DNA from: Gracilibacteraceae bacterium
Lineage (GTDB): Bacteria; Bacillota; Desulfitobacteriia; Desulfitobacteriales; Syntrophobotulaceae
Direction: 5' to 3'
Length of the DNA: 64,000 bases
Assembly: GCA_031266805.1 (NCBI GenBank)
Contig: JAISAH010000102.1
Span: 32,130 to 96,129 of the forward strand
Shown: one piece after another, positions 1 through 64,000 of the stretch
How the letters are laid out: each line of letters begins with the position of its first letter
Position numbering within the stretch: the first letter of the stretch is position 1
Program-made: the position numbers and the translations under genes
The notes under the pieces: generated by a model
Databases searched by the model: none
Seen by the model: the letters and a program-made list of their open reading frames with translations, nothing else
Told to the model about the DNA's origin: nothing

Positions 1-2125
1 GGTAAGCGTCCGGATCCTCATAGGCTTTTTGCAAAGTTTCGCGGCGGAGGACGTTCACGTTGAGATGCTGCCCGCCTTTGGCAAAATACCCGTCGAGGAT
101 GGCGCAGAGATTTTCCTGCCGCTCGCTCTCCCGGTGGCCCAGCGCCTCGGGCACGATAGAGAATGTGTTCGATATCCCGTCGCGGCAAACGTCGTAGGAC
201 AGTTTGGCCACGGAATTGAGCGCCGCCAGAGCGCCGTTTTTCTCACGCCCGTGCATGGGGTTGGCCCCGGGAGCGAACGGTTCGCCCGCCGCGCGGCCGT
301 CGGGGGTCGCGCCGGTTTTTTTGCCATAGACCACGTTGGAGGTGATCGTCAGGACGCTCAAAGTGTGCTCGGCGCCTCGGTAGGTCTTATTTTGCCGGAG
401 GCAGTCGTAAAAATCCTTTAGCAGCTGGGCGGCGATCAGGTCGACCCGGTCGTCGTCGTTGCCGAAGGCCGGGAATTCGCCCGCCGTCAAAAACCCGGTG
501 ATATAGCCTTCCTCGTCGCGGATCGGCGCGACCGTAGCGTAGCGGATAGCCGAAAGCGAGTCCGCCGCCACGGAAAGCCCGGCCACGCCGAAGGCCATGA
601 AGCGCTTGACGTCGGTATCATGCAGCGCCATCTGCAATTTTTCATAAAAATATTTGTCGTGCATGTAATGCACGATGTTGAGAGCGTTGACATAGAGACT
701 GGCCAGCCAGGGCATATAGATCCGCAGACGTTCCATGACCTGATCATAATTGAGCCGTTCTCCCCGGAGCGGGCCTGTCTGCGGGCCGATGCGCTCTTTT
801 TCGCGGCAGTCGTATCCGCCGTTGATGGCCAAAAGGAGCAGCTTGGGCAGATTGCAGCGCGCGCCGAAAAACTGCAGCCGCTTCCCGATCTCCATCGCCG
901 AGACGCAGCAGGCGATAGCGTAATCGTCCCCGTAAATGGGGCGCATGAGGTCGTCGTTTTCGTACTGGATAGAGTCGGTGTCAATGGAGACCTTGGCGCA
1001 GAACCGCTTAAAGCCCTCCGGCAGATCCTTTGACCACAGGACCGTCAGATTGGGTTCCGGCGCGAGACCTAAAGTATACAGCGTGTTGAGGATGCGAAAC
1101 GAACTTTTGCTCACCAGCGTGCCGCCGTCCTCGGTCATGCCGCCGACGGCTTCGGTAATCCACATCGGATCGCCGCCGAAGAGCTCGTTATATTCCGGCG
1201 TGCGCAGGATGCGCGCCAATCGCAGTTTGATGACGAAATCGTCGAAAAGCTCCTGAGCGCCGCTTTCGTCCAATGTTCCTTCCCGGATATCGCGCTCGAT
1301 GTAAATGTCCAGGAAGCTACTGACGCGTCCCAAAGACATCGCCGCGCCGTTTTGCTCCTTGATCGCGCCCAGATAGGCGAAATACAGCCACTGCGTCGCT
1401 TCGCGCGCGTTCCGGGCGGGGTCGCTGATATCCAGACCGTAGAGGGCCGCCATCTCTTTCAGGCGCTTAAGAAAAACGATCTGCTGAAAAAGTTCCTCGG
1501 AAAGGCGGATGCTCTCCGTGTCCATTTCGCCTTCGCCGACTTTGGCTTTGTCTCGCTTTTTTTGCTCGATCAGACGGTCGACGCCGTAGAGCGCCGCGCG
1601 GCGGTAATCGCCGATGATCCGCCCCCGCCCGTAAGCGTCAGGCAGACCGGTGATCAGGCCGGCGCTCCGCGCCACGCGCATTTCATCGGTATAGGCGCGG
1701 AAAACGCCGTCGTTGTGGGTGGTGCGGAACTGAAACTCACTCTCGATTTTATCGCTGAGTTTATAACCGTAGGCTTCCACCGCCGAGCGCACCATGCGCA
1801 CCCCGCCGAAGGGATGTACGCCGCGGCGCAGGGGCTGGTCGGTCTGCAAGCCGACGATCAGTTCATCGGCTTTGTCGATATACCCGGGCCGATAGTAGGT
1901 GAGGGAGGAAACAGTGGAAACGTCGATGTCCAACACGCCGCCCGCCTGAGCCTCGCGGCGCGACAGGCTCTCCACATGGCGCATCAGGCGCCGGGTGCGT
2001 TCGGTCGGTCCGGACAAAAAAGACTCGCCGCCCTCATAGGGAATATGGTTCTTCAGGATAAAATCCCGCACATTGATTTCTGTTTGCCAGGCTCCTTTGT
2101 GAAAACCCCGCCAAGCATCGTTCAT
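1..2125 (-). CDS. pflB: Formate C-acetyltransferase (pyruvate formate-lyase), 3' end cut by window edge
   Basis: This glycyl-radical enzyme converts pyruvate and CoA to acetyl-CoA and formate in anaerobic fermentation. The ORF track lists only shadows here because the true frame runs off the left edge. Reading the minus strand from 2125 gives [13 protein letters not shown] and about 708 residues without a stop. It contains the family stretch [17 protein letters not shown] and the catalytic cysteine pair in ACCVSAM. The visible end ([18 protein letters not shown]) lies about 50 residues before the usual C-terminus, so the glycyl-radical motif (RVSGYA in other PFLs) is outside the window. A GAGGGCGG ribosome site precedes the ATG. 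A strong promoter lies about 130 bp upstream. The activating enzyme gene pflA is not visible. The identification is secure. Confidence 0.96.
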
Positions 2126-2251
2126 TATTCCGCCCTCATTTCGCCGAAAGACTGTCAAACAGGGCGAGACATTCTTTCGATAAATTAACGCTCTACCGCT
2201 GAAATAGCAAGAATCGCCGATAAAAACAATATCAGCGGCCGGCGCAGCCTA

Positions 2252-2280
2252 AGTATATCACGAAGCAACGGGGCTGGCAA
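2252..2280 (-). promoter_or_regulatory. Predicted sigma-A promoter for pflB
   Basis: On the minus strand TTGCCA (2280-2275) is followed after 17 bp by TGATATACT, an extended -10 (2257-2252). The -35 overlaps a small inverted repeat, GGGG-N7-CCCC, at 2270-2284. The leader to the pflB ATG is about 120 nt. No obvious FNR or Rex site was found by eye. Confidence 0.7.
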
Positions 2281-2334
2281 CCCCTCTCCGCCATTGAAAT
2301 TGCTGATACACACTATAATTTGTGGATCTGTTGA

Positions 2335-3111
2335 TCATAAAGTACTACATATTGTGTGGATCTGCCAGGCCAAGGCGCGTTTCAGGCGGCGCTGATATTC
2401 CGTGTCCTCCTCCCGGCCGGAACAGAAAAAACGCACCGTACCTGCGCCGGCGGCGCGGCGGCCGCTCTGCGCGAGCGTATCGGCCAGATGGCGGACGGTG
2501 CCGCCGTTCCCGTCGATAAGGGCCGCCGCCGGCATGAGAGCGCGGAATTGCGCGCGATAAAAGGGGAAATGCGTGCAGCCAAGCACCACCGTCGCGTACC
2601 GCGTCAAATCAAGCGCCGCGCCGGCCGCGCGCAAATAGGGCAGCACCCTGTCTCCGAATATTCCTTGCTCGGCGTAGGACACCAGTTCCGGCAGCGGCAG
2701 TTCGTCCACCACGTCTTCCGCGTGCAGGCTCGCTACCAAATTATGGTATTTTTCCAGGCGCAAGGTGAGAGGCGTGGCCGTCACCAGAATGCGGCCGTTT
2801 TTTTGCGCCGTGACAGCCGGTTTTACGGCGGGTTCCATGCCGAGGACCGGAAAAGCAAAACGACGGCGCAGCGCGCCGATCGCCGCGCCGGTCGCCGTAT
2901 TGCAGGCTACGACCAGCGCCTGCACGCCGTGTTCCGCTAAGAACTCCGCCGCGCCGAGCGTAAATTCCCGCACTTCATTTTCAGACCGTATTCCGTAAGG
3001 GACGTGGTCCGTGTCCGCGTAATAATAATAATCACAGTGGGGCAGCGTATTCAGCGCCTCCGCCAGCAAGGTCAGCCCGCCCAGACCCGAATCAAGTATG
3101 CCGACGCGCAT
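2335..3111 (-). CDS. murI: Glutamate racemase
   Basis: This cytosolic, cofactor-independent racemase makes D-glutamate for peptidoglycan. The protein has 258 residues, normal for the family. It carries the N-terminal DSGLGGL motif, the first catalytic cysteine in VACNTATG, and the second in LGCTHFP. Its start overlaps the 3' end of the upstream hybrid kinase gene by 20 bp, so the two are probably co-transcribed. No clear terminator follows it before the pflB promoter region. Confidence 0.95.
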
Positions 3112-5824
3112 TTTCCGCAGATCCTTGACTCAGCGTGTTTCTCAGTATCGCCAGCACTTCGTTTACATCGAGCGGCTTACCGAGATGAGCGTTCATCCCC
3201 GCTTCAAGGCATTTTTCCATATCCTCGCGGAAGACGTTGGCGGTCATCGCGATGATCGGGACCGAGACGGCCCGCGGCGCGTCAAGCGCGCGTATGCGGC
3301 GCGAAGCTTCATACCCGTCCATCTCCGGCATTTGCACGTCCATAAATATCATATCATAGTGTTCGGGATCTTCGGAGAACATCTGCACCGCCACCGCGCC
3401 GTTTTCCGCGCATTCTATCTTCAATTTCGTCGGCTCCAGCAGCGCCAGCACGATTTCCCGGTTGATCTCCACATCCTCGGCCAAAAGCACGCAATAACCT
3501 GAGAAATCGTCTTCGGCAGTCTCCGCCGGGTCCGACGCGGTCAGGCTGCCGTCGACGCCAAGGCACTCGTTTATGCAATCGGTGATGGATGAGGGAAACA
3601 ATGGTTTCGGGATGAATTTATCCACCCCGGCGCGCTTACCTTCTTCCTCCGCGGCACTCCAGTCGGCGGCGGAGATCATGACGACGACCGTCTTGCCGTG
3701 TTTATCGGTCTTGATGCGCCGAGTCAGTTCCAGGCCGTCCATGCCCGGCATTTTCCAGTCGACAAAACAAATGTCATAAGTCTCTCCCCGCTGCTCGATC
3801 GCCGCGCAGGCGTCCGCGCCGCTTGAGGCCGTGTCGCAGGCGACGCCGACAATACGGGCGAACTCCACAAAATACTCCAGCACTTCCGGCGTGTCGTCAA
3901 CCACCAAAATACGCAGATTCTCCCAACTGGCGCCGGCCGGCAGAAAACTCTGGTGCTCCTCGGCGCCGCGCTCGGCCTCGACGGTAAACGCGAATGTCGA
4001 TCCGTGCCCCAACTTTGATTCTATCCATATGCGGCCGCCCATCATCTCAATGATGCGTTTGGAGATGGCCAGCCCCAGGCCGGTGCCGCCGAACTTGCGC
4101 GCCGTGCCCGCCTCCGCCTGCTGGAACGACGTGAACAGCCGCTCTTGCTGTTCCTCGCTGATGCCTATGCCTGTGTCGGCGACGCTGACCTGTATCACGC
4201 ACAGCCGGTCTTTTTCAGAGACGAGGCTCGCTTCGATCCGGATGCCGCCGCCCTCGGGCGTGAATTTTATCGCGTTGGACATGAGATTCGTTATGACCTG
4301 CGTCAACCGCTGATCGTCCCCGATGAGCGCGCGGGGGATACGGCTGTCGATCTGGACGCGGAAATTCTGTTTTTTCTCGTCGATACGGAAATTGCTGACG
4401 TTTACGACTTTTTGCAGCACTTTTTCGAAAATAAATTCGGCGCGCGACAGTTCGAATTTGTTCGCTTCTATTTTACTCATGTCCAGAATATCGTTGATCA
4501 CGCCGAGCAGATGCGCGGACGCGTCGCCGATTTTTTCGAACGCGTAGTTCTTCCGTTCGGGATTCGGCGCGTTCAGGCCGATGGAAGTCATGCCGATTAT
4601 GGCGTTCATCGGCGTGCGGATCTCATGGCTCATATTGGAGAGAAAATCGCTTTTCGCTCTGGAGGCGTCCTCCGCTTCACTCCGCGCGTGCGCCAGATCG
4701 AGCATCATCTGGTTGCGGATCATGGCGTTCGCGAGCAGGAGAGCGCCGGGGTAGATGATCCGCTCCTCATCGGGCGTGAATTTTCGGAAGTCATGACAGT
4801 TATCAAAGGTGACGGTGCCCCAGAATTCGCCCTTATAGATCACGGAGGCGATGAAAAACGCCCGTACGCCGAAAATGGCGAGAAATTCCCGCTCCGTCTC
4901 CGGAAACTCATTTTGCGTCATATTGATGCTGCGCCCGGCCGACAGTGGGACCACCCATTCCGGCAGCGTTTGCCTGTACGGGAAGGAGAAGTCCTCGCTC
5001 CCGTCGGCGGCCTCAGTCTCCACATCCGGTCTGTCGCCGGATTCAGGCGCCGCGGCCGCCTCGGATATCTGATGCGTGAAATAGAGTTCCCCGTCCCTGA
5101 TTTCGTTTTTCCATATGGTTATACGGTCCGCGCCGGCGTTGCGGGCCAGCAGGGCCATGCTCCCGCGCAGGGCGGTCTCGGGGTCGTCCATGTTCAGATC
5201 CAGCAGCGAGACAGCCATAGAATTCATGGAATTCAGCAGCATGTCGAGCTTATGTTTTTCGTCCCGGAATATCCTGTCCTGAAACATGACGATCGCCGCG
5301 ATAAAAAAACCGGCTACAATAAAAGACTGGACGTTGTCGACATACCGCGCGCCACCGTTTAATTCCGCCACCAGCGCGTCAAAAGGCGGAACGGATGAGG
5401 CCGCGTAACAGGCCGTCACCCAGAGGATATGCGTGACGAGCAGGACGACGCGCGGTTTTCCTCTCGACAGGAAGAAGATGAGGACAATAGACATCGTGAA
5501 GTATGCCGCCGCGCCGCTCTCCACTCCGCCCATCGCGAAAAGCGCCGCCGGCAGCAGCACGTCGCAAAGCGCGATCAGAATGAACCAGGAGCCGAGCTTG
5601 TATTTGCCGTAAATATTGCAAAAAGCCATCAAAGTGACGACGCAGACGATGATGACGGCGAGCACGGCTATCAGCACCGGCGAGCTTCGCATGATCAGGC
5701 GCGATATCATGGCGACAACGACTCCCGCTATCCCGACCATGCACACCATGTTGGAGACGCGCGCGTCAAGCGGCAGCGCTTCCGAGAATATGCAGCGGTC
5801 GATCAGACTTCTTATCTTTTGCAT
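3092..5824 (-). CDS. Membrane hybrid sensor histidine kinase with two receiver domains
   Basis: A sensor kinase of 910 residues counted from [10 protein letters not shown]. It has about six membrane segments (residues ~23-183), a GAF-like sensor region (~205-370), a HisKA domain with the phospho-acceptor His400 in SHEIRTPMN, and a HATPase with N box [20 protein letters not shown] and [10 protein letters not shown]. Two receiver domains follow, with phospho-acceptors Asp689 ([10 protein letters not shown]) and Asp829 ([10 protein letters not shown]). There is no HPt or DNA-binding output domain, so a separate phosphotransfer partner or output protein is implied. The ORF track starts at 5968, but a promoter lies at 5906-5934, inside that extension. 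GTGAGG sits 7 nt before the ATG at 5824, so that start is preferred. The ligand is unknown. It is divergent from the giant surface-protein gene. Confidence 0.9.
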
Positions 5825-5905
5825 ATCAGCCTCACAAACAAATCGGGCGCGCCGCGCGGCGGCTGTTGTTGGAAAATTATCCCACGAGAAGTGGATTCCG
5901 GCATT

Positions 5906-5934
5906 ATTATAGCACAAAAAAATAGCAGCGTCAT
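5906..5934 (-). promoter_or_regulatory. Predicted promoter for the hybrid kinase-murI operon
   Basis: On the minus strand ATGACG (5934-5929), a 17-bp spacer and an extended -10 TGCTATAAT (5914-5906) form a good sigma-A promoter. It shares a 317-bp divergent intergenic region (5825-6141) with the promoter of the giant surface protein. Apart from these two promoters and ribosome sites I see nothing else there. Confidence 0.65.
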
Positions 5935-6005
5935 GGCAAAAATTTATTGCGCTTGAGGCGCGACCCAAGGGCGGTCACTTTTTTTCTTTTCACCCATTTT
6001 TCCTA

Positions 6006-6033
6006 TTTACTTCTGTGACTTCTGTGATATAAT
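6006..6033 (+). promoter_or_regulatory. Predicted promoter for the giant surface-protein gene
   Basis: TTTACT, a 16-bp spacer and the extended -10 TGATATAAT (6025-6033) lie about 110 nt upstream of the start codon. The spacer holds a tandem CTTCTGTGA repeat. The gene has a clear AAAGGAG site 8 nt before its ATG. Confidence 0.65.
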
Positions 6034-6141
6034 TGCCCTAATAATATTATGTGAGAAATACACCGGAGTCCTTGCTTTTTCTAATCACCGGCCGAAATAT
6101 TCTATGAGTCTCCGTATTTCCATCGCAAAGGAGTTTTCGCC

Positions 6142-9100
6142 ATGATAAAAAAATATAACAGTCGTTTTTTTGCTATTTTTCTCGCTTTCACTTTGCTGTT
6201 GAACGCCGTTTGCGTCTTCAGGCCGCCCGATCTGCTGGCGGCGGCTTCCTCAAGCATGAAGATCGCGCGTATTTCAGGCGAAAACCGCTACGAGACGGCC
6301 ATAAAAGTTTCCCAGACCGGGTGGAAGGACGCCGCCATCGCTATTATCGCCTCGGGCTCCGACGCCAATCTGGTCGACGCTTTGACCATAGCGCCGCTGG
6401 CCCGCATCATGAACGCGCCGATTTTACTCACGAACGGCGCCGACCTCACGGAAGCCACGGCGCAGGAATTGCTCCGGCTGAATACGGAGACCGTATACAT
6501 CGCGAGCGGTTTGGGCGTGATCAATCAGCGCGTGCGCAGTCAGCTGGAGCGCATCGGCGTGCGCGTTATACCCCTCGGCGGGCAGAACCGCTTTGAAACA
6601 GCTCTGAACATCGCCAAGGAGATCGACCGTTTCCGTCCGGTGACCACCGCGCTCGTTTCCACGGCCTATTCCAACGTTGACGCGCTCTCGGCCGCTTCGA
6701 TCGCCGCGCAAAACGGCTGGCCGATCCTGCTCAGCGCGCCGGAAAGCATTCCCTCGGACGCCCGCGTTTTCCTCGATAATTCCGCTATTACTAAAACATA
6801 TGTGATAGGCGGCGGCGGCGTTGTTTCCGATCAGGTGCTGAGCAGTCTGCGGGGCGCCGAGCGTTTGGGCGGGGCGGATCGCTTCGCCACTAATCTGGAG
6901 ATCCTCAAACGTTTCGAGAATGACATGGACTTCCAGAACCTTTATGTGGCCAACGGGCTGAACAGCCATCTCGTGGACTCCTTGGTCGCTTCCAGCTATA
7001 TCGCCGGCCATCCGCTCCTGATGGTGAACAATATTCGGGTCGAGCGCCCGGCGCTGACTTTTCTGGCCGGACATCCCATCAGCACGGCCACCGCTCTCGG
7101 CGGCACTTCTGTCGTATCCGATGAAATACTCAAATCCCTGAACAATCAAGCCATAAGCGGCGGCGGTTCTTCCGGCGGCGGCAGCGGCTCCTCCTCCGGC
7201 GGTTCTTCCAGTAAAACCCCTTTCCTCCTGAAAGACGGGGAGGATCTGATCATATACACCGGCGGTAATTACACGCCGGCGCGCATCAACGCTTTTGAGG
7301 AAACGATCCGCACGCTGACCGTTGACGCCGCCGTTCTGAACGGCACCGTCACCGTCACTGATCTGACCATTGAAGGCGACGTCCTGATCAAAGGCGGGGG
7401 AGAACATTCCGTCAAATTCGTCAACTGCGTTTTCCTCGGCAAACTGACCGTGGAGAAAAAGAACGCCAAAAGCGCCGAAGGGGTGCGGGTTTATTTCGGC
7501 CGCAATACCACCCCGCCGAAACGCGTCATCTTGAAGTCCAAAGCTATTGTTGAAAGTTACGCCACTGTGCCGACGCTGGAGCGCGTAAATATCAGCACCG
7601 CCGATCCGGTCACCATCATGGCCCCGGCTTTCCAAGTCGTTTATGATGTGTCCGTCAAAAGCCCGAGCATCACGGTGCGCGACGACGTCGGCCTGCTGCT
7701 CGTGCCCGAGGACGCGACCGTGATCCTGAACGGCACAAAAGCTCTGGTGGAGACGCTGGCTTCGGACGGGACGAAACTGACTCTGTCCGGCAAAGGAAAA
7801 ATTTACCGTTTCCTGGCCACGAAACCCGATAAAATCAAGGTGCGCGTCGTGCGCGGCACGGACATCCGCGACGTCAGCAATAACCGCTATGAATCCTACG
7901 AATTCATTCCGGCCCATCTCGTCACGATCGACGTGAAAAATATGGATTATGACGCTCCGCCGGTCATCGAGGACGGCGAGATGGTCACGGTCTATTTTAT
8001 CCCGGACGCCGACTATGCCTTGCCGAGCGCCGTCAAGGTGCAGCTGGGGTCTTCCGCCGTGGGTCCGGAATATTACAATTACTCTCGCCCGGACGCCAAA
8101 CTGGAAGTCTACCGCATCACCGACCATCTGAAAGTGACGGCCGCGGCCAAAAAAGCCACCGACTACAAGATAACCGTCAAGGCCACGGGGATAAAATACA
8201 CGCTGGTGCTGAATGACCGCGTGGTGGAACCGGGCGCTCTCGGCAAGGACGGCCAGACGCTTGAGGTCCGCCTGACGCCGGAGAACGGCTACCGGCTGCC
8301 CGTGCCGCTGAGCGTGGGCCTGACCATGGACGGGATCAATATTTCCCAGGGGACGGGCGGCGGCTACACTTATACGGTAAAAAGCGAGCAGGAAGCCGTG
8401 GTGTATATACCGGCGCTCACAGGCCCGGTCACGCTCACCGCTCCCGGCCAGAAGATCGGCCCCTTGAAGCTGACGGTCAAGGCGACCGGCCTGACTTACA
8501 CGGCCTCTCCCTCGACGCCCGAATACGGCTTGCCGCTGGATGTACTCTTTACCTCGAAGCCCGGCGCTTTCCCGCCCTCGGAAGACAGCGTCGCCGTGGA
8601 GATGGGCGGCCACCGGCTGACGCCGGATCAGGGCGGAGTTACCGGCGATTACCGGATCTACCGCGTCGCGAATGACGCGCTGGAAGTGACGCTGCACCGG
8701 GTCACGGACAGCGTGACTATCACCGCCGCCGCCCGCAGCCTGCCCGCCTTTACCGTGAACGCTCCCGGACTGGAATATACCGCCACTCCGCCGCAGCTGA
8801 CCGTTATGGGGCAAAGCCTGGCCATAGCTTTCACGCCGGGCGAAGGGCATGATCTGCCCGGATCCAGCGGCGTGACCGTGACGATGGGGGCGCGAACACT
8901 GGAAGAAGGCGTGGGGTACACCTATATCAAAAGCAATGATTTCGCCGCGGAGCTGCGCATACTGAACATCACGGACAATGTGGTCGTCAACGCTTTCGGC
9001 GTCAAAGTCCCCACGACCAAACTGTCGGTCAAAACGCCGGGGCTTGATCATGTCGCCGCGCCGCGCGCCCCCGTCGTCGACCGGGCGTTCAGCGTGACGT

Positions 9101-12100
9101 TCACGCCGCAGGAAGGGTATCTCCTGCCGAGCAGCTTAACGGCTTTCACCGTAAAAATGGGCCCGAACATGCTCGTTCAGGGCACGGATTACACTTTGAC
9201 CGCCGTCAACCCCTACACGCTGGAACTGGTTATCCCTAAGATCACCGGCGACGTGACCATCAGCGCCCAGGGCCGCAAGCTCCCGGTCATCAAGGTCAAC
9301 GCCAAGGGGATCGATTATACGCTCGCGCCGCCTGTGTTCACAGACTTCGGCCAGCCGCTGACGATAGCGCTCACGCCGCAGTCCGGCTATTTCCTCCCCA
9401 ATCAAAACGAACTCATGGTGCAAGTCGGCAGTTCCTTCCTCGCCCAGGCTGATTTCGCTTATACTCTGGTCGGCGGCGGCGCGCGCCTGGAAATACCGGC
9501 GGGCACCATCATGGGCGACGTGACCGTCACGGCCAACGGCAAGGTCAAACCGACCTACAAACTGACGATCAGCTCCACCGGTCTCACTTACACCGCCGTG
9601 CCGAAAGCCCCGGTGGAGGGAGAGCCCGTGGATATCGTCTTCACGGCCAAGAGCGGTTACTATCTGCCTAAGGACGAGATCGTCATGGTCAATATGGGCG
9701 GGATCCCTCTGACCGCAGGCACTGGTGGTTTCCGCTTGAACCGCAGTTATGAGATAGACAACGACACTCTGTCCATCATCATTGAAAAAGTGCTGGGAGA
9801 TATCTTCATCTCCGCGCCGGGGCAGAAAGTGCCCGTGGCGACCGTCAAAGCCCCCGGCCTTGACTTCGAGTTCACCCAGCTCATCGCGATAGACGATACT
9901 TTGCGCGTGACCTTCGCCCCGAAGACCGGCTATGTGCTGCCTAATTTCGTATCCGTACAGATGGGCGGCCGCATGCAGGATCCGAGCAGTTACACTTATA
10001 AGAACCTCGGCACCACGGCTACATTGATGGTGGAACATGTGAACGATAATATTACGGTCGTGGCCACCGGGGTAAAGATCCCGACTTATGCCGTCGCCAT
10101 CACCGCCGCCGGTCTCAACCTTCCTTCCGTCAAGTCCGCCTCGGAAAACCAGCGCCTGAGTCTGGATTTCACGCCCAAGGCCGGTTACGCCCTCCCTGAG
10201 GACGCCAATATCGTGGTCTCCATGGGCGGTAGTGTGCTCACGCGGGTTGACCCTCCCGCCGTGCCCGGCACAGGTGAATATTTGCTGACCAGAGTGCCGG
10301 CAATGAATATGGCAAATATTGTTATCCCGAAAGTCACCGGCAACGTCTCTATATCCATGCCCGGTCTCAAAGTGCCGACGTATACGATAAAAGCCACGGG
10401 CGCGACTTTTGTGGCGACGCCGGAAACCCCGACCGCCACAGAATATAAGCTGACGGTGGTATTCACGGCCAAGGCCGGCTATGATCTGCCGAATTACTCC
10501 GTCATCAGCGTCGTCATGGGTAAAAATTTGACGTATACGCCGGGGTCCACGCCCAGCGCCGACCAGTTCACCTATACCGTGGTTGGAACCACGGCTACTT
10601 TGACCATTGAAAAAGTCACAGCCAATGTCACGATCAACGCCAACGGCAATAAGGTGCCTGTATACACCACGAAATACACGGGCGCCGGTTTCACAGCCCT
10701 CTTTACCCCGACCGCCCCGCAGCATGGCTCTCCGCTTCACGTTCTCCTGACGCTCAAGGCCGGCTATCAGTTTCCAATCAATGGAACCAGCGATGTCAGC
10801 ATCCAGATGGGCAACAGCTTTCTCACAGCGGTAACCGACTATACGATAACCCCTACCCCGGCTGTGAATCCGAACGCCTATATGATCACATTATTGAATA
10901 ATTCTCCGAGAGTGGGAGTGGAGGGCAATATCACAGTCAGAGCGGACGGATATAAGGTCCCCATTTATTCCACCAAGTACACGGGCACGGGTCTCACCGC
11001 CGTATTCACTCCCAAGGCGCCGACTCACGGCGACCCGCTTAATGTTTTGATTACACCTAAGACCGGTTATGTGATGCCAGCTGTGACTGATTACACCGTT
11101 CAGATGGGCATCGACGTTCTCACGGAGGGAGCGGGAAAAGACTATACTGTCAGCACTGGCCCGACTGCCCACACTATCAACTTTTTGAAGCCAGTCACCG
11201 GCAATGTCGTCGTCACGGTTAACGGGGTGAAGATCCCCGCCGTCTCCGTCAAAGCCACTGGCTATAATTACACTTCTAACCCGCTTAAACCAACCACTGT
11301 ACCGCAAAATATGACTTTCGACTTCGCTCTGAAAACAGGCTACCGCCATCCCGACCCGAGCGATATCCTGATTACGATGGGCGGCGCCAATCTGCTGGAG
11401 GGCCCCGGTGGTTGGACGATGACGAATCCAACTACTAATACTATGCGAATCCAAGTAAATGGCGTCAAAGAAGATTTGAAAGTCACGGTGCCCGGCGTCA
11501 AGGTCCCGACCTATAAACTGACCGTCAAAACGACGGGACTCAAATACACGGCGGTGAAGACCACGCTGACCGAAGGGGTGGATCCGGCGATCGTCCAACT
11601 GTGGCCGACCACAGGCTACACCTTGCCACTGAAAAGCGAATCGCTGGATGATTATTTAACGGTGACGATGGGCGGCTCGCAGCTCTTTCAGTTCTCGCAG
11701 CTCAGATACAAAGCCGAATACGACTCTGACTACACAGCTGGTGTAACCTCCGTTCCACAATATCTCACTATAACAGTGCCTGACTCCGGTGCGGTGAACG
11801 GTGCCGTCTCGGTCACAGCGACGGGCCGCAAATTGCCGGAGTATACCCTCAACATCACAAATCTCAATTACACAGCTACGCCGACGGTGTTTACCGCTTT
11901 AGGCCAAACTCTGATTATTACGATGCAGCCAAAAAGCGGTTACCAATTGCCAGATTCGAGTACAGGCACAAACGATATACATGTTTATCAAAATATCAAC
12001 GGTATTAATGAGGAACTTTATGGTTCAAATATGTTCGTCGGTGGCTCAGACAACACAGCGACGCTCAAAGTGGAAAATGTTACCAAGAACATTACTGTAG

Positions 12101-12726
12101 TTATAAAAGGAGTTAAAGTACCCATATATAGCTTTGTATTCAATAACGATACGCCTCCGCAACCACCGGCTCAGCCTTCATCGCCGCCGGGCCTGACCTA
12201 TTATGCCTCACCTGTTAGCCCGGCCGAAAATCACAAGTTTACTATAACTTTCCAACCGCGCGCCGATCATATTTTACCCAGCTCCTTTAATGTATATATG
12301 AAAGAGGGTTTGCTCGACAGTCTCACCAGTTACGGATACAACATTTCGACGAACAGCGACGGCAAGCCGATCGGCGTGTTGGAGATCCCCTCCGTGACCG
12401 GCAATTTGAAGATAGAGATTGAAGGCAAGAGGATAGCGACCTATAAGATGAACGCGGCAAACCTTGAGACTATAGTCACTCCGCCTGTCTATAAGAGCAG
12501 CCCGCTGGTTATCAAGTTCACCCCGAAACCCGGTTATAAGCTGCCTGCTAATGTTGACGTCATAAGAGAGAAGGATCCCTCTCCATTACCGCTTTCCACT
12601 TACGCTTATAACCAAACCGACGGAACATTGACGATATACGGTTTTGCCGATCCAGATGTCTCGGGGTCTTTATTCCCTGTGGATGAATCTTTGAAAATCA
12701 CCGCCATCGGAGTAAAAGATCCATAA
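6142..12726 (+). CDS. Giant secreted cell-wall-binding (CWB2) surface protein with ~17 tandem repeats
   Basis: A predicted exported protein of 2194 residues. It has an N-terminal signal peptide (positively charged start, hydrophobic core to about residue 34). Three cell-wall-binding-2 repeats follow (~40-335; for example RISGENRYETA, GGQNRFETA, GGADRFATN). These are known in Clostridia to anchor proteins non-covalently to secondary wall polymers. A Gly/Ser linker (~338-357) leads to a beta-rich region (~358-590) with no family I recognise. From about residue 592 to the end there are about 17 repeats of 85-110 residues. The approximate consensus is Y-x-(V/K)-x-A-x-G-L-x-Y-T, then FTPKxGYxLP, MGG and (V)TGNVTI-x-A-x-G-x-KVP. 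There is no LPXTG sorting signal. Adhesin, S-layer-associated and scaffold roles are all possible; none is shown by sequence. A perfect hairpin follows the stop. Confidence 0.88.
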   Translation: MIKKYNSRFFAIFLAFTLLLNAVCVFRPPDLLAAASSSMKIARISGENRYETAIKVSQTGWKDAAIAIIASGSDANLVDALTIAPLARIMNAPILLTNGADLTEATAQELLRLNTETVYIASGLGVINQRVRSQLERIGVRVIPLGGQNRFETALNIAKEIDRFRPVTTALVSTAYSNVDALSAASIAAQNGWPILLSAPESIPSDARVFLDNSAITKTYVIGGGGVVSDQVLSSLRGAERLGGADRFATNLEILKRFENDMDFQNLYVANGLNSHLVDSLVASSYIAGHPLLMVNNIRVERPALTFLAGHPISTATALGGTSVVSDEILKSLNNQAISGGGSSGGGSGSSSGGSSSKTPFLLKDGEDLIIYTGGNYTPARINAFEETIRTLTVDAAVLNGTVTVTDLTIEGDVLIKGGGEHSVKFVNCVFLGKLTVEKKNAKSAEGVRVYFGRNTTPPKRVILKSKAIVESYATVPTLERVNISTADPVTIMAPAFQVVYDVSVKSPSITVRDDVGLLLVPEDATVILNGTKALVETLASDGTKLTLSGKGKIYRFLATKPDKIKVRVVRGTDIRDVSNNRYESYEFIPAHLVTIDVKNMDYDAPPVIEDGEMVTVYFIPDADYALPSAVKVQLGSSAVGPEYYNYSRPDAKLEVYRITDHLKVTAAAKKATDYKITVKATGIKYTLVLNDRVVEPGALGKDGQTLEVRLTPENGYRLPVPLSVGLTMDGINISQGTGGGYTYTVKSEQEAVVYIPALTGPVTLTAPGQKIGPLKLTVKATGLTYTASPSTPEYGLPLDVLFTSKPGAFPPSEDSVAVEMGGHRLTPDQGGVTGDYRIYRVANDALEVTLHRVTDSVTITAAARSLPAFTVNAPGLEYTATPPQLTVMGQSLAIAFTPGEGHDLPGSSGVTVTMGARTLEEGVGYTYIKSNDFAAELRILNITDNVVVNAFGVKVPTTKLSVKTPGLDHVAAPRAPVVDRAFSVTFTPQEGYLLPSSLTAFTVKMGPNMLVQGTDYTLTAVNPYTLELVIPKITGDVTISAQGRKLPVIKVNAKGIDYTLAPPVFTDFGQPLTIALTPQSGYFLPNQNELMVQVGSSFLAQADFAYTLVGGGARLEIPAGTIMGDVTVTANGKVKPTYKLTISSTGLTYTAVPKAPVEGEPVDIVFTAKSGYYLPKDEIVMVNMGGIPLTAGTGGFRLNRSYEIDNDTLSIIIEKVLGDIFISAPGQKVPVATVKAPGLDFEFTQLIAIDDTLRVTFAPKTGYVLPNFVSVQMGGRMQDPSSYTYKNLGTTATLMVEHVNDNITVVATGVKIPTYAVAITAAGLNLPSVKSASENQRLSLDFTPKAGYALPEDANIVVSMGGSVLTRVDPPAVPGTGEYLLTRVPAMNMANIVIPKVTGNVSISMPGLKVPTYTIKATGATFVATPETPTATEYKLTVVFTAKAGYDLPNYSVISVVMGKNLTYTPGSTPSADQFTYTVVGTTATLTIEKVTANVTINANGNKVPVYTTKYTGAGFTALFTPTAPQHGSPLHVLLTLKAGYQFPINGTSDVSIQMGNSFLTAVTDYTITPTPAVNPNAYMITLLNNSPRVGVEGNITVRADGYKVPIYSTKYTGTGLTAVFTPKAPTHGDPLNVLITPKTGYVMPAVTDYTVQMGIDVLTEGAGKDYTVSTGPTAHTINFLKPVTGNVVVTVNGVKIPAVSVKATGYNYTSNPLKPTTVPQNMTFDFALKTGYRHPDPSDILITMGGANLLEGPGGWTMTNPTTNTMRIQVNGVKEDLKVTVPGVKVPTYKLTVKTTGLKYTAVKTTLTEGVDPAIVQLWPTTGYTLPLKSESLDDYLTVTMGGSQLFQFSQLRYKAEYDSDYTAGVTSVPQYLTITVPDSGAVNGAVSVTATGRKLPEYTLNITNLNYTATPTVFTALGQTLIITMQPKSGYQLPDSSTGTNDIHVYQNINGINEELYGSNMFVGGSDNTATLKVENVTKNITVVIKGVKVPIYSFVFNNDTPPQPPAQPSSPPGLTYYASPVSPAENHKFTITFQPRADHILPSSFNVYMKEGLLDSLTSYGYNISTNSDGKPIGVLEIPSVTGNLKIEIEGKRIATYKMNAANLETIVTPPVYKSSPLVIKFTPKPGYKLPANVDVIREKDPSPLPLSTYAYNQTDGTLTIYGFADPDVSGSLFPVDESLKITAIGVKDP

Positions 12727-12788
12727 AACCTGAATTTGTCTCGCGGGGGACGGTTTGTGAACCGTCCCCCGCTTGCGCGTTCAGGGTT
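12725..12788. repeat. Dispersed hairpin repeat, copy 1
   Basis: This 64-bp unit runs from AAAACCTGAATTTGTC to GCGCGTTCAGGGTT. It contains a perfect 13-bp stem (GCGGGGGACGGTT, 12743-12755) with a TGTG loop, closing at 12772. It begins at the stop codon of the surface protein. A second copy lies about 145 bp downstream. The stem is not followed by a T-run, so it is not a classical intrinsic terminator. Confidence 0.85.
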
Positions 12789-12891
12789 CTATCCGTCCGC
12801 GCCATTATTATGCCGAAATCCATGCCCTGTAGGGAGCGGCGTCCTCGACACTCCGCCGCTTGGATTCCAAGATAAGCCCGGACAAGCCGTT

Positions 12892-12920
12892 GTCATTGCG
12901 AGCGAAGCGAAGCAATCCAG
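12892..12920. repeat. REP-like element (GTCATTGCGAGCGAAGCGAA type)
   Basis: GTCATTGCGAGCGAAGCGAA followed by GCAATCCAG is an imperfect palindrome (ATTGC ... GCAAT). It belongs to a repeat type I recognise as common between genes in many unrelated bacterial genomes. It lies between the two copies of the hairpin repeat. Together with them it fills the 372-bp stretch 12727-13098, which holds no credible gene. Confidence 0.6.
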
Positions 12921-12932
12921 ACCCGCGTTTAC

Positions 12933-12994
12933 AAAACCTGAATTTGTCTTGCGGGGGGTGGTTTGTGAACCGCCCCGCTTGCGCGTTCAGGGTT
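12933..12994. repeat. Dispersed hairpin repeat, copy 2
   Basis: A direct repeat of 12725-12788 with the same ends (AAAACCTGAATTTGTC ... GCGCGTTCAGGGTT). The stem sequence has changed to GGGGTGGTT-TGTG-AACCGCCCC, so pairing is kept through different bases and one G-T pair. This suggests that the folded structure rather than the exact sequence is maintained. Confidence 0.8.
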
Positions 12995-13039
12995 ATCGCT
13001 AATACGCACTAAGTTAACCAGAAAATGGAAAAATTTCGG

Positions 13040-13068
13040 TTGTCGAAACAGCAAAAATCGTGTATAAT
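13040..13068 (+). promoter_or_regulatory. Predicted promoter for the BRO-N gene
   Basis: TTGTCG, a 17-bp spacer and a consensus TATAAT (13063-13068) lie about 30 bp before the start codon. AAGGGGG is the ribosome binding site. The gene therefore appears to have its own constitutive-type promoter. Confidence 0.6.
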
Positions 13069-13098
13069 ATTTAAAGTCTTGATAAGGGGGCAATTCTC

Positions 13099-14013
13099 AT
13101 GAACGAAAACAACAAAATCCAATTATTTGAGGACAAGCGCATACGCTGCGTATGGGACGCGGAAAAAGAGGAATGGTATTTTTCCGTCGTTGATGTGGTC
13201 GAGGTCTTAACAGGTACGGACAACCCGCGCCGTTACTGGAGTGACCTCAAACGCAAGCTGAAAGCCGAGGGAAGTGAGTTGTACGAAAAAATCGTACAAC
13301 TGAAATTGCAGTCCGCAGACGGCAAACGATACAGCACCGACGTCGCCAATACGGAACAGCTTTTGCGGCTTATCCAGTCTATACCGTCGCCAAAAGTAGA
13401 ACCGTTGAAATTGTGGCTCGCGCAAGTCGGCAGGGAACGCATTGAAGAAACGATAGACCCGGAACAGGCGATTGACCGCGCTTTTGATACATATCTGAAA
13501 AAGGGTTATTCAACGGATTGGATACATCAGAGGCTTTTGACAATCCGTATCCGCAATGACCTCACCGCCGAATGGCAGAAGCGCGGAGTAGAAAAAGGGT
13601 TGGAATATGCCATACTCACCGACGAAATAACCAAAGCGTGGTCGGGTATGACAACGCGGAAGTACAAAGACCTTAAAGGCTTGAAAAAAGAGAACTTGCG
13701 CGACAATATGACCGATTTGGAGCTTGTGCTTACCATGCTTGCCGAAGCTACGACAACGGAGTATTCCAAAGCGCAAAAACCGGAAACCTTTGAGGGAAGC
13801 CGCCAAATTGCCAAAGACGGCGGAAGTGTCGCAGGCGACGCGCGAAAGACGATTGAAACGCGGACGGGAAAGCCCGTCATTACGTCCCGAAACGCCGTGC
13901 AGTTGAATAAGCTCGTTACAGATATAATAGAGGGTGTTGCCGACAATCCCGGCAAAGAAGAAATAAAACGGCATGAGGCATCCCTTTTGGATTCCGGCAT
14001 GAAGCCGGAATGA
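13099..14013 (+). CDS. BRO-N domain protein (phage antirepressor-like)
   Basis: The 304-residue protein begins with a BRO-N-type domain (IRCVWDAEKEEWYFSVVDVVEVLTG; DNPRRYWSDLKRKL), the fold found in phage antirepressors and baculovirus BRO proteins and thought to bind DNA. The C-terminal half is basic and polar, without a motif I can name. No phage genes surround it, so this is a chromosomal stand-alone member. The last codons (LLDSGMKPE) are encoded by a dispersed ATTCCGGC-ATGAA-GCCGGAAT hairpin. The original C-terminus may therefore have been replaced by a repeat insertion. Base composition is more AT-rich than in the neighbours, consistent with acquisition. Confidence 0.75.
   Translation: MNENNKIQLFEDKRIRCVWDAEKEEWYFSVVDVVEVLTGTDNPRRYWSDLKRKLKAEGSELYEKIVQLKLQSADGKRYSTDVANTEQLLRLIQSIPSPKVEPLKLWLAQVGRERIEETIDPEQAIDRAFDTYLKKGYSTDWIHQRLLTIRIRNDLTAEWQKRGVEKGLEYAILTDEITKAWSGMTTRKYKDLKGLKKENLRDNMTDLELVLTMLAEATTTEYSKAQKPETFEGSRQIAKDGGSVAGDARKTIETRTGKPVITSRNAVQLNKLVTDIIEGVADNPGKEEIKRHEASLLDSGMKPE
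13991..14011. repeat. REP-like hairpin overlapping the 3' end of the BRO-N gene
   Basis: ATTCCGGC, an ATGAA loop and GCCGGAAT form a perfect 8-bp stem. It belongs to a widely seen dispersed repeat type. Here it encodes the final residues and stop of the BRO-N protein. Confidence 0.7.
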
Positions 14014-14099
14014 CGAAACCGTATCAAAATGTTTTCACAAATACTTTATTGCTGATATTACCATCATGAATCCGATTGATTTTTTAAGGAGGTATACTG

Positions 14100-14315
14100 A
14101 TGCGGAGTAATACCATTGTGAAAGATGAGGGTATGCGTGTCCTCGCAGAGCGGCTTGGACTTGTGGACGCGGAGCGGTTTATCACGCTTTTGCGGCGTGA
14201 ACCGTTTGATTATACCGAATGGCGACGCGACCTTTATAGAGGTGTGCCGCTTGATGAGTTCTTAAAAAAGGCTGACGAATACCGCAAAACGGCTGAGGCG
14301 TATGCGAACGATTAA
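14100..14315 (+). CDS. Conserved-looking small hypothetical protein (71 aa)
   Basis: MRSNTIVKDEGMRVLAERLG begins a 71-residue, charged, mostly helical protein without membrane segments. A perfect ribosome site (AAGGAGG, 7 nt before the ATG) supports it as real. I do not recognise a named family. Its size and solitary position next to a BRO-N gene would fit an antitoxin or accessory DNA-linked protein, but no toxin partner lies beside it. The following 203 bp (14316-14518) hold no gene; only a GTCCGGCCGGAC palindrome is noticeable. Confidence 0.6.
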   Translation: MRSNTIVKDEGMRVLAERLGLVDAERFITLLRREPFDYTEWRRDLYRGVPLDEFLKKADEYRKTAEAYAND

Positions 14316-14518
14316 GAACTGGTGATAATCCAATATTTATAAAATACATTATTTTTCTATCTACACCCAACCCGCTGGGGCGGCTTGCGGTTGCGTCTTC
14401 TTTGTGGTAAGATAAAACATATTCACTGCTGGAGCGCAGCTTCAGTTTGAGTAAAAAGGAAGCGCCGATCAGGTCCGGCCGGACTTGACCGTTGTTTCCC
14501 AGGAAAAGGGGGACCGTG

Positions 14519-15028
14519 ATGGACTTCATCAAAGAAACAGACTTGCCGGGCATAGGCCGCAAGTTTTCAGCGTCGCCCGCGAGCGGCGGCAAAATCATAA
14601 TCATCGTGCATGACGACGGGGTGCGGGAGATATACCGCTATGACGACAGTGACGCGGACAGCGAAGTCGAGCACATCGTTTCGTTTGACGACTCGGAGGC
14701 CCGCAAGATCGCCGGGATCCTCGGCGGGTTGGCCTACACGCCCAAAGCGTTGGACAACGCGCGCGTCGATCTCAAAGGGCTGGCGATCGACTGGTATAAA
14801 CTGACCGCTCCGGCGCCGTTCATCGGCTCGTCGATCGGCGCGCTCGGCATCCGGAAAAATATAGGCGTCAGCATAATCGGTATAATCCGTCATGACGGCG
14901 GCAGTCTGGTCAACCCCGGCCCGGAAGCCGTGCTGCAGGACGGCGACACGGTCGTGATGGCCGGCACGCGGGAGCAAATCAACGCTTTTCATGCCGGCGC
15001 GCGCGGAAACCCGCAGCCGGCGTCTTGA
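14519..15028 (+). CDS. khtT: Antiporter regulatory subunit with TrkA-C domain (KhtT-like)
   Basis: A cytosolic protein of 169 residues. The N-terminal part (MDFIKETDLPGIGRKF) matches the KhtT-like cap. The C-terminal half is a TrkA-C (RCK-C) ligand-binding domain (GVSIIGIIRHDGG, VLQDGDTVVMAGT). In KhtTU systems this subunit gates the membrane antiporter in response to a nucleotide such as c-di-AMP. The track start at 14492 is replaced by ATG 14519, which has AGGGGGA 6 nt upstream. The antiporter gene follows after 27 bp, so they form an operon. Confidence 0.85.
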   Translation: MDFIKETDLPGIGRKFSASPASGGKIIIIVHDDGVREIYRYDDSDADSEVEHIVSFDDSEARKIAGILGGLAYTPKALDNARVDLKGLAIDWYKLTAPAPFIGSSIGALGIRKNIGVSIIGIIRHDGGSLVNPGPEAVLQDGDTVVMAGTREQINAFHAGARGNPQPAS

Positions 15029-15055
15029 ACGTCTCGACTGACGGAGGGCAGAGTT

Positions 15056-16300
15056 TTGGAATATGATTTTCTGGAATTGGGAGCGCTGTTGCTCTTTGTA
15101 GCCATGTCCGGCATCATCGCTTCCCGCTTAAAATTTTCCATCGTGCCGATCGTAATCATCATGGGGCTGCTGCTGCCGCCCAACGGGATAACGCCTTACC
15201 AGCCGGCGGAAAGCACTATGGACGCCATTGATTTTCTCGGCCGTCTGGGGGTGCTGTTTCTGCTGTTTTCACTCGGGCTGGAATTTTCTATCCGCAAATT
15301 GATCGCCTCGGCGGGAACGATGGTGAAAAGCGGGCTGATTTATCTGGCTTTCAACGCGACGGCGGCGGTCCTCTTTACTATGCTGCTCGGCTGGGGCGTG
15401 GAGGAGATCCTGTTGGCCACCGGCATTATCATCATATCCTCCAGCGCCATCGTCGCCAAAACGCTTGTCGACCTGAAACGCACGGCCAATCCCGAAACAG
15501 AAGTGATAATGGGGCTGATGCTGTTTCAGGATATTTTCATGGCCGCCTATCTGCCCATCGTTTCCGCCATCGCTATCAGCCGCGGCGGCAAACCGTCCGA
15601 TCTGGCGATCTCAGTCGGTTTCGCCTTCGCTGTTATTATAGTGTTTGTCTTTATCAGCCTGCGCACGACAAAGGTGTTGGAGAGCATATTCGCTATCGCC
15701 AGCGAGGAGACTTTTTTGCTCGTGGTGCTGGCCCTGCTGATTTTCATGGCCGGCGCTTCGGAAGCGCTGGATATTTCCGAAGCGATAGGGGCGCTCATCC
15801 TCGGCATGATCATGGCGGAGACGTCTCAGCAGGAACGCATCGTTCATCTTGTCGTCCCGTTCCGCGACTTTTTTGGCGCGGCTTTCTTCTTCGGTTTTGC
15901 CTTGAAGATATCTTTGAACAGTTTGCTGGGCGCGGTGATGGTCGCCGTGATCGCCGTGGCGCTGACGCTGGCCGGCAGTCTGGCTTACGGATTCACCATG
16001 AGCAAAGTGGCCGGCATCTCCAAGCGCGGCGCCCTGAATCTCGGTCTCACCATTACGTCCCGCGGAGAATTTTCCATCGTCTTAGCCAATCTGGGGACGG
16101 CGGCGGGGCTCAGTTCCGTGCTGGAATCTTTTTCCGTGCTATACGTCGTGATTCTGGCCGTTCTAGGGCCGCTGTTAAGCCGTTTATCCGATCCGATTTA
16201 TCAGGTATTGGCGCCGCGTTTAGGCTGGCGCCGCGAAACTCCTAAGAGCAAACCCCATAAAGAAATCGACGCAGCTTTGCTAAAAGATAAAAAAGAATGA
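15056..16300 (+). CDS. khtU: Cation:proton antiporter, CPA2/KefB family (KhtU-like)
   Basis: The 414-residue integral membrane protein has about 12-13 hydrophobic segments across its whole length. The typical CPA2 core is present (LGVLFLLFSLGLEFS; SSSAIVAKTLVDL; EAIGALILGMIMAE; TSRGEFSIVLANLG). It probably exchanges K+ or another monovalent cation for H+. It lacks the C-terminal RCK-N domain of KefB/KefC, consistent with regulation by the separate KhtT-like subunit encoded just upstream. The start is a TTG at 15056 with GGAGG upstream. Confidence 0.87.
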   Translation: MEYDFLELGALLLFVAMSGIIASRLKFSIVPIVIIMGLLLPPNGITPYQPAESTMDAIDFLGRLGVLFLLFSLGLEFSIRKLIASAGTMVKSGLIYLAFNATAAVLFTMLLGWGVEEILLATGIIIISSSAIVAKTLVDLKRTANPETEVIMGLMLFQDIFMAAYLPIVSAIAISRGGKPSDLAISVGFAFAVIIVFVFISLRTTKVLESIFAIASEETFLLVVLALLIFMAGASEALDISEAIGALILGMIMAETSQQERIVHLVVPFRDFFGAAFFFGFALKISLNSLLGAVMVAVIAVALTLAGSLAYGFTMSKVAGISKRGALNLGLTITSRGEFSIVLANLGTAAGLSSVLESFSVLYVVILAVLGPLLSRLSDPIYQVLAPRLGWRRETPKSKPHKEIDAALLKDKKE

Positions 16301-16321
16301 TTTGGGGGAGGGGAACGCGCT

Positions 16322-17473
16322 GTGATCAATGTGAGCGGAGTGCGCAGAAAGCCTAATCTGAGAGTGTTCGGGCCTGGCGACCTCATCGTGCGGGAAGGGG
16401 AGATGGAGTCCCGCATGTATATCGTCATCACAGGCAAAATGGTTACTTACAAAAATTACCAAAAAACCGGCGAAATCTCGCTGGCGGAACTGGGGCCGGG
16501 AGAATTTTTCGGCGAGCAGTCGCTGTTTTTAGGCGCCGGCCAGCCGGCCACCATAGTGGCGACGGAAGAATCACTCACTATTTCCCTCACCCGCGACGAG
16601 ATCTTTGAATTTTTCCGCGTAGAATCGGAAGCCACTTTTTCCCTGATCGCGGATATCTGCCGGCGCGAGGGTGAAAAAGAAGGCGTTCCCCAGCCCCGGC
16701 CCGCCCCTGACCGCCGGCTCAGCGCCCCCGGCCTTTTCCCGGCCGGACACGGGCATTACCACCTGCCGGCGCCGGAGGGCGAGGCTCCGGCGGGCGTCGT
16801 CTTCACCGCCAAGGAAAAATGCCCGATCTGCGGCGTGACTTTTGCGGCGGCCGGTCTGCGCGAGTCCAAGCTGATACGCCACAGAACGGATCCGGATCTG
16901 CGCGAGCGTTACAAAGGCGTGGAACCGATGTATTATGACGTCCTGACCTGTCCCCAATGCTGGTATTCCGCGCTGCGGGATACTTTTGACTCGGCGGAGC
17001 CGGCGGATTCTCATATCCTGATGACCGAACTGGGAGCTTTGCAGCGGGAATTGGGTTTTGAGTTTGATAATCGCAAAGACGCGGCGGAGGTTTTTACCGG
17101 CTATTATCTCGCGCTGCGGATTGCGCCCCGCTGCTTTTTGCAGGCGGAAACCCAGACGGCGCGGCTGTGGGTGAAACTGAGCCGTTTGTATGAGGACTGC
17201 GGGGATCAGACGATGATGGAATACGCCAATCGGCAGGCCCTGGACGCTTATAAGGATATCTATCAGCGCGTGAGTTTAAGCCCGCGCGCTTTGCAGCGTA
17301 TACAGTTTATCCTGGGCGACCTGTATTTCAAAACGGGGGAATTCCGGGAAGCGCGGGAAATGCTGTTTAAGGCCAAAATCGCCAAAGACGGCACCGAACT
17401 GATCCGGCGCTACGCGGAAGATCGCATCGACTTGATGCGGGAAACGGATAGACAAGAGAGCATAACGGGGTGA
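16322..17473 (+). CDS. cNMP-binding / DUF2225 zinc-ribbon / TPR protein
   Basis: A 383-residue soluble protein starting at a GTG with GGGGGAGGGGAA upstream. Residues ~15-115 form a cyclic-nucleotide-binding domain (GDLIVREGEMESRMYIVITG; LGPGEFFGEQSLFLG). A proline-rich linker follows. Next comes a DUF2225-type region with two Cys pairs (CPIC 167-170, CPQC 210-213) likely to bind one zinc, then TPR-like helices to the end. There is no helix-turn-helix, so it is not a Crp-type regulator. It lies 21 bp after the antiporter gene and 4 bp before a C39-like gene, which suggests a nucleotide-responsive module linked to ion transport. That link is inference. Confidence 0.8.
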   Translation: MINVSGVRRKPNLRVFGPGDLIVREGEMESRMYIVITGKMVTYKNYQKTGEISLAELGPGEFFGEQSLFLGAGQPATIVATEESLTISLTRDEIFEFFRVESEATFSLIADICRREGEKEGVPQPRPAPDRRLSAPGLFPAGHGHYHLPAPEGEAPAGVVFTAKEKCPICGVTFAAAGLRESKLIRHRTDPDLRERYKGVEPMYYDVLTCPQCWYSALRDTFDSAEPADSHILMTELGALQRELGFEFDNRKDAAEVFTGYYLALRIAPRCFLQAETQTARLWVKLSRLYEDCGDQTMMEYANRQALDAYKDIYQRVSLSPRALQRIQFILGDLYFKTGEFREAREMLFKAKIAKDGTELIRRYAEDRIDLMRETDRQESITG

Positions 17474-17477
17474 TGAT

Positions 17478-18146
17478 TTGGATCTACTCAGTCCGTCGGC
17501 TGCCGCGATCCGCTCGCCGGAAATCTATAAGTTTACGGACCCGGACGGACGGCCCAGTTACGGAGCTAATCAGACATGGTACGCGACGGAATGGCAGCGC
17601 CGCGCCGGTTGCGGTCCGACGGTTTTCGCCCATTTGGTTTGGTATATCGCGCGCACGCGGGAAAAATACGCTTCGCTGTGCCCCTATGCCGAAAGTGATA
17701 CGGCCGGCTTTCTCCCTCTGATGGAAGACGCTTGGCGTCATATCACCCCCGGAAAACAAGGCGTCAACAAGACCGCCATGTTCGCGGCCGGGGCCGTGAG
17801 TTACGGCGCGGAAAGAAACGTGCCGCTCCGCCCCCACGTCCGGGAAATACCGGCGCCGTTCAGACGGCGGCCGCCGCTCGCCGATATAGAACAGTTCATC
17901 ACCGGGTTTCTCGCGGACGACCTGCCCGTAGCTTTTCTGAATCTCTCCAACGGGCTGCTGACCAATCTGGACAGTTGGCATTGGGTCACGCTCATCGCCT
18001 ATGAAACAGCCGGCCACACCGCCCTCATGTACGACCAGAGCCGGAGCTCCGTTATCGACGTCGGCCTGTGGCTGCGCACGACCGCGTTCGGCGGGGGATT
18101 CGTGGCGGTCGTCCCGTCACTGGAGCTCGGCCAGCCGGACCCTTAA
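17478..18146 (+). CDS. Putative C39/papain-like cysteine-protease-fold protein
   Basis: A 222-residue protein read from a TTG at 17478, four bases after the upstream stop. It has a possible catalytic Cys in RRAGCGPTVFAH, a His in DSWHWVTLIAYE and a downstream YDQSRSS, the order of a C39-like peptidase fold. No signal peptide or membrane segment is visible, so it would act in the cytosol. It is translationally linked to the cNMP/DUF2225 gene. Proteolytic activity is not established. Its 3' end overlaps the convergent valS gene by 30 bp. Confidence 0.6.
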   Translation: MDLLSPSAAAIRSPEIYKFTDPDGRPSYGANQTWYATEWQRRAGCGPTVFAHLVWYIARTREKYASLCPYAESDTAGFLPLMEDAWRHITPGKQGVNKTAMFAAGAVSYGAERNVPLRPHVREIPAPFRRRPPLADIEQFITGFLADDLPVAFLNLSNGLLTNLDSWHWVTLIAYETAGHTALMYDQSRSSVIDVGLWLRTTAFGGGFVAVVPSLELGQPDP

Positions 18147-20753
18147 TTCTTTCAGGCGGAGCCGCGTTTTTTCCAATTTATCCCTTTCGGCGCTGATCAC
18201 CGCTTCCGGCGCCTTGGCGAGAAAACCTTCGTTTTGCAGTTTTTTCTCCATCCTCTCCGCCGTTTCCAGCGCCGCGGAGATTTCTTTGCGGGTCTTGGCG
18301 ATCTCCTTGTCGAGATCCAGCAATCCTTTAAGCGGTACATAGACCGTCACGCCCGTCAGCACGGCCGAAGCGGATTGCGGCGGTTTATCCGCCGGGGCGG
18401 GCAAAATCGTCACCCGCTCTCCTCCGGCCAGCTGTTTTATATAAGCCTCCCCAGCGCCGAGGGCCTCGTATTCCGCCGGCTGGGCGACGAGACAAATATC
18501 CGCTTTCCGGCCCGGAGCGACGTTCATATCCGCGCGGATGCCCCGGACAGCCCTAATCACGTCGACGACCGCCGCCATTTGCCGTTCGGCTTCCGCGTCC
18601 GCGCCTCCGCCTGAGGCCGGCCAGGCTTGCAGCATGAGCGAACCGCTGTTCCCCGGCATGTTTTGCCATATTTCTTCCGTGATAAAAGGCATAAACGGGT
18701 GCAGCAGACGCAAAGTCCCCTCTAACACCCGAAGCAAAACGCGCCCCGCCGCGAGCCGCTCCCTAGGATGCTCCCGGTCGTAGAGCATTTTTTTCACTAA
18801 TTCGATATACCAGTCGCAAAACTCATTCCAGACGAACTCATACAGCAGGCGGCAGGCTTCGCCCAGGTCAAACCCGTCGATCATCTCCGTCACCCGCCGC
18901 GCCGTTTCCCCGTATCTGGACAAAATCCAGCGGTCGGCCATCGACAAATCGTTTCCCGCCTCACCCGGCGTGATATCGGCTGTGTTCATCAGCACAAAAC
19001 GCGCCGCGTTCCAAATCTTATTCAGGAAATTGCGCGCCCATTCCAGTCTTTCCGGATGAAAGCGCAGGTCGTTGCCGGGGGTGTTGCCGGTGACGAGCGT
19101 CAGGCGCAAAGCGTCCGCGCCATATTGGTCTATCAGCTCCAGCGGGTCCACGCCGTTGCCCAAAGATTTGCTCATTTTGCGGCCCTGAGCGTCAAGGATC
19201 AGCCCGTGGATCAAGACTTGGCGAAAAGGCGCTTCCCGGTTGATTTCCAAACTCATGAAAATCATGCGGGCGACCCAGAAAAATATGATGTCCCGTCCCG
19301 TCACCAGCACCGTCGTCGGGAAAAAATCCCGCAGATCCGGAGTTTCTTCCGGCCAGCCCAAGGTGGAAAAAGGCCATAAGGCCGAAGAAAACCAGGTGTC
19401 CAGTACGTCGGCGTCCTGAGTGAGAGACGTTCCCCCGCAGACGCCGCAGACTGACGGCTCCACGCGCGAACAGATCTCCGCGCCGCAGTTTTCGCAGTAC
19501 CAGACCGGAATGCGGTGCCCCCACCATAATTGGCGGGAAATGCACCAATCCCTGATGTTTTCCATCCAATTTGTGTATATTTTGGCAAAACGTTCCGGGA
19601 TAAACTCCAGTTGTCCGGCGCGCACGACCTCAAGCGCCGGTCGCGCCAGCTCTGCCATGCGCACAAACCACTGCCGGCTGATCCGCGGTTCGACCGTGGC
19701 GCCGCAGCGATAACAAACGCCGACGGCATGGCGGTTTTCCTCCACGCGGTCGAGCAGGCCGGCCGCCTCCAGATCCGCCACGACGCGGCGGCGGGCCTCA
19801 TAACGGTCCAACCCCTGATAGGCCAAGCCGTTTTCGTTCAAAGTCGCGTCTTCGTTCAAAATATTCATCGGTTCCAGTTGGTGCCGCCGGCCCACCTCAA
19901 AATCATTCGGATCGTGCGCCGGCGTTATTTTGACCGCCCCGGCGCCGAAATCCCGTTCCACGTATTCGTCGGCGATGACGGGGATCACTTTGCCTGTGAG
20001 CGGCAATACCAGATATTTCCCGATCAAATGAGCGTAGCGCTCATCCTGGGGGTGTACGGCCACCGCCACGTCGCCCAGCATCGTTTCCGGGCGGCTGGTA
20101 GCCACCAGCAGACCGGCGCCGCCGTCCGCGCCCGGATAACGGACGTACCACAGATGGCCGTCCTGTTCCTCATGCTCCACCTCGATATCGGATATCGCCG
20201 TCCGGCAAACGGGGCACCAGTTGACGATATAATCCCCGCGGTAAATCAGGCCTTTTTCATACAGACGGACAAACACTTCCCGCACGGCGCGCGAACAGCC
20301 TTCGTCCATCGTGAAGCGTTCATGTTCCCAGTCACAGGACGCGCCCAGTCGGCGCAGCTGACGGGTGATAGCGCCGCCGTGCTCGTTTTTCCAGGCCCAC
20401 ACCCGCGCCAGAAAAGCCTCCCGGCCCATGAGTTCCCTTTGCAGCCCCTCGGCGCGTAAATGTTCCTCCACGCGGGCCTGCGTCGCGATGCCCGCGTGAT
20501 CCGTGCCGGGCGTCCACAGAACGCGGCGGCCCCGCATCCGCTGGCAGCGGGCCAGGATATCCTGCAGCGTGTTATCCATCGCGTGACCGAGATGCAGGAC
20601 TCCGGTCACATTAGGCGGCGGCATCACTATACTGAAAGTTTCTTCGCCTTCCGCCGCCGGGCGAAAGCAGCCGTTTTTCTCCCAATATTCATACCATTTG
20701 CTTTCCGCCTGCCGCGGGTCATAGATCGCAGTCGTCGGCGATTCCGCGCTCAT
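18117..20753 (-). CDS. valS: Valine--tRNA ligase
   Basis: A class I aminoacyl-tRNA synthetase of 878 residues, the normal length in Bacillota. Visible are the HIGH-type motif in PPPNVTGVLHLGHAMD, the editing-domain region (ATSRPETMLGDVAVAVHP), the KMSKSLGNGVDP signature, and the C-terminal coiled-coil arm (LDLDKEIAKTRKEISAALE). Two Cys pairs (CENC, CGVC) in the insert may bind zinc. The gene has its own consensus promoter with a leader of roughly 60 nt, and no T-box element is present. Confidence 0.97.
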   Translation of the reverse strand: MSAESPTTAIYDPRQAESKWYEYWEKNGCFRPAAEGEETFSIVMPPPNVTGVLHLGHAMDNTLQDILARCQRMRGRRVLWTPGTDHAGIATQARVEEHLRAEGLQRELMGREAFLARVWAWKNEHGGAITRQLRRLGASCDWEHERFTMDEGCSRAVREVFVRLYEKGLIYRGDYIVNWCPVCRTAISDIEVEHEEQDGHLWYVRYPGADGGAGLLVATSRPETMLGDVAVAVHPQDERYAHLIGKYLVLPLTGKVIPVIADEYVERDFGAGAVKITPAHDPNDFEVGRRHQLEPMNILNEDATLNENGLAYQGLDRYEARRRVVADLEAAGLLDRVEENRHAVGVCYRCGATVEPRISRQWFVRMAELARPALEVVRAGQLEFIPERFAKIYTNWMENIRDWCISRQLWWGHRIPVWYCENCGAEICSRVEPSVCGVCGGTSLTQDADVLDTWFSSALWPFSTLGWPEETPDLRDFFPTTVLVTGRDIIFFWVARMIFMSLEINREAPFRQVLIHGLILDAQGRKMSKSLGNGVDPLELIDQYGADALRLTLVTGNTPGNDLRFHPERLEWARNFLNKIWNAARFVLMNTADITPGEAGNDLSMADRWILSRYGETARRVTEMIDGFDLGEACRLLYEFVWNEFCDWYIELVKKMLYDREHPRERLAAGRVLLRVLEGTLRLLHPFMPFITEEIWQNMPGNSGSLMLQAWPASGGGADAEAERQMAAVVDVIRAVRGIRADMNVAPGRKADICLVAQPAEYEALGAGEAYIKQLAGGERVTILPAPADKPPQSASAVLTGVTVYVPLKGLLDLDKEIAKTRKEISAALETAERMEKKLQNEGFLAKAPEAVISAERDKLEKTRLRLKELRVRLAELQ

Positions 20754-20820
20754 TTTTTATTCCTCCGCTTGTACGTGCTGTGATATGCCGGCGGCAATAC
20801 CGCCGCCGCTTCCAGTCTTA

Positions 20821-20849
20821 ATTATACGGGCAGCTGATTCGCGTGTCAA
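20821..20849 (-). promoter_or_regulatory. valS: Consensus sigma-A promoter for valS
   Basis: On the minus strand TTGACA (20849-20844), exactly 17 bp, and TATAAT (20826-20821): both hexamers match the consensus at all positions. The start codon lies 68 bp downstream of the -10. This is the strongest promoter match in the window. Confidence 0.85.
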
Positions 20850-20852
20850 TTT

Positions 20853-20880
20853 AGGGACTGTATATTTCCACACAGTCCCT
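20853..20880. other. Inverted repeat between the catabolic operon and valS
   Basis: AGGGACTGT, a 10-nt loop and ACAGTCCCT form a 9-bp stem directly upstream of the valS -35. It has no T-run. It may help end transcription from the upstream operon or act as an operator; sequence alone does not decide. Confidence 0.55.
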
Positions 20881-20886
20881 TATCGC

Positions 20887-20910
20887 AAAAAAACCGCCGC
20901 GTCAGGCGGC
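20887..20910 (-). terminator. Rho-independent terminator of the sigma-54 regulator operon
   Basis: On the minus strand GCCGCCTGACGCGGCGG is followed by TTTTTTT. It lies 20 bp beyond the stop of the sigma-54 activator gene, so it ends the whole 29.3-20.9 kb operon. Confidence 0.8.
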
Positions 20911-20929
20911 TTTGAGCTTGGAATATCTT

Positions 20930-22267
20930 CTATATTTCCTTTTTATTTTTAATTTTGCGATAGACGACTGAACGGTGCACTCCTAATTTGCTGGCGGCTA
21001 AAGTGACATTGTTATCGCAAATGCGCAGAACATGTTCGATATAATTATGCTCCATATCATGCAAAAAATCACGCAGAGTACGGTTTTCCGAGAAATCCGG
21101 CAGCAGATCCCCGTCTGGCGGCCTGACGAGGTTTTGCGGTGAAAACTCAAAATCAGAGCCCCATAGAACAAAACGCTCTATGGTATTGCGCAATTCCCGC
21201 AGGTTTCCGGGCCAGTTATGATATCTCAAGGCTTTATTCAAAGTCTCGCTCAGTTTTCTTTGTTTTCTGTATTTACTATTAAACTCATTGAGAAAATAGC
21301 TGCTAAAAGCTTCAATGGCTTCCGGACGTTCCCTGAGCGGCGGCAAGTAAAGCGGAAAAACATTGATGCGATAATAGAGGTCTTCACGAAATTGGCCGGA
21401 ACGCATCATTTGTTCCAGATTGCGGTTGGTGGCGCAAATCAACCGGAACTGGACTTCATGCGGCCGAACGGAACCTACGCGCGTTACTTCGCGCGTTTCC
21501 AGCACACGCAATAATTTACTTTGCATCAATGGAGAAAGCTCGCCGATTTCATCCAGAAAAAGAGCGCCGCCGTCCGCCATCTCCAGCAAACCGGGTTTCC
21601 CTTGCGCGGCGGCGCCTGTGAAAGCTCCTTTTTCATAACCAAAGAACTCGGATTCGATCAGTGATTCCGGGATAGAAGCGCAGTTGACGGCGACAAAGGG
21701 GGCGTTCCGGTTGCAGCGGACGTGGATATAGCGCGCCAGGACATCTTTCCCGGTTCCCGTCTCCCCCAGAAGTAAAACAGTGACCGCTGTTTCCGCCAAC
21801 TTGTCGGCCATCTTGATCACTTTCCGCATCGCGTTGCTGACGATTAACAGTTTAGGCGGCTCGGTAAGACGATAGTCGTAACTTTCTTTTTTCAGACGCA
21901 CCACTTTTTCCATCAGGCTCATCAGACGACTGTTGGTGATGACATAGCGCAAATGATTATCGCTGTCATAAACAGGGGTGCTGGTAGAAAAAATGAGGCC
22001 TCCTCGGCATTTGACAAAACCGTTGGTCACCTTGTGCGTGCGAACCGCTTCCATAGCCGTCGAATAATCATAGTAGTCGTTCTCAATCAGTTCCTCAATG
22101 TTGGCGCCGACCAGCTCCGCTATAGGTAATTGCAGAAGCTGGCAGGCGGCGCGGTTTGCTAATATTACCGTGCCCTGAATATCGGTGATGTAAATCACAT
22201 CGTGGGAGAGTTCGATGATCGTCTCCAAATCCAGTTGCTGAATCATGGCTTGATTCGAGTGCTTCAT
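20930..22267 (-). CDS. Sigma-54-dependent transcriptional activator (PAS-AAA+-Fis)
   Basis: An enhancer-binding protein of 445 residues. A PAS domain (~20-110) is followed by an AAA+ domain with Walker A GETGTGKD (168-175), the sigma-54 contact loop GAFTGA (214-219) and Walker B ALFLDEIGEL. A Fis-type helix-turn-helix is at the end (NNVTLAASKLGVHRSVVYRKIKN). The track start at 22306 is replaced by ATG 22267, which has GAGGAGG 9 nt upstream. It is the last gene of the acyl-CoA operon. A -24/-12 promoter lies before the first gene, so it most likely activates its own operon in response to a small-molecule or redox signal sensed by PAS. Confidence 0.92.
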   Translation of the reverse strand: MKHSNQAMIQQLDLETIIELSHDVIYITDIQGTVILANRAACQLLQLPIAELVGANIEELIENDYYDYSTAMEAVRTHKVTNGFVKCRGGLIFSTSTPVYDSDNHLRYVITNSRLMSLMEKVVRLKKESYDYRLTEPPKLLIVSNAMRKVIKMADKLAETAVTVLLLGETGTGKDVLARYIHVRCNRNAPFVAVNCASIPESLIESEFFGYEKGAFTGAAAQGKPGLLEMADGGALFLDEIGELSPLMQSKLLRVLETREVTRVGSVRPHEVQFRLICATNRNLEQMMRSGQFREDLYYRINVFPLYLPPLRERPEAIEAFSSYFLNEFNSKYRKQRKLSETLNKALRYHNWPGNLRELRNTIERFVLWGSDFEFSPQNLVRPPDGDLLPDFSENRTLRDFLHDMEHNYIEHVLRICDNNVTLAASKLGVHRSVVYRKIKNKKEI

Positions 22268-22306
22268 AAAGATCCGCCTCCTCAAAAAAGCCTTTTTTAG
22301 AAACAA

Positions 22307-23071
22307 TCAATATTGCGGAACCCTTTTTTCCGTGAAGGCTTTCATCCCCTCGCGCTGCTCGCCGCCGCCGAAACAAAGAGCGCATAAGCCGGCTTCTATG
22401 GACAGTCCGGCTTCGATATTAACGCCATACCCTTGGTCAATAGCTATTTTCGCGCTTTGTACGGCGTGCGGCCCCTTGGCGGAAATATCCGCGGCCATTT
22501 TCAGCGCGGTGGGCATCAGGTCTTCCGGCGCGGTCATTTTTTCGATGAGACCGATAGCGAGAGCTTCTTCGGCTTTTATCTGCTCGGTGCTGAATATCAG
22601 GCGTTTCGCTTGACCGAGACCGATCAGGCGCGCTAAACGCTGAGTGCCGCCGCCGCCGGGAATGATGCCGAGACCGACTTCCGGTAAACCGAAACGCCCT
22701 CTGGTACTGGCGATACGGATATCGCAGGAAAGAGCCAACTCACAGCCGCCTCCCAGCGCGAATCCCTGTATCGCGGCAATCGTCGGGAACGGTAATCTTT
22801 CGATGGTCAGGAAAACCGATTGGACGCTGTAGCAAAACTCAGCGGCCTCCTGGGCGCTCATTTCCATCATGCTGACGATATCCGCTCCGGCGACAAAACT
22901 CTTATCGCCGCCCCCGCGGATTATAGCGGCTCGCACATCCGAGCGGGCGGCCAATTTGGCGGCCGTCTCACCCAGTTCCTTAGTTATGGCGGGATTCAGG
23001 GCATTAAAAGCTTCGGGCCGGTCAATCACGATATCCGCGATATAGTCTTCAACTTTGCATAGGATACCCAT
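22307..23071 (-). CDS. Enoyl-CoA hydratase / crotonase family protein
   Basis: A crotonase-fold protein of 254 residues. The oxyanion-hole region and both acid/base glutamates of hydratases are present: GGGCELALSCDIR and GLPEVGLGIIPGGGGTQRLARLIG. It probably interconverts 2-enoyl-CoA and (S)-3-hydroxyacyl-CoA. It sits 12 bp after etfA and 39 bp before the activator gene in the same operon. An isomerase or hydrolase role cannot be excluded within this superfamily. Confidence 0.9.
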   Translation of the reverse strand: MGILCKVEDYIADIVIDRPEAFNALNPAITKELGETAAKLAARSDVRAAIIRGGGDKSFVAGADIVSMMEMSAQEAAEFCYSVQSVFLTIERLPFPTIAAIQGFALGGGCELALSCDIRIASTRGRFGLPEVGLGIIPGGGGTQRLARLIGLGQAKRLIFSTEQIKAEEALAIGLIEKMTAPEDLMPTALKMAADISAKGPHAVQSAKIAIDQGYGVNIEAGLSIEAGLCALCFGGGEQREGMKAFTEKRVPQY

Positions 23072-23083
23072 TGGAATACCTCC

Positions 23084-23995
23084 TTACATTTGCAGCGCTT
23101 TGATTATTTGCGGCACGATCTCATAAAGATCGCCTAAAATCGTATAATCCGCCGCTTTGAGGATCGGGGCGCTGTCATTTTTTTCAATGGCGACGATCAG
23201 TTTGCTGTCGCGCACACCGGAAATATGCTGGATTTGCCCGGAAACGCCCAGCCCGAAATACAGATCGGGGGACGGAGTTTTCCCGGTGATGCCGATGTAG
23301 TTTTCTTCAGGCAGCCACTGTCGTTCCTCAGCGACAGGACGCGTACAGCCGATTTCGGCGCTGAGAACTTTGGCCAGATTTTCCGCCAGAGCCAAATCTT
23401 CCTTGCGGGCGAGACCGCGCCCCACGCACACGATCGCCTTGGCTTCCATGAGGTTGGTGGCACTCTGATGCGGGCGGAAATCGCTGACCGTTATTTTCTC
23501 CGTCTCTGACAGTTCTTTTTTCTCAATGGGCACGGCGCTCTGCGCCGGCGGCGCTTCAATATTTCCGCCCGCCATGGTGGCCATGAAGGGAATTTTTTCT
23601 GTTTTTTCCTGAATAAGGCAAAGGCCGCCGTAAAGATACCGCTCGGAATAATAAGCGTCTTTGTATTCCAGTTTCACGCAGTCTGAAATAAGCGCGGCAT
23701 CCAGCCCGGCGGCCAGTCGGGCGGCGATTTCCTTGGCCCGGCGCCCGGCGCCCAGCAGTATGGCCCGCGGCGATCTTTCCCGCGCGAGCGCTTGCCAGTC
23801 TTTGATATACGCTTCGGGACGCGAACCGCCCTGATACAGCAGAACGCGGTCCGCGCCGCGGGTAGAGGCTGTTTCCGCCGCGGCCGGCTCAGAAGTAAGA
23901 GCGACAATGAGTTCGCCTTTTGCCAGGGCTTTGGCGTGAGCCAGCAGCGTCTGCATAACGTCCTGTTTTTCCGATATGATCCAGATTTCCGACAT
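23084..23995 (-). CDS. etfA: Electron transfer flavoprotein alpha subunit (FixB type)
   Basis: The 303-residue FAD-binding subunit has the C-terminal ETF-alpha signature: SRPVAEER-like TRPVAEERQWLP, IGITGKTPSPDLYFGLGVSG, QHISGVRDSKLIVAIEKND and API. The N-terminus is short, and the pattern resembles E. coli FixB, the carnitine-pathway ETF, more than the ~335-residue Bcd-linked alpha subunits. It pairs with the etfB gene 13 bp upstream. It would carry electrons to or from the acyl-CoA dehydrogenase of the same operon. Confidence 0.93.
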   Translation of the reverse strand: MSEIWIISEKQDVMQTLLAHAKALAKGELIVALTSEPAAAETASTRGADRVLLYQGGSRPEAYIKDWQALARERSPRAILLGAGRRAKEIAARLAAGLDAALISDCVKLEYKDAYYSERYLYGGLCLIQEKTEKIPFMATMAGGNIEAPPAQSAVPIEKKELSETEKITVSDFRPHQSATNLMEAKAIVCVGRGLARKEDLALAENLAKVLSAEIGCTRPVAEERQWLPEENYIGITGKTPSPDLYFGLGVSGQIQHISGVRDSKLIVAIEKNDSAPILKAADYTILGDLYEIVPQIIKALQM

Positions 23996-24008
23996 TACAA
24001 GCTCCTCC

Positions 24009-24776
24009 TCAACAGATGCCTTCGCTTTTCAGGATGCCGACAAGTTCTATCGCGGCGCCGTCGCCTTGGAGAACGACGCAGCGGCGATCCGTCACAGCGC
24101 CTTGCGTGCTTAACCGTGCGGACAGAGGTTTGATCATATCCGCCGGGAGATTCAGATCTTCAATGGTAAAAGGATCCACCGGTTTGCGCCCCGCGGCTAA
24201 AATCTGCTTCAGGCTGGGAATTCTCGCTTCGTTGATATCCGGCAATACGGTGATGAGGGCGGGCAGCGGCGTTTCGACCGCTTCCATCCCGTCTTCCAGC
24301 TTGCGTTCGGCCCGCAGCATATTTCCTTCTATTTCGGCTTTGCTGACATAGCTGACGACAGGGACGCCCAGCAATTCCGCCAACCGGGGCCCGGTTTGCT
24401 GAGCGTAATTGTCACTGGAACCTTCGCCGCAAATTATGAGGTCAAAATCACCGATTTTATTCACCGCCGCCGCCAGCGCGCGTGACGTCGCCGCGGAGTC
24501 CGCCGCCGCCAATTCCGGACAGGCGATGTAAACAGCGCGGTTGGCGCCGCGGGAAAGAACGTCTTTGGTCGAACCGGCGGTTTCCGGGCCGCCGACCGTC
24601 AAAGCGACGATCTCGCCGCCGTTGGCTTCCGCGAACCGCACGCCGCATTCCAGGGCATTGCGGTCATAAGGACTGATCCTGTATTTCGCCCGTCCGGTTA
24701 TGACTTCCCGGCTTTGTTTGTCGATAATGATGTCCTCTTCGTCCAGCGCCCATTTATAACAGGTGATTATTTTCAT
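24009..24776 (-). CDS. etfB: Electron transfer flavoprotein beta subunit (FixA type)
   Basis: A 255-residue protein beginning MKIITCYKWALDEEDI, very close in pattern to the FixA N-terminus. It has the ETF-beta core DVLSRGANRAVYI, CGEGSSDNYAQQTGPRLAELL and RKLEDGMEAVETPLPALITV. It forms the heterodimer with EtfA/FixB. A stable 11-bp hairpin in the 61-bp gap upstream may adjust its level relative to the maoC gene. Confidence 0.93.
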   Translation of the reverse strand: MKIITCYKWALDEEDIIIDKQSREVITGRAKYRISPYDRNALECGVRFAEANGGEIVALTVGGPETAGSTKDVLSRGANRAVYIACPELAAADSAATSRALAAAVNKIGDFDLIICGEGSSDNYAQQTGPRLAELLGVPVVSYVSKAEIEGNMLRAERKLEDGMEAVETPLPALITVLPDINEARIPSLKQILAAGRKPVDPFTIEDLNLPADMIKPLSARLSTQGAVTDRRCVVLQGDGAAIELVGILKSEGIC

Positions 24777-24796
24777 TCTGTCTCTCCGTTTCTTTG

Positions 24797-24824
24797 GGAG
24801 AAAGGGGCGCGAACCCCTTTCTCC
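24797..24824. other. Intercistronic stem-loop between maoC and etfB
   Basis: GGAGAAAGGGG, a 6-nt loop and CCCCTTTCTCC make a perfect 11-bp stem. There is no T-run on the minus-strand side. It is a candidate mRNA-processing, stabilising or partial-attenuation element inside the operon. Confidence 0.7.
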
Positions 24825-24837
24825 GGCTGTTTGCCTG

Positions 24838-25254
24838 TTACCTGGGGATCATGACGACCGCTTCGCCGTCGATGACTATTTTGCCTTCCTGGTTGGTCAC
24901 ATAGGTTCTGTTCTTCAAACGGTTTTTCTCAGAAATGAGTTCGGTCACTTCCATCGTGGCGGTGATCGTGTCGCCGATATGCACGGGCGCGAGGAATTTC
25001 GAAAACTGGGAGATATAGACCGCGCCGAGACCGACGAACATCGCTCCCACGGAGGAAATAAAGCTGTTCACCAGAGCCCCGTGGGCAATGCGCTGTTTGA
25101 ATATAGTGTTTTTAGCGTATTCCGCGTCCATATGCAGGGGATTGAAATCACCGCAGATTCCGGCAAAATTGACGACATCCGCTTCAGTGATGGTTTTGGA
25201 AAATGTCGCTTTATCTCCGACTTGAAATTGATCGAAAGTTTTCTTTTCGTACAA
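24838..25254 (-). CDS. MaoC-family (R)-specific enoyl-CoA hydratase
   Basis: A single hot-dog-fold protein of 138 residues. The hydratase motif is present in order: Asp in GDFNPLHMDAEYA and His in IAHGALVNSF. This is typical of (R)-specific enoyl-CoA hydratases such as PhaJ. It lies 14 bp after the acyl-CoA dehydrogenase gene. Having both this (R)-hydratase and a crotonase (usually S-specific) in one operon suggests handling of both 3-hydroxyacyl-CoA stereoisomers. Confidence 0.9.
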   Translation of the reverse strand: MYEKKTFDQFQVGDKATFSKTITEADVVNFAGICGDFNPLHMDAEYAKNTIFKQRIAHGALVNSFISSVGAMFVGLGAVYISQFSKFLAPVHIGDTITATMEVTELISEKNRLKNRTYVTNQEGKIVIDGEAVVMIPR

Positions 25255-25268
25255 CGGTAAAACCTCCC

Positions 25269-26405
25269 TTATCTCAGTAATTGACCGGCGATGACCATGC
25301 GCTGCACCTGATTGGTGCCTTCAAAGATCTGCATGATTTTGGCGTCGCGCATCATTTTTTCGATTGGATAGTCGCGGCTGTAACCGTAGCCGCCGAAGAT
25401 CTGGACGGCGTCCGTCGTGACTTTCATGGCGGTGTCGGAAGCGAAAGTCTTGGCTATCGCCGATTCTTTGCCGTATGGCAGACCGGCGTCGATCAGATAG
25501 CAGGCGCGGTGTACCAGCCAGCGGGCGGCTTCAGTCTGAATAGCCATGTCCGCCAGCATGAACTGTAGGGCTTGGTTGGCGCAGATGGGTTTGCCAAACT
25601 GCTGGCGCTCCTTGGAATACTTAATACTGGCGTCCAAGGCGGCCTGGGAGAGACCGACCGAAATGGCGCCCACGATCGGACGCGCCTTGTCGAGGGTTTG
25701 CATGGCGATCTTGAATCCTTCGCCCTCTTTGCCGAGCAGGTGGTCGGCCGGTATGCGGACATTTTCCAAAAAAACATCCGTCGTGTTGGAAGCGCGGATA
25801 CCCATTTTGTTTTCTTCTTTGCCCACGCTGATGCCGGGACGGTCACGCTCCACGATAAAAGCGCTCAACCCTTTTATCCCTTTGGACTTGTCCTGGGTAG
25901 CGAAAACAGTGTATACGCCGGCCACCCCGCCGTTGGTGATAAATGTCTTTTGACCGTTCAGAACGTATTCGCCGCCTTCTTTCACGGCCGTCGTGGCCAC
26001 GGCGCCGGCGTCGGAACCGGCATTAGGCTCGGTCAGGCAAAAGGCGGCCAGTTTGCCGGACATGAGGAGGTCAAAATACAGTTTTTTCTGGGCTTCCGTA
26101 CCTGTAAGCAAAATCGGATAGGAAGTCAGCCCGTTCGCGCCTACGGTAGTCGCTATACCGGGGCACCCTTTGGCCAGTTCTTCCGCCAGGATCGCCGACA
26201 TGACCGACGAAAGACCGGGGCCGCCGTATTCCGCGGGCACGGGCATCGCGTGCAGACCCAGATCGATCAATTTGTTGACGATATCCCACGGGAATTCTCC
26301 GCTGATGTCAATTTCCTTGACCGCCGGCGCTATAGTGGTTTGGGTGAATTCTTTGACGCTTTGGATCATCAAATTTTCTTCTTCTGTTAAGCTCATGTCA
26401 TACAT
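25269..26405 (-). CDS. Acyl-CoA dehydrogenase (short-chain type)
   Basis: A FAD-dependent dehydrogenase of 378 residues from MYDMSLTEEEN. It has CLTEPNAGSDAGA and FITNGG (FAD/substrate-binding signatures), the acyl-CoA dehydrogenase signature QFGKPICANQALQFMLADM, and the C-terminal GGYGYSRDYPIEKMMRDAKIMQIFEGTNQ. Glu in IFEGTNQ is at the place of the catalytic base of butyryl-CoA dehydrogenase. The track start at 26486 is replaced by ATG 26405, which has AAGGAG 9 nt upstream and lies four bases past the upstream stop. It works with the ETF of this operon. Confidence 0.94.
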   Translation of the reverse strand: MYDMSLTEEENLMIQSVKEFTQTTIAPAVKEIDISGEFPWDIVNKLIDLGLHAMPVPAEYGGPGLSSVMSAILAEELAKGCPGIATTVGANGLTSYPILLTGTEAQKKLYFDLLMSGKLAAFCLTEPNAGSDAGAVATTAVKEGGEYVLNGQKTFITNGGVAGVYTVFATQDKSKGIKGLSAFIVERDRPGISVGKEENKMGIRASNTTDVFLENVRIPADHLLGKEGEGFKIAMQTLDKARPIVGAISVGLSQAALDASIKYSKERQQFGKPICANQALQFMLADMAIQTEAARWLVHRACYLIDAGLPYGKESAIAKTFASDTAMKVTTDAVQIFGGYGYSRDYPIEKMMRDAKIMQIFEGTNQVQRMVIAGQLLR

Positions 26406-26409
26406 GATT

Positions 26410-27972
26410 TTATTCTCCTTCGTTAATGATATTGGCGAGCTTGCCCCATGTTTCCCTGAAAATACTGCTATCCATCTCTTTGACATTTTTTATAATGGGT
26501 TTGAATTCCATATGCTGGAGGACGTCCTTTTCTAGATCAAGGCCGGGGGCTATTTCCGTCAGTTCCAAACCTCCTTTCGTCAGCTGGAATACAGCCCGTT
26601 CCGTGACATACAACACAGGTTGCTCCTGCTCCGCCGCGTAACGCCCGCTAAAAGTGATCTGCTCTACTTTTTTCAGAAATTTCTTAATTTTACCTTCTTG
26701 CAGGATGCGCAGCTTCCCGTCAGCAGCCTCGATTTTCAGTCCTCCGGCGGTAAAAGTGCCGCAGTAGACGACTTTTTTCGCCGTCTGGGTGATGTTGATA
26801 AACCCGCCGCAACCGGCTGTTTTGGGGCCGAATTTGCTGACATTGATATTTCCTTCTTCGTCGGTTTGCGCCAGACCCAGATAAGCGACGTCAACGCCGC
26901 CCCCGTCATAAAAGTCGAACTGATATGGCTGATCAATAATGGCCTGCGCGTTCACCGACATGCCGAAATCGTTGCCGCCCGCCGGGACGCCGCCGATAAC
27001 GCCGGACTCGGCCGTCAGCGACATATAGTCCGCAATGCCTTCTTCCGCCGCCACAGCCGCCACTCCTTCCGGCATGCCGACGCCAAGATTGACGATAACG
27101 TCTTTCTGCAATTCCATCGCGGCGCGGCGGGCAATGATCTTGCGGTCGCCCATCGGCAGAAATTCAATATCGTTAAGCGGAATTTTAATATCGTTGCTGT
27201 AAGCGGGGTTGAAATAAGTGACCATAGTTTGCAGATGATTTTCCGGTTTCGCTTTGAAGACATAATCAACAAAAATACCGGGTACGGAGACGTCTTTCGG
27301 ATTGAGAGTACCGGATTTGACGACCTGTTCCACCTGAGCGACAACAATTCCCCCGCAATTTTTAGCGGCCTGGGCAATGGATATCCATTCCAGTTTGACA
27401 CCTTCGCGGCTGCTCGTCAAATTGCCGTCCTCATCGGCGACCGAACCGCGGATAAGGCCAATGTCGACGACAGGGGCGTGATAATAAAGCCATTCTTCGC
27501 CGTCGATTTCGATGAGTGAGACGATATCCGCGGAACAGGTGGAAGTGATTTTACCGCCGTCGATGCGGGGATCAACAAAAGTGCCCAAGCCGATCTTGCT
27601 GATCATCCCCGGGCGCTTGCCGGCGATATTGCGGGGCATGGAAGCTAGGATCCCCTGAGGCAGGTTGTAGCATTCAACCTTGTTTTCCAGGATCAATTTG
27701 GCGATATTGACGCCGCCCATCCCAAAATGACCGCCCACGATGCGTTTCCACAGGCCTTCATAACTCCAGTGCTGCATGCCTCTGTCGCTGGCGTTGCCGA
27801 TACCGGCGGCGTAATATAAGACCAAGTCGCGGGGATGACCGGTCGCCTTAAATAATTCCCCGATCCGGAGAGCCATTTCGTCCGCGAACCCGGCGAGCCC
27901 AAATCCACAGGTGTAAATCGTGGAACCGTCTTTTACCAGCCGGGCGGCTTCTTCCGAAGTGATTATTTTCAT
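26410..27972 (-). CDS. Acyl-CoA:acetate/propionate CoA-transferase (Pct/YdiF family)
   Basis: A family I CoA-transferase with fused alpha and beta halves, 520 residues from MKIITSEEAARLVKDG. The alpha half carries CGFGLAGFADEMALRIGE. The beta half carries VNLGVGMPEGVAAVA and the glutamate-bearing LTAESGVIGGVPAGG, where Glu forms the CoA thioester. It would activate an imported short-chain acid using acetyl-CoA. The track start 28062 overlaps the permease gene and has no ribosome site; GGAAGGA precedes 27972. Confidence 0.93.
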   Translation of the reverse strand: MKIITSEEAARLVKDGSTIYTCGFGLAGFADEMALRIGELFKATGHPRDLVLYYAAGIGNASDRGMQHWSYEGLWKRIVGGHFGMGGVNIAKLILENKVECYNLPQGILASMPRNIAGKRPGMISKIGLGTFVDPRIDGGKITSTCSADIVSLIEIDGEEWLYYHAPVVDIGLIRGSVADEDGNLTSSREGVKLEWISIAQAAKNCGGIVVAQVEQVVKSGTLNPKDVSVPGIFVDYVFKAKPENHLQTMVTYFNPAYSNDIKIPLNDIEFLPMGDRKIIARRAAMELQKDVIVNLGVGMPEGVAAVAAEEGIADYMSLTAESGVIGGVPAGGNDFGMSVNAQAIIDQPYQFDFYDGGGVDVAYLGLAQTDEEGNINVSKFGPKTAGCGGFINITQTAKKVVYCGTFTAGGLKIEAADGKLRILQEGKIKKFLKKVEQITFSGRYAAEQEQPVLYVTERAVFQLTKGGLELTEIAPGLDLEKDVLQHMEFKPIIKNVKEMDSSIFRETWGKLANIINEGE

Positions 27973-27992
27973 ACGGTGTTTTTCCTTCCTGC

Positions 27993-29291
27993 TCAGTAGA
28001 TTATGGTGGCCAGAATGATGGTTGGGATCATAACTATTAACGTGGCCATGACATGCGGCCAAAAGATGTGTCTGTAAGCCAGTTTGTGCGTCAAGCCGGC
28101 GACCGCGAGGGATGTGATGACGACGCCGTTATGCGGCATGGCGTCAAATGAGCCGGCGGCGATGCAAACGATTCTGTGCAGCAGCTCAGGGTTGATCCCC
28201 ATATCCACATAAGGCTGGATAACGGTTTCCAGAATGATGCCCAGACCGCCGGAAGCGGAGCCGGTGATGGCCGCCATCAGGTAAGTCGCGATGCAGAGAG
28301 ATATGGTCGCCGGGCCGGGGATGGACAGCAGTACGTTTTTGATGACGGTAAAACCGGCGCTTGCCGCCACCGCCATGCCATAACCGACGTCCGCGCAAGT
28401 GTTGATAATGGGCAGCGCCGTATTCAAAGCGCCGGCGTTGATTGTGGCCATGGGATTCTTAATATACTTGAAAAAGAATACCTCAGCCGAAACGCAGCCT
28501 ACTACCAGAGACCAAACGATATCAAGACGGATCACATTGAGACAGGCGATCAGGATGATTGGCGGGATAAGACTCAGCACCATATGCGGCAGGTTTTCGT
28601 AAGATACGTCCTCCGTCTTGCCTGTGACTACCGGGTCTTCATAATGCTCGTCTTTGGCCCGCGCCCGGTTCAGAGCGTACCGCATATAAAGCAGGTTCAA
28701 AGTCAGCATCAAAATCGAAGCAAAAATACCGATGACCGGAGCGGCCGTAGCCGGTGTTCCCAGATAGACCATAGGCATGATGTTCAGTGTGGACGGAGTG
28801 CCGGGGATCATCGACATGGAGAGCGACCCGATCCCGAACATGAACGGAGCCATAAACAGGTGCCAAGGAACATCCATTTCTTTAAAAATCGGCCGCGCGA
28901 TAGGCATAACGGCGAAAATAACGACGAACAGGCTGACGCCGCCCAGTGTCAAAACCAGCGTCACCACGGCGATGGCATAGAGCGAATAAAGGGCGTTCTT
29001 CCGGCCGATGATCTTCAGGATGCCGTTGGCTATAGAGCGCGCGGCGCCGCTGTCGTCCATGAACTTGCCGAAAATGGAGGCAAAAAGGAAAATAAGATAG
29101 TATCTGCTGGCATAATTGACGAAACCTTGCATATAAGGGCCGGTGAGTGTTTCCAATACCCCCATCTGAGAAAACAGGGCGACGATCACCACGCCGAACG
29201 GAGCGATCAGCATGATGTGTACGCCTCTTAAAGCGAGAATTACAATGAGCGCCAGTGACAGGATAATACCAACCACGCTCAGGGTCGTCAT
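27993..29291 (-). CDS. GntP-family permease
   Basis: A 432-residue inner-membrane transporter with about 12 hydrophobic segments. It shows GntP-family features such as ITGSASGGLGIILE and GSFDAMPHNGVVITSL. It likely imports the acid that the next gene links to CoA; gluconate itself is unlikely in this context, and a hydroxy- or unsaturated short-chain acid fits better. The track start at 29378 is wrong. A sigma-54 promoter lies inside that extension, and ATG 29291 has AAGGAGGGG before it. It is the first gene of the operon. Confidence 0.9.
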   Translation of the reverse strand: MTTLSVVGIILSLALIVILALRGVHIMLIAPFGVVIVALFSQMGVLETLTGPYMQGFVNYASRYYLIFLFASIFGKFMDDSGAARSIANGILKIIGRKNALYSLYAIAVVTLVLTLGGVSLFVVIFAVMPIARPIFKEMDVPWHLFMAPFMFGIGSLSMSMIPGTPSTLNIMPMVYLGTPATAAPVIGIFASILMLTLNLLYMRYALNRARAKDEHYEDPVVTGKTEDVSYENLPHMVLSLIPPIILIACLNVIRLDIVWSLVVGCVSAEVFFFKYIKNPMATINAGALNTALPIINTCADVGYGMAVAASAGFTVIKNVLLSIPGPATISLCIATYLMAAITGSASGGLGIILETVIQPYVDMGINPELLHRIVCIAAGSFDAMPHNGVVITSLAVAGLTHKLAYRHIFWPHVMATLIVMIPTIILATIIY

Positions 29292-29361
29292 TTTACCCCT
29301 CCTTATTTGAATAATGGTTTTAAGGTTTAAACCTCCATTGCAACGTTGCGCAAGATAAATA

Positions 29362-29377
29362 TGCATATTTTGTGCCA
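29362..29377 (-). promoter_or_regulatory. Sigma-54 (-24/-12) promoter of the acyl-CoA operon
   Basis: On the minus strand TGGCACAAAATATGCA matches the sigma-54 consensus TGGCACGNNNNTTGCW at all but two fixed positions, with the invariant GG and GC exactly 10 bp apart. It lies about 70 bp before the GntP permease start codon. The operon itself encodes a GAFTGA-type activator. Confidence 0.85.
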
Positions 29378-29461
29378 AGCGAACCGGAAATGATAATATT
29401 TGTTAAAAACCTGAATGACAACGCCTTTTCGCTATTAACATAAAATGGTTTCCGGGGCGGT

Positions 29462-29509
29462 GTCGTTTCTAAGCGACGTTATTTCTCTGGCGGAAGCGAC
29501 AAATGTCGC
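29462..29509. promoter_or_regulatory. Candidate upstream activator sites (GTCGC/GCGAC dyads)
   Basis: GTCG-N8-CGAC (29462-29477) and GCGACA-AA-TGTCGC (29496-29509) are two dyads with shared half-sites. They lie about 85-135 bp upstream of the -24 element, a normal position for sigma-54 activator binding. They could instead belong to the divergent glycosyltransferase gene. Confidence 0.4.
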
Positions 29510-29569
29510 GGCGGAGTTACAAGAGCGGGGCCGCTTGTTTTTTTTGCCGCTATAATGTAAACTGTTCCT

Positions 29570-31285
29570 ATGAAACTCACCGCCTGCCTGATAACTAAAA
29601 ATGAGGAGCGCTGTCTGGCCCGCTGTCTCGACAGCCTGCGGGAAGCCGTGGACGCTATCGTGGTCGCCGATACGGGTTCGGAGGACCGGACGCGGGAAAT
29701 CGCGCGGGCGCGGGGAGCGCGGGTCATAGAGATCCCGTGGCGGGATGATTTCGCTTGGGCGAAAAACCAGGCGCTGGCCGCGGCTGACGGCGATTGGATC
29801 TTATTCCCGGACGCGGACGAGTATTTTGCCCCCGGCGGAGCGGCGGCGCTGCGGGCCATGCTGGAGAACAACGCCTCGGCGCTGGCGCTGGCGGACGGTA
29901 TCGCGCTCCGGCGTTATGAGGGGACGGACTTTTCCGCGTCTTCATATACCGCCGTCCTGCGCGTGTTTCGCCTTGACCCCGCTTTGCGCTACAAAGGCGC
30001 GATCCACGAGGATCTGCGCCGCGCCGGAGAGCCGCCGCGCATCGTTGACGCGCCGCCCGCCGTCATATATCTCTGGCATGACGGACATGACCCCGTTCGC
30101 GCCGGCGCTAAAATCGCCCGCAATATGCGCGTCATGGAAAAACAGATCCGCTCCGGCGACAATGATCCGCTGCTTTTCTTTCATATGAGCAAGACTCTGG
30201 ACCGGCAGAAAGAGCGGGAACGGATATGGGAATACAGCCGCGAGTTCCTGCTCCGGGACCCTTCTTCCTCGTCCGTCTGCCTTAAAGCCCTGCTTCTGGC
30301 CGATATGGCTCTTGATTTTACGCCCGACGCGGCGTCGGGGCCGGAGCGCCGGGCCTGGCTGAAAGAGGAAGCTTTGCGCCGTTTTCCCGCCCAACCCGCC
30401 GCCTGCACTATGGCGGCTGACGAATGTCTGGAACGCGGCGATTGGAGCGGGGCGCTGCCGCTGTACGCCAAAGCGGCGGAATTGTGGCAAAATGGGTTTG
30501 ATGATTTTGGTGATTCCGATTTCCGGCAGGAAAAATCCCGGCCGCTGGTTTATGCCCGTTTAGGGCGCTGCCGGCAGATGACCGGCGACCTCGCGGGCGC
30601 GCGGGCGGATTTTGCCGCCGCGCTCGACTTGCAGCCGGATAACCCGGCGGCCGCCGCCGGTTATATCGAGTGCGGGCGGGCGGAGGACGCGCGGACGGTG
30701 TTTGAGACGCTCTCCGTCTGGCTGGCCCGCGCCCGCTCGCCGCTCTGTTTTCTGGCGGCGGCGCGGGACAAGCGCTGCGACCTGCTCTACCTTTATTTGT
30801 ATGATCACGGATCCGCCGGCCGATCGCCGCGGCCGCTCCAATATTTCGCGACCTTGCAGATTTTGGTGGGCGCCTGGTACGCGGCGGCGGCGGACTGCTG
30901 CGCCCTGATCCGGCGCCACCCGCTGTGGAGCGGCGATACGGCCGGTTTTTTCCCGGCTTTGACAGAAGGGGAACGGTCGGAAATCAGCGAGACCCTGGCG
31001 GAAGCCGCCGCCGGGTGTTTATTGGCCGCGGGCGGCTGGCAGCCGCCCGGCGGGGTCCGCCCGGATGAAAACCCGCCGGCGCCGGCCCGGTTTTTACAGG
31101 CTCTGTCCGCCGTGGCCCCGCCGGCGCTGAGTGACGCCATCCGCCTTTGTCTGGGTGAAGATGTGGATCCCGTGCGGCGGGAGGGACTAGGTGCGGCGCG
31201 GCGGACGGGGGAACGGCTGGCGGCTCTTGGCGCGCCGGAATCGGTGCGTCTGGTCTGGCGGGAGGCATTGGCGTGTCTGGACTGA
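29570..31285 (+). CDS. Family 2 glycosyltransferase with C-terminal TPR-like region
   Basis: A 571-residue protein. The first ~200 residues are a GT2 domain: TACLITKNEERCLARCLDSL, the nucleotide-binding ADTGSEDRT, and the metal-binding DxD in FPDADEY (80-85). The remainder is Ala/Arg-rich helical TPR-like sequence with poor similarity to anything I can name. No membrane segment is seen. This architecture is common in Bacillota proteins thought to glycosylate proteins or surface glycans. Its last 13 bases overlap thiE. Confidence 0.8.
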   Translation: MKLTACLITKNEERCLARCLDSLREAVDAIVVADTGSEDRTREIARARGARVIEIPWRDDFAWAKNQALAAADGDWILFPDADEYFAPGGAAALRAMLENNASALALADGIALRRYEGTDFSASSYTAVLRVFRLDPALRYKGAIHEDLRRAGEPPRIVDAPPAVIYLWHDGHDPVRAGAKIARNMRVMEKQIRSGDNDPLLFFHMSKTLDRQKERERIWEYSREFLLRDPSSSSVCLKALLLADMALDFTPDAASGPERRAWLKEEALRRFPAQPAACTMAADECLERGDWSGALPLYAKAAELWQNGFDDFGDSDFRQEKSRPLVYARLGRCRQMTGDLAGARADFAAALDLQPDNPAAAAGYIECGRAEDARTVFETLSVWLARARSPLCFLAAARDKRCDLLYLYLYDHGSAGRSPRPLQYFATLQILVGAWYAAAADCCALIRRHPLWSGDTAGFFPALTEGERSEISETLAEAAAGCLLAAGGWQPPGGVRPDENPPAPARFLQALSAVAPPALSDAIRLCLGEDVDPVRREGLGAARRTGERLAALGAPESVRLVWREALACLD

Positions 31286-31923
31286 AATCAGCGGGGCCTG
31301 TTTTGCCGGAAAAAGCCCTGCGTCTTTACGCGATCACCGACAGCTCCTGTTTAGGCGCCCGCTCGCTGGCGGAGACGACGGAGGCGGTCTTGCGCGGCGG
31401 GGCCACCATGCTGCAATTCCGGGAAAAAACACTAGGGTTTGATGATTTTGTGGCCGTCGGCCGGACTCTCCGCGCTTTGGCCCGCCGTTTTGCCGTGCCT
31501 TTTATCGTCAATGACCGGGTGGAGGAAGCGGCGGCGCTGGAAGCGGACGGCGTCCATCTGGGGCAGGGGGATATGGAAATCGGGGCGGCACGCGCGCGGC
31601 TCGGCCCGGGCAAAATCATCGGGATCTCTGCCAGGACCGCCGCTCAGGCTCTGCGGGCCGAAGCCGCGGGCGCCGATTATCTCGGGGTCGGCGCGGTGTT
31701 TGCCACGGCGACCAAGCCTGACGCCGCCGCCGTCAGTCTGGGGGTTTTGCGGGACATCTGCCGGGCGGCGCGTATTCCGGTCGTGGCAATCGGCGGCATA
31801 AACGCCGGCAACGCCGCGCTGCTGCAGGGGAGCGGGATTCGGGGCATCGCGGTCGTATCGGCGCTTTTTGCCGCGCCGGCGCCGGAAGCGGCGGCCAGAG
31901 AATTATTGCGCGATTGGGAGTAG
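31273..31923 (+). CDS. thiE: Thiamine-phosphate synthase
   Basis: Joins HMP-PP and the thiazole phosphate to give thiamine monophosphate. The 216-residue TIM barrel shows LQFREK, FIVNDR, DGVHLGQGD, GVGAVFATATKPDA and VVAIGGINAGN, all in the expected order. The start is a GTG at 31273, overlapping the glycosyltransferase end. thiD is two genes downstream, with a HAD phosphatase between. No TPP riboswitch was recognised upstream. Confidence 0.93.
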   Translation: MSGLKSAGPVLPEKALRLYAITDSSCLGARSLAETTEAVLRGGATMLQFREKTLGFDDFVAVGRTLRALARRFAVPFIVNDRVEEAAALEADGVHLGQGDMEIGAARARLGPGKIIGISARTAAQALRAEAAGADYLGVGAVFATATKPDAAAVSLGVLRDICRAARIPVVAIGGINAGNAALLQGSGIRGIAVVSALFAAPAPEAAARELLRDWE

Positions 31924-31933
31924 AGTGGCTTTT

Positions 31934-32596
31934 ATGATGATCTTACCCGCAAATATAAAGGGAATAATTTTTGACATGGACGGCACTTTGCTGGACACCA
32001 TGCCGGTGTGGCGAGGATTGAGCGAGGCGTTTCTGGAGGGCTACGGCGTAGCGCTGTCTCCGGCCGCGGAAGCGGACTTGCTGCCGCTGAGCCTGGAGCA
32101 GAGCGTCGCTTATTTTCACGAGTGCCTGAAAGTACCGGCGGCCAAAAAAGATATGCTGACGGAAATTTACGCCATGGCGAATCACAGATACCATAAATTG
32201 GCAAAACCGAAGGACGGCGTCCGGGAATACCTGGAGCAGCGCGCGGCCGCCGGCTGTAAAATGTGCGTGGCGACGGTCACGGACCGGGCGATGGCGGCGC
32301 AGGTCCTGACCCGTTTTGAATTGCGCCGGTTTTTCACCGACATCTACACCTGCGATACCATCGGCCGGCCCAAATCCGATCCGCGTTTTTTCCTTGACGT
32401 GGTGGAGCGTTTGGGTCTGAGTCCGGCGGAGTGCGCCGTGTTTGAGGATTCGCTTTATTGCCTGCGCTCGGCCCGGGCGGCGGGATTGACGGTGATCGGC
32501 GTTTTTGACGCGGAAGCGGCCGCTGACGAAATGGCGGCGCGGGAATACTGTCATCAATATATTTATTCTTTTACGGAGCTGACGGAAAATGCTTAA
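31934..32596 (+). CDS. HAD-superfamily hydrolase (beta-phosphoglucomutase-like)
   Basis: A 220-residue phosphatase-like protein. HAD motif I is IFDMDGTLLDT, motif II falls in VATVTDR, motif III Lys is in GRPKSDPRFF and motif IV in AVFEDSLYC. The cap is of the small helical type. It sits between thiE and thiD and overlaps thiD by 8 bp, so it could be the phosphatase acting on thiamine monophosphate or on a pathway intermediate; this is inference. GTG 31925 is an alternative start, but ATG 31934 is favoured. Confidence 0.85.
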   Translation: MMILPANIKGIIFDMDGTLLDTMPVWRGLSEAFLEGYGVALSPAAEADLLPLSLEQSVAYFHECLKVPAAKKDMLTEIYAMANHRYHKLAKPKDGVREYLEQRAAAGCKMCVATVTDRAMAAQVLTRFELRRFFTDIYTCDTIGRPKSDPRFFLDVVERLGLSPAECAVFEDSLYCLRSARAAGLTVIGVFDAEAAADEMAAREYCHQYIYSFTELTENA

Positions 32597-33389
32597 AGTA
32601 TTGACGGTGGCCGGATCCGACCCCAGCGGCGGCGCGGGTATTCAGGCCGATCTCAAGACAATGGCCGCCCACGGCGTCTACGGCATGAGCGTCGTCACGG
32701 CTTTGACGGCGCAAAACACCACAGGGGTATTCGAGGTGGCGGAACTCACGCCGGAATTCGTCGGGCGGCAGCTGGACGCTGTTTTCACCGATATCTTCCC
32801 TGACGCCGTGAAGATAGGCATGGTGTCTTCGATCGGCGTCATCCGGGTCCTCGCGGCCAAACTGCGGGAATACCGCGCCCCGCATATCGTGCTGGATCCG
32901 GTCATGGGGGCGACGAGCGGGGGGCGGCTCATCCGCACGGAGGCGACGGCGGTTCTGGTGAGCGAGCTTTTTCCTTTGGCGGAAGTTATCACGCCTAATA
33001 TGGCTGAAGCCGAAGAATTGAGCGGTCTGAAAGTGAGCAGCCGTCCGGAGATGTTTGCGGCGGCCGCGCGTCTGGCTGATGATTTCGCCGGGCATATCCT
33101 GCTCAAAGGCGGACATTTGCCGGACGGGGCGGACGATCTCCTTTACCGCCGCGAAACAGCGCATTGGCTGAAAGGGGAGCATGTGCCCAATCCCAATTCT
33201 CACGGCACGGGCTGCACGCTTTCCGCCGCCCTCGCTTGCCGGCTGGCGGCCGGCGAGGGCATGCGCGCGGGAGCGGAGCAGGCTAAAGCTTATGTGACCG
33301 GGGCTCTGCGCGCCGGTCTCGACCTGGGCCGCGGCCGCGGGCCGTTGGATCATATGTACGCCCTGCCGACCGCGGCGACGTCGGCATGA
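32589..33389 (+). CDS. thiD: Hydroxymethylpyrimidine/phosphomethylpyrimidine kinase
   Basis: Phosphorylates HMP and HMP-P to HMP-PP for thiamine synthesis. The 266-residue ribokinase-fold protein has GSDPSGGAGIQADLKT at the N-terminus, VLDPVMGATSG, and the catalytic-base region NSHGTGCTLSAALA. Overlaps of 8 bp (upstream) and 4 bp (ATGA, downstream) place it in a translationally coupled run. Confidence 0.94.
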   Translation: MLKVLTVAGSDPSGGAGIQADLKTMAAHGVYGMSVVTALTAQNTTGVFEVAELTPEFVGRQLDAVFTDIFPDAVKIGMVSSIGVIRVLAAKLREYRAPHIVLDPVMGATSGGRLIRTEATAVLVSELFPLAEVITPNMAEAEELSGLKVSSRPEMFAAAARLADDFAGHILLKGGHLPDGADDLLYRRETAHWLKGEHVPNPNSHGTGCTLSAALACRLAAGEGMRAGAEQAKAYVTGALRAGLDLGRGRGPLDHMYALPTAATSA

Positions 33390-34141
33390 TGAACGGGGAA
33401 GGCGGCGGTAAAAGCCGGATGGTGCGGGATATTTTCGGCGGGATCGCCGAAAAATATGATTTCATGAACAGCGTCATGAGTTTGGGGCTGGATCGGCACT
33501 GGCGGCGGCAGGCCGTGCGGACGGCGCGGATCCGCCCCGGACACCGGGTGGCGGATATTTGCTGCGGCACGGGGCAACTGGCTTTGGCGGCCCGCGCGGC
33601 GGCCGGCCGGGAAGGCGAAGTGGTGGGGCTGGATTTTTCTCCGGCCATGCTCCGCGTCGCCGCCGGGAACATGGAGGCCGCGCACAGGCGAACGAGGGAC
33701 CATGTGGACAATATCAGCTTCGTGCAGGGAGACGCCGCGGAACTGCCTTTTGCCACGGCCAGTTTTGACGCGGTACTCATCGGCTGGGGCCTGCGCAACA
33801 TAACGGACAGAGAGGGCGCTGTCCGGGAAATGCGGCGGATCGTCAAGCCGGGCGGGCGGGTCGTGTCGCTGGATATGGGGCAGCCGCGCTTTCCGGGGAT
33901 GAGCGCCGTATACTGGCCGGTTTTTGCCCGGCTGATCCCGTTCCTCGGCAGCCGGTGCGCGGGAGGCAAAGCGCGGGAATACGCGTACCTTTATGAGTCG
34001 GCGCGGTGTTTTCCCCCGCAGGAAGAACTGGCGGACATGTTCCGCCGCTGCGGGCTGACGGCGACCGGGGCGCTGGATCTGGCCGGCGGCGCCGTGGCCG
34101 TGGTATACGGTGAAAAATCGCCGCTTTATCCGGGGGAATAG
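33386..34141 (+). CDS. menG: Demethylmenaquinone methyltransferase (UbiE/MenG family)
   Basis: A SAM-dependent methyltransferase of 251 residues that performs the last step of menaquinone synthesis. It has the family start VRDIFGGIAEKYDFMNSVMSLGLDRHWR, SAM motif I VADICCGTGQLALAA, GLDFSPAML, and the signature WGLRNITDREGAVREM. The ATGA overlap with thiD indicates coupling. It implies that the organism makes menaquinone, in line with the prenyl synthase at 50.6 kb. Confidence 0.92.
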   Translation: MMNGEGGGKSRMVRDIFGGIAEKYDFMNSVMSLGLDRHWRRQAVRTARIRPGHRVADICCGTGQLALAARAAAGREGEVVGLDFSPAMLRVAAGNMEAAHRRTRDHVDNISFVQGDAAELPFATASFDAVLIGWGLRNITDREGAVREMRRIVKPGGRVVSLDMGQPRFPGMSAVYWPVFARLIPFLGSRCAGGKAREYAYLYESARCFPPQEELADMFRRCGLTATGALDLAGGAVAVVYGEKSPLYPGE

Positions 34142-34183
34142 CGCCGGGCCATGGGTCCGCGATGAATTATGAGGTGAGGAAAA

Positions 34184-34606
34184 ATGGCGGCAGGCGGCAG
34201 CAGAACAGTGGCGGCGGCGGCTCTGAACATGGCGATGACCGACAGCCGGGAAGCGGAAACTTTGCTGAAAAACGAGTATGCCGCAAGTGGCGTGCGCGCG
34301 GTGGCGGTGGACTATGGCGGCGATTATCTCAGTTCCATCAAAAAACTGGTGGAAAGAGCGATCGTCGCCGCTAAACGCGAAGGGGTCATTCAGGCGACGC
34401 ACGGCGACGAGGGCTCCGTGGCCGGGGCGACGCGGGAGGCTTTGAGTCAGATCATGCCCAAGGCCTTCGGCCTGAATGTCGGCGGCAAGATCAGCGTGGC
34501 CCGGCAGGGCGAGCATCTGAGCGTCGCGGTTTTTTTCGGGGTCGGGCTTTTGCATCTCGACGAAATCGCCGTCGGTCTCGGGCATCGGGTGATATCAGAC
34601 CGTTGA
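34184..34606 (+). CDS. hutP: HutP-family RNA-binding regulator
   Basis: A 140-residue protein close in length to B. subtilis HutP, an L-histidine- and Mg2+-dependent antiterminator of the hut operon. Visible are the His-containing loop (THGDEGSVAGATREA), LNVGGKISVARQGEHLSVAVFFGVG, and the terminal GLGHRVIS. No histidine-utilisation genes are in the window; the neighbours are menG and cmk. It may regulate a distant operon or have a changed role. GAGGTGAGG provides a good ribosome site. Confidence 0.87.
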   Translation: MAAGGSRTVAAAALNMAMTDSREAETLLKNEYAASGVRAVAVDYGGDYLSSIKKLVERAIVAAKREGVIQATHGDEGSVAGATREALSQIMPKAFGLNVGGKISVARQGEHLSVAVFFGVGLLHLDEIAVGLGHRVISDR

Positions 34607-34629
34607 CGGGTAAGAAAGGGGAAAAGCTT

Positions 34630-35340
34630 ATGCCGCTTCAGGTGGCCGTGGACGGGCCGGCGGGTTCGGGTAAGAGTACAGCCGCCCGGCTGCTGGCGCG
34701 GGAATTGGGGCTGGTGTACCTGGATACCGGCGCTTTTTACCGCAGCGTGGCCCTGTTAGTTCTGCGGCGGGGGGTCGACCCGGCGGACGAACCGTCTGTC
34801 ACGGATATCAGCGCCGGAGCGCGCGTTGCTTTTCAGCCGGGGACGGGCGGCGGCCCGGATCGGGTTTTTTGCGGCGGCGAAGACGTGACGGAGGCCATTC
34901 GCCGGCCGGAAATCAGCCGCGTCGTTTCGGCGGTGGCCGCTCACCCCGCGGTGCGGGAAAACCTGACGCGGCAAATGCGTCTGCTGGCCGCCGCTCAGTC
35001 CGTGATCATGGATGGGCGCGACGTCGGGACGCATGTGCTGCCGGCTGCGGCGGTGAAGATATTTCTCACCGCCTCGGCGCGGGAACGGGCGCGGCGGCGC
35101 GCGAGGGAACTGGAAGCGGCCGGGCAGGCGGAGGGTTTGACGGAAGAAGACGTGCTGGCGGAAATCGAAGCGCGGGACCGCGGCGACAGCAGCCGCGCCG
35201 CGGCGCCGCTGCGGCAGGCGGAGGACGCTTTCCTGATCGACGCCACTTTCCTCAGCCCGGATGAAGTGGCGGCTCTGATCAAAGAAAAGGTGCTGGCATG
35301 GGAACGGGCGCGGGAAAGCGGGGAGGAGACGGGGAAGTGA
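34630..35340 (+). CDS. cmk: Cytidylate kinase
   Basis: Phosphorylates CMP and dCMP. The 236-residue protein begins MPLQVAVDGPAGSGKST (P-loop). It has the DTGAFYRSVAL, MDGRDVGTHVLP and LIDATFLSPDEV stretches of the family. The track start (TTG 34603) is replaced by ATG 34630, which has AAAGGGG 8 nt upstream. The gene order cmk-plsC-ispH/rpsA recurs in Clostridia-type genomes. Confidence 0.95.
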   Translation: MPLQVAVDGPAGSGKSTAARLLARELGLVYLDTGAFYRSVALLVLRRGVDPADEPSVTDISAGARVAFQPGTGGGPDRVFCGGEDVTEAIRRPEISRVVSAVAAHPAVRENLTRQMRLLAAAQSVIMDGRDVGTHVLPAAAVKIFLTASARERARRRARELEAAGQAEGLTEEDVLAEIEARDRGDSSRAAAPLRQAEDAFLIDATFLSPDEVAALIKEKVLAWERARESGEETGK

Positions 35341-35927
35341 ATTTTTTTTACCGGTTGGTCAGGTTCGTCTGCCGGATAATCCTTCTTCTGCGGGGGATGA
35401 GATTCACCGGCCGGGAAAAAGTGCCCGTGACGGGCGGCATGATCATAGTCGCCAATCATATGAGCGGTTGGGACGTGGTGGCCGTGGCCTGCGCCCTGAA
35501 ACGGCAGGTGTATTTCATGGCCAAGGAGGAATTTTTTACCAGACCGATCATCAAAACAGCTTTCAAATGGCTGCGCGCTTTTCCCGTCAAACGCGGCGCT
35601 CCGGATATGAAAGCCATCAAAAGAGCGCTGGAACTTCTGCGGGCCGGCGAGGTGGTGGGGATCTTTCCCGAAGGGCATCGCGGCAAAGCCGACGAAGAGC
35701 AGGAACCGATGAGCGGTATGATTTTTCTGATGGAAAAAGCCGGCGTGCCGCTTGTGCCGGCGCGGGTGTACGGCACGGACAAATTCATGGATCCGCGGAG
35801 CAAACCCGGTATCGTCATAGGCGCGCCCATCAGCGCGGAACAACTGGCGCCGGCGCCTGAAAAAAAAGACCGGCGCGCTTTGCAGGCCAGAGAAGTGATG
35901 ACGCGCATCCGCGGTTTGGAGTTATAA
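35337..35927 (+). CDS. plsC: 1-acyl-sn-glycerol-3-phosphate acyltransferase
   Basis: Makes phosphatidic acid from lysophosphatidic acid at the membrane. The protein has 196 residues, one N-terminal hydrophobic segment, the catalytic NHMSGWD (HX4D) and the glycerol-phosphate motif FPEGHRG. The GTG at 35337 overlaps the cmk stop (GTGA) and follows GGAGGAGACGGGG. It is preferred to the track start at 35298, which overlaps cmk by 43 bp. Confidence 0.92.
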   Translation: MNFFYRLVRFVCRIILLLRGMRFTGREKVPVTGGMIIVANHMSGWDVVAVACALKRQVYFMAKEEFFTRPIIKTAFKWLRAFPVKRGAPDMKAIKRALELLRAGEVVGIFPEGHRGKADEEQEPMSGMIFLMEKAGVPLVPARVYGTDKFMDPRSKPGIVIGAPISAEQLAPAPEKKDRRALQAREVMTRIRGLEL

Positions 35928-36003
35928 AGAATTTTTCGTCCCAGAAGGATTTTATTCATCACTGGCGAAAAGTAACTAGATGCTTAAAAGGAGGTTCGCC
36001 GGT

Positions 36004-38466
36004 TTGCCTATAGTGCGGGCTGATAAAGCGGGCTTTTGTTTTGGCGTCAAGCGAGCGATTGATTTGGCTCTCCAGGCCGCGGCGACCGGAGGGGCGGCGA
36101 CATGGGGCCCGCTCATTCATAACCGGCAGGTGGTGGATGCGCTGGCTGCCAAAGGGGTTCGGGCGACGGAATCTTTCGCGGAGTGGGCGGACGGGCGCCG
36201 GCTGGTGATCCGTTCCCACGGCGTGGAGCCGTCGGTGTATCAGGAATGCGCGAGACGCGGGATCACGGTTATTGACGCGACTTGCCCTTATGTGCGCCGG
36301 GCTCAGAACATCGCGAAACAAGCCGCCGCGGCCGGTCACACAGTGATAGTGGCCGGCGACCGTTTTCATCCTGAAGTGCGGGGGATTTTGGGCTGGGCCG
36401 GCCGAAGCGCCGTCGTGGTCCCGACTTTGGCGGAAGCGGCGATCCTGCCGCGTTATCCGTCGGTAGCCGTGTTGGCGCAAACAACTTTGCGCCGGGATCG
36501 CTTTTTGACTCTGGTGGAAGAACTCAGGTCACACGCCGGCGAACTTATCGTTTATGACACCATTTGCGGCGCGACAGCGGAGCGGCAGGAAGCGGCGGCT
36601 ATGGTGGCCCGTTCAGTCGAAGTGATGATCGTGGTGGGGGGGAAAGAGAGTTCAAACACAAGAGAACTGGCGTCAATATGCGAAGCGTATACGCCGACCT
36701 ATCTGATAGAAACGCCACTGGAACTAAAACCAGACTGGCTGCGCGGCGCGCGGCAGGCAGGAGTGACAGCGGGAGCGTCCACGCCGGACTGGTTAATTGA
36801 GGAGGTCTGCAGGAACATGACTGAGTTCATCGACGACATGGATTTGAAACAGGAAATCAGGGAGAACGACGCGGAAACACCGGCGGAAAACCAAGTGGCG
36901 CCGACGGCCGAAGCGGATACGACCGTTGTTGAGACAGCCGAATCTGAAACGGCTGAACCCGGAGCGATTGAGCCGGAAACGGCTGCGCCCGAAGCGACCG
37001 AGACGGAGATAGCCGAGACGGAAACGGCTGAACCCGGAGCGACCGAGACGGAGATAACCGAGACGGAAGCGGTTGAGTCCGAAGCGACCGAATCAGAAAC
37101 GGCTGAACCGGAAGCGGCTGAATCAGAGACGACCGAACCGGAGACGGCTGAATCGGAGACCGCGGGCGCGCCGGAAAGCGACCAGGCTTCCATGATGGAC
37201 GAAACCGGGCTGGTTCAGCTTTATCGCGGCGCTATCGTGGAAGGCACGGTGGTCAAGGTCACTCATGACGAGGTGTATTTGGACATCGCCTGGAAATCCG
37301 AGGGCGTTATTGCGCTGTCGGGCATCGGACCGGCCGGCAGTGAGCCGCCGCAGATCGGCGACAAGATCAAAGCCGAGGTAACACGGGTGGAAAACCAGGA
37401 GGGATATCCGGAATTATCCCGCCGCCGTCTGAGGGAAATCGAAGCGAAAGACAAGCTGATTAAACTGTTCGAAGCAAAAGAAGAAGTGTCGGCCAAGGTG
37501 ATTGACGCCGTGAAAGGCGGACTTCTGGTTGATTTGGGGATGCGGGGCTTTATTCCCGCTTCGCATGTGCAGCTCGGCTATGTGGACGATCTGAGCAAAT
37601 ATGTCGGAGAAACCCTCCGCTTGCGCATTATTGAGTTTGATGAAAACAAAAAACGCCTGGTTTTGTCCCAGAAAATCATTTTAGCCGAAGAAGCGGATGA
37701 AGCAAAGAAAAGAGTTCTGGAAACCCTGACGGAAGGCGAAGTCCTGAAAGGCGTGGTGCGCCGCCTGACGAGTTTCGGCGCTTTTGTCGACGTCGGCGGC
37801 GTGGACGGGTTGCTGCATATATCCGATATGTCGTTTTCCCGGACGAACCATCCGTCGGAAATCGTAAAGGTCGGGGAGGAGATCGACGTTAAAGTTCTGC
37901 GGGTGGATAAGAACAACGGCCGCATCTCACTCGGCATGAAACAGCTTAAAGGCAGCCCGTGGCTGCAGGTAGGGGAGAAGTATCCGGTAAATTCTGTCGT
38001 TACGGGCAAAGTGGTGCGCATTGCCGGTTTTGGCGCTTTTGTCCAGCTGGAGGACGGAGTTGACGCCCTCGTTCATATTTCGCAGATCGCGCATTACCGG
38101 GTGGGCAGAGTGGACGAAGTGTTGAAGGTCGGCGACATGATCACGGCCAAAGTTATCGAGTGCCGCCCGGGTGATAAGCGCATCAGCATCAGCATCAAAG
38201 AATTGCTGTCCAAAGAAACCGGGCGGCCGCCGGTCGAAGACGACGAAGCCACGCTTGCGGCGGAGACCGAAGCGGAAATAGAAGCAGGCCCGGATACGGG
38301 AATAGAGACGGAAACGGAAGCAGAAACAGGCGAAACAGGCGAACAATCCGCGGAGCCAGTCAGTCCCGCGGCGGAGACGGAGGAACCGGCAGAGGAACCG
38401 GCAGAAGCGCCTGACGCGGAGGGCGCGGAATTACCGGCGGAGGAAACCGGAGAAACAGACGATTGA
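36004..38466 (+). CDS. ispH-rpsA: Fused HMBPP reductase (IspH) - ribosomal protein S1 with acidic linker
   Basis: A bifunctional protein of 820 residues. Residues 1-~280 are IspH, the [4Fe-4S] enzyme that makes IPP and DMAPP in the MEP pathway, with cluster cysteines Cys12 (GFCFGV), Cys94 (DATCPYV) and Cys188 (DTICGAT). Residues ~291-388 form a low-complexity Glu/Thr/Ala linker built from ETAEPEA-like units. Four S1 RNA-binding domains follow (~408-477, 495-567, 581-648, 666-735), then an acidic tail. IspH-S1 fusions are known in Clostridia and Negativicutes. The long repetitive linker and tail are the unusual parts here. The TTG at 36004 has AAGGAGG 8 nt upstream; the track's ATG at 35980 has no ribosome site. 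Confidence 0.93.
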   Translation: MPIVRADKAGFCFGVKRAIDLALQAAATGGAATWGPLIHNRQVVDALAAKGVRATESFAEWADGRRLVIRSHGVEPSVYQECARRGITVIDATCPYVRRAQNIAKQAAAAGHTVIVAGDRFHPEVRGILGWAGRSAVVVPTLAEAAILPRYPSVAVLAQTTLRRDRFLTLVEELRSHAGELIVYDTICGATAERQEAAAMVARSVEVMIVVGGKESSNTRELASICEAYTPTYLIETPLELKPDWLRGARQAGVTAGASTPDWLIEEVCRNMTEFIDDMDLKQEIRENDAETPAENQVAPTAEADTTVVETAESETAEPGAIEPETAAPEATETEIAETETAEPGATETEITETEAVESEATESETAEPEAAESETTEPETAESETAGAPESDQASMMDETGLVQLYRGAIVEGTVVKVTHDEVYLDIAWKSEGVIALSGIGPAGSEPPQIGDKIKAEVTRVENQEGYPELSRRRLREIEAKDKLIKLFEAKEEVSAKVIDAVKGGLLVDLGMRGFIPASHVQLGYVDDLSKYVGETLRLRIIEFDENKKRLVLSQKIILAEEADEAKKRVLETLTEGEVLKGVVRRLTSFGAFVDVGGVDGLLHISDMSFSRTNHPSEIVKVGEEIDVKVLRVDKNNGRISLGMKQLKGSPWLQVGEKYPVNSVVTGKVVRIAGFGAFVQLEDGVDALVHISQIAHYRVGRVDEVLKVGDMITAKVIECRPGDKRISISIKELLSKETGRPPVEDDEATLAAETEAEIEAGPDTGIETETEAETGETGEQSAEPVSPAAETEEPAEEPAEAPDAEGAELPAEETGETDD

Positions 38467-38495
38467 GTTGCTGATTATCCGCGCGATTAACGCTG

Positions 38496-39572
38496 ATGGG
38501 AAAAAATAAAAGGAAAATGCCGGATTCGGTTATTATAATCATGACGCTGATGATCCTCGCCATCGGGATTACGATGATTATGACGTCGAGTTCGGCATTC
38601 GCTATCAACAACACAGGTAATCCCTATTATTTTTTGATCCGGCAGGCGCGTCTGGCTCTTGTCGGCGTCGTGGCGGCCACGCTGGCTTTGCTGACGCCGT
38701 ATAAATGGTTTCGGGCGCTGGCTGTTCCCGGCGTTATTGCGGCGGGGGCCGCGCTTGTTTTGTTGTTTACGCCTTTCGCGGTCTTCCTCAACGGCGCCAC
38801 CCGCTGGATTGATTTCGGGATCCAGTTTCAGCCTTCGGAGACGGCTAAAGTGGCGCTGGCCCTTTTTTGGGCCTGGTGGCTGGCCAGAAGGCCTGTGCGG
38901 CGGATAACCCAAACCGTCATTCCTTTGGCCATAACGGCGGTTTTTCTGGGGATCATCGTCAAAGAACCGGATCTGGGAACGGCGTTTATCATTGCCGCCG
39001 CCTGTTATCTCCTGCTGCTGCAGTCGGAGCTTTCCGCGTGGTGGTTTGCGGCGGCGGCGCCGGCCGGGGCGGCGGCGCTGGTGTGGATCATCCGGCGTAA
39101 TCCTTATCAGGAGCGCCGCATAGCCGGCTGGCTTGATCCGTGGGAAGATCCGACCGGGGACGGGCTGCAATATGTGCAAACGCAATTGGCTTTTGCCCGC
39201 GGCGAACTGTTCGGGGTCGGCGTCGGCGCCAGCGAACAGAAATACCGGCTGCCGGAAAGCTATACCGATTCCATTTTCGCTATCGTCGGCGAAGAACTGG
39301 GATTTTTCCTGACACTCATGTTAGTCGTCTTTTTTGTCGTATTGATTTTTCGCTGTTTTTACGTCGCCAATAAATGCCAGGATGATTTCGGTCGTTTTCT
39401 GGCTTTTGGCCTCACAGCCATGCTGGCTTTACAGGTATGCGTGAATATGGCGGTCATGACAGGACTTATGCCGATCACGGGAGTGACTTTGCCTCTTGTC
39501 TCATATGGCGGCACTTCGCTGATCATAACGATGTTCAGCATCGGGGTGATTCTCAGCGTTTCGCGCGGCTGA
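38496..39572 (+). CDS. SEDS-family peptidoglycan polymerase (FtsW/RodA/SpoVE)
   Basis: A 358-residue membrane protein with about ten hydrophobic segments. SEDS signatures are present: GATRWIDFGIQFQPSE, KEPDLGTAF (containing the essential Asp), PESYTDSIFAIVGEELGF and GLMPITGVTLPLVSYGGTS. It polymerises lipid II glycan chains together with a class B penicillin-binding protein, which is not in the window. Whether it serves division, elongation or spore cortex cannot be decided from sequence alone. Confidence 0.9.
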   Translation: MGKNKRKMPDSVIIIMTLMILAIGITMIMTSSSAFAINNTGNPYYFLIRQARLALVGVVAATLALLTPYKWFRALAVPGVIAAGAALVLLFTPFAVFLNGATRWIDFGIQFQPSETAKVALALFWAWWLARRPVRRITQTVIPLAITAVFLGIIVKEPDLGTAFIIAAACYLLLLQSELSAWWFAAAAPAGAAALVWIIRRNPYQERRIAGWLDPWEDPTGDGLQYVQTQLAFARGELFGVGVGASEQKYRLPESYTDSIFAIVGEELGFFLTLMLVVFFVVLIFRCFYVANKCQDDFGRFLAFGLTAMLALQVCVNMAVMTGLMPITGVTLPLVSYGGTSLIITMFSIGVILSVSRG

Positions 39573-39593
39573 CGGCTGACCGCGGAGGAAAAA

Positions 39594-40904
39594 ATGACAA
39601 AAAAGGGATTAATTGTCTCGGCGGTGACGGCGGGCGGTATAGGCGCGGAATTGGAAGTAGAACCGGGCGATGTCATTCTGCAGGTGGACGAGCAGGAAAT
39701 AGAAGATATCCTCGACTTACAGCGCTTTACCGCCGGCGATTTTTTCGCTCTTTATGTGCGGAAACCGAGCGGCGATATCTGGGAATTGGAAGTTGAGCGT
39801 GAAAACGGGGAAGAACTGGGGATCGAGGTAGCGGCGGTCTGTTCCCGCGGTGTAAAACGCTGTCGCAATCGCTGTCTTTTTTGTTTTGTCGATCAGCTGC
39901 CGCCCGGCCTGAGAAAAAGTCTCTACCTCAAGGATGATGATTACCGGCTCTCCGTCACCCAGGGCAGTTATATCACCTTATCCAACCTGACGGAAACGGA
40001 GACGCGGCGGATAATCACCGAACAGATCGGGCCGCTGTATATCTCCGTTCACGCCTGGGATCCTCAGGTGCGGCAATTCATGATGGGACACCCGCGCTCA
40101 GGCCGCCTGCGCGGACAGATCGGCGCTTTAAGCCGGGCCTCCATTCCGTTGCATACCCAGATAGTCCTCGTGCCGGGCATAAATGACGGCGCCGTTCTGT
40201 CCGCGACGGTGCGCGCCTTGGCCGGATTCCCTGCCGTGCGGTCAATCGGCGTCGTCCCGGTGGGCCTGACCGCCCATCGCGCCGGATTGACCGCCCTCAG
40301 GCCGGTGCGGCCTGAGGAGGCGCGCGCCGTCCTCGCGGCGGGGCGGAAATGGCAAGCCGAATTTTTGCCCCGCCGCGGCAGGCGGCTCGTTTATTTTGCC
40401 GACGAGTTTTATCTGCTGGCTGGGGAAGATATCCCCGCCGGTGAGGAGTACGACGATTTTCCCCAGCTGGAAAACGGTATCGGCCTGATCGCCCGTTGGC
40501 GGGAAAATCTGGCCGCGACGCTTCCGGAACTGAAGCGCCGGCTCACCGCCTGGGCCGGCCGGGCCGCCGCCGGGGAACGTCTGCATCTGGTGACCGGGAC
40601 GGCGGCCGCGCCCGTGCTGGCCGCCGCCGCCGCGCGTCTGGCGGCGGAAACTCCCGCCGCCGCGCGTCTGCGCGTGCGGCCTGTGGTCAACCGTTTTTTG
40701 GGGGAGACGATCAGTGTGGCCGGACTTCTGACCGCGGAGGATATCGCGGCGGAGTTGGGCGATTTGGGCGGGGATACTTTTGTTTTGCCGGATGTGGCTT
40801 TGCGGCGTGACGGCTTGTTTTTAGACGGGCGCGATATCCCTTGGCTGGAGGCGCGCGCGGGAGGGCGGGCGAAAGTGCTGCCCGCTTTGCTTGATTTGAC
40901 TTGA
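39594..40904 (+). CDS. DUF512 family PDZ / radical-SAM-like iron-sulfur protein
   Basis: A 436-residue protein. The N-terminus is PDZ-like (AELEVEPGDVILQVDEQEIEDILDL). A CX3CX2C cluster motif follows (CRNRCLFCFVDQLP), as in radical SAM enzymes. The DUF512 region comes next (VPVGLTAHR; YFADEFYLLAGEDIP). The family is widespread in Clostridia and cyanobacteria with no proven reaction. It sits 21 bp after the SEDS gene in the same run. Confidence 0.87.
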   Translation: MTKKGLIVSAVTAGGIGAELEVEPGDVILQVDEQEIEDILDLQRFTAGDFFALYVRKPSGDIWELEVERENGEELGIEVAAVCSRGVKRCRNRCLFCFVDQLPPGLRKSLYLKDDDYRLSVTQGSYITLSNLTETETRRIITEQIGPLYISVHAWDPQVRQFMMGHPRSGRLRGQIGALSRASIPLHTQIVLVPGINDGAVLSATVRALAGFPAVRSIGVVPVGLTAHRAGLTALRPVRPEEARAVLAAGRKWQAEFLPRRGRRLVYFADEFYLLAGEDIPAGEEYDDFPQLENGIGLIARWRENLAATLPELKRRLTAWAGRAAAGERLHLVTGTAAAPVLAAAAARLAAETPAAARLRVRPVVNRFLGETISVAGLLTAEDIAAELGDLGGDTFVLPDVALRRDGLFLDGRDIPWLEARAGGRAKVLPALLDLT

Positions 40905-40925
40905 CTTGACCGGAAAGGAGACTCA

Positions 40926-43019
40926 GTGACAGACGCGACGGAGACAAACGATCAGGAATATGAAGAAAAAGCTTATTTGGCCAGAGTTCTCGCCGAGGCG
41001 GAGCGTCAGCGCGCGGAAGCGCTGAAGAACCGGGCGGAAAACGAGGCGGCCGTATTGGCGCTCAAACGTGAATTCCGGGAGGAAACCTCTCACGCTGTTT
41101 ACGGTCTCTACGCCGCCCCTAATTTCCATGATCTGGTGAATCTCAGCCAGGCTGCCCAGCCGGTGATGGAAAAGATCAACGCTTTTGAATCAGAAGAACA
41201 TAAAGCCCGGCAATTGGAAAAGACTATCGACGCTCCGTATTTCGCCCGCATTGATTTTTCTTTCGCGGAGACGCCGGACGACTTGGAAAAAATATACATC
41301 GGCCGTTCTTCCCTGCGCGCCGGGCGGGGATTCGACATTTTAGTCCATGACTGGCGCTCGCCGGTGGGCGGGGTGTATTATCGCTTTGGCGTCGGCCCAG
41401 CCTATTATGAGACGCCGGGCGGGCGCGTCAGCGGAACGGTGGCGCTTAAACGCCAGTATGAGATCAGGGGCGGCGAGCTGAAATATTTTTTTGACGCGGA
41501 CGTGCAGGTATATGACGATTATTTCCGCCGTCTGTTATCCCGCCGCGCCACGCCGCAAATGCGCGCGATCATTGAAACCATACAGCGGGATCAGGACGCG
41601 GCCATTCGGGACGGCGAGCATGAACTGCTGATGGTGCAGGGCGCGGCCGGCAGCGGCAAAACCTCTGTCGCCCTGCATCGCGTGGCCTGGCTCCTGTACC
41701 GGGACGCGGCCGCCGGCCTGACGGCCCGCCATATTCTCATCCTCGCTCCCAGCGCCGTGTTTGAGGAATATGTGGCGCGGGTGCTGCCGGAACTGGGAGA
41801 GATCAATGTTTTTACCGCTGTTTTTGAGGAATTGCTGACGGAAATTTTGCGTGAAGCCCTGCCCGGCGTCTCGGTGCGCAGCCGTTATCTTTCGCTGGAA
41901 GAATCGATGTCCGCGGACGAGCCGGCGTCCGGCGCCCGGCGAAGTCTGGCACTGAAAAATTCGCCGCGCTGGACGGAAACGCTGAAAGAATTTCTGCGCC
42001 GCCAGCCGCCGGAAGAAGACGCCGACGCCTGCCGCGGGCCGGAGTACGATTCGGACAGTCCCTTGAACGACCCCGACCGGCCGCCGCCCCCGCGCTTTAA
42101 AGATAAGCCGGGCAAACACGATCCCCGCCCGAAGCAGGCTTTGGCGCTTTATCGGGCTCTGGCGGCGGACAGGGAATACTGGCGGCCCGGCGGCGGTGAA
42201 TGGGAAGAAGCGCGCCGTTTCACGGCGGAGACGCTCGGGGATATTTCCCGTGAGGGTTTGCGCTATGAGGACGCGCTGACCCTTGCCTATCTCCATGCCC
42301 GGACGGCGGGCTGCACAGCCTTTTACCATATTCGGCAGATCGTGATCGACGAGGCGCAGGACTATGGCGATCTCCATTTTGAACTGCTGCGTCTGCTGTT
42401 CCCGGCGGCCCGTTTTACGGTGCTGGGAGACACGGATCAGTCCTTGGAACGAAAGACGGACGCCGGCGTTTATGATGTGATCGCCGCGGCGCTGAAACGG
42501 CGGAGTTCCGCGCTGGTGCGGCTGGAACAGAGTTTTCGTTCCACCGCGGAAATAATCGCTTTCAGCGAACGGTTCCGCGAGGCGGACGCTCCTGTCCGCC
42601 ATGTGGGCCGGCACGGCAGTGCGCCGGTCGTTTGCGCCGCTCCCGATATCGACGCTCTGGCCGCTTTGGCGCTGCGAGAGGTCGAAGCAAACCGGGAAAA
42701 AGGATGCCAAACCATCGCCTTGCTGTGCAAAACCGGCGAGGAAGCGGCCCGATGGCAGCGGCGGCTGCGGACGACGGAGCCCGCTATTCGGCTGATCGCG
42801 GGAGCAGAAAGCGCCGCGGCGGAGCGGAGCCTGGAAGGGGCGACCGTTATGCCGATCTATCTGGCCAAGGGGCTGGAGTTTGACGCCGTGGTGGTTTTAT
42901 CGGCGGATCGCCGGACTTTTCACACCCCCGACGACAAAAGGCTGCTCTATATCGCCTGCACGCGCGCCCTGCACCACCTGACCTTGCTCTATACCGGCGA
43001 AAAGGCGGCGTGGATCTGA
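40926..43019 (+). CDS. helD: HelD-like superfamily 1 helicase/ATPase
   Basis: The 697-residue protein has a long N-terminal charged coiled-coil (1-100) followed by a UvrD/Rep-type motor. Walker A is GAAGSGKT (239-246), motif II VIDEAQDYGD, motif III TVLGDTDQSL, motif IV-like LEQSFRSTAEI, and motif VI LLYIACTRALHHLTLLY. HelD proteins remove or recycle RNA polymerase in Bacillota. The start is a GTG with GGAG upstream. A weak 5-bp GCGGC/GCCGC hairpin follows the stop. Confidence 0.88.
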   Translation: MTDATETNDQEYEEKAYLARVLAEAERQRAEALKNRAENEAAVLALKREFREETSHAVYGLYAAPNFHDLVNLSQAAQPVMEKINAFESEEHKARQLEKTIDAPYFARIDFSFAETPDDLEKIYIGRSSLRAGRGFDILVHDWRSPVGGVYYRFGVGPAYYETPGGRVSGTVALKRQYEIRGGELKYFFDADVQVYDDYFRRLLSRRATPQMRAIIETIQRDQDAAIRDGEHELLMVQGAAGSGKTSVALHRVAWLLYRDAAAGLTARHILILAPSAVFEEYVARVLPELGEINVFTAVFEELLTEILREALPGVSVRSRYLSLEESMSADEPASGARRSLALKNSPRWTETLKEFLRRQPPEEDADACRGPEYDSDSPLNDPDRPPPPRFKDKPGKHDPRPKQALALYRALAADREYWRPGGGEWEEARRFTAETLGDISREGLRYEDALTLAYLHARTAGCTAFYHIRQIVIDEAQDYGDLHFELLRLLFPAARFTVLGDTDQSLERKTDAGVYDVIAAALKRRSSALVRLEQSFRSTAEIIAFSERFREADAPVRHVGRHGSAPVVCAAPDIDALAALALREVEANREKGCQTIALLCKTGEEAARWQRRLRTTEPAIRLIAGAESAAAERSLEGATVMPIYLAKGLEFDAVVVLSADRRTFHTPDDKRLLYIACTRALHHLTLLYTGEKAAWI

Positions 43020-43108
43020 CGCGGCAAAAATTCAGCCGCGCACTGGTAAAACGACGGCCTATACTATATAATAATAATTAAATATCGGACAGGAAGGAGG
43101 AAATGGCG

Positions 43109-43723
43109 ATGTACAGACAGAAACCGATTTCCTACGGCTGGATCGTGCTGCTGATCATAATTTGTTTTCCCGTGGGCATCGCTGTGCTGATTTACCGTAT
43201 TCACACCAATAAAAACATCTATTATGAAGACGGCAATTCCATGACCAAACTGGGCGTGGCCTTGATGGTCGGCGCTTTGCTGGCGCTGCAGATCAAACAG
43301 GCCGCTTTCATCACCTTCGCCTTGGGCATTGTCGGCTTGCTCGTCGGGGCCTGCTGTTTGCTGGCCGGGATGGACGCGCGGCGCAAGTCGAAGCGCTTTC
43401 ACCGTTACGCCCTTGTGGTGGAAAACACGGGCAGCGCGCGGATCGAAGACATCGCCGCCGCTATGGGCGTCAGCTACACGGAAGCGGAGGCTGATCTGAC
43501 CAAAATGGTAGAAAAAGGCTATTTTATGCAGGCCTATATAGATCAGAAGACGAAAGAGTTTATCGTCGTCGAAATGCCGGCGGACAGCCGTTCCGGCGGC
43601 AAAAACAAAGGAGCGGCGCGGCAGAAGCGCGTGGTCTGCGCAAGCTGTGGCGCAGCGACTACGGTGACAGCCGGGCGGCCGGCCGTGTGTTCCTATTGCG
43701 ATTCGCCGCTTGATATGGAGTGA
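43109..43723 (+). CDS. Small membrane protein with winged-helix-like and zinc-ribbon parts
   Basis: A protein of 204 residues. Two or three membrane segments lie near the N-terminus (YGWIVLLIIICFPVGIAVLIY; a second pair ~50-90). A helical region resembling a winged helix follows (ARIEDIAAAMGVSYTEAEADL). The C-terminal zinc ribbon reads CASCG-N-CSYC. I do not recognise a characterised family. ATG 43109 is 8 nt from GGAGG, whereas 43103 is only 2 nt away, so the second ATG is chosen. A TATAAT at 43067-43072 may be its -10. Confidence 0.7.
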   Translation: MYRQKPISYGWIVLLIIICFPVGIAVLIYRIHTNKNIYYEDGNSMTKLGVALMVGALLALQIKQAAFITFALGIVGLLVGACCLLAGMDARRKSKRFHRYALVVENTGSARIEDIAAAMGVSYTEAEADLTKMVEKGYFMQAYIDQKTKEFIVVEMPADSRSGGKNKGAARQKRVVCASCGAATTVTAGRPAVCSYCDSPLDME

Positions 43724-43801
43724 GACCGCGGGTGAATCTGTCCCTGTCCGTATAATATAAACGCTTATCTTTTAACCGCAAAAAAAGGGGGGAACGCTCT
43801 G

Positions 43802-45076
43802 ATGGGAATGACCATCAGTGAAAAGATCTTGGCGGCTCACGCCGGTCTGGACCGGGTGGAACCGGGGGAAATAATCAGCGCCGGATTGGATCTGGTTTTG
43901 GGTAACGACGTGACGGGCCCGGTCGCCATTCAGGAGTTCGCGAAACTGGAAATCGAGCGGGTCTTTGACCCGGAAAAAGTCGTTCTGGTGCCTGATCATT
44001 TTACGCCGAATAAGGATATAGCGTCGGCGGAACTGAGCAAGCAGCTGCGGGATTTTGCTCTGGCGCAGGGCATCACGCATTATTGGGAATCAGGCCGCGT
44101 GGGCATAGAACATTGTCTGCTGCCGGAGCAGGGCGTCGTGCTGCCGGGCGACCTGATGATCGGCGCGGATTCGCATACCTGTACTTACGGCGCGCTGGGC
44201 GCTTTTGCCACCGGGGTCGGTTCCACGGATATGGCGGCGGGCATGGCGACGGGCGAGGCTTGGTTCCGGGTGCCGGAATCACGGAAATTTGTTTTTCACG
44301 GCGCGGAGCGGCAGCCATGGGTGGGCGGCAAAGATTTTATTCTTTATCTCATCGGTCTCATCGGCGTGGACGGCGCCCGCTATCAGATGATGGAACTCAC
44401 GGGCGAGGGCATCGGGGCGCTGTCGATGGACGGGCGGCTGACCATGTGCAATATGGCGGTGGAAGCGGGGGCCAAAGCCGGCATCATCGAGCCGGACGAG
44501 ACGACGCTCTGCTATGTGCGCTCCAGGGCCAAGCGGGAATATAAGGTTTACCGCAGCGACGCTGACGCCCATTATTTGGAAATATATGACATAAACACCC
44601 AGGACATACCGCTTTTGGTGGCCTGTCCCAATTCGCCGGAAAACGTAAAGCCGGTGGAGGAAACGGCCGGGATTAAGCTGGATCAGGTGGTGATCGGTTC
44701 CTGTACCAACGGGCGGCTGGAGGATATGGAGGCGGCGGCTTCCGTGCTGCGCGGCCGGAAGATCCATCCTTTGGTTCGCTGCGTGGTCCTGCCCGGCACT
44801 CAGGCCATATATCTGGAATCACTGCGCCGCGGCTGGATCGAGGATATGGTCTTGGCGGGCGCGGCTGTCAGCACTCCGACTTGCGGGCCGTGTCTGGGCG
44901 GACATATGGGTATTCTGGCCAAAGGCGAGCGGGCGCTTTCGACGACTAACCGCAATTTTGTCGGCCGGATGGGGCATCCGGAATCGGAAGTTTATCTCTC
45001 GGGCCCGGCGGTGGCCGCGGCTTCGGCGGTGAAGGGCCAGATAGCGCATCCGCAGGAGGTGGTAAATAATGGGTAA
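43802..45076 (+). CDS. leuC: 3-isopropylmalate dehydratase large subunit
   Basis: An aconitase-superfamily [4Fe-4S] enzyme of the leucine pathway, 424 residues (the shorter HacA-like bacterial/archaeal type). The cluster cysteines are in GSCTNGR and [11 protein letters not shown], and [25 protein letters not shown] is the family signature. The small subunit gene overlaps its end by 8 bp. leuA is absent from the window. A TATAAT at 43751 may be the -10; no T-box or leucine-rich leader peptide is seen. Confidence 0.93.
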
Positions 45077-45572
45077 GGCTTGGAAGTTCGGGGACAATAT
45101 CGACACGGACGCCATCATTCCCGCCCGTTACTTGAATGAAACCGGCGCGGCCCATTTGGCCGCTCATTGCATGGAGGACGCCGATCCGGAATTTGCCGCG
45201 CGGGCGCGGCGGGGGGATATTATCGTCGGGGGCCGGAATTTTGGCTGCGGCTCTTCGCGGGAACACGCGCCGATCGCCATCCAGGCGGCCGGATTGACTG
45301 CCGTGATCGCCGAATCCTATGCCCGGATATTTTTCCGGAACGCGCTGAATATCGGTTTGCCGATTTACGAATGCGCGGAAGCCGTGCGGGGGATAGAGAC
45401 GGGGGACGAGGTGGAAGTGGACTTTTCCAGCGGCTTGATTCGCAATAAAACAAAGGGGACGGAATATCAGGCCCGGCCGCTGCCGCCTTTCATGCGGGAG
45501 ATCATCGCCGCCGGCGGTCTGATCGCCCAGATCCGCGCCCGCAATGTGCGAAAGGAGAATGCCGATGCCTGA
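45069..45572 (+). CDS. leuD: 3-isopropylmalate dehydratase small subunit
   Basis: The swivelling domain partner of LeuC, 167 residues. It has [19 protein letters not shown] at the start and the substrate-binding [19 protein letters not shown]. Overlaps with leuC (8 bp) and leuB (8 bp) indicate coupled translation and equal subunit supply. Confidence 0.94.
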
Positions 45573-46617
45573 AATTGCCGTTTTGCCCGGAGACGGGATC
45601 GGACAGGAAATAGTGCCGGAAGCCGTGGCGGTGGCCCAGGCTGTGACCCAAGGCCACGATTTCACTTGGCGGGAACACCTGATCGGCGGCGCGGCCATTG
45701 ACGCTACGGGCAGCGCTTTGCCGCCGGAAACGCTCGCGGCTTGTCAGGCGGCCGACGCCGTGCTGATGGGCGCGATCGGCGGGCCGAAATGGGACGCGCT
45801 GCCGGCGCCGCAAAGGCCGGAGCTGGGGGCTTTATTGCCTTTGCGCAAACAGCTGGCTCTTTACGCCAACATCCGTCCCGTCCGCATGACGCCGGCTCTG
45901 GTCGGCGCTTCGACCCTGAAACCGGAAGTGGTGCGCAGCGTGGATCTGGTGGTCATCCGCGAATTGACCGGCGGGCTTTATTTCGGGGAAAAAGGGCGGC
46001 GCTCCGAGCCGCGGGCCGCTTACGACACGCTGGTCTACACGGAGGAGGAGATCAGCCGCATCGTCCGGCTCGCGTTCCAATGGGCGCGGGCGCGGCGGCG
46101 GAAACTCTGTTCGGTCGATAAGGCCAACGTGCTGGAGTCGTCGCGTTTTTGGCGGGAGATCGCGGTGGAAACGGCGCGGGAATTTCCGGACGTGGAATTG
46201 ACGCATATGTATGTGGATAACGCGGCTATGCAGCTGGTGCGCCGGCCGGAGCAATTCGACGTCGTCGTGACGGAAAACATGTTTGGCGATATCCTGACCG
46301 ATCTCGCCTCCATGCTGAGCGGCTCGATCGGGATGCTGGCCACGGCGAGCATGAACGGGCCCAAAGGGCTGTACGAGCCGGCGCACGGCAGCGCCCCGGA
46401 CATTGCCGGGCAGGACATGGCTAATCCCTTGGCGGCTATTCTCTCCGCGGCCATGATGCTGAAATATTCTTTCGCCCTGACAGCGGAAAGCGAGCGGATC
46501 GAGAAAGCGGTGGCGGCCGTGCTGGCCGCCGGCTGGCGGACGGCGGATCTGGCCGAACCCGGCGCCCGGATTATCGGCACGCGGGAAATGGGAGCGAAAG
46601 TGAGGGAAGCGCTGTGA
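45565..46617 (+). CDS. leuB: 3-isopropylmalate dehydrogenase
   Basis: An NAD-dependent decarboxylating dehydrogenase of 350 residues. It has VLPGDGIGQEIVPEA, the substrate-binding RELTGGLYFGEKG and the signature NMFGDILTDLASMLSGSIGMLATASM. The track start 45544 is replaced by ATG 45565, which has AAAGGAG 7 nt before it. Its stop overlaps the GTG start of proC. Confidence 0.95.
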   Translation: MPEIAVLPGDGIGQEIVPEAVAVAQAVTQGHDFTWREHLIGGAAIDATGSALPPETLAACQAADAVLMGAIGGPKWDALPAPQRPELGALLPLRKQLALYANIRPVRMTPALVGASTLKPEVVRSVDLVVIRELTGGLYFGEKGRRSEPRAAYDTLVYTEEEISRIVRLAFQWARARRRKLCSVDKANVLESSRFWREIAVETAREFPDVELTHMYVDNAAMQLVRRPEQFDVVVTENMFGDILTDLASMLSGSIGMLATASMNGPKGLYEPAHGSAPDIAGQDMANPLAAILSAAMMLKYSFALTAESERIEKAVAAVLAAGWRTADLAEPGARIIGTREMGAKVREAL

Positions 46618-47414
46618 AACTGGGCTTTCTTGGCGGCGGCAATCTGGCGGCTTCCATGATGCGGGGCCTGCGGGCCCAAAACGCTTCTTGCGATATGCTC
46701 GTCCATGACGTCGATCCGGAACGCCAGGAGATCCTCCGCGCCGCTTACGCGGCCCAACCGGCCGCCGCGGCTGTTTTGACGGCGGAGGCCGAAGTGATTT
46801 TGCTGCTCGTCAAGCCGAATCAGGTCTCCGGTCTGCTGACCTCGCTCCAAGGCCATGACCTGAGCGGCAAACTCCTGATATCCACGGCGGCCGGCATCCC
46901 CCTCCGTTTTTACTCCGCGCGGCTGCCGGGCGCGGCGCTGGTCCGCGCTATGCCAAATACTTCCAGCGCCGCGCTGCGCGCCGTCACCGGCCTCGCGGCC
47001 GGCGGCGGCGTGTCTCCCGCCCAGCGGGAGACGGCAGCCGCGATATTTTCCGCTTTAGGCAAAGTCCTCTGGCTAGAGGAAAGCGCCATGAACGCCGTGA
47101 CCGCTTTAAGCGGCAGCGGCCCGGCCTATTTTTATCTGCTGACGGAACTGATGGCCGAGGCGGGGGCCGCTTTGGGACTGGCGCCGGCGACGGCGCAGTT
47201 TCTGGCCCGGGAAACGATGATCGGCGCCGGTCGCATGCTCGAATCCGGAGCGGAAAATCCGGCCGTCCTGCGGGAACGCGTCACTTCACCCGGGGGCACG
47301 ACTTTCGCCGCGCTCCGGAGTTTGGAAGCCGACGACCTGAGGGCCGCCGTCCGCCGCGCTTTGGCGGCCGCCGCCGCCAGAGCGGCGGAAATGGAACTGG
47401 AGTTTGGGGCGTAA
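46614..47414 (+). CDS. proC: Pyrroline-5-carboxylate reductase
   Basis: Reduces P5C to proline with NAD(P)H. The 266-residue protein has the Rossmann start LGFLGGGNLAASMM, the AMPNTSSAALRAVTGL stretch, and the signature LSGSGPAYFYLLTELMAEAG with TSPGGTT near the end. It starts at GTG 46614, overlapping leuB by 4 bp. Confidence 0.95.
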   Translation: MKLGFLGGGNLAASMMRGLRAQNASCDMLVHDVDPERQEILRAAYAAQPAAAAVLTAEAEVILLLVKPNQVSGLLTSLQGHDLSGKLLISTAAGIPLRFYSARLPGAALVRAMPNTSSAALRAVTGLAAGGGVSPAQRETAAAIFSALGKVLWLEESAMNAVTALSGSGPAYFYLLTELMAEAGAALGLAPATAQFLARETMIGAGRMLESGAENPAVLRERVTSPGGTTFAALRSLEADDLRAAVRRALAAAAARAAEMELEFGA

Positions 47415-47417
47415 GTC

Positions 47418-48536
47418 ATGCTGACGGAAAAATCACTGAAGCGCATAGTGCTAAAAGTAGGCAGCAACACATTGAGCGCCGGACAGGGCGATTTGAACGG
47501 CGCCGTTCTGGATCGGCTGGCCTATGTCGCCTCCGCTTGGCGGCAGCGCGGCGCGGATACGGTGCTCGTGACCTCGGGCGCCGTGACGGCCGGTATGCGC
47601 CGGCTCCACATGGACAAGCGCCCGCGCGACGTCGCGGGGCGGCAGGCGGCGGCGGCGGTCGGCCAGGGTATTTTGATCGAAAAATACAGCTATTTTTTTG
47701 AAAAATACGGACTGGTCTGCGCGCAAATCCTGCTTTCCCGCGCGGATCTCGTCGATGTTTCCCATTACGACGCGGCGCGCGAGACTTTTACCCGCCTGCT
47801 CGCGCTCGGAGTCGTGCCGATCGTCAATGAAAACGACACCGTGGCCTATGAAGAACTATGTTTCGGCGATAATGACCGTTTGTCGGCTCAGGTCGCCGGG
47901 CTCGTCTCCGCGGATCTGCTCGTGCTGCTCACGGACGTGGACGGTCTGTACACGGGCAACCCGCGCCGGGACAGCGCCGCGAGCCTTATTCCCCGCGTGG
48001 AGGATATCGCGGCGGTCAGAGCCTATGCGGACGGAGCGGGAACAGCGGCCGGAACGGGTGGTATGCGCACCAAACTGCAAGCGGCGGAAATAGCGGCGCG
48101 CTGCGGCATCGGCACTTTGCTTCTGAACGGGGATCGCGCGGAGGAATTGGCCGCCCTGCCCGCAGGGCAGATCCCGGTCGGCACTTATTTTGTCCCGGCC
48201 GCGCACAGTTTGAAAGGAAAAAAACGCTGGATAGCCTACGGCGCGCTTTCGCTCGGCGGCATCACCGTGGACGCCGGAGCGGCGGCCGCTTTACGCGACG
48301 GCGGCAAAAGCCTGCTCGCTTCCGGCGTCACGGGCGTGGAAGGGGAGTGGGAACGGCGTGATCCGGTGCGGATACTCGGCCCCGGCGGCGAGGAAGTGGC
48401 GCGCGGCTTGGCGGAACTGAGCAGCGGCGAGGTTTTGGCGGTACGGGGGCGCCGTTCCAGTGAGGCGAGCGCGCGTGTGTCTGATTGGCGCGGCGATGAA
48501 ATAGTCCATCGGGATAATATGGTCATCATACATTGA
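47418..48536 (+). CDS. proB: Glutamate 5-kinase with PUA domain
   Basis: First enzyme of proline synthesis, 372 residues. The amino-acid-kinase domain has VTSGAVTAGM, PIVNENDTVA, FGDNDRLSAQVAG, LLTDVDGLYTGNP and TGGMRTKLQAA. A PUA domain occupies the C-terminal ~100 residues. proA, its usual partner, is not adjacent; it must be elsewhere if the pathway is complete. Confidence 0.95.
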   Translation: MLTEKSLKRIVLKVGSNTLSAGQGDLNGAVLDRLAYVASAWRQRGADTVLVTSGAVTAGMRRLHMDKRPRDVAGRQAAAAVGQGILIEKYSYFFEKYGLVCAQILLSRADLVDVSHYDAARETFTRLLALGVVPIVNENDTVAYEELCFGDNDRLSAQVAGLVSADLLVLLTDVDGLYTGNPRRDSAASLIPRVEDIAAVRAYADGAGTAAGTGGMRTKLQAAEIAARCGIGTLLLNGDRAEELAALPAGQIPVGTYFVPAAHSLKGKKRWIAYGALSLGGITVDAGAAAALRDGGKSLLASGVTGVEGEWERRDPVRILGPGGEEVARGLAELSSGEVLAVRGRRSSEASARVSDWRGDEIVHRDNMVIIH

Positions 48537-48548
48537 GGAAATGGTGGT

Positions 48549-49277
48549 ATGGGCGGCATGCGACAGGAACGCTTTACGGCGCATTGGGAATCATTTGATT
48601 CCGGTCTGGAACAGGCGCTTTGCTGGCGGGGAAAGGATTACGCCTCTCTGTTGCCGCAGCCGCTGGACGGCAAAGACCGGGATGTCTGTCCGGCTTTTGT
48701 GTTCGCGCTGGCCGGTGGCTGCGGCTTTAAAGGGCGGGATGTAGTGGAATTGGCCCTAGCATTGGAATACACCTACCTGAGTTTTCGCGTTCACCGATTC
48801 ATCCGGGATATGGAGCTGGCTGAGCAGGCGCGGCAATACGGCGTCCTGTTCGGCGATTTTTTCGCGGCGCAGGTGCTGGCCTCACTGAGCGGGGATTTGC
48901 TTTACCCGCATACCGCTAAATTCACGGAAACAATGCGCACGATGAACGAGGGCGCGCTGCTGCGCGGCCGTCTGCGGGAAAACGCGGACACGGCGGCATG
49001 GCGGGAAGTGCTGCGGCGGGAAAAGGCGGCTTTGCTCCTGCCGGTGCGCGTATTCGCGGAATGGGCCTCGCTCGCACAGGAGGAAACGCAGCTCCTAGAG
49101 CGGCTGGCGGCTGAACTCGGCGTGCTGTGGGGCGCCGGCGAGGAAGGCCGGGGGGATCTTCTGCCCGGGGGCCTGACCGCGGCGGAAACACTGATCTCCG
49201 AGACGCGACCCGCCTGGCGTGACGGTTTGCGCGGTTTTTTTCTTGATTTGACTTCGGAAGTTGGCGCTGGTGTTTAA
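48549..49277 (+). CDS. Degenerate polyprenyl-synthase-like protein lacking catalytic Asp motifs
   Basis: A 242-residue helical protein. The segment YLSFRVHRFIRDMELAEQ followed by GVLFGDFFAAQVLASLSG lines up with the prenyl synthase pattern in which an HDDxxDD motif is followed by a GDYLLAQA motif (compare the gene at 50.6 kb). The Asp-rich motif has been lost, and no second DDxxD is present. It is therefore probably a non-catalytic paralogue, perhaps the partner subunit of the heterodimeric long-chain prenyl diphosphate synthase. Its position just before tatC and near that synthase supports this. Family assignment is from pattern reading only. Confidence 0.55.
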   Translation: MGGMRQERFTAHWESFDSGLEQALCWRGKDYASLLPQPLDGKDRDVCPAFVFALAGGCGFKGRDVVELALALEYTYLSFRVHRFIRDMELAEQARQYGVLFGDFFAAQVLASLSGDLLYPHTAKFTETMRTMNEGALLRGRLRENADTAAWREVLRREKAALLLPVRVFAEWASLAQEETQLLERLAAELGVLWGAGEEGRGDLLPGGLTAAETLISETRPAWRDGLRGFFLDLTSEVGAGV

Positions 49278-49304
49278 TTTGTGTTACAATATGGGAGGCG
49301 CGAG

Positions 49305-50066
49305 GTGAAGCGGAAGGCGCAGCAAAGCGCGGAAATGCCGTTATGGGATCACTTAAAAGCTTTGCGCAAAGCGCTCATAATTTCGGCTTACGCCGTCGCG
49401 GCCGGCACTGTCGGCGGCTGGGCCTTGAGCGGCCATGTTTTCAGGATATTGGCGGCGCCGGTGGAATCGGTCGGCGTTCCCCTCATCTCCATCGGCGTCA
49501 TGGAACAATTGATGGTCAAGCTGAAACTCTCGCTGATCGCCGGCTTGATCATCGCGGCGCCTGTGGTCATCTGGCAGATCTGGGGCTTTATCCTGCCGGC
49601 TTTGACTAAGTCGGAAAAAAAAATGGTTTATCTGGTCGCTTTGCCGTCGATCATCCTTTTTGCCGGCGGCGTGGCGTTTGCCTTTTTTGTTGTGCTGCCG
49701 CTATGTCTGAAATTTCTGTTTTTTATCGGCGGCGACGTGGTGGATACGGCGCAAAGCGCCATCGCGGACTATCTGGGTTTTGTGACCACTTTTCTCCTCA
49801 CGTTCGGCTGCGTCTTCCAATTGCCGATCGCCCTGCTCGTGCTCATTCGACTGGACATCGTGTCGCCGGCCGCGCTCGGCAAGTATCGCAAATACGCTTT
49901 TTTCATCATCGTGGTCGTAGCCGTCATTTTGTCGCCGACGCCGGATCTGGCTACGCAGGCCCTGATGATAACGCCTATGTATTTGTTGTATGAAATGAGC
50001 ATCTGGTTGGGTTATCTGGTCGTCCGGCGGCGGCGCAAGCGTCTGGCGCGGGAAGAAAGCGGGTGA
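49305..50066 (+). CDS. tatC: Sec-independent protein translocase TatC
   Basis: The core receptor of the twin-arginine export system, 253 residues with six hydrophobic segments. Family features include the N-terminal MPLWDHLKALRKALI, PLISIGVMEQLMVKLKLSL, and the GFILPALTKSEKK loop. GTG 49305 has GGGAGG 6 nt before it and is preferred to the track's 49281. tatA follows after 25 bp. Confidence 0.93.
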   Translation: MKRKAQQSAEMPLWDHLKALRKALIISAYAVAAGTVGGWALSGHVFRILAAPVESVGVPLISIGVMEQLMVKLKLSLIAGLIIAAPVVIWQIWGFILPALTKSEKKMVYLVALPSIILFAGGVAFAFFVVLPLCLKFLFFIGGDVVDTAQSAIADYLGFVTTFLLTFGCVFQLPIALLVLIRLDIVSPAALGKYRKYAFFIIVVVAVILSPTPDLATQALMITPMYLLYEMSIWLGYLVVRRRRKRLAREESG

Positions 50067-50091
50067 AGGTCGGCGAAAGGAGTTCTGTTTT

Positions 50092-50544
50092 ATGAGTTTT
50101 ACGGAAATAGCGCTCATTCTTTTCGTGGCCCTCATCGTTTTCGGACCTGAAGACTTGCCCGCCATCGCCCGCTCGCTCGGCAAAATGGTTTATCAGGCCC
50201 GGCGCGTATGGGAGGATATGACCTCGGAGGTAAAAGACGTCTGGGAAACGCCGGCGGAAGTATGGAATGAGAGCGTCAAAGAACCGGTCAACACCGTGCG
50301 CGACGCCGTGACCAAACCGCTGAGCATACTGAAATCCGGCGGCGCAGCTAAAACAGCCGGCGCCGAAGCCCCCGCTCCGTCTCCGTCGGGCGGGACGGAG
50401 GAACTGCTTAGTTATGACGATCTGTCTCACCCAATAGATAAACCCAAAGCGGAAAACCCGCTCTCCTCTTTGCCTGCCGGGATGGTGAGCGGCCCATCTC
50501 CTCCGGCGGCGGCAGCGGAAGATGAAAAAACTTTGACGAATTAA
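50092..50544 (+). CDS. tatA: Twin-arginine translocase TatA/TatB-type subunit
   Basis: A 150-residue protein. It has one N-terminal membrane helix (FTEIALILFVALIVFGPEDLP), the FGP hinge, an amphipathic helix (ARSLGKMVYQARRVWEDM), and a long Pro/Ala/Ser-rich tail. The length and the Glu/Asp after FGP make a TatB-like role possible; with only one such gene here it may do both jobs. It pairs with tatC. Confidence 0.88.
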   Translation: MSFTEIALILFVALIVFGPEDLPAIARSLGKMVYQARRVWEDMTSEVKDVWETPAEVWNESVKEPVNTVRDAVTKPLSILKSGGAAKTAGAEAPAPSPSGGTEELLSYDDLSHPIDKPKAENPLSSLPAGMVSGPSPPAAAAEDEKTLTN

Positions 50545-50577
50545 TTCTTTTATTACAGCGTTAAGGTGGTATTGACA

Positions 50578-51552
50578 GTGGTATTGACAGTGAATCCGCT
50601 GAAATTGATCAATAAAGACCTCAAAAAATTAGAATTCCGGCTCAGGGAATTTTTGCAGATCCCTGTGCCGGTTCTCAGCGAAACAGGCGTCTATCTCCTG
50701 GAAGCGGGAGGGAAGCGCGTACGCCCCATATTTGCCCTTTTGGCGGGGAAACTCTTTAATTATGACGAAAGCACTCTTTTTACGGTGGCAATGGCGATTG
50801 AGATCATACATATGGCGTCATTGGCGCACGACGACATAGTGGATGATTCCACTCTGCGCCGCGGCCGGCCTACTCTGGCCGCGCGCTGGGGCAAGGCGGC
50901 GGCGGTGGTTACGGGGGATTATCTGCTGGCGCAGGCGATGCAGCTGATATACGGCGTGAAAAACAAGGAAGTGACGTCGCTTCTGGCTCACACCTCGACG
51001 GAAATGTGCCGAGGAGAGATCTGCCAGATCCAGGCGTCACACGATACGCGACAGAGCGTGCATGACTATTTTTATAAGATCCGGCGCAAGACGGCCCTTT
51101 TGCTCAGTCTGAGCTGTGAGGCCGGCGCTGTCGTTTCCGGGGCCAGCCGGGAAGAAGCGCGCGTTTTGCGGCAATACGGGCAATGCCTGGGCGTCGCTTT
51201 CCAAATAATGGACGACGTCCTTGATATCGAAGCGACAAAGGAAGAAATAGGCAAACCGCCGGCCAGCGACGTGCGGCAGGGCATCATCACGCTGCCGATG
51301 CTCATCGCCATGAATGAGGGCGGGGCCGGCTCGGTCAGGCTGCGGGAACTATTGACGCGGAAAGAGAAAACAACGGCGGAGGTCGCGGAAGCGACGGCGC
51401 TGATCCGCCGCTCCGGTGGTCCCGCCCGCTGCCGGGAAACTGCCCGGCGTTTCATCACCGCCGCCTGCCGGAAACTGCCGCTGCTCCCCGACAAACCGGA
51501 ACGCGCCGCGCTGGCCCGGATGGCGGAAATTGTACTGAACCGCCGGTCCTGA
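50578..51552 (+). CDS. Polyprenyl diphosphate synthase (long-chain, HepT-like)
   Basis: A trans-prenyltransferase of 324 residues that condenses IPP onto an allylic primer, probably for the menaquinone side chain. The first Asp-rich motif is HDDIVDDSTLRRGRPT, the second QIMDDVLDIEATKEEIGK, with GGKRVRP near the start. A tandem GGTATTGACAGT duplication around the start offers three in-frame GTG codons (50566, 50578, 50590). AAGGTGG lies 8 nt before 50578, which is chosen. With MenG and IspH it completes a quinone-side-chain theme. Confidence 0.9.
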   Translation: MVLTVNPLKLINKDLKKLEFRLREFLQIPVPVLSETGVYLLEAGGKRVRPIFALLAGKLFNYDESTLFTVAMAIEIIHMASLAHDDIVDDSTLRRGRPTLAARWGKAAAVVTGDYLLAQAMQLIYGVKNKEVTSLLAHTSTEMCRGEICQIQASHDTRQSVHDYFYKIRRKTALLLSLSCEAGAVVSGASREEARVLRQYGQCLGVAFQIMDDVLDIEATKEEIGKPPASDVRQGIITLPMLIAMNEGGAGSVRLRELLTRKEKTTAEVAEATALIRRSGGPARCRETARRFITAACRKLPLLPDKPERAALARMAEIVLNRRS

Positions 51553-51615
51553 CAGCGGGTTCACCGCGGCGGCTATTCACTGCTCCGAGCGGCGGCGACG
51601 AGGTAGACACTCATT

Positions 51616-52284
51616 ATGAAAAAAACTTGTGAGAACGCTTTTTGCTCTTTTCTGCCGGAGGACGAGCGCCAGCTGATGTGCAGTCAGGCCAAAACCGTCT
51701 GTTACTCCGCCAAACAAACCTGCCATTTGAAAATAGGCGGCGAAGGTCAGCTCCTGATCATATCCTCCGGCTGTCTTTTTATTGTGCGCACACGCTTAGA
51801 CGGTCGGCAGCTGGGCACGGAGGTGTTAAGCAAAGGCGAAGTCATCGGGCTGACCAATTTGCTCCGCAATACGCGGGATCTGACTTTTTACACGAATACG
51901 GACATCAAAGGCTGCCTGATCCCCCACGATTTTTTCTATGAATTCTGTCTGAACAGACCGGAGATAGCGCGTATCATCATCTTGCACATAAGTTTGCGCC
52001 ACGCGCGGCTGATCAATAAAATGGAGCATCTCACCTTGGATAACAGCAGAGAAAAAATCCTTTACCTGATCCAAAAAATCAATTATGAAAGTTCTATTTC
52101 CGATAGCCGTATCTTCGCTTTCACGCATGAAGAACTGGCCCTGTTGGCCGGCGCCAACAGAGTGACCGTCAGCCGGGCTGTCAAACAGCTGAAACAGCAA
52201 GGCATCATCACTTCCGTCGCCAAAGGGAAATTCCGTTTGACCGAGAGTTATTACAACACGGACTATTTCGCCCGCCAGCGCTGA
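51616..52284 (+). CDS. Crp/Fnr-family transcriptional regulator
   Basis: A 222-residue regulator with an N-terminal cyclic-nucleotide-binding-like beta roll (LKIGGEGQLLIISSGCLFIVRTRLDG) and a C-terminal winged helix (THEELALLAGANRVTVSRAVKQLKQQGII). Several N-terminal cysteines (Cys5, 10, 22, 29, 36) could hold an iron-sulfur cluster or act in redox sensing, but the spacing does not match FNR. It converges with the MFS gene with only 2 bp between stops. The ligand and targets are unknown. Confidence 0.87.
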   Translation: MKKTCENAFCSFLPEDERQLMCSQAKTVCYSAKQTCHLKIGGEGQLLIISSGCLFIVRTRLDGRQLGTEVLSKGEVIGLTNLLRNTRDLTFYTNTDIKGCLIPHDFFYEFCLNRPEIARIIILHISLRHARLINKMEHLTLDNSREKILYLIQKINYESSISDSRIFAFTHEELALLAGANRVTVSRAVKQLKQQGIITSVAKGKFRLTESYYNTDYFARQR

Positions 52285-52286
52285 AA

Positions 52287-53456
52287 TCAGCTTTCTTTTA
52301 CCAGACCGAAAGCCAGACCCGCTAAGAGAGCAGGTACGGCGAAGACGAGGAAAATCACCGGCTGCGATAATTCCCATTCCAGTAAAAATCCCCAAAAAGC
52401 CGTGCCGAACACCGCGCCCAGCCGTCCGACGCCGTTGCACCATCCCAGACCGGTGGAACGGATAGCCGGAGGATAATACTGCGATACATAAGCGTTCGCT
52501 ATATTTTGCGTGCCATAAGTGCAGGCGCCCGTTACAAAAATTATCGCCCCCAGCGCCGGGATACTGTGCCCCCAGCCCAGCGCCGCCAGACTGAGCGCCC
52601 CGGCCAGATAGAGAATGATGAGGAGTATTCGCGGCTTTATCCATTTGTCGGCCAATGTCGCTAAAATAAATGTTCCGATGATACAGCCGACATTCAATAT
52701 AATAGGAAAGACCAGACTGCCGTTTAAACTGGCGCCGCCCCGCATCATCAGTTCCGGCAGCCAGGTTCCCAGCCCGTATATCATCAGCAGCGTCATGAAG
52801 TAGGCCAGCCAGAACATGATGTTGTTACGCGGATGACCTGTCCGGAAAATGTTAGCGCGTTCTTCTCCGCCCTGATTAGCAGGGCCGGACATATCCGCCG
52901 GCCCTTGCTTTGGTATATATTTCCACATGAACGGGAGCAAAATGACGGTCACTCCGCCAAAGAACAGCACCGCGCGCCAGCCGAACCTTTGGGCGGTGAA
53001 AATACCGACCGCCGGCCCCAGCAGCCCGCCGAACTGGATGCCGCACAGGACGACGGCCACGAGAGTATTCCGCAGGCGGGGCGGGGCATAATCAGCGGCC
53101 AGAGCGGTCACATTCGGCAGCGCGCCGCCGATGCCGATGCCGCATAAAAAGCGGTATACGGTGAAAGCGAGCGCTGAATGGGCAAAACCGCCCAAAAAGG
53201 TGAATAAACTGTACAGGGCCACACTGAGCAGCAAAGTTTTTTGCCGGCCGACTTTGTCCGCCATGACGCCCAATAAAATCGAGCCGAGCATCATGCCCAC
53301 CAAACTGCTGCTGCCGATGAACCCGGCCTGTGAGGGACTCAGGCTCCATTCCGCCTTCAGCAGAGGCAGCACCGCCCCGTAGAGAAAGAGATTATACCCT
53401 TCGCCGGTGGTGATAAAAAAGCAAAGGATAAAAACCGCGGCTTTATTTACCTTCAT
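52287..53456 (-). CDS. MFS transporter (AAHS-like)
   Basis: A 389-residue permease with twelve hydrophobic segments. The MFS loop motif is DKVGRQKTLLLS, and the GYNLFLYGAVLPLL start resembles the aromatic-acid:H+ symporter group. It is the last gene of the minus-strand M24/TRAP operon, three bases after the first M24 stop. Import or export of a carboxylate related to the hydrolase substrates is likely but not shown. Confidence 0.87.
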   Translation of the reverse strand: MKVNKAAVFILCFFITTGEGYNLFLYGAVLPLLKAEWSLSPSQAGFIGSSSLVGMMLGSILLGVMADKVGRQKTLLLSVALYSLFTFLGGFAHSALAFTVYRFLCGIGIGGALPNVTALAADYAPPRLRNTLVAVVLCGIQFGGLLGPAVGIFTAQRFGWRAVLFFGGVTVILLPFMWKYIPKQGPADMSGPANQGGEERANIFRTGHPRNNIMFWLAYFMTLLMIYGLGTWLPELMMRGGASLNGSLVFPIILNVGCIIGTFILATLADKWIKPRILLIILYLAGALSLAALGWGHSIPALGAIIFVTGACTYGTQNIANAYVSQYYPPAIRSTGLGWCNGVGRLGAVFGTAFWGFLLEWELSQPVIFLVFAVPALLAGLAFGLVKES

Positions 53457-53459
53457 GAT

Positions 53460-54653
53460 TCAGGGGATCACAAACAATTCGCGCGGCGCCCGGTGCAAAC
53501 GGATCGGGGCAGCGTCTGTCGTCAGGAAGTTGTCGCAGCAGAAGGTGAAGGCGGTGGCGGTGGAAAGGCGCGGGTGGACGGCAATGTTCATGTTGGGCTT
53601 GATCTTCATCGGCTCCTCCGGCCGGATGGAGGGGCGCTCCACCAGATCGTAGCCCTGACCGTGGCCGATGAGGCTGGTTTCTTCCTCAAAGCCATGCTCC
53701 CTCAGATAGCGGTTGATGGACTCAAAGAGCGTGCGACAATCCGCGCCGGGCCGTATCTGGTCAGCCAGAAAATCCTGAGCTTTGACCGTCTCCTGCCAGA
53801 GATCCGCCATTTCTTTGGGCGGGTCGGCCAAGCAGAAGCAACGGGCGATCTCGGTGTAGAAGCCGCCGGGGCCGTTCACCTCAATGAGTACAGAAATATA
53901 GTCATTCTCGCCTATGACCCGGTTCTGCAGGTAGGGGCTGGAATGCTTGGCCAACTGGCCGAAGGGGGCGCTGCCCAGCATCAGGAGCTGCTCCTCAGAG
54001 CCCAAATCCGTCAGCAGGTGTTGGATGGCGTTGCGCAGCTCAATGTCCTTCATGCGAGGGCGCAGGATAGCGGGGATGGCGGCCACCACCGCGTCTTGGA
54101 TGGCTGCGGCTTTGAGGATGAAGACCAGTTCGTCCTCGCTCTTGACGGCCTTGATGTCGTCCACCTCGTTCGTGAAATCCACGATACAGGCCCCGGAGAG
54201 GTTGGCCCTCAGACAGGCGTCAAAGGTGGAGGGGATCATAGCCGGCCCCACATAGCCCAATGTCTTCACGCCAAGGCCTTTCAGCGTCTTGACAGCCGCC
54301 TCCGCGTCGAAGGTGTTCGTGTAGTTGAAGGTCAAGAAATAGGGGAGGCCGATGACCTCCTTGACGCCATAGGTGGCCCATAGCGGCGGGAAAGCCGGGC
54401 GGGGCGGGCCGCCGGAGCTGATCATCGTGATCTCCTCGTTGGCGGGAAAGATCACCGTCACCGGGTAGGAGTTCTCGGCGATGATATCGGTGAAATAGCG
54501 GACGTAGCCGCCCAGATGTTTGTTGTTGTTTTGCATGATCAGGCAGTCGACGCCCTTGGCTCTCATCTCGGCCCGAACCGCGTCATGACGGCGCCTGAGC
54601 TCCCGCTCCGGGATCGGGGCTCGCAGCCTCTCAATTCTTTCTTTTTCACTCAT
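53460..54653 (-). CDS. M24-fold hydrolase, creatinase-like, with altered metal ligands (copy A)
   Basis: A 397-residue pita-bread-fold protein (N-terminal creatinase domain ~25-160, C-terminal M24 domain). The five usual di-metal ligands (D, D, H, E, E) are mostly replaced. SVLIEVNGPGGFYTEIARCF has E for the first Asp, LIGHGQGYD keeps the His, and NIAVHPRL has H where the Glu of EPG normally lies. This points to a metal-free, creatinase- or ectoine-hydrolase-like activity on a small amide or amidine compound rather than an X-Pro aminopeptidase. It lies between TRAP dctM and an MFS permease. Codon use (AAG/GAG rich) differs from the flanking core genes. Confidence 0.8.
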   Translation of the reverse strand: MSEKERIERLRAPIPERELRRRHDAVRAEMRAKGVDCLIMQNNNKHLGGYVRYFTDIIAENSYPVTVIFPANEEITMISSGGPPRPAFPPLWATYGVKEVIGLPYFLTFNYTNTFDAEAAVKTLKGLGVKTLGYVGPAMIPSTFDACLRANLSGACIVDFTNEVDDIKAVKSEDELVFILKAAAIQDAVVAAIPAILRPRMKDIELRNAIQHLLTDLGSEEQLLMLGSAPFGQLAKHSSPYLQNRVIGENDYISVLIEVNGPGGFYTEIARCFCLADPPKEMADLWQETVKAQDFLADQIRPGADCRTLFESINRYLREHGFEEETSLIGHGQGYDLVERPSIRPEEPMKIKPNMNIAVHPRLSTATAFTFCCDNFLTTDAAPIRLHRAPRELFVIP

Positions 54654-54694
54654 AGTTATTCAGACTCCTTGTTGCATAGTCGTTGCGTCATTAT

Positions 54695-55996
54695 TTACAT
54701 TAGGTTGGGCAGGAACATGATGATCTGGGGGAAAGCTATGGTCAGGGCCGTGCAGACAATCAGGGCCAAGAGGAAGGGGACGGCCCCGCGGAAAACCGTC
54801 TGCAACGGAACGTCCGGCGCCACCCCGTGGGCGATATAGCAGCCCATGCCCACCGGGGGCGTCACTTGCCCCATGGTGACGGCGATAGTCATCATGACCC
54901 CGAACCAGATCAGGTCGTAGCCCACGGCCTCGACGATGGGGCAGAAGATGGGCACGGTCAGGGCGACCATGATGATGCCGTCGATGAAGCAGCCGGCGAT
55001 CAAAAGCAGGATCATGATGATAATGATGACCACCACCGGGAAGGTGTTGAGACCGATGAGCCAGGCGGAGATGGCGGCCGGGATCTTGGCGATGGCGATG
55101 AAGCGCCCGAACACCATGGCGCAGGCCAGGATGAAAAGGATCATGCCGATGGTCTCGGCGGTGTCCGTCAGCGAAGCGACGAATTTTTTCCAGTTCATCT
55201 TGCGCCGGACGGTGGTCACCACCAGCAAGGCGAAGCAGCCGATGGCCCCGCCCTCGGTGGGGGTGAACCAGCCTATCGACAAACCGCCGATGCAGAAGAC
55301 GAAGATGATCAAAGTGTCCACCAAGCCGCCGCCGGCTGCTTCCATCTTCTGCTTCATGGTGAAGCGTTCGCCGGCGGGGGCCAAGGACGGGTTCCGCTTT
55401 ACCATGATGGCGATGGTGATGATGTAAAGCGCCAGCAGCAGGATGCCGGCGCCGATGCCGGCGATAAAGAGCTTGCCGATGGAGCAGCCGGTCTCGATAC
55501 CGTAGATGATAGCGATGGTGGAGGGCGGGATCAGGAGGCCCAGACCGCCGCCGGCCGCCGTGCAGGCCGTCATCAGCTTGCGGTCGTATTTTTTCTCTCG
55601 CATCACCGGGAAAGCGATGGCGCTGATGGTGGCCGTGGTGGCGGGGGCGGAGCCGCAGACCGCGCCGAAGGCGGCGCAGGCCACCTCAGCCGCCATAGCC
55701 AAGCCGCCGGGCAGGTAGCCGATGCAGCGGTAGGCGAACTCGAAGAGCTGGGAGCCGACACCGGAGCGGAAGGCGATGTAGCCCATCCAGACGAACATGA
55801 CCACCGTGCTCATGTCATAGGAAGCGAAGCTGGCGAACATGTCCGTGGAGAGCAGGTTGAAGGCCGCGTCCGGGTTGGCCAGAAGGGCGAAGCCGATGAC
55901 TCCGAAGAAAGCCATGCATGTGCCAATAGGCATGCCCAGGAAAAGGAAGCAGAAGAACAGGACGGCGATAACCAAAGCGACGGTTTGAGTAGCCAT
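54695..55996 (-). CDS. dctM: TRAP transporter large permease subunit DctM (set 1)
   Basis: A 433-residue membrane protein of the TRAP transporter, with about twelve hydrophobic segments. It shows the conserved GSAPATTATISAIAFPVM and the LLIPPSTIAIIYG stretch. It drives Na+- or H+-coupled uptake of the ligand captured by DctP. The track start is trimmed to ATG 55996, which has GAAGGGGGC before it and lies 2 bp past the dctQ stop. Confidence 0.93.
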   Translation of the reverse strand: MATQTVALVIAVLFFCFLFLGMPIGTCMAFFGVIGFALLANPDAAFNLLSTDMFASFASYDMSTVVMFVWMGYIAFRSGVGSQLFEFAYRCIGYLPGGLAMAAEVACAAFGAVCGSAPATTATISAIAFPVMREKKYDRKLMTACTAAGGGLGLLIPPSTIAIIYGIETGCSIGKLFIAGIGAGILLLALYIITIAIMVKRNPSLAPAGERFTMKQKMEAAGGGLVDTLIIFVFCIGGLSIGWFTPTEGGAIGCFALLVVTTVRRKMNWKKFVASLTDTAETIGMILFILACAMVFGRFIAIAKIPAAISAWLIGLNTFPVVVIIIIMILLLIAGCFIDGIIMVALTVPIFCPIVEAVGYDLIWFGVMMTIAVTMGQVTPPVGMGCYIAHGVAPDVPLQTVFRGAVPFLLALIVCTALTIAFPQIIMFLPNLM

Positions 55997-55998
55997 GC

Positions 55999-56523
55999 TC
56001 ACGCCCCCTTCCAATCGTCTTCAGAAGGACCGGACTTCTTCTCGCCCCAATGCTGCAGGGAGTCAATGAAGTTATAAATCATGACGACCAAATAGTTCAA
56101 AAGCCCTATCGACAGGCAGACCACCGCCGGCCAATGGGGGATGCCCATGATCCAGGTTCGGCTGTGGTAGGAGTAAGTGTTGCCGATATAGAGGAAGAAA
56201 CGCCAGGTGATCACCGCCAGAGTGACGGCGGCCATGGTCATCATGATGATGAAAACGACCTTGCCGATCTTGGGCGGCAGGTACTCCCGGACAAAGTCCA
56301 CCCGGATATGCTTGCGCAGCTGCTCGGTGACGCTGACGGCAAAGGCCACCGCCAAGGCGTTGAAGATGCTGACGATGTCGGTAAGCCCCGCCACCGGCGT
56401 AGAGAAAAAGACGCGTCCCAGCACGCTGACGGCCACCACCGCCATCGTACAAAACAGCACCAGATCCGCCAGAAAGGCCATGATTTTGGCCGAGCACCGC
56501 ACATATTTTCCGTATAATTCCAT
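55999..56523 (-). CDS. dctQ: TRAP transporter small permease subunit DctQ (set 1)
   Basis: A 174-residue protein with four membrane helices (LADLVLFCTMAVVAVSVLGRVFF; IFNALAVAFAVSVTEQLRKHIRVDF), typical of DctQ. GGAGG precedes the ATG. It pairs with the DctM encoded directly after it. Confidence 0.9.
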   Translation of the reverse strand: MELYGKYVRCSAKIMAFLADLVLFCTMAVVAVSVLGRVFFSTPVAGLTDIVSIFNALAVAFAVSVTEQLRKHIRVDFVREYLPPKIGKVVFIIMMTMAAVTLAVITWRFFLYIGNTYSYHSRTWIMGIPHWPAVVCLSIGLLNYLVVMIYNFIDSLQHWGEKKSGPSEDDWKGA

Positions 56524-56556
56524 TTCGCCTCCGTTTTATCCGTTCAGTGAGGAGAC

Positions 56557-56579
56557 TCGGGGAACCGGCGGCTCCCCGA
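56557..56579. other. Intercistronic hairpin between dctP and dctQ (set 1)
   Basis: TCGGGGA ... TCCCCGA forms a 7-bp stem, extended inward by CC/GG pairs, in the 84-bp gap after dctP. Hairpins in this place are common in operons where the binding protein is needed in excess over the permease, through mRNA stabilisation or partial termination. Confidence 0.65.
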
Positions 56580-56607
56580 ACCTCCCTTGGAATCTGGACT
56601 GAAGGTC

Positions 56608-57693
56608 TCAGTACTTGTCGGAAAGCTCCATCAGGATGTCAAAGGCGCCCTGCCCGTCAAGGCCGGCGGCGTTTTTCTCGTCGATCCAAGCTTGGTGCTG
56701 AGGCGTGATGGCCTCATACCAGCGAGCCAGTTCGGCGTCGGAAAGCTCGATAATTTCCACGCCTAAGCTATCGGCAAATTCCAGACCGCTGTTGTAGTAG
56801 TCATCGGCCAGCTGCCCGGTTTCCACCACCGCCTCCAAACTGACGCGCTCGATCTCGGCCTGCACCGCCGGAGGGAGTGATTCCCAGGTCCGCTTGTTCA
56901 TGAAGATGGGGTGGGGGATATAGGAGATGCCGGGGATCAAAGTCACATACTTGGAAACCTCGGCCAGATTGTTGGGCTTGCCCAAAGTGCCGGGGTTCGC
57001 CATGTTCACGTCCACCGTGCCCTTGAGCAGAGCGTCGTAGGTCTCGGGCATCGTGAGGCCTACCGGGGTGGAACCCAGAAGCTGCACCGTGCTGACGCAA
57101 AAGCCGGTGACCCGCACCTGGGTGCCCGTCATGTCCTCAAGCTTCTCGATGCGTTTGTTGCCCATGAGGACCGAGGGCGGCATGCTGTAGGCCCAGAGCA
57201 TCTTCACGTCGTTGTACTCGGCGAAGTCCTGATGTATCCACTCGTTGGCCGCCAAGGAGGCGTTCACACAGTCGTCGAACTGGATGCCGCCCATGAAGAT
57301 GCCGCTGAAGAGCGGGAACTCCGCCGGGTTGTAGGCGATGTCCTCTTCCGCTACCTCCGCCACGCCGTCACGGACGCCGGGGTAGATAGTGCCGGACTTC
57401 ATCAAAGTACCGCTGGGGTAGATGGTGACCGTGACCTTGCCCTGGGTGGCCTCCTCGACCTTGTCGGCCCAATGCTGGATGCCTTCCGTCAGGACGTGGT
57501 TGTCCGCCAAAGTGATGGGCATCTTCAGCTCTATCGCCTGCATGTTGTCCAAAGCCGTCTGCAGGTCTTCCGCCTCAGGTTCACCGCCCGGGGTTTGCGC
57601 CGGTGGGGTCTGCGCGGCCGGAGCGCCGCCGCAGGCTGAAAAAGTCAAAAGCAAACATACCGCCATGAAAATGAGACTCATTTTTTTAAGCAT
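56608..57693 (-). CDS. dctP: TRAP transporter solute-binding protein DctP (set 1), lipoprotein
   Basis: A 361-residue extracytoplasmic receptor. The start MLKKMSLIFMAVCLLLTFSACGG is a lipoprotein signal with a lipobox Cys. The family core VTGFCVSTVQLLGSTPVGLTMPETYDALLKGTVD contains the region where the substrate carboxylate-binding Arg usually sits (TGTQVRVTG). ATG 57693 has GAGGAGG 6 nt upstream; the track start 57717 is rejected. It is 42 bp downstream of the second M24 gene, likely co-transcribed. AAG and GAG codons dominate. Confidence 0.92.
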   Translation of the reverse strand: MLKKMSLIFMAVCLLLTFSACGGAPAAQTPPAQTPGGEPEAEDLQTALDNMQAIELKMPITLADNHVLTEGIQHWADKVEEATQGKVTVTIYPSGTLMKSGTIYPGVRDGVAEVAEEDIAYNPAEFPLFSGIFMGGIQFDDCVNASLAANEWIHQDFAEYNDVKMLWAYSMPPSVLMGNKRIEKLEDMTGTQVRVTGFCVSTVQLLGSTPVGLTMPETYDALLKGTVDVNMANPGTLGKPNNLAEVSKYVTLIPGISYIPHPIFMNKRTWESLPPAVQAEIERVSLEAVVETGQLADDYYNSGLEFADSLGVEIIELSDAELARWYEAITPQHQAWIDEKNAAGLDGQGAFDILMELSDKY

Positions 57694-57735
57694 TTTCTTC
57701 CTCCTCGAATTTTCCAATCAAAATACCGGGATCGC

Positions 57736-59007
57736 TTAAAGAATCATCAGCTCTATTTCCGGACCGTAAAGTTTTTCGCATCCGTCCGCGGTTACGGCGT
57801 ACATGTTGCCCGGGCCGAAAACCCCCGGTTTTTTCAGCTGAAAACCGGATTTCGCCGCGCTGGGATGCAGGACCAACACCATATTTTCTTCCAGTATCAG
57901 GTCTTCCTCGGCAGAAAACGTCCCTTCATCGATGGTCAGACCCATGAGATGCCCGCGGGGCCCCGCCTCAAAATCCGCGGCGCTGAGCCAGCCGGCCGCC
58001 CTGACTTCTTCATCCATAATATGACAAATATCCTTGGCGTTCGCGCCCGGTTTTATCGCCGCGGCGCCTTTGCTCTGAGCGGCCGCCGCCGCTTTGTGCA
58101 GTTCGCGCATGACCGGCTGCGGTTCGCCCACGCTGGCAAGCGCGACCCGCTGCGTCCAATAGCCGCCGATGGCCGCTGTGATCTCCATGAGGATCATGCC
58201 GCCTTTTTCTACGCGCACCGGAGAGTGGGCGCTGGTCCAGTACGGACAGGAGACGTCCAGAGCGTTGATCTGCATCAGATTGAAAACCTTGTCCGCCTGA
58301 CGCTCGTACATCATCCTGCTCCATTCGGCCGTGATCTGGTAGTCATACATGCCGGGCCGGACAAAATCGCGCATGGCCAGCCAGATTTCATCGCATACCC
58401 GCGCGGACTGGCGGGCGAGATTCAATTCGCCCGGAGATTTCACGCGGCGCAGCTTGGTAAAATCAGCGGCTATATCCGGCAGCTCCAGATCCGGAAATTC
58501 CTGCCGCAGCGCTTCAAATTTCGCCGTGTCCAGCAGCGTGCGGTCGATGCCCAGCCGTCCCTTCGTCAGGCCCTTGGCGCGCATGACGCTCGCTATGCTC
58601 TCAAAAGTCGGCTGGTGGATATGCGCGCGGTCAAACCAGATATCATCTTGGAATTCGTCAACACAACGGTATTGATAGGCTCTGGTCGGGTGAAAAGCAA
58701 ATATCTCCGGCTCCCCGTCCGCCGGAAACAACGCGTAACCGTAACGCTGGCCGATGCGGAAATACTGTCCCGTAACATAGCGAATATTGCATTCTTCCCA
58801 GGCGTTGCCGCTCAGAAGAATCGCGTCCAGTTCATGCTCTTTGATAAATTTTCTGATCCTGGCGTAACGCCACTCTTTGTCCGCCAAAGTCAATCCCGCC
58901 AAAATTCTTTCTCCCTCCCGCCTGTGATTTTTCCCAGCAGATTCCGCCTGCCCTCCTTCCTTTTGCGGATCGCGGCTGATACGCTGTTTAATTAATACCT
59001 CGTTCAT
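57736..59007 (-). CDS. M24-fold hydrolase, creatinase-like, with altered metal ligands (copy B)
   Basis: A 423-residue protein from MNEVLIKQRISRD. The N-terminal creatinase domain is followed by an M24 domain in which the metal ligands are again altered. MILMEITAAIGGYWTQRVAL has E and T/Q for the two Asp, GPRGHLMGL keeps a His, and MVLVLHPS has HP in place of EPG. It is distant from copy A (different lengths and motifs) but shares the same type of loss. The track start 59160 would include a terminator and two dyads, so ATG 59007 is chosen despite a weak ribosome site. It is probably the first gene of the operon M24B-dctPQM-M24A-MFS. Confidence 0.8.
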   Translation of the reverse strand: MNEVLIKQRISRDPQKEGGQAESAGKNHRREGERILAGLTLADKEWRYARIRKFIKEHELDAILLSGNAWEECNIRYVTGQYFRIGQRYGYALFPADGEPEIFAFHPTRAYQYRCVDEFQDDIWFDRAHIHQPTFESIASVMRAKGLTKGRLGIDRTLLDTAKFEALRQEFPDLELPDIAADFTKLRRVKSPGELNLARQSARVCDEIWLAMRDFVRPGMYDYQITAEWSRMMYERQADKVFNLMQINALDVSCPYWTSAHSPVRVEKGGMILMEITAAIGGYWTQRVALASVGEPQPVMRELHKAAAAAQSKGAAAIKPGANAKDICHIMDEEVRAAGWLSAADFEAGPRGHLMGLTIDEGTFSAEEDLILEENMVLVLHPSAAKSGFQLKKPGVFGPGNMYAVTADGCEKLYGPEIELMIL

Positions 59008-59050
59008 TTCCGCGTTGCCACAATTATAAAAACATTCGGAAGAAGTATCT

Positions 59051-59103
59051 GTAGTTAATGCTACGAATGAGCAAATATTCAGATAATATGTAGCGAAGGC
59101 TAC
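59051..59103. promoter_or_regulatory. Tandem operator-like dyads GTAG-N6-CTAC
   Basis: GTAGTTAATGCTAC (59051-59064) and GTAGCGAAGGCTAC (59090-59103) are two copies of a 14-bp GTAG-N6-CTAC dyad, 39 bp apart centre to centre, upstream of the copy B M24 gene. A TATTAT on the minus strand lies between them. They look like a paired repressor or activator site. Confidence 0.55.
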
Positions 59104-59123
59104 AAAACTATGTACAATGCGGG

Positions 59124-59166
59124 AAAAACAAAGGGTCGGACCGCCGCGCCGCCGATCCAACCCTTT
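59124..59166 (-). terminator. Rho-independent terminator of TRAP set 2
   Basis: On the minus strand a 14-bp stem (AAAGGGTTGGATCG with CGGTCCGACCCTTT, two G-U pairs) with a 9-nt loop is followed by GTTTTT. It lies about 40 bp past the set 2 dctM stop, separating that operon from the M24B operon. Confidence 0.8.
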
Positions 59167-59207
59167 ATTTTATTTTACTCCGGAAACCTCCGCCGCAAGG
59201 CGCGCGG

Positions 59208-60509
59208 TCAGCGACCGGCCATATGCGGCAGGAACAAAGACAGCTGCGGCACATAGGTCACGATGATCAGCGCCGGCAGCCAAACCACCAGGATCAGGAA
59301 AAAAGTTGGTTTCATCATGGCCGCCACCGGCGTGTTACTGAGCCGGGCGGCCAGATAGGTGAGCGGAGCGCAGGGCGGCGTGACGCAGCCGAGACTGATA
59401 TTGACGGCCACGATCGCGGCGAAATGGATCCGGTCCACCCCCACAGAGTCCACGATAGGGAGCAGCAAAGGCACGGCTAGCAGCATGGCGCTGACGTCGT
59501 CCATCAGCATACCGACGATGATCATAAAAATATTGACGAGACAGAGTACCACAAATCTGTTCTGGGAAACGGAGTTGATGACGTCGAGCATGGAGTCCGG
59601 CAGGTTTTCCATGATATAGATGCGACTCAGCATCATGACCATAAAGATCATCACCATGACGACGCCGATAGTGCTGGCGCTGCTCACCAGCATCGGCCCC
59701 AAACTTTTCAGGCTGAGGGAGCGGTAGACCAAAAAACCGACGAGCAAAGCGTAGATCAAAGAGACGGAGGCTGATTCCGTCGGCGTCATGATGCCGGAAT
59801 AAATACCGCCCAATATGATGAAAGGGAAAATCGCCGCAGGGATAAAAGATATGCCGGTCTTTTTCAGACGGGCGACATACACGTCCTTGGGCATTTTTTC
59901 CATCACGTCCATGCCGGTGTCGTGCCGCACCATGAAATAGTAGGCGATAGAAAACATCACCGTCATCATTATCCCCGGCAGGAAAATCGCCAGGAAACAG
60001 GCTATCACCGACTGCTGGGAAATCCAGGCGTAAACTATCATCAGCGAACTCGGTGGGATCAGACCGCCCAGCAGGCAGCAGCTGGCGATGAGGGCGGCGG
60101 ATTTGCCCTTGTTATACCCGGCGGCGTCCATGCGCGGCCACATGATAGAGCCGATAACAGTCATGGTCGCCGTCGCGCTGCCTGTCACCGAGCCGAAAAG
60201 CGCGCAGGACGCCACAGCCACAATGCCGAGCGAGCCTTTGACGCGGCCGATCAGCAGATTGACAAAATCAACCAGATGAGCGCCGATGCCGCTTTTTTCG
60301 ATCACGCCGCCCGCGATGACAAACAGGGGAATGGCTAAAAGGACATAGCTGCTCAGCCGGGAGTAGGAATAGGGCATGAGTACTGAAGGGTCGTAGTGCC
60401 CGGCCAGCACCAAATACATGACGACGGCGAAAAAAGAAGCCGGCACGGGGATCCCGATGACGAGCAGGAGGATCAGCAACAGAATGGAGACGACGACGAT
60501 GACGCTCAT
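59208..60509 (-). CDS. dctM: TRAP transporter large permease subunit DctM (set 2)
   Basis: A 433-residue permease with about twelve hydrophobic segments. It has GSVTGSATATMTVIGSIMWPRM, GGLIPPSSLMIVYAW and the GCVTPPCAPLTYLA stretch typical of DctM. It overlaps dctQ by 4 bp (ATGA). It is the last gene of its operon and ends at a strong terminator. Confidence 0.93.
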   Translation of the reverse strand: MSVIVVVSILLLILLLVIGIPVPASFFAVVMYLVLAGHYDPSVLMPYSYSRLSSYVLLAIPLFVIAGGVIEKSGIGAHLVDFVNLLIGRVKGSLGIVAVASCALFGSVTGSATATMTVIGSIMWPRMDAAGYNKGKSAALIASCCLLGGLIPPSSLMIVYAWISQQSVIACFLAIFLPGIMMTVMFSIAYYFMVRHDTGMDVMEKMPKDVYVARLKKTGISFIPAAIFPFIILGGIYSGIMTPTESASVSLIYALLVGFLVYRSLSLKSLGPMLVSSASTIGVVMVMIFMVMMLSRIYIMENLPDSMLDVINSVSQNRFVVLCLVNIFMIIVGMLMDDVSAMLLAVPLLLPIVDSVGVDRIHFAAIVAVNISLGCVTPPCAPLTYLAARLSNTPVAAMMKPTFFLILVVWLPALIIVTYVPQLSLFLPHMAGR

Positions 60510-61036
60510 GACTCGCCGCCTTCGGCTCGCGCCGGCTCCTCCGGCAAGCCGCGCGCGAGCGTCATGGCGTAACGGACGGTATGCCAGCCCGAGTACAAAG
60601 TCATGAGGGCCAGACCGGCCAGAATAATGCCGTATATCAGGGCAAAGGAAATATGGAGCGTCAGCGTCGCTTTGCCGATGGCCGCGGTGCGGACGACCAG
60701 TCGGACCGCCAGATAGACGCTGACGGACATCAGAGCCGTTTCCGCCGCGCCGCGCGCAACTTTGAGAAGCAGCAGGGCTTTCCGGTTTTTGATAAACATG
60801 CTGGAAAGATCCGCTGTTATCTGGTTTTCTTCATAGCTGCCGTAGCCGCTGCCGATGAAATACAGGAGAACGGCGAACACCATAATGATTTCTTCCATGC
60901 CCATGAAGCTGTATCTGAAAAAATAGCGCAGGAGCACAGTGACAAACACGAGCAGAATGACGGCTATACCGCTGATGACGAGAGTGAAGCGCTGCAGAAA
61001 AAGCAGGGCGTTCCACAGGGCGCGGAGCGGTTTCAT
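60506..61036 (-). CDS. dctQ: TRAP transporter small permease subunit DctQ (set 2)
   Basis: A 176-residue protein with four membrane helices (FTLVISGIAVILLVFVTVLLRYFF; GMEEIIMVFAVLLYFIGSGYGSYEENQITADL), as expected for DctQ. Its start shares one base with the dctP stop and its end overlaps dctM by 4 bp. Confidence 0.9.
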   Translation of the reverse strand: MKPLRALWNALLFLQRFTLVISGIAVILLVFVTVLLRYFFRYSFMGMEEIIMVFAVLLYFIGSGYGSYEENQITADLSSMFIKNRKALLLLKVARGAAETALMSVSVYLAVRLVVRTAAIGKATLTLHISFALIYGIILAGLALMTLYSGWHTVRYAMTLARGLPEEPARAEGGES

Positions 61037-62133
61037 CAGACGCTGCCTGACGCCGCAACCAAGCCGTTATACAAATCGTCGCCGATGTCGTCTTTGATCT
61101 GCGGCCAGACGATCTCGCGGCATTTGGTGGTAAAATCGTCCAGAACAGCCTGATCGGGAACGATCACTTCAATGCCGTAATCACGCATTTTTTGCAGATA
61201 TTCGGCCTCAATAGCCTCGCCGCGCTCAATGCTCTGTTCAAAAACCCAGTCGGCGTTCACGGTCAATGCGTTTTGCTGCTCCGGCGTCAGGCTGTTGAAA
61301 GTATTCAAGTTGAGACTGATGGTGGAAACCTCGAAGAAATTGTTTATCTGGATATAATATTTGATCACGTCGCGGAACTGATCATAGCAGGCCGGGGGAT
61401 GGCCGCCGACAAAAGCGTCGATAACTCCGGTCTGCATCGAGGTGAAAAGCTCCGACCAGTTGATGCTCTGGCAGTTATAGCCCATTTCCTGCATCAGCAC
61501 GGAGAACAGAGACGAATTAGGCACGCGCAGGAGGATATCATGCGCGGCGCCCCACTGATCCCAGGCGGCAGGCATTTTAGCGGAGGCCAGACCGCCGGCC
61601 CCGACCGCGTGTAAAGTCAGCAGTTTGACATTGATATCCGCGCACATCTGTTCATAGGCGTCATAGACGAAAGTGCCTTTGGAGTATATTTCACCGGCGT
61701 TTTCCCACGAATTAGCCACATAGGGGAATACGACCAGATTGAATTTTTCCCCGTAGGACACGGAGGGAGCGCCGAAGGTCATCATGTCGGGCGAGCCTTC
61801 CGCCACTTCGTCAAAAACGGTGGTATAGTCGCCGAGGACGCCGGAATAAAAGGGTTTGATGACGACTGTGCCGTTACTGTCGTTCTTGACCCTTTCGATA
61901 TACTCCGCCAGCAGCTGACCGGTCGGATGGTCCGCCGTGTAATCGCAGTGGATCCGCAGTTCCACCACTTCCGCGGCCGCCGGTTCCTGCGGTTCGGCGC
62001 CATCGGCCGGTTCCTGGGATTCCGTGCCGCCGGCCGGAGCCGCCGGCTGGGACGGTTGGCTGGAACAGGCTGACAGGAGAACGATCAATGACAGCAGGCA
62101 ACAGAGGAATAAGGAGACAGCTTTCTTCTTCAT
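61036..62133 (-). CDS. dctP: TRAP transporter solute-binding protein DctP (set 2), lipoprotein
   Basis: A 365-residue receptor with a lipoprotein signal (MKKKAVSLFLCCLLSLIVLLSACSS) and a Pro/Glu-rich spacer. A DctP fold follows (ELRIHCDYTADHPTGQLLAEYIERVK; ILLRVPNSSLFSVLMQEMGYN; FTSMQTGVIDAFVGG). It is the first gene of the second TRAP operon and is divergent from the LysR gene. It is only distantly similar to set 1 DctP, so different ligands are likely. Confidence 0.92.
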   Translation of the reverse strand: MKKKAVSLFLCCLLSLIVLLSACSSQPSQPAAPAGGTESQEPADGAEPQEPAAAEVVELRIHCDYTADHPTGQLLAEYIERVKNDSNGTVVIKPFYSGVLGDYTTVFDEVAEGSPDMMTFGAPSVSYGEKFNLVVFPYVANSWENAGEIYSKGTFVYDAYEQMCADINVKLLTLHAVGAGGLASAKMPAAWDQWGAAHDILLRVPNSSLFSVLMQEMGYNCQSINWSELFTSMQTGVIDAFVGGHPPACYDQFRDVIKYYIQINNFFEVSTISLNLNTFNSLTPEQQNALTVNADWVFEQSIERGEAIEAEYLQKMRDYGIEVIVPDQAVLDDFTTKCREIVWPQIKDDIGDDLYNGLVAASGSV

Positions 62134-62183
62134 GACTGAGCCCTCTTTCTTTTTATTTCCGCCCGTTGCGGCGGCGATATTTT

Positions 62184-62212
62184 ATTATAACCAAACTTGC
62201 CTGATTCGTAAA
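62184..62212 (-). promoter_or_regulatory. Predicted promoter of TRAP operon 2
   Basis: On the minus strand TTTACG (62212-62207), 17 bp and TATAAT (62189-62184) lie about 50 bp before dctP. The -35 overlaps a LysR-type dyad. The 331-bp divergent region 62134-62464 otherwise holds only the LysR promoter described below. Confidence 0.65.
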
Positions 62213-62224
62213 GCAAAATTTTAC
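62208..62224. promoter_or_regulatory. Candidate LysR-type regulator binding site
   Basis: GTAAA-N7-TTTAC is an interrupted dyad of the kind LysR regulators bind, placed across and just upstream of the -35 of the TRAP operon 2 promoter. The adjacent LysR gene is the obvious candidate regulator. Confidence 0.5.
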
Positions 62225-62320
62225 AAATATTTGCGCCGAGACCCTCAGGCAGGAGCCAGGGAGTGGCGATGGAGCTGTTCTCCCCCCTAAATTTCCCAAT
62301 TCAGGATATTTTGAATTTTG

Positions 62321-62349
62321 TTGACGCCAGGACCCCTGGATGCTAAACT
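62321..62349 (+). promoter_or_regulatory. Predicted promoter of the lysR gene with a palindrome in its spacer
   Basis: TTGACG, 17 bp and TAAACT lie 115 bp before the lysR start. The spacer begins with the palindrome CCAGG-ACC-CCTGG (62327-62339), which could be an autoregulatory operator. Confidence 0.45.
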
Positions 62350-62464
62350 TGAAAGCAGATGGAACATAGAACATCACATTGAACCAACTATCCGACCTCG
62401 TTACAGAATATTGCGTTGATGGAGGCATTGGCAATTGTTGAAGCGACTGGAGGTAAGGATAAGG

Positions 62465-63373
62465 ATGGATCTCAAGCAGCTTAGGTATCTGGTCGAAATA
62501 GCAAAGCACCGCTCTATGACTTTAGCCTCAAAAAGAATCTTCATCAGTCAGCCGACAATCAGCAATGCTCTCAAGAATTTGGAAGAGGAGTTGGGTGTCG
62601 AGCTTTTTATCCGGAACAAAAGTGGGATTTCTATGACCCCATTCGGCCAGGAGGTCGTGGTAAGAGCAAAGAGCATATTGGAAGAGGTAGGCGCGATACA
62701 AAGCAAGGCGCAGATCGCCAAAAAGCCGGCGAATGTGTTTGCCGGAACCCTCATGATCTACACTGTTTCTTCGATCAACCATACGATACTGCCGGATATT
62801 CTGGAGGCGTACAAACGCCAATATCCACACGTTTCGTTCAATGTCATCGAGACAGATTTGGAAGAAATTGTCATTCAAGTCCAAAGAAAGAAAAATAGCA
62901 TAGCCCTTGTGGCTATAGAAAACTACATCGTCGAACACTATCAGTTGGATTCAGTCGTTAACTATGTGCCCCTTGTACAGGAGCGCATGTTCGTCTATGC
63001 CGCTAAGAACTCGCCGATATTCAAGTACAAGTCCATCAGCATGAAAAAAATCCTCGCCTACCCGCTCGTGATCTACGATGTGAATACCTGGGCAGATGAG
63101 TCGTTGCGGCCATATGGCAAAGCAAATGTCTTATTGAAATCCAATGACATGGCTCTGGGATTCAAAATGGTAGCGGAAAGTCACGCGGTAGGCTTTGCCA
63201 GCAATATGGTCATCAACAAAGGGGCATTCTTCGACAGCAGCTTGGTTTCATATATTCCCATTGAAAACCAGATTCAGTACTACATCGGCTATATGTACAG
63301 CAAAGAAAAAGAGCTGGAAGCGCCTCTGCTCGAATTCATCAACATTTTCAAGTTCCATCTTAACAGCATATGA
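62465..63373 (+). CDS. LysR-family transcriptional regulator
   Basis: A 302-residue regulator. The N-terminal winged helix (MDLKQLRYLVEIAKHRSMTLASKRIFISQPTISNALKNLEEELG) is followed by a periplasmic-binding-protein-like ligand domain. The track start 62435 is replaced by ATG 62465, which has AAGGA 5 nt (and GGAGG 11 nt) upstream. It faces away from TRAP operon 2 and probably controls it, possibly with the M24 operon too. Confidence 0.92.
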   Translation: MDLKQLRYLVEIAKHRSMTLASKRIFISQPTISNALKNLEEELGVELFIRNKSGISMTPFGQEVVVRAKSILEEVGAIQSKAQIAKKPANVFAGTLMIYTVSSINHTILPDILEAYKRQYPHVSFNVIETDLEEIVIQVQRKKNSIALVAIENYIVEHYQLDSVVNYVPLVQERMFVYAAKNSPIFKYKSISMKKILAYPLVIYDVNTWADESLRPYGKANVLLKSNDMALGFKMVAESHAVGFASNMVINKGAFFDSSLVSYIPIENQIQYYIGYMYSKEKELEAPLLEFINIFKFHLNSI

Positions 63374-63385
63374 GGAGGCCGACCC

Positions 63386-63584
63386 CTAATCCAGCTTCAT
63401 CGTTTCCGATAGAATGATGAAAGAAAATGGCAGAAAAGAGAGCTTCGCAGCCAGACTCTTGACGAAGGCGACCGCAAGAAGGCCCTTGACGGTCGCCAGC
63501 AGCATGAAGAGTAATGTCATACTCAAGGCTCGGTCGGACGAAAAAACAGGTGACGATCGCGGCGATTGCGGACAACGCAAACAC
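63386..63584 (-). pseudogene. Probable frameshifted remnant of a membrane protein
   Basis: Two overlapping minus-strand frames each carry half of a hydrophobic protein: FALSAIAAIVTCFFVRPS in one, and LSMTLLFMLLATVKGLLAVAFV continuing to SFIILSETMKLD and a stop in the other. They would join into a plausible C-terminal membrane part if a frameshift near 63535 were removed. The parent family is not recognised. Confidence 0.4.
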
Positions 63585-63629
63585 CGGCTGCTTTTTGCAT
63601 TCGGCGGCTAGATTTCGATATGGCGGCAG

Positions 63630-63956
63630 CTACTCCTTTCTGCGGCTGATATTCCACAGTCTGTCGTAGAACGACAGCACGGCAAAAGCAGATTCTCCAG
63701 AGGCGCCCGGGCCTTTTGCCAATTTTTGGAAAACGCTTGTTTCAATGCTTGAAGCCAGATGGTGGATCTCGACCACGGTGCGCATATATTCCGGACTGAC
63801 CACTTCCTTGAGGCATGCGGTGAAGTCGCGCCGGGCGTCAGGCAGGGTGTACTTATAGTTGTAGCAGCATTTCTTGCAGAAAATGTTACAGTTCAGAGGG
63901 GTATTTGGGAGCGACTTCCAGCCGGCAAGATGCCGGCGTTCCCAAATCAACGACAA
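63630..63956 (-). CDS. Unrecognised ORF, probably a C-terminal remnant
   Basis: The 108-residue frame ends EIHHLASSIETSVFQKLAKG ... WNISRRKE, which reads like normal protein. The first ~35 residues are encoded by a hairpin repeat and a cysteine-rich stretch (NIFCKKCCYNYK), and the start is a TTG without a ribosome site. It is more likely the tail of a broken gene than an intact one. The 627-bp stretch from 63374 to 64000 holds no other supported gene. Confidence 0.3.
   Translation of the reverse strand: MSLIWERRHLAGWKSLPNTPLNCNIFCKKCCYNYKYTLPDARRDFTACLKEVVSPEYMRTVVEIHHLASSIETSVFQKLAKGPGASGESAFAVLSFYDRLWNISRRKE
63904..63946. repeat. REP-like hairpin element
   Basis: GCCGGC-AAGAT-GCCGGC (63921-63937) is nested inside TTTGGGA ... 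TCCCAAA (63904-63946). It resembles common dispersed intergenic repeats and, like those at 12.9 and 14.0 kb, marks a region of decayed or accessory sequence. Confidence 0.6.
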
Positions 63957-64000
63957 GATTAAGAATGAAACCGCCAGCGCGGTGGTATTTTAGGTTTACA

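Follow-up and report, generated by a model that had tools for sequence, protein, structure and literature searches.

Two TRAP transporters and two M24-fold proteins with rewritten ligand positions share an operon in a Gracilibacteraceae bacterium

Introduction

What do two M24-fold proteins, in which most of the metal ligands typical of this fold are replaced, do in an operon that also encodes two TRAP transporters? The question is raised by a locus in the draft genome of an anaerobic bacterium (3.4 Mb in 152 contigs, 95% complete), of which a 64-kb stretch, referred to here as the window, was analyzed. To our knowledge, no member of the two families to which these proteins, M24-A and M24-B, belong has a measured substrate, product or metal, and a literature search for the combination of M24, TRAP and 2-hydroxyacid dehydrogenase genes found nothing. 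The function of the locus was approached through its gene layout, the residues at the ligand positions, the neighborhoods of related genes and the relatives of its transport proteins.

Results and Discussion

Organization of the operon

The genes of the locus, with the evidence used to name them, are as follows:

51616..52284, + strand, Crp/FNR-type regulator, convergent with the operon (Pfam HTH_Crp_2, cNMP_binding)
52287..53456, - strand, MFS permease, AAHS-like (MFS_1, 173 bits; TIGR00895, 278 bits, under cut-off)
53460..54653, - strand, M24-A, M24-fold enzyme (Pfam M24, 90.7 bits; alignment, fold)
54695..56014, - strand, DctM2, large TRAP permease subunit (Pfam DctM, 306 bits; TIGR00786, 322 bits)
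55999..56523, - strand, DctQ2, small TRAP permease subunit (Pfam DctQ, 61 bits)
56608..57717, - strand, DctP2, solute-binding lipoprotein of TRAP module 2 (Pfam DctP, 124 bits; PDB matches; tree)
57736..about 59007, - strand, M24-B, M24-fold enzyme (Pfam M24, 82.6 bits; Creatinase_N, 47.8 bits; alignment, fold)
59208..60509, - strand, DctM1, large TRAP permease subunit (Pfam DctM, 277 bits; TIGR00786, 316 bits)
60506..61036, - strand, DctQ1, small TRAP permease subunit (Pfam DctQ, 37.3 bits)
61036..62133, - strand, DctP1, solute-binding lipoprotein of TRAP module 1 (Pfam DctP, 118 bits; lipobox LSAC)
62435..63373, + strand, LysR-family regulator, divergent from the operon (Pfam HTH_1, LysR_substrate)

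Read along the minus strand, the order is DctP1-DctQ1-DctM1, M24-B, DctP2-DctQ2-DctM2, M24-A and the MFS permease, with the LysR gene transcribed divergently and the Crp-type gene convergently. By Pfam assignment, both TRAP sets are complete (DctP, DctQ and DctM), so that the presence of two TRAP transporters next to two M24 hydrolase-like genes, as stated in a preliminary description of this DNA, was confirmed. The start of M24-B is ambiguous: a TTG at 59160 opens the frame, an ATG lies at 59007 and the orthologues begin near 58900. The residue numbers given below for M24-B refer to a 423-aa version.

The LysR regulator likely controls the operon. LysR genes repeatedly adjoin related M24/TRAP loci, and a homologue of the Crp/FNR-type regulator also flanks M24-A in a locus from another genus (L095). 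An Rfam search of the window returned zero matches, and the number of sites in a promoter scan of the window was not above that in shuffled sequences. Terminator-like sites in the window numbered 20, compared to 12.2 in shuffles (sd 3.1), and were not used as evidence.

Fold and ligand positions of M24-A and M24-B

Both proteins scored above the Pfam M24 cut-off of 23 bits, and their predicted structures adopt the pita-bread fold, with matches to prolidases, creatinase, EutD and DddP. The models had mean pLDDT values of 69.5 and 71.2, with low confidence at active-site loops (residues 325-343 in M24-A and 247-261 in M24-B), and they rest on six sequences, because the viral contigs searched for M24-A and M24-B relatives contained none usable for structure prediction. 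The models settle the fold, not the choice among functions.

The ligand positions were read from an alignment in which both proteins and their relatives were set against canonical prolidases, the EutD of S. meliloti (L120; 838.9 bits to TIGR02993) and a creatinase (L118; 858 bits to 7yto). In prolidase-type enzymes the five ligand columns, here called D1, D2, H, E1 and E2, read D-D-H-E-E. M24-A carries E258, E268, H331, H360 and C373 in these columns, with D374 adjoining the last of them, and M24-B carries E275, Q286, H353, H381 and G400. With columns that read E-E-H-H-C and E-Q-H-H-G, four of the five ligands are replaced in each protein; since the loop after D1 is one residue shorter in M24-A, the alignment of E258 with D1 passes through a gap. 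The classical ligand set is thus absent from both proteins, as the preliminary description had anticipated, and its reading of HPR/HPS at the position of EPG was borne out as well. Its E-x-x-G motif held for M24-A (E-V-N-G), but in M24-B the segment reads E-I-T-A.

The replacements are conserved among the M24-A-type and the M24-B-type sequences. Amongst 41 M24-A-type proteins, the D1 column was E, the H column H and the E1 column H in every sequence, the D2 column was E in 35, D in three and H in three, and the histidine of the peptidase VHE motif was replaced by V, I, M or T in all 41. The M24-B-type sequences read E, Q, H, H, G in seven of seven. Such invariance argues against chance or local decay as the source of the replacements. 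Additionally, D2 shifts in M24-A types only among E, H and D, which fits a role as ligand, and since all four core columns are metal-competent, a rewired, perhaps mononuclear, site in M24-A is likelier than none. Judged from these columns, the M24-A pattern is that expected of a rewired metal site, unlike the patterns of creatinase or EutD. Histidine and glutamate can work without a metal. To describe the di-metal site as lost, as was done earlier, is nevertheless too simple, as the replacing residues are invariant and are themselves possible metal ligands.

Comparison with creatinase and ectoine hydrolase

An osmolyte-directed function had been proposed by analogy with creatine and ectoine catabolism, in which M24-A and M24-B would be metal-free amidine or amide hydrolases resembling creatinase or ectoine hydrolase and would be fed by TRAP osmolyte uptake. 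The analogy has several attractions. The Halomonas ectoine locus reportedly links an M24-fold hydrolase with TRAP uptake, and the ectoine hydrolase DoeA/EutD (Halomonas elongata; rhizobia) has in common with the proteins of the window the M24 fold, the change from D to E at D1 and a transporter-linked catabolic operon. Creatinase (1chm/1kp0/7yto) likewise has the M24 fold but lacks some of the peptidase ligands, and by eye the H-x-P-V segment of M24-B resembles the 'GAHNPV' around the catalytic histidine of creatinase.

The ligands that are lost, however, differ. Creatinase (N-A-H-E-E) loses both aspartates and keeps both glutamates, which are exactly the two that the window proteins lose (to H, and to C or G); EutD (E-P-Y-M-T) loses the histidine and both glutamates, whereas the window proteins keep the histidine and carry another at E1. 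In a tree of 66 M24 proteins, M24-A fell in a clade of 48 members and M24-B in a clade of six, each with support of 100 and both apart from creatinase, EutD and the prolidases. The DoeA models scored far under their cut-offs (613 for TIGR02993 and 575 for NF038259), with 30.0 and 24.8 bits for M24-A and 40.7 and 32.8 bits for M24-B; the S. meliloti EutD served as the positive control for TIGR02993. The 95%-complete genome gave no match to the deacetylase EutE/DoeB, in a search whose controls matched only in Haloferax, under cut-off, and the single creatininase homologue of the genome lies on a different contig. A search for sarcosine reductase (GrdB), intended as a test for creatine catabolism, gave no match with any control and was uninformative. 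On the other evidence, the osmolyte analogy does not hold up well, and we consider it unlikely that the two proteins are hydrolases of this kind.

Linkage of altered M24 genes to transporters

The source genome encodes 12 M24 genes. Nine of these are altered-type genes, spread over five loci (C96, C123, C7, C100 and C125), which is an unusual expansion for one genome of 3.4 Mb. TRAP genes were present at all five altered loci, with DctM within a few kb, compared to none of the three canonical M24 loci that were read (L092, L093, L094). The genome has 13 DctM genes and about 4.5% of its sequence lies no more than 6 kb from one of them, so the chance of five linked loci, taken as independent, is approximately 2e-7.

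Neighborhoods were then compared across 58 M24 loci, not all of them independent. DctP was found in 35 and CRP/FNR regulators in 19, followed by D-2-hydroxyacid dehydrogenase in 13, MFS genes in 10 and ketopantoate-reductase-like genes in nine. At single M24 loci, the place of TRAP is taken by carriers of the MatC, TctA or Na-sulphate-symporter type. The arrangement of a TRAP transporter between two M24 genes was seen again in L080, L097 and L101, and the set of M24, dehydrogenase and TRAP genes recurs in a distant Bacillota genome (G353, locus L133) and on alphaproteobacterial plasmids (L013, and L015 from Pacificitalea). No dehydrogenase adjoins the window operon itself.

The closest named match, in which M24-B has 93% identity, is a Gracilibacteraceae (Clostridia) metagenome bin (L009), and a scan of contigs with M24-B as the query found this one close relative and three ordinary peptidases. 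In another genus (G010, L095), the order M24-B, DctP2-DctQ2-DctM2, M24-A is kept, with identities of 67% for M24-B and 69% for M24-A. The M24-A type is patchy, being found at E <= 1e-80 in five of 399 Bacillota genomes, and relatives with 33-35% identity are carried on plasmids of Aminobacter, Rhizobium and Pacificitalea. With TRAP linkage far above chance and synteny kept, the earlier view of a coordinated locus for import and enzymatic processing was upheld.

Two other types of neighborhood were observed. The first (L087, L088, L089) combines an M24 gene, with D in the D2 column, with isopropylmalate/tartrate-dehydrogenase-like, dihydroorotase/hydantoinase-like, malate/lactate dehydrogenase and carbon-nitrogen hydrolase genes; two of the three loci also contain TRAP genes. 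This cluster resembles a full pathway for one substrate and would be a promising place from which to identify it. The second is a module shared by the plasmid-borne M24-A relatives of Aminobacter (pUSP2, L013) and Pacificitalea (pDY25-C, L121), which comprises a beta-keto acid cleavage enzyme, a 3-hydroxyacyl-CoA dehydrogenase, an SDR, a cupin, an MBL-fold hydrolase and an ABC importer.

These neighborhoods also bear on whether the proteins are divergent Xaa-Pro peptidases whose substrates are small peptides, or conjugates of peptides, brought in from outside. Prolidases and Xaa-Pro aminopeptidases (PepQ, PepP; 3q6d, 5giu) are the closest sequence and structure matches of both proteins, and prolidases their best generic models. 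The replacement of four of five metal ligands, together with that of the VHE histidine in M24-A types, nevertheless sets them apart, and the neighbors include TRAP and other carboxylate transporters, with no oligopeptide transporter seen among the neighbors scanned. A peptidase function is thus very unlikely, in agreement with the earlier reading of both enzymes as something other than ordinary metallopeptidases.

In a sub-clade of seven M24 proteins, the replacement residues are gone as well (T at D2, N at E1 and Y, F or H in the H column), from which it follows that inactive members of the family probably exist. In all six testable loci (L082, L101, L106, L108, L110, L113), the degenerate protein directly adjoins a residue-intact member of another sub-clade, and a further locus of this group, L080, lies at a contig end. 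The degenerate and intact sub-clades each have support of 100, and the tandem pairs suggest that a degenerate subunit and an active one form a heterodimer. The degenerate sub-clade lends some credit to the view that M24-A and M24-B are themselves dead, either as sensors or binders of an imported acid or as mere neighbors of plain C4-dicarboxylate transporters. Against this, the polar cavity residues of the window proteins appear, from the alignment, to be fully conserved, and the linkage to transporters is too frequent for a chance association. We therefore regard this explanation as quite improbable.

Clues to the imported substrate

The best solved relatives of DctP2 were 4n6d, 4nap and 4pgn/4pgp (E down to 3e-36), followed by 7nqg and 7nr2. 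We take the bound ligand of 4pgn/4pgp and 4nap to be indole pyruvate, indole acetate or tryptophan, and 7nqg and 7nr2 are presumably aromatic-acid TarP proteins. In the tree, DctP2 groups with 4n6d and 4nap/4pgn with support of 95, so that presumed binding proteins of aromatic-acid (TarPQM-type) and indole-acid TRAP systems form its nearest group, at an identity of approximately 30%, which does not fix the ligand of a TRAP protein. We know of no report of an M24 gene with tarPQM. DctP1 belongs to a different clade, with 4pfb and 4xfe as the closest solved chains. The TRAP binding protein TarP has nanomolar Kd values for coumarate, ferulate, caffeate, cinnamate and 4-hydroxyphenylpyruvate (PMC3610893), and indole acids are listed amongst TRAP ligands in a review (PMC5812351).

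For the MFS permease, the aromatic-acid/H+ symporter model TIGR00895 was the best of 54 models, with 278 bits against a cut-off of 418.55. Genes like it take the place of TRAP beside M24 genes in relatives. The similarity to AAHS symporters and this exchange with TRAP suggest uptake, and the permease is probably an importer of carboxylates or aromatic acids, which speaks against the earlier suggestion that it could export a product. The grouping of DctP2 and the similarity of the MFS permease make it likelier that the substrate is an aromatic or bulky carboxylate than that it is an amidine osmolyte, and on sequence grounds a moderate case can be made that module 2 imports an aromatic or similarly bulky acid. 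N-lactoyl amino acids, pantothenate and hydroxycinnamoyl tartrate or malate esters were also considered as substrates and set aside; each fits some of the genes that neighbor relatives, and none was singled out.

Proposed function

The explanation that we tentatively prefer, at somewhat less than an even chance, is a catabolic operon whose imported organic acids are processed by M24-A and M24-B. The two TRAP systems and the AAHS-like permease would bring the acids into the cell, where the cytoplasmic M24-A and M24-B, with their creatinase/prolidase fold, would act on them. The conserved E, E/D/H, H and H of M24-A, and the conserved E, Q, H and H of M24-B, may hold a single metal or serve as general acid/base within the same cavity. 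The two enzymes may cleave a carboxylate conjugate at an amide- or ester-type bond, hydrolysis being assumed from the fold, and one product may be a 2-hydroxy- or 2-oxoacid that would be taken by dehydrogenases such as those encoded next door in M24-A relatives. The LysR and Crp-type proteins would regulate the operon.

The main rival to hydrolysis is that M24-A and M24-B use the pita-bread fold for a lyase or decarboxylase reaction. The DMSP lyase DddP establishes that elimination chemistry is possible on the M24 fold, DddP structures were among the fold matches of both proteins, and the enzymes encoded nearby in relatives are 2-oxoacid and 2-hydroxyacid dehydrogenases, not products of peptide or amino-acid genes. 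The metal site of DddP, however, is built on the classical positions, which M24-A and M24-B have rewritten, and the DddP model NF043017 was absent from the matches of both proteins at E <= 0.001. A lyase or decarboxylase function is thus a serious competitor to the proposed hydrolysis, but in itself rather unlikely.

More speculatively, and well short of an even chance, these proteins may represent a new class of M24-fold enzyme in which a mononuclear two-histidine site (E, E/D/H, H, H) has taken the place of the di-metal peptidase site. The class would have radiated (nine genes in this genome) into transporter-linked enzymes with which anaerobes degrade carboxylates, partly aromatic ones, that they import, and some members would work as pairs of active and degenerate subunits.

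Altogether, the ligand-altered M24 phenomenon is real and more general than could be seen from the window at first, and metal loss with osmolyte hydrolysis is the wrong frame for it. Under routine annotation as Xaa-Pro peptidases, there is an M24 clade with a fixed rewriting of its ligands and with acid transporters and 2-hydroxyacid dehydrogenases for company. One known substrate would correct many M24 annotations, would open a way into acid catabolism that is still uncharacterised in anaerobes and in some rhizobia and roseobacters, and would show how a di-metal fold can be converted to other chemistry.
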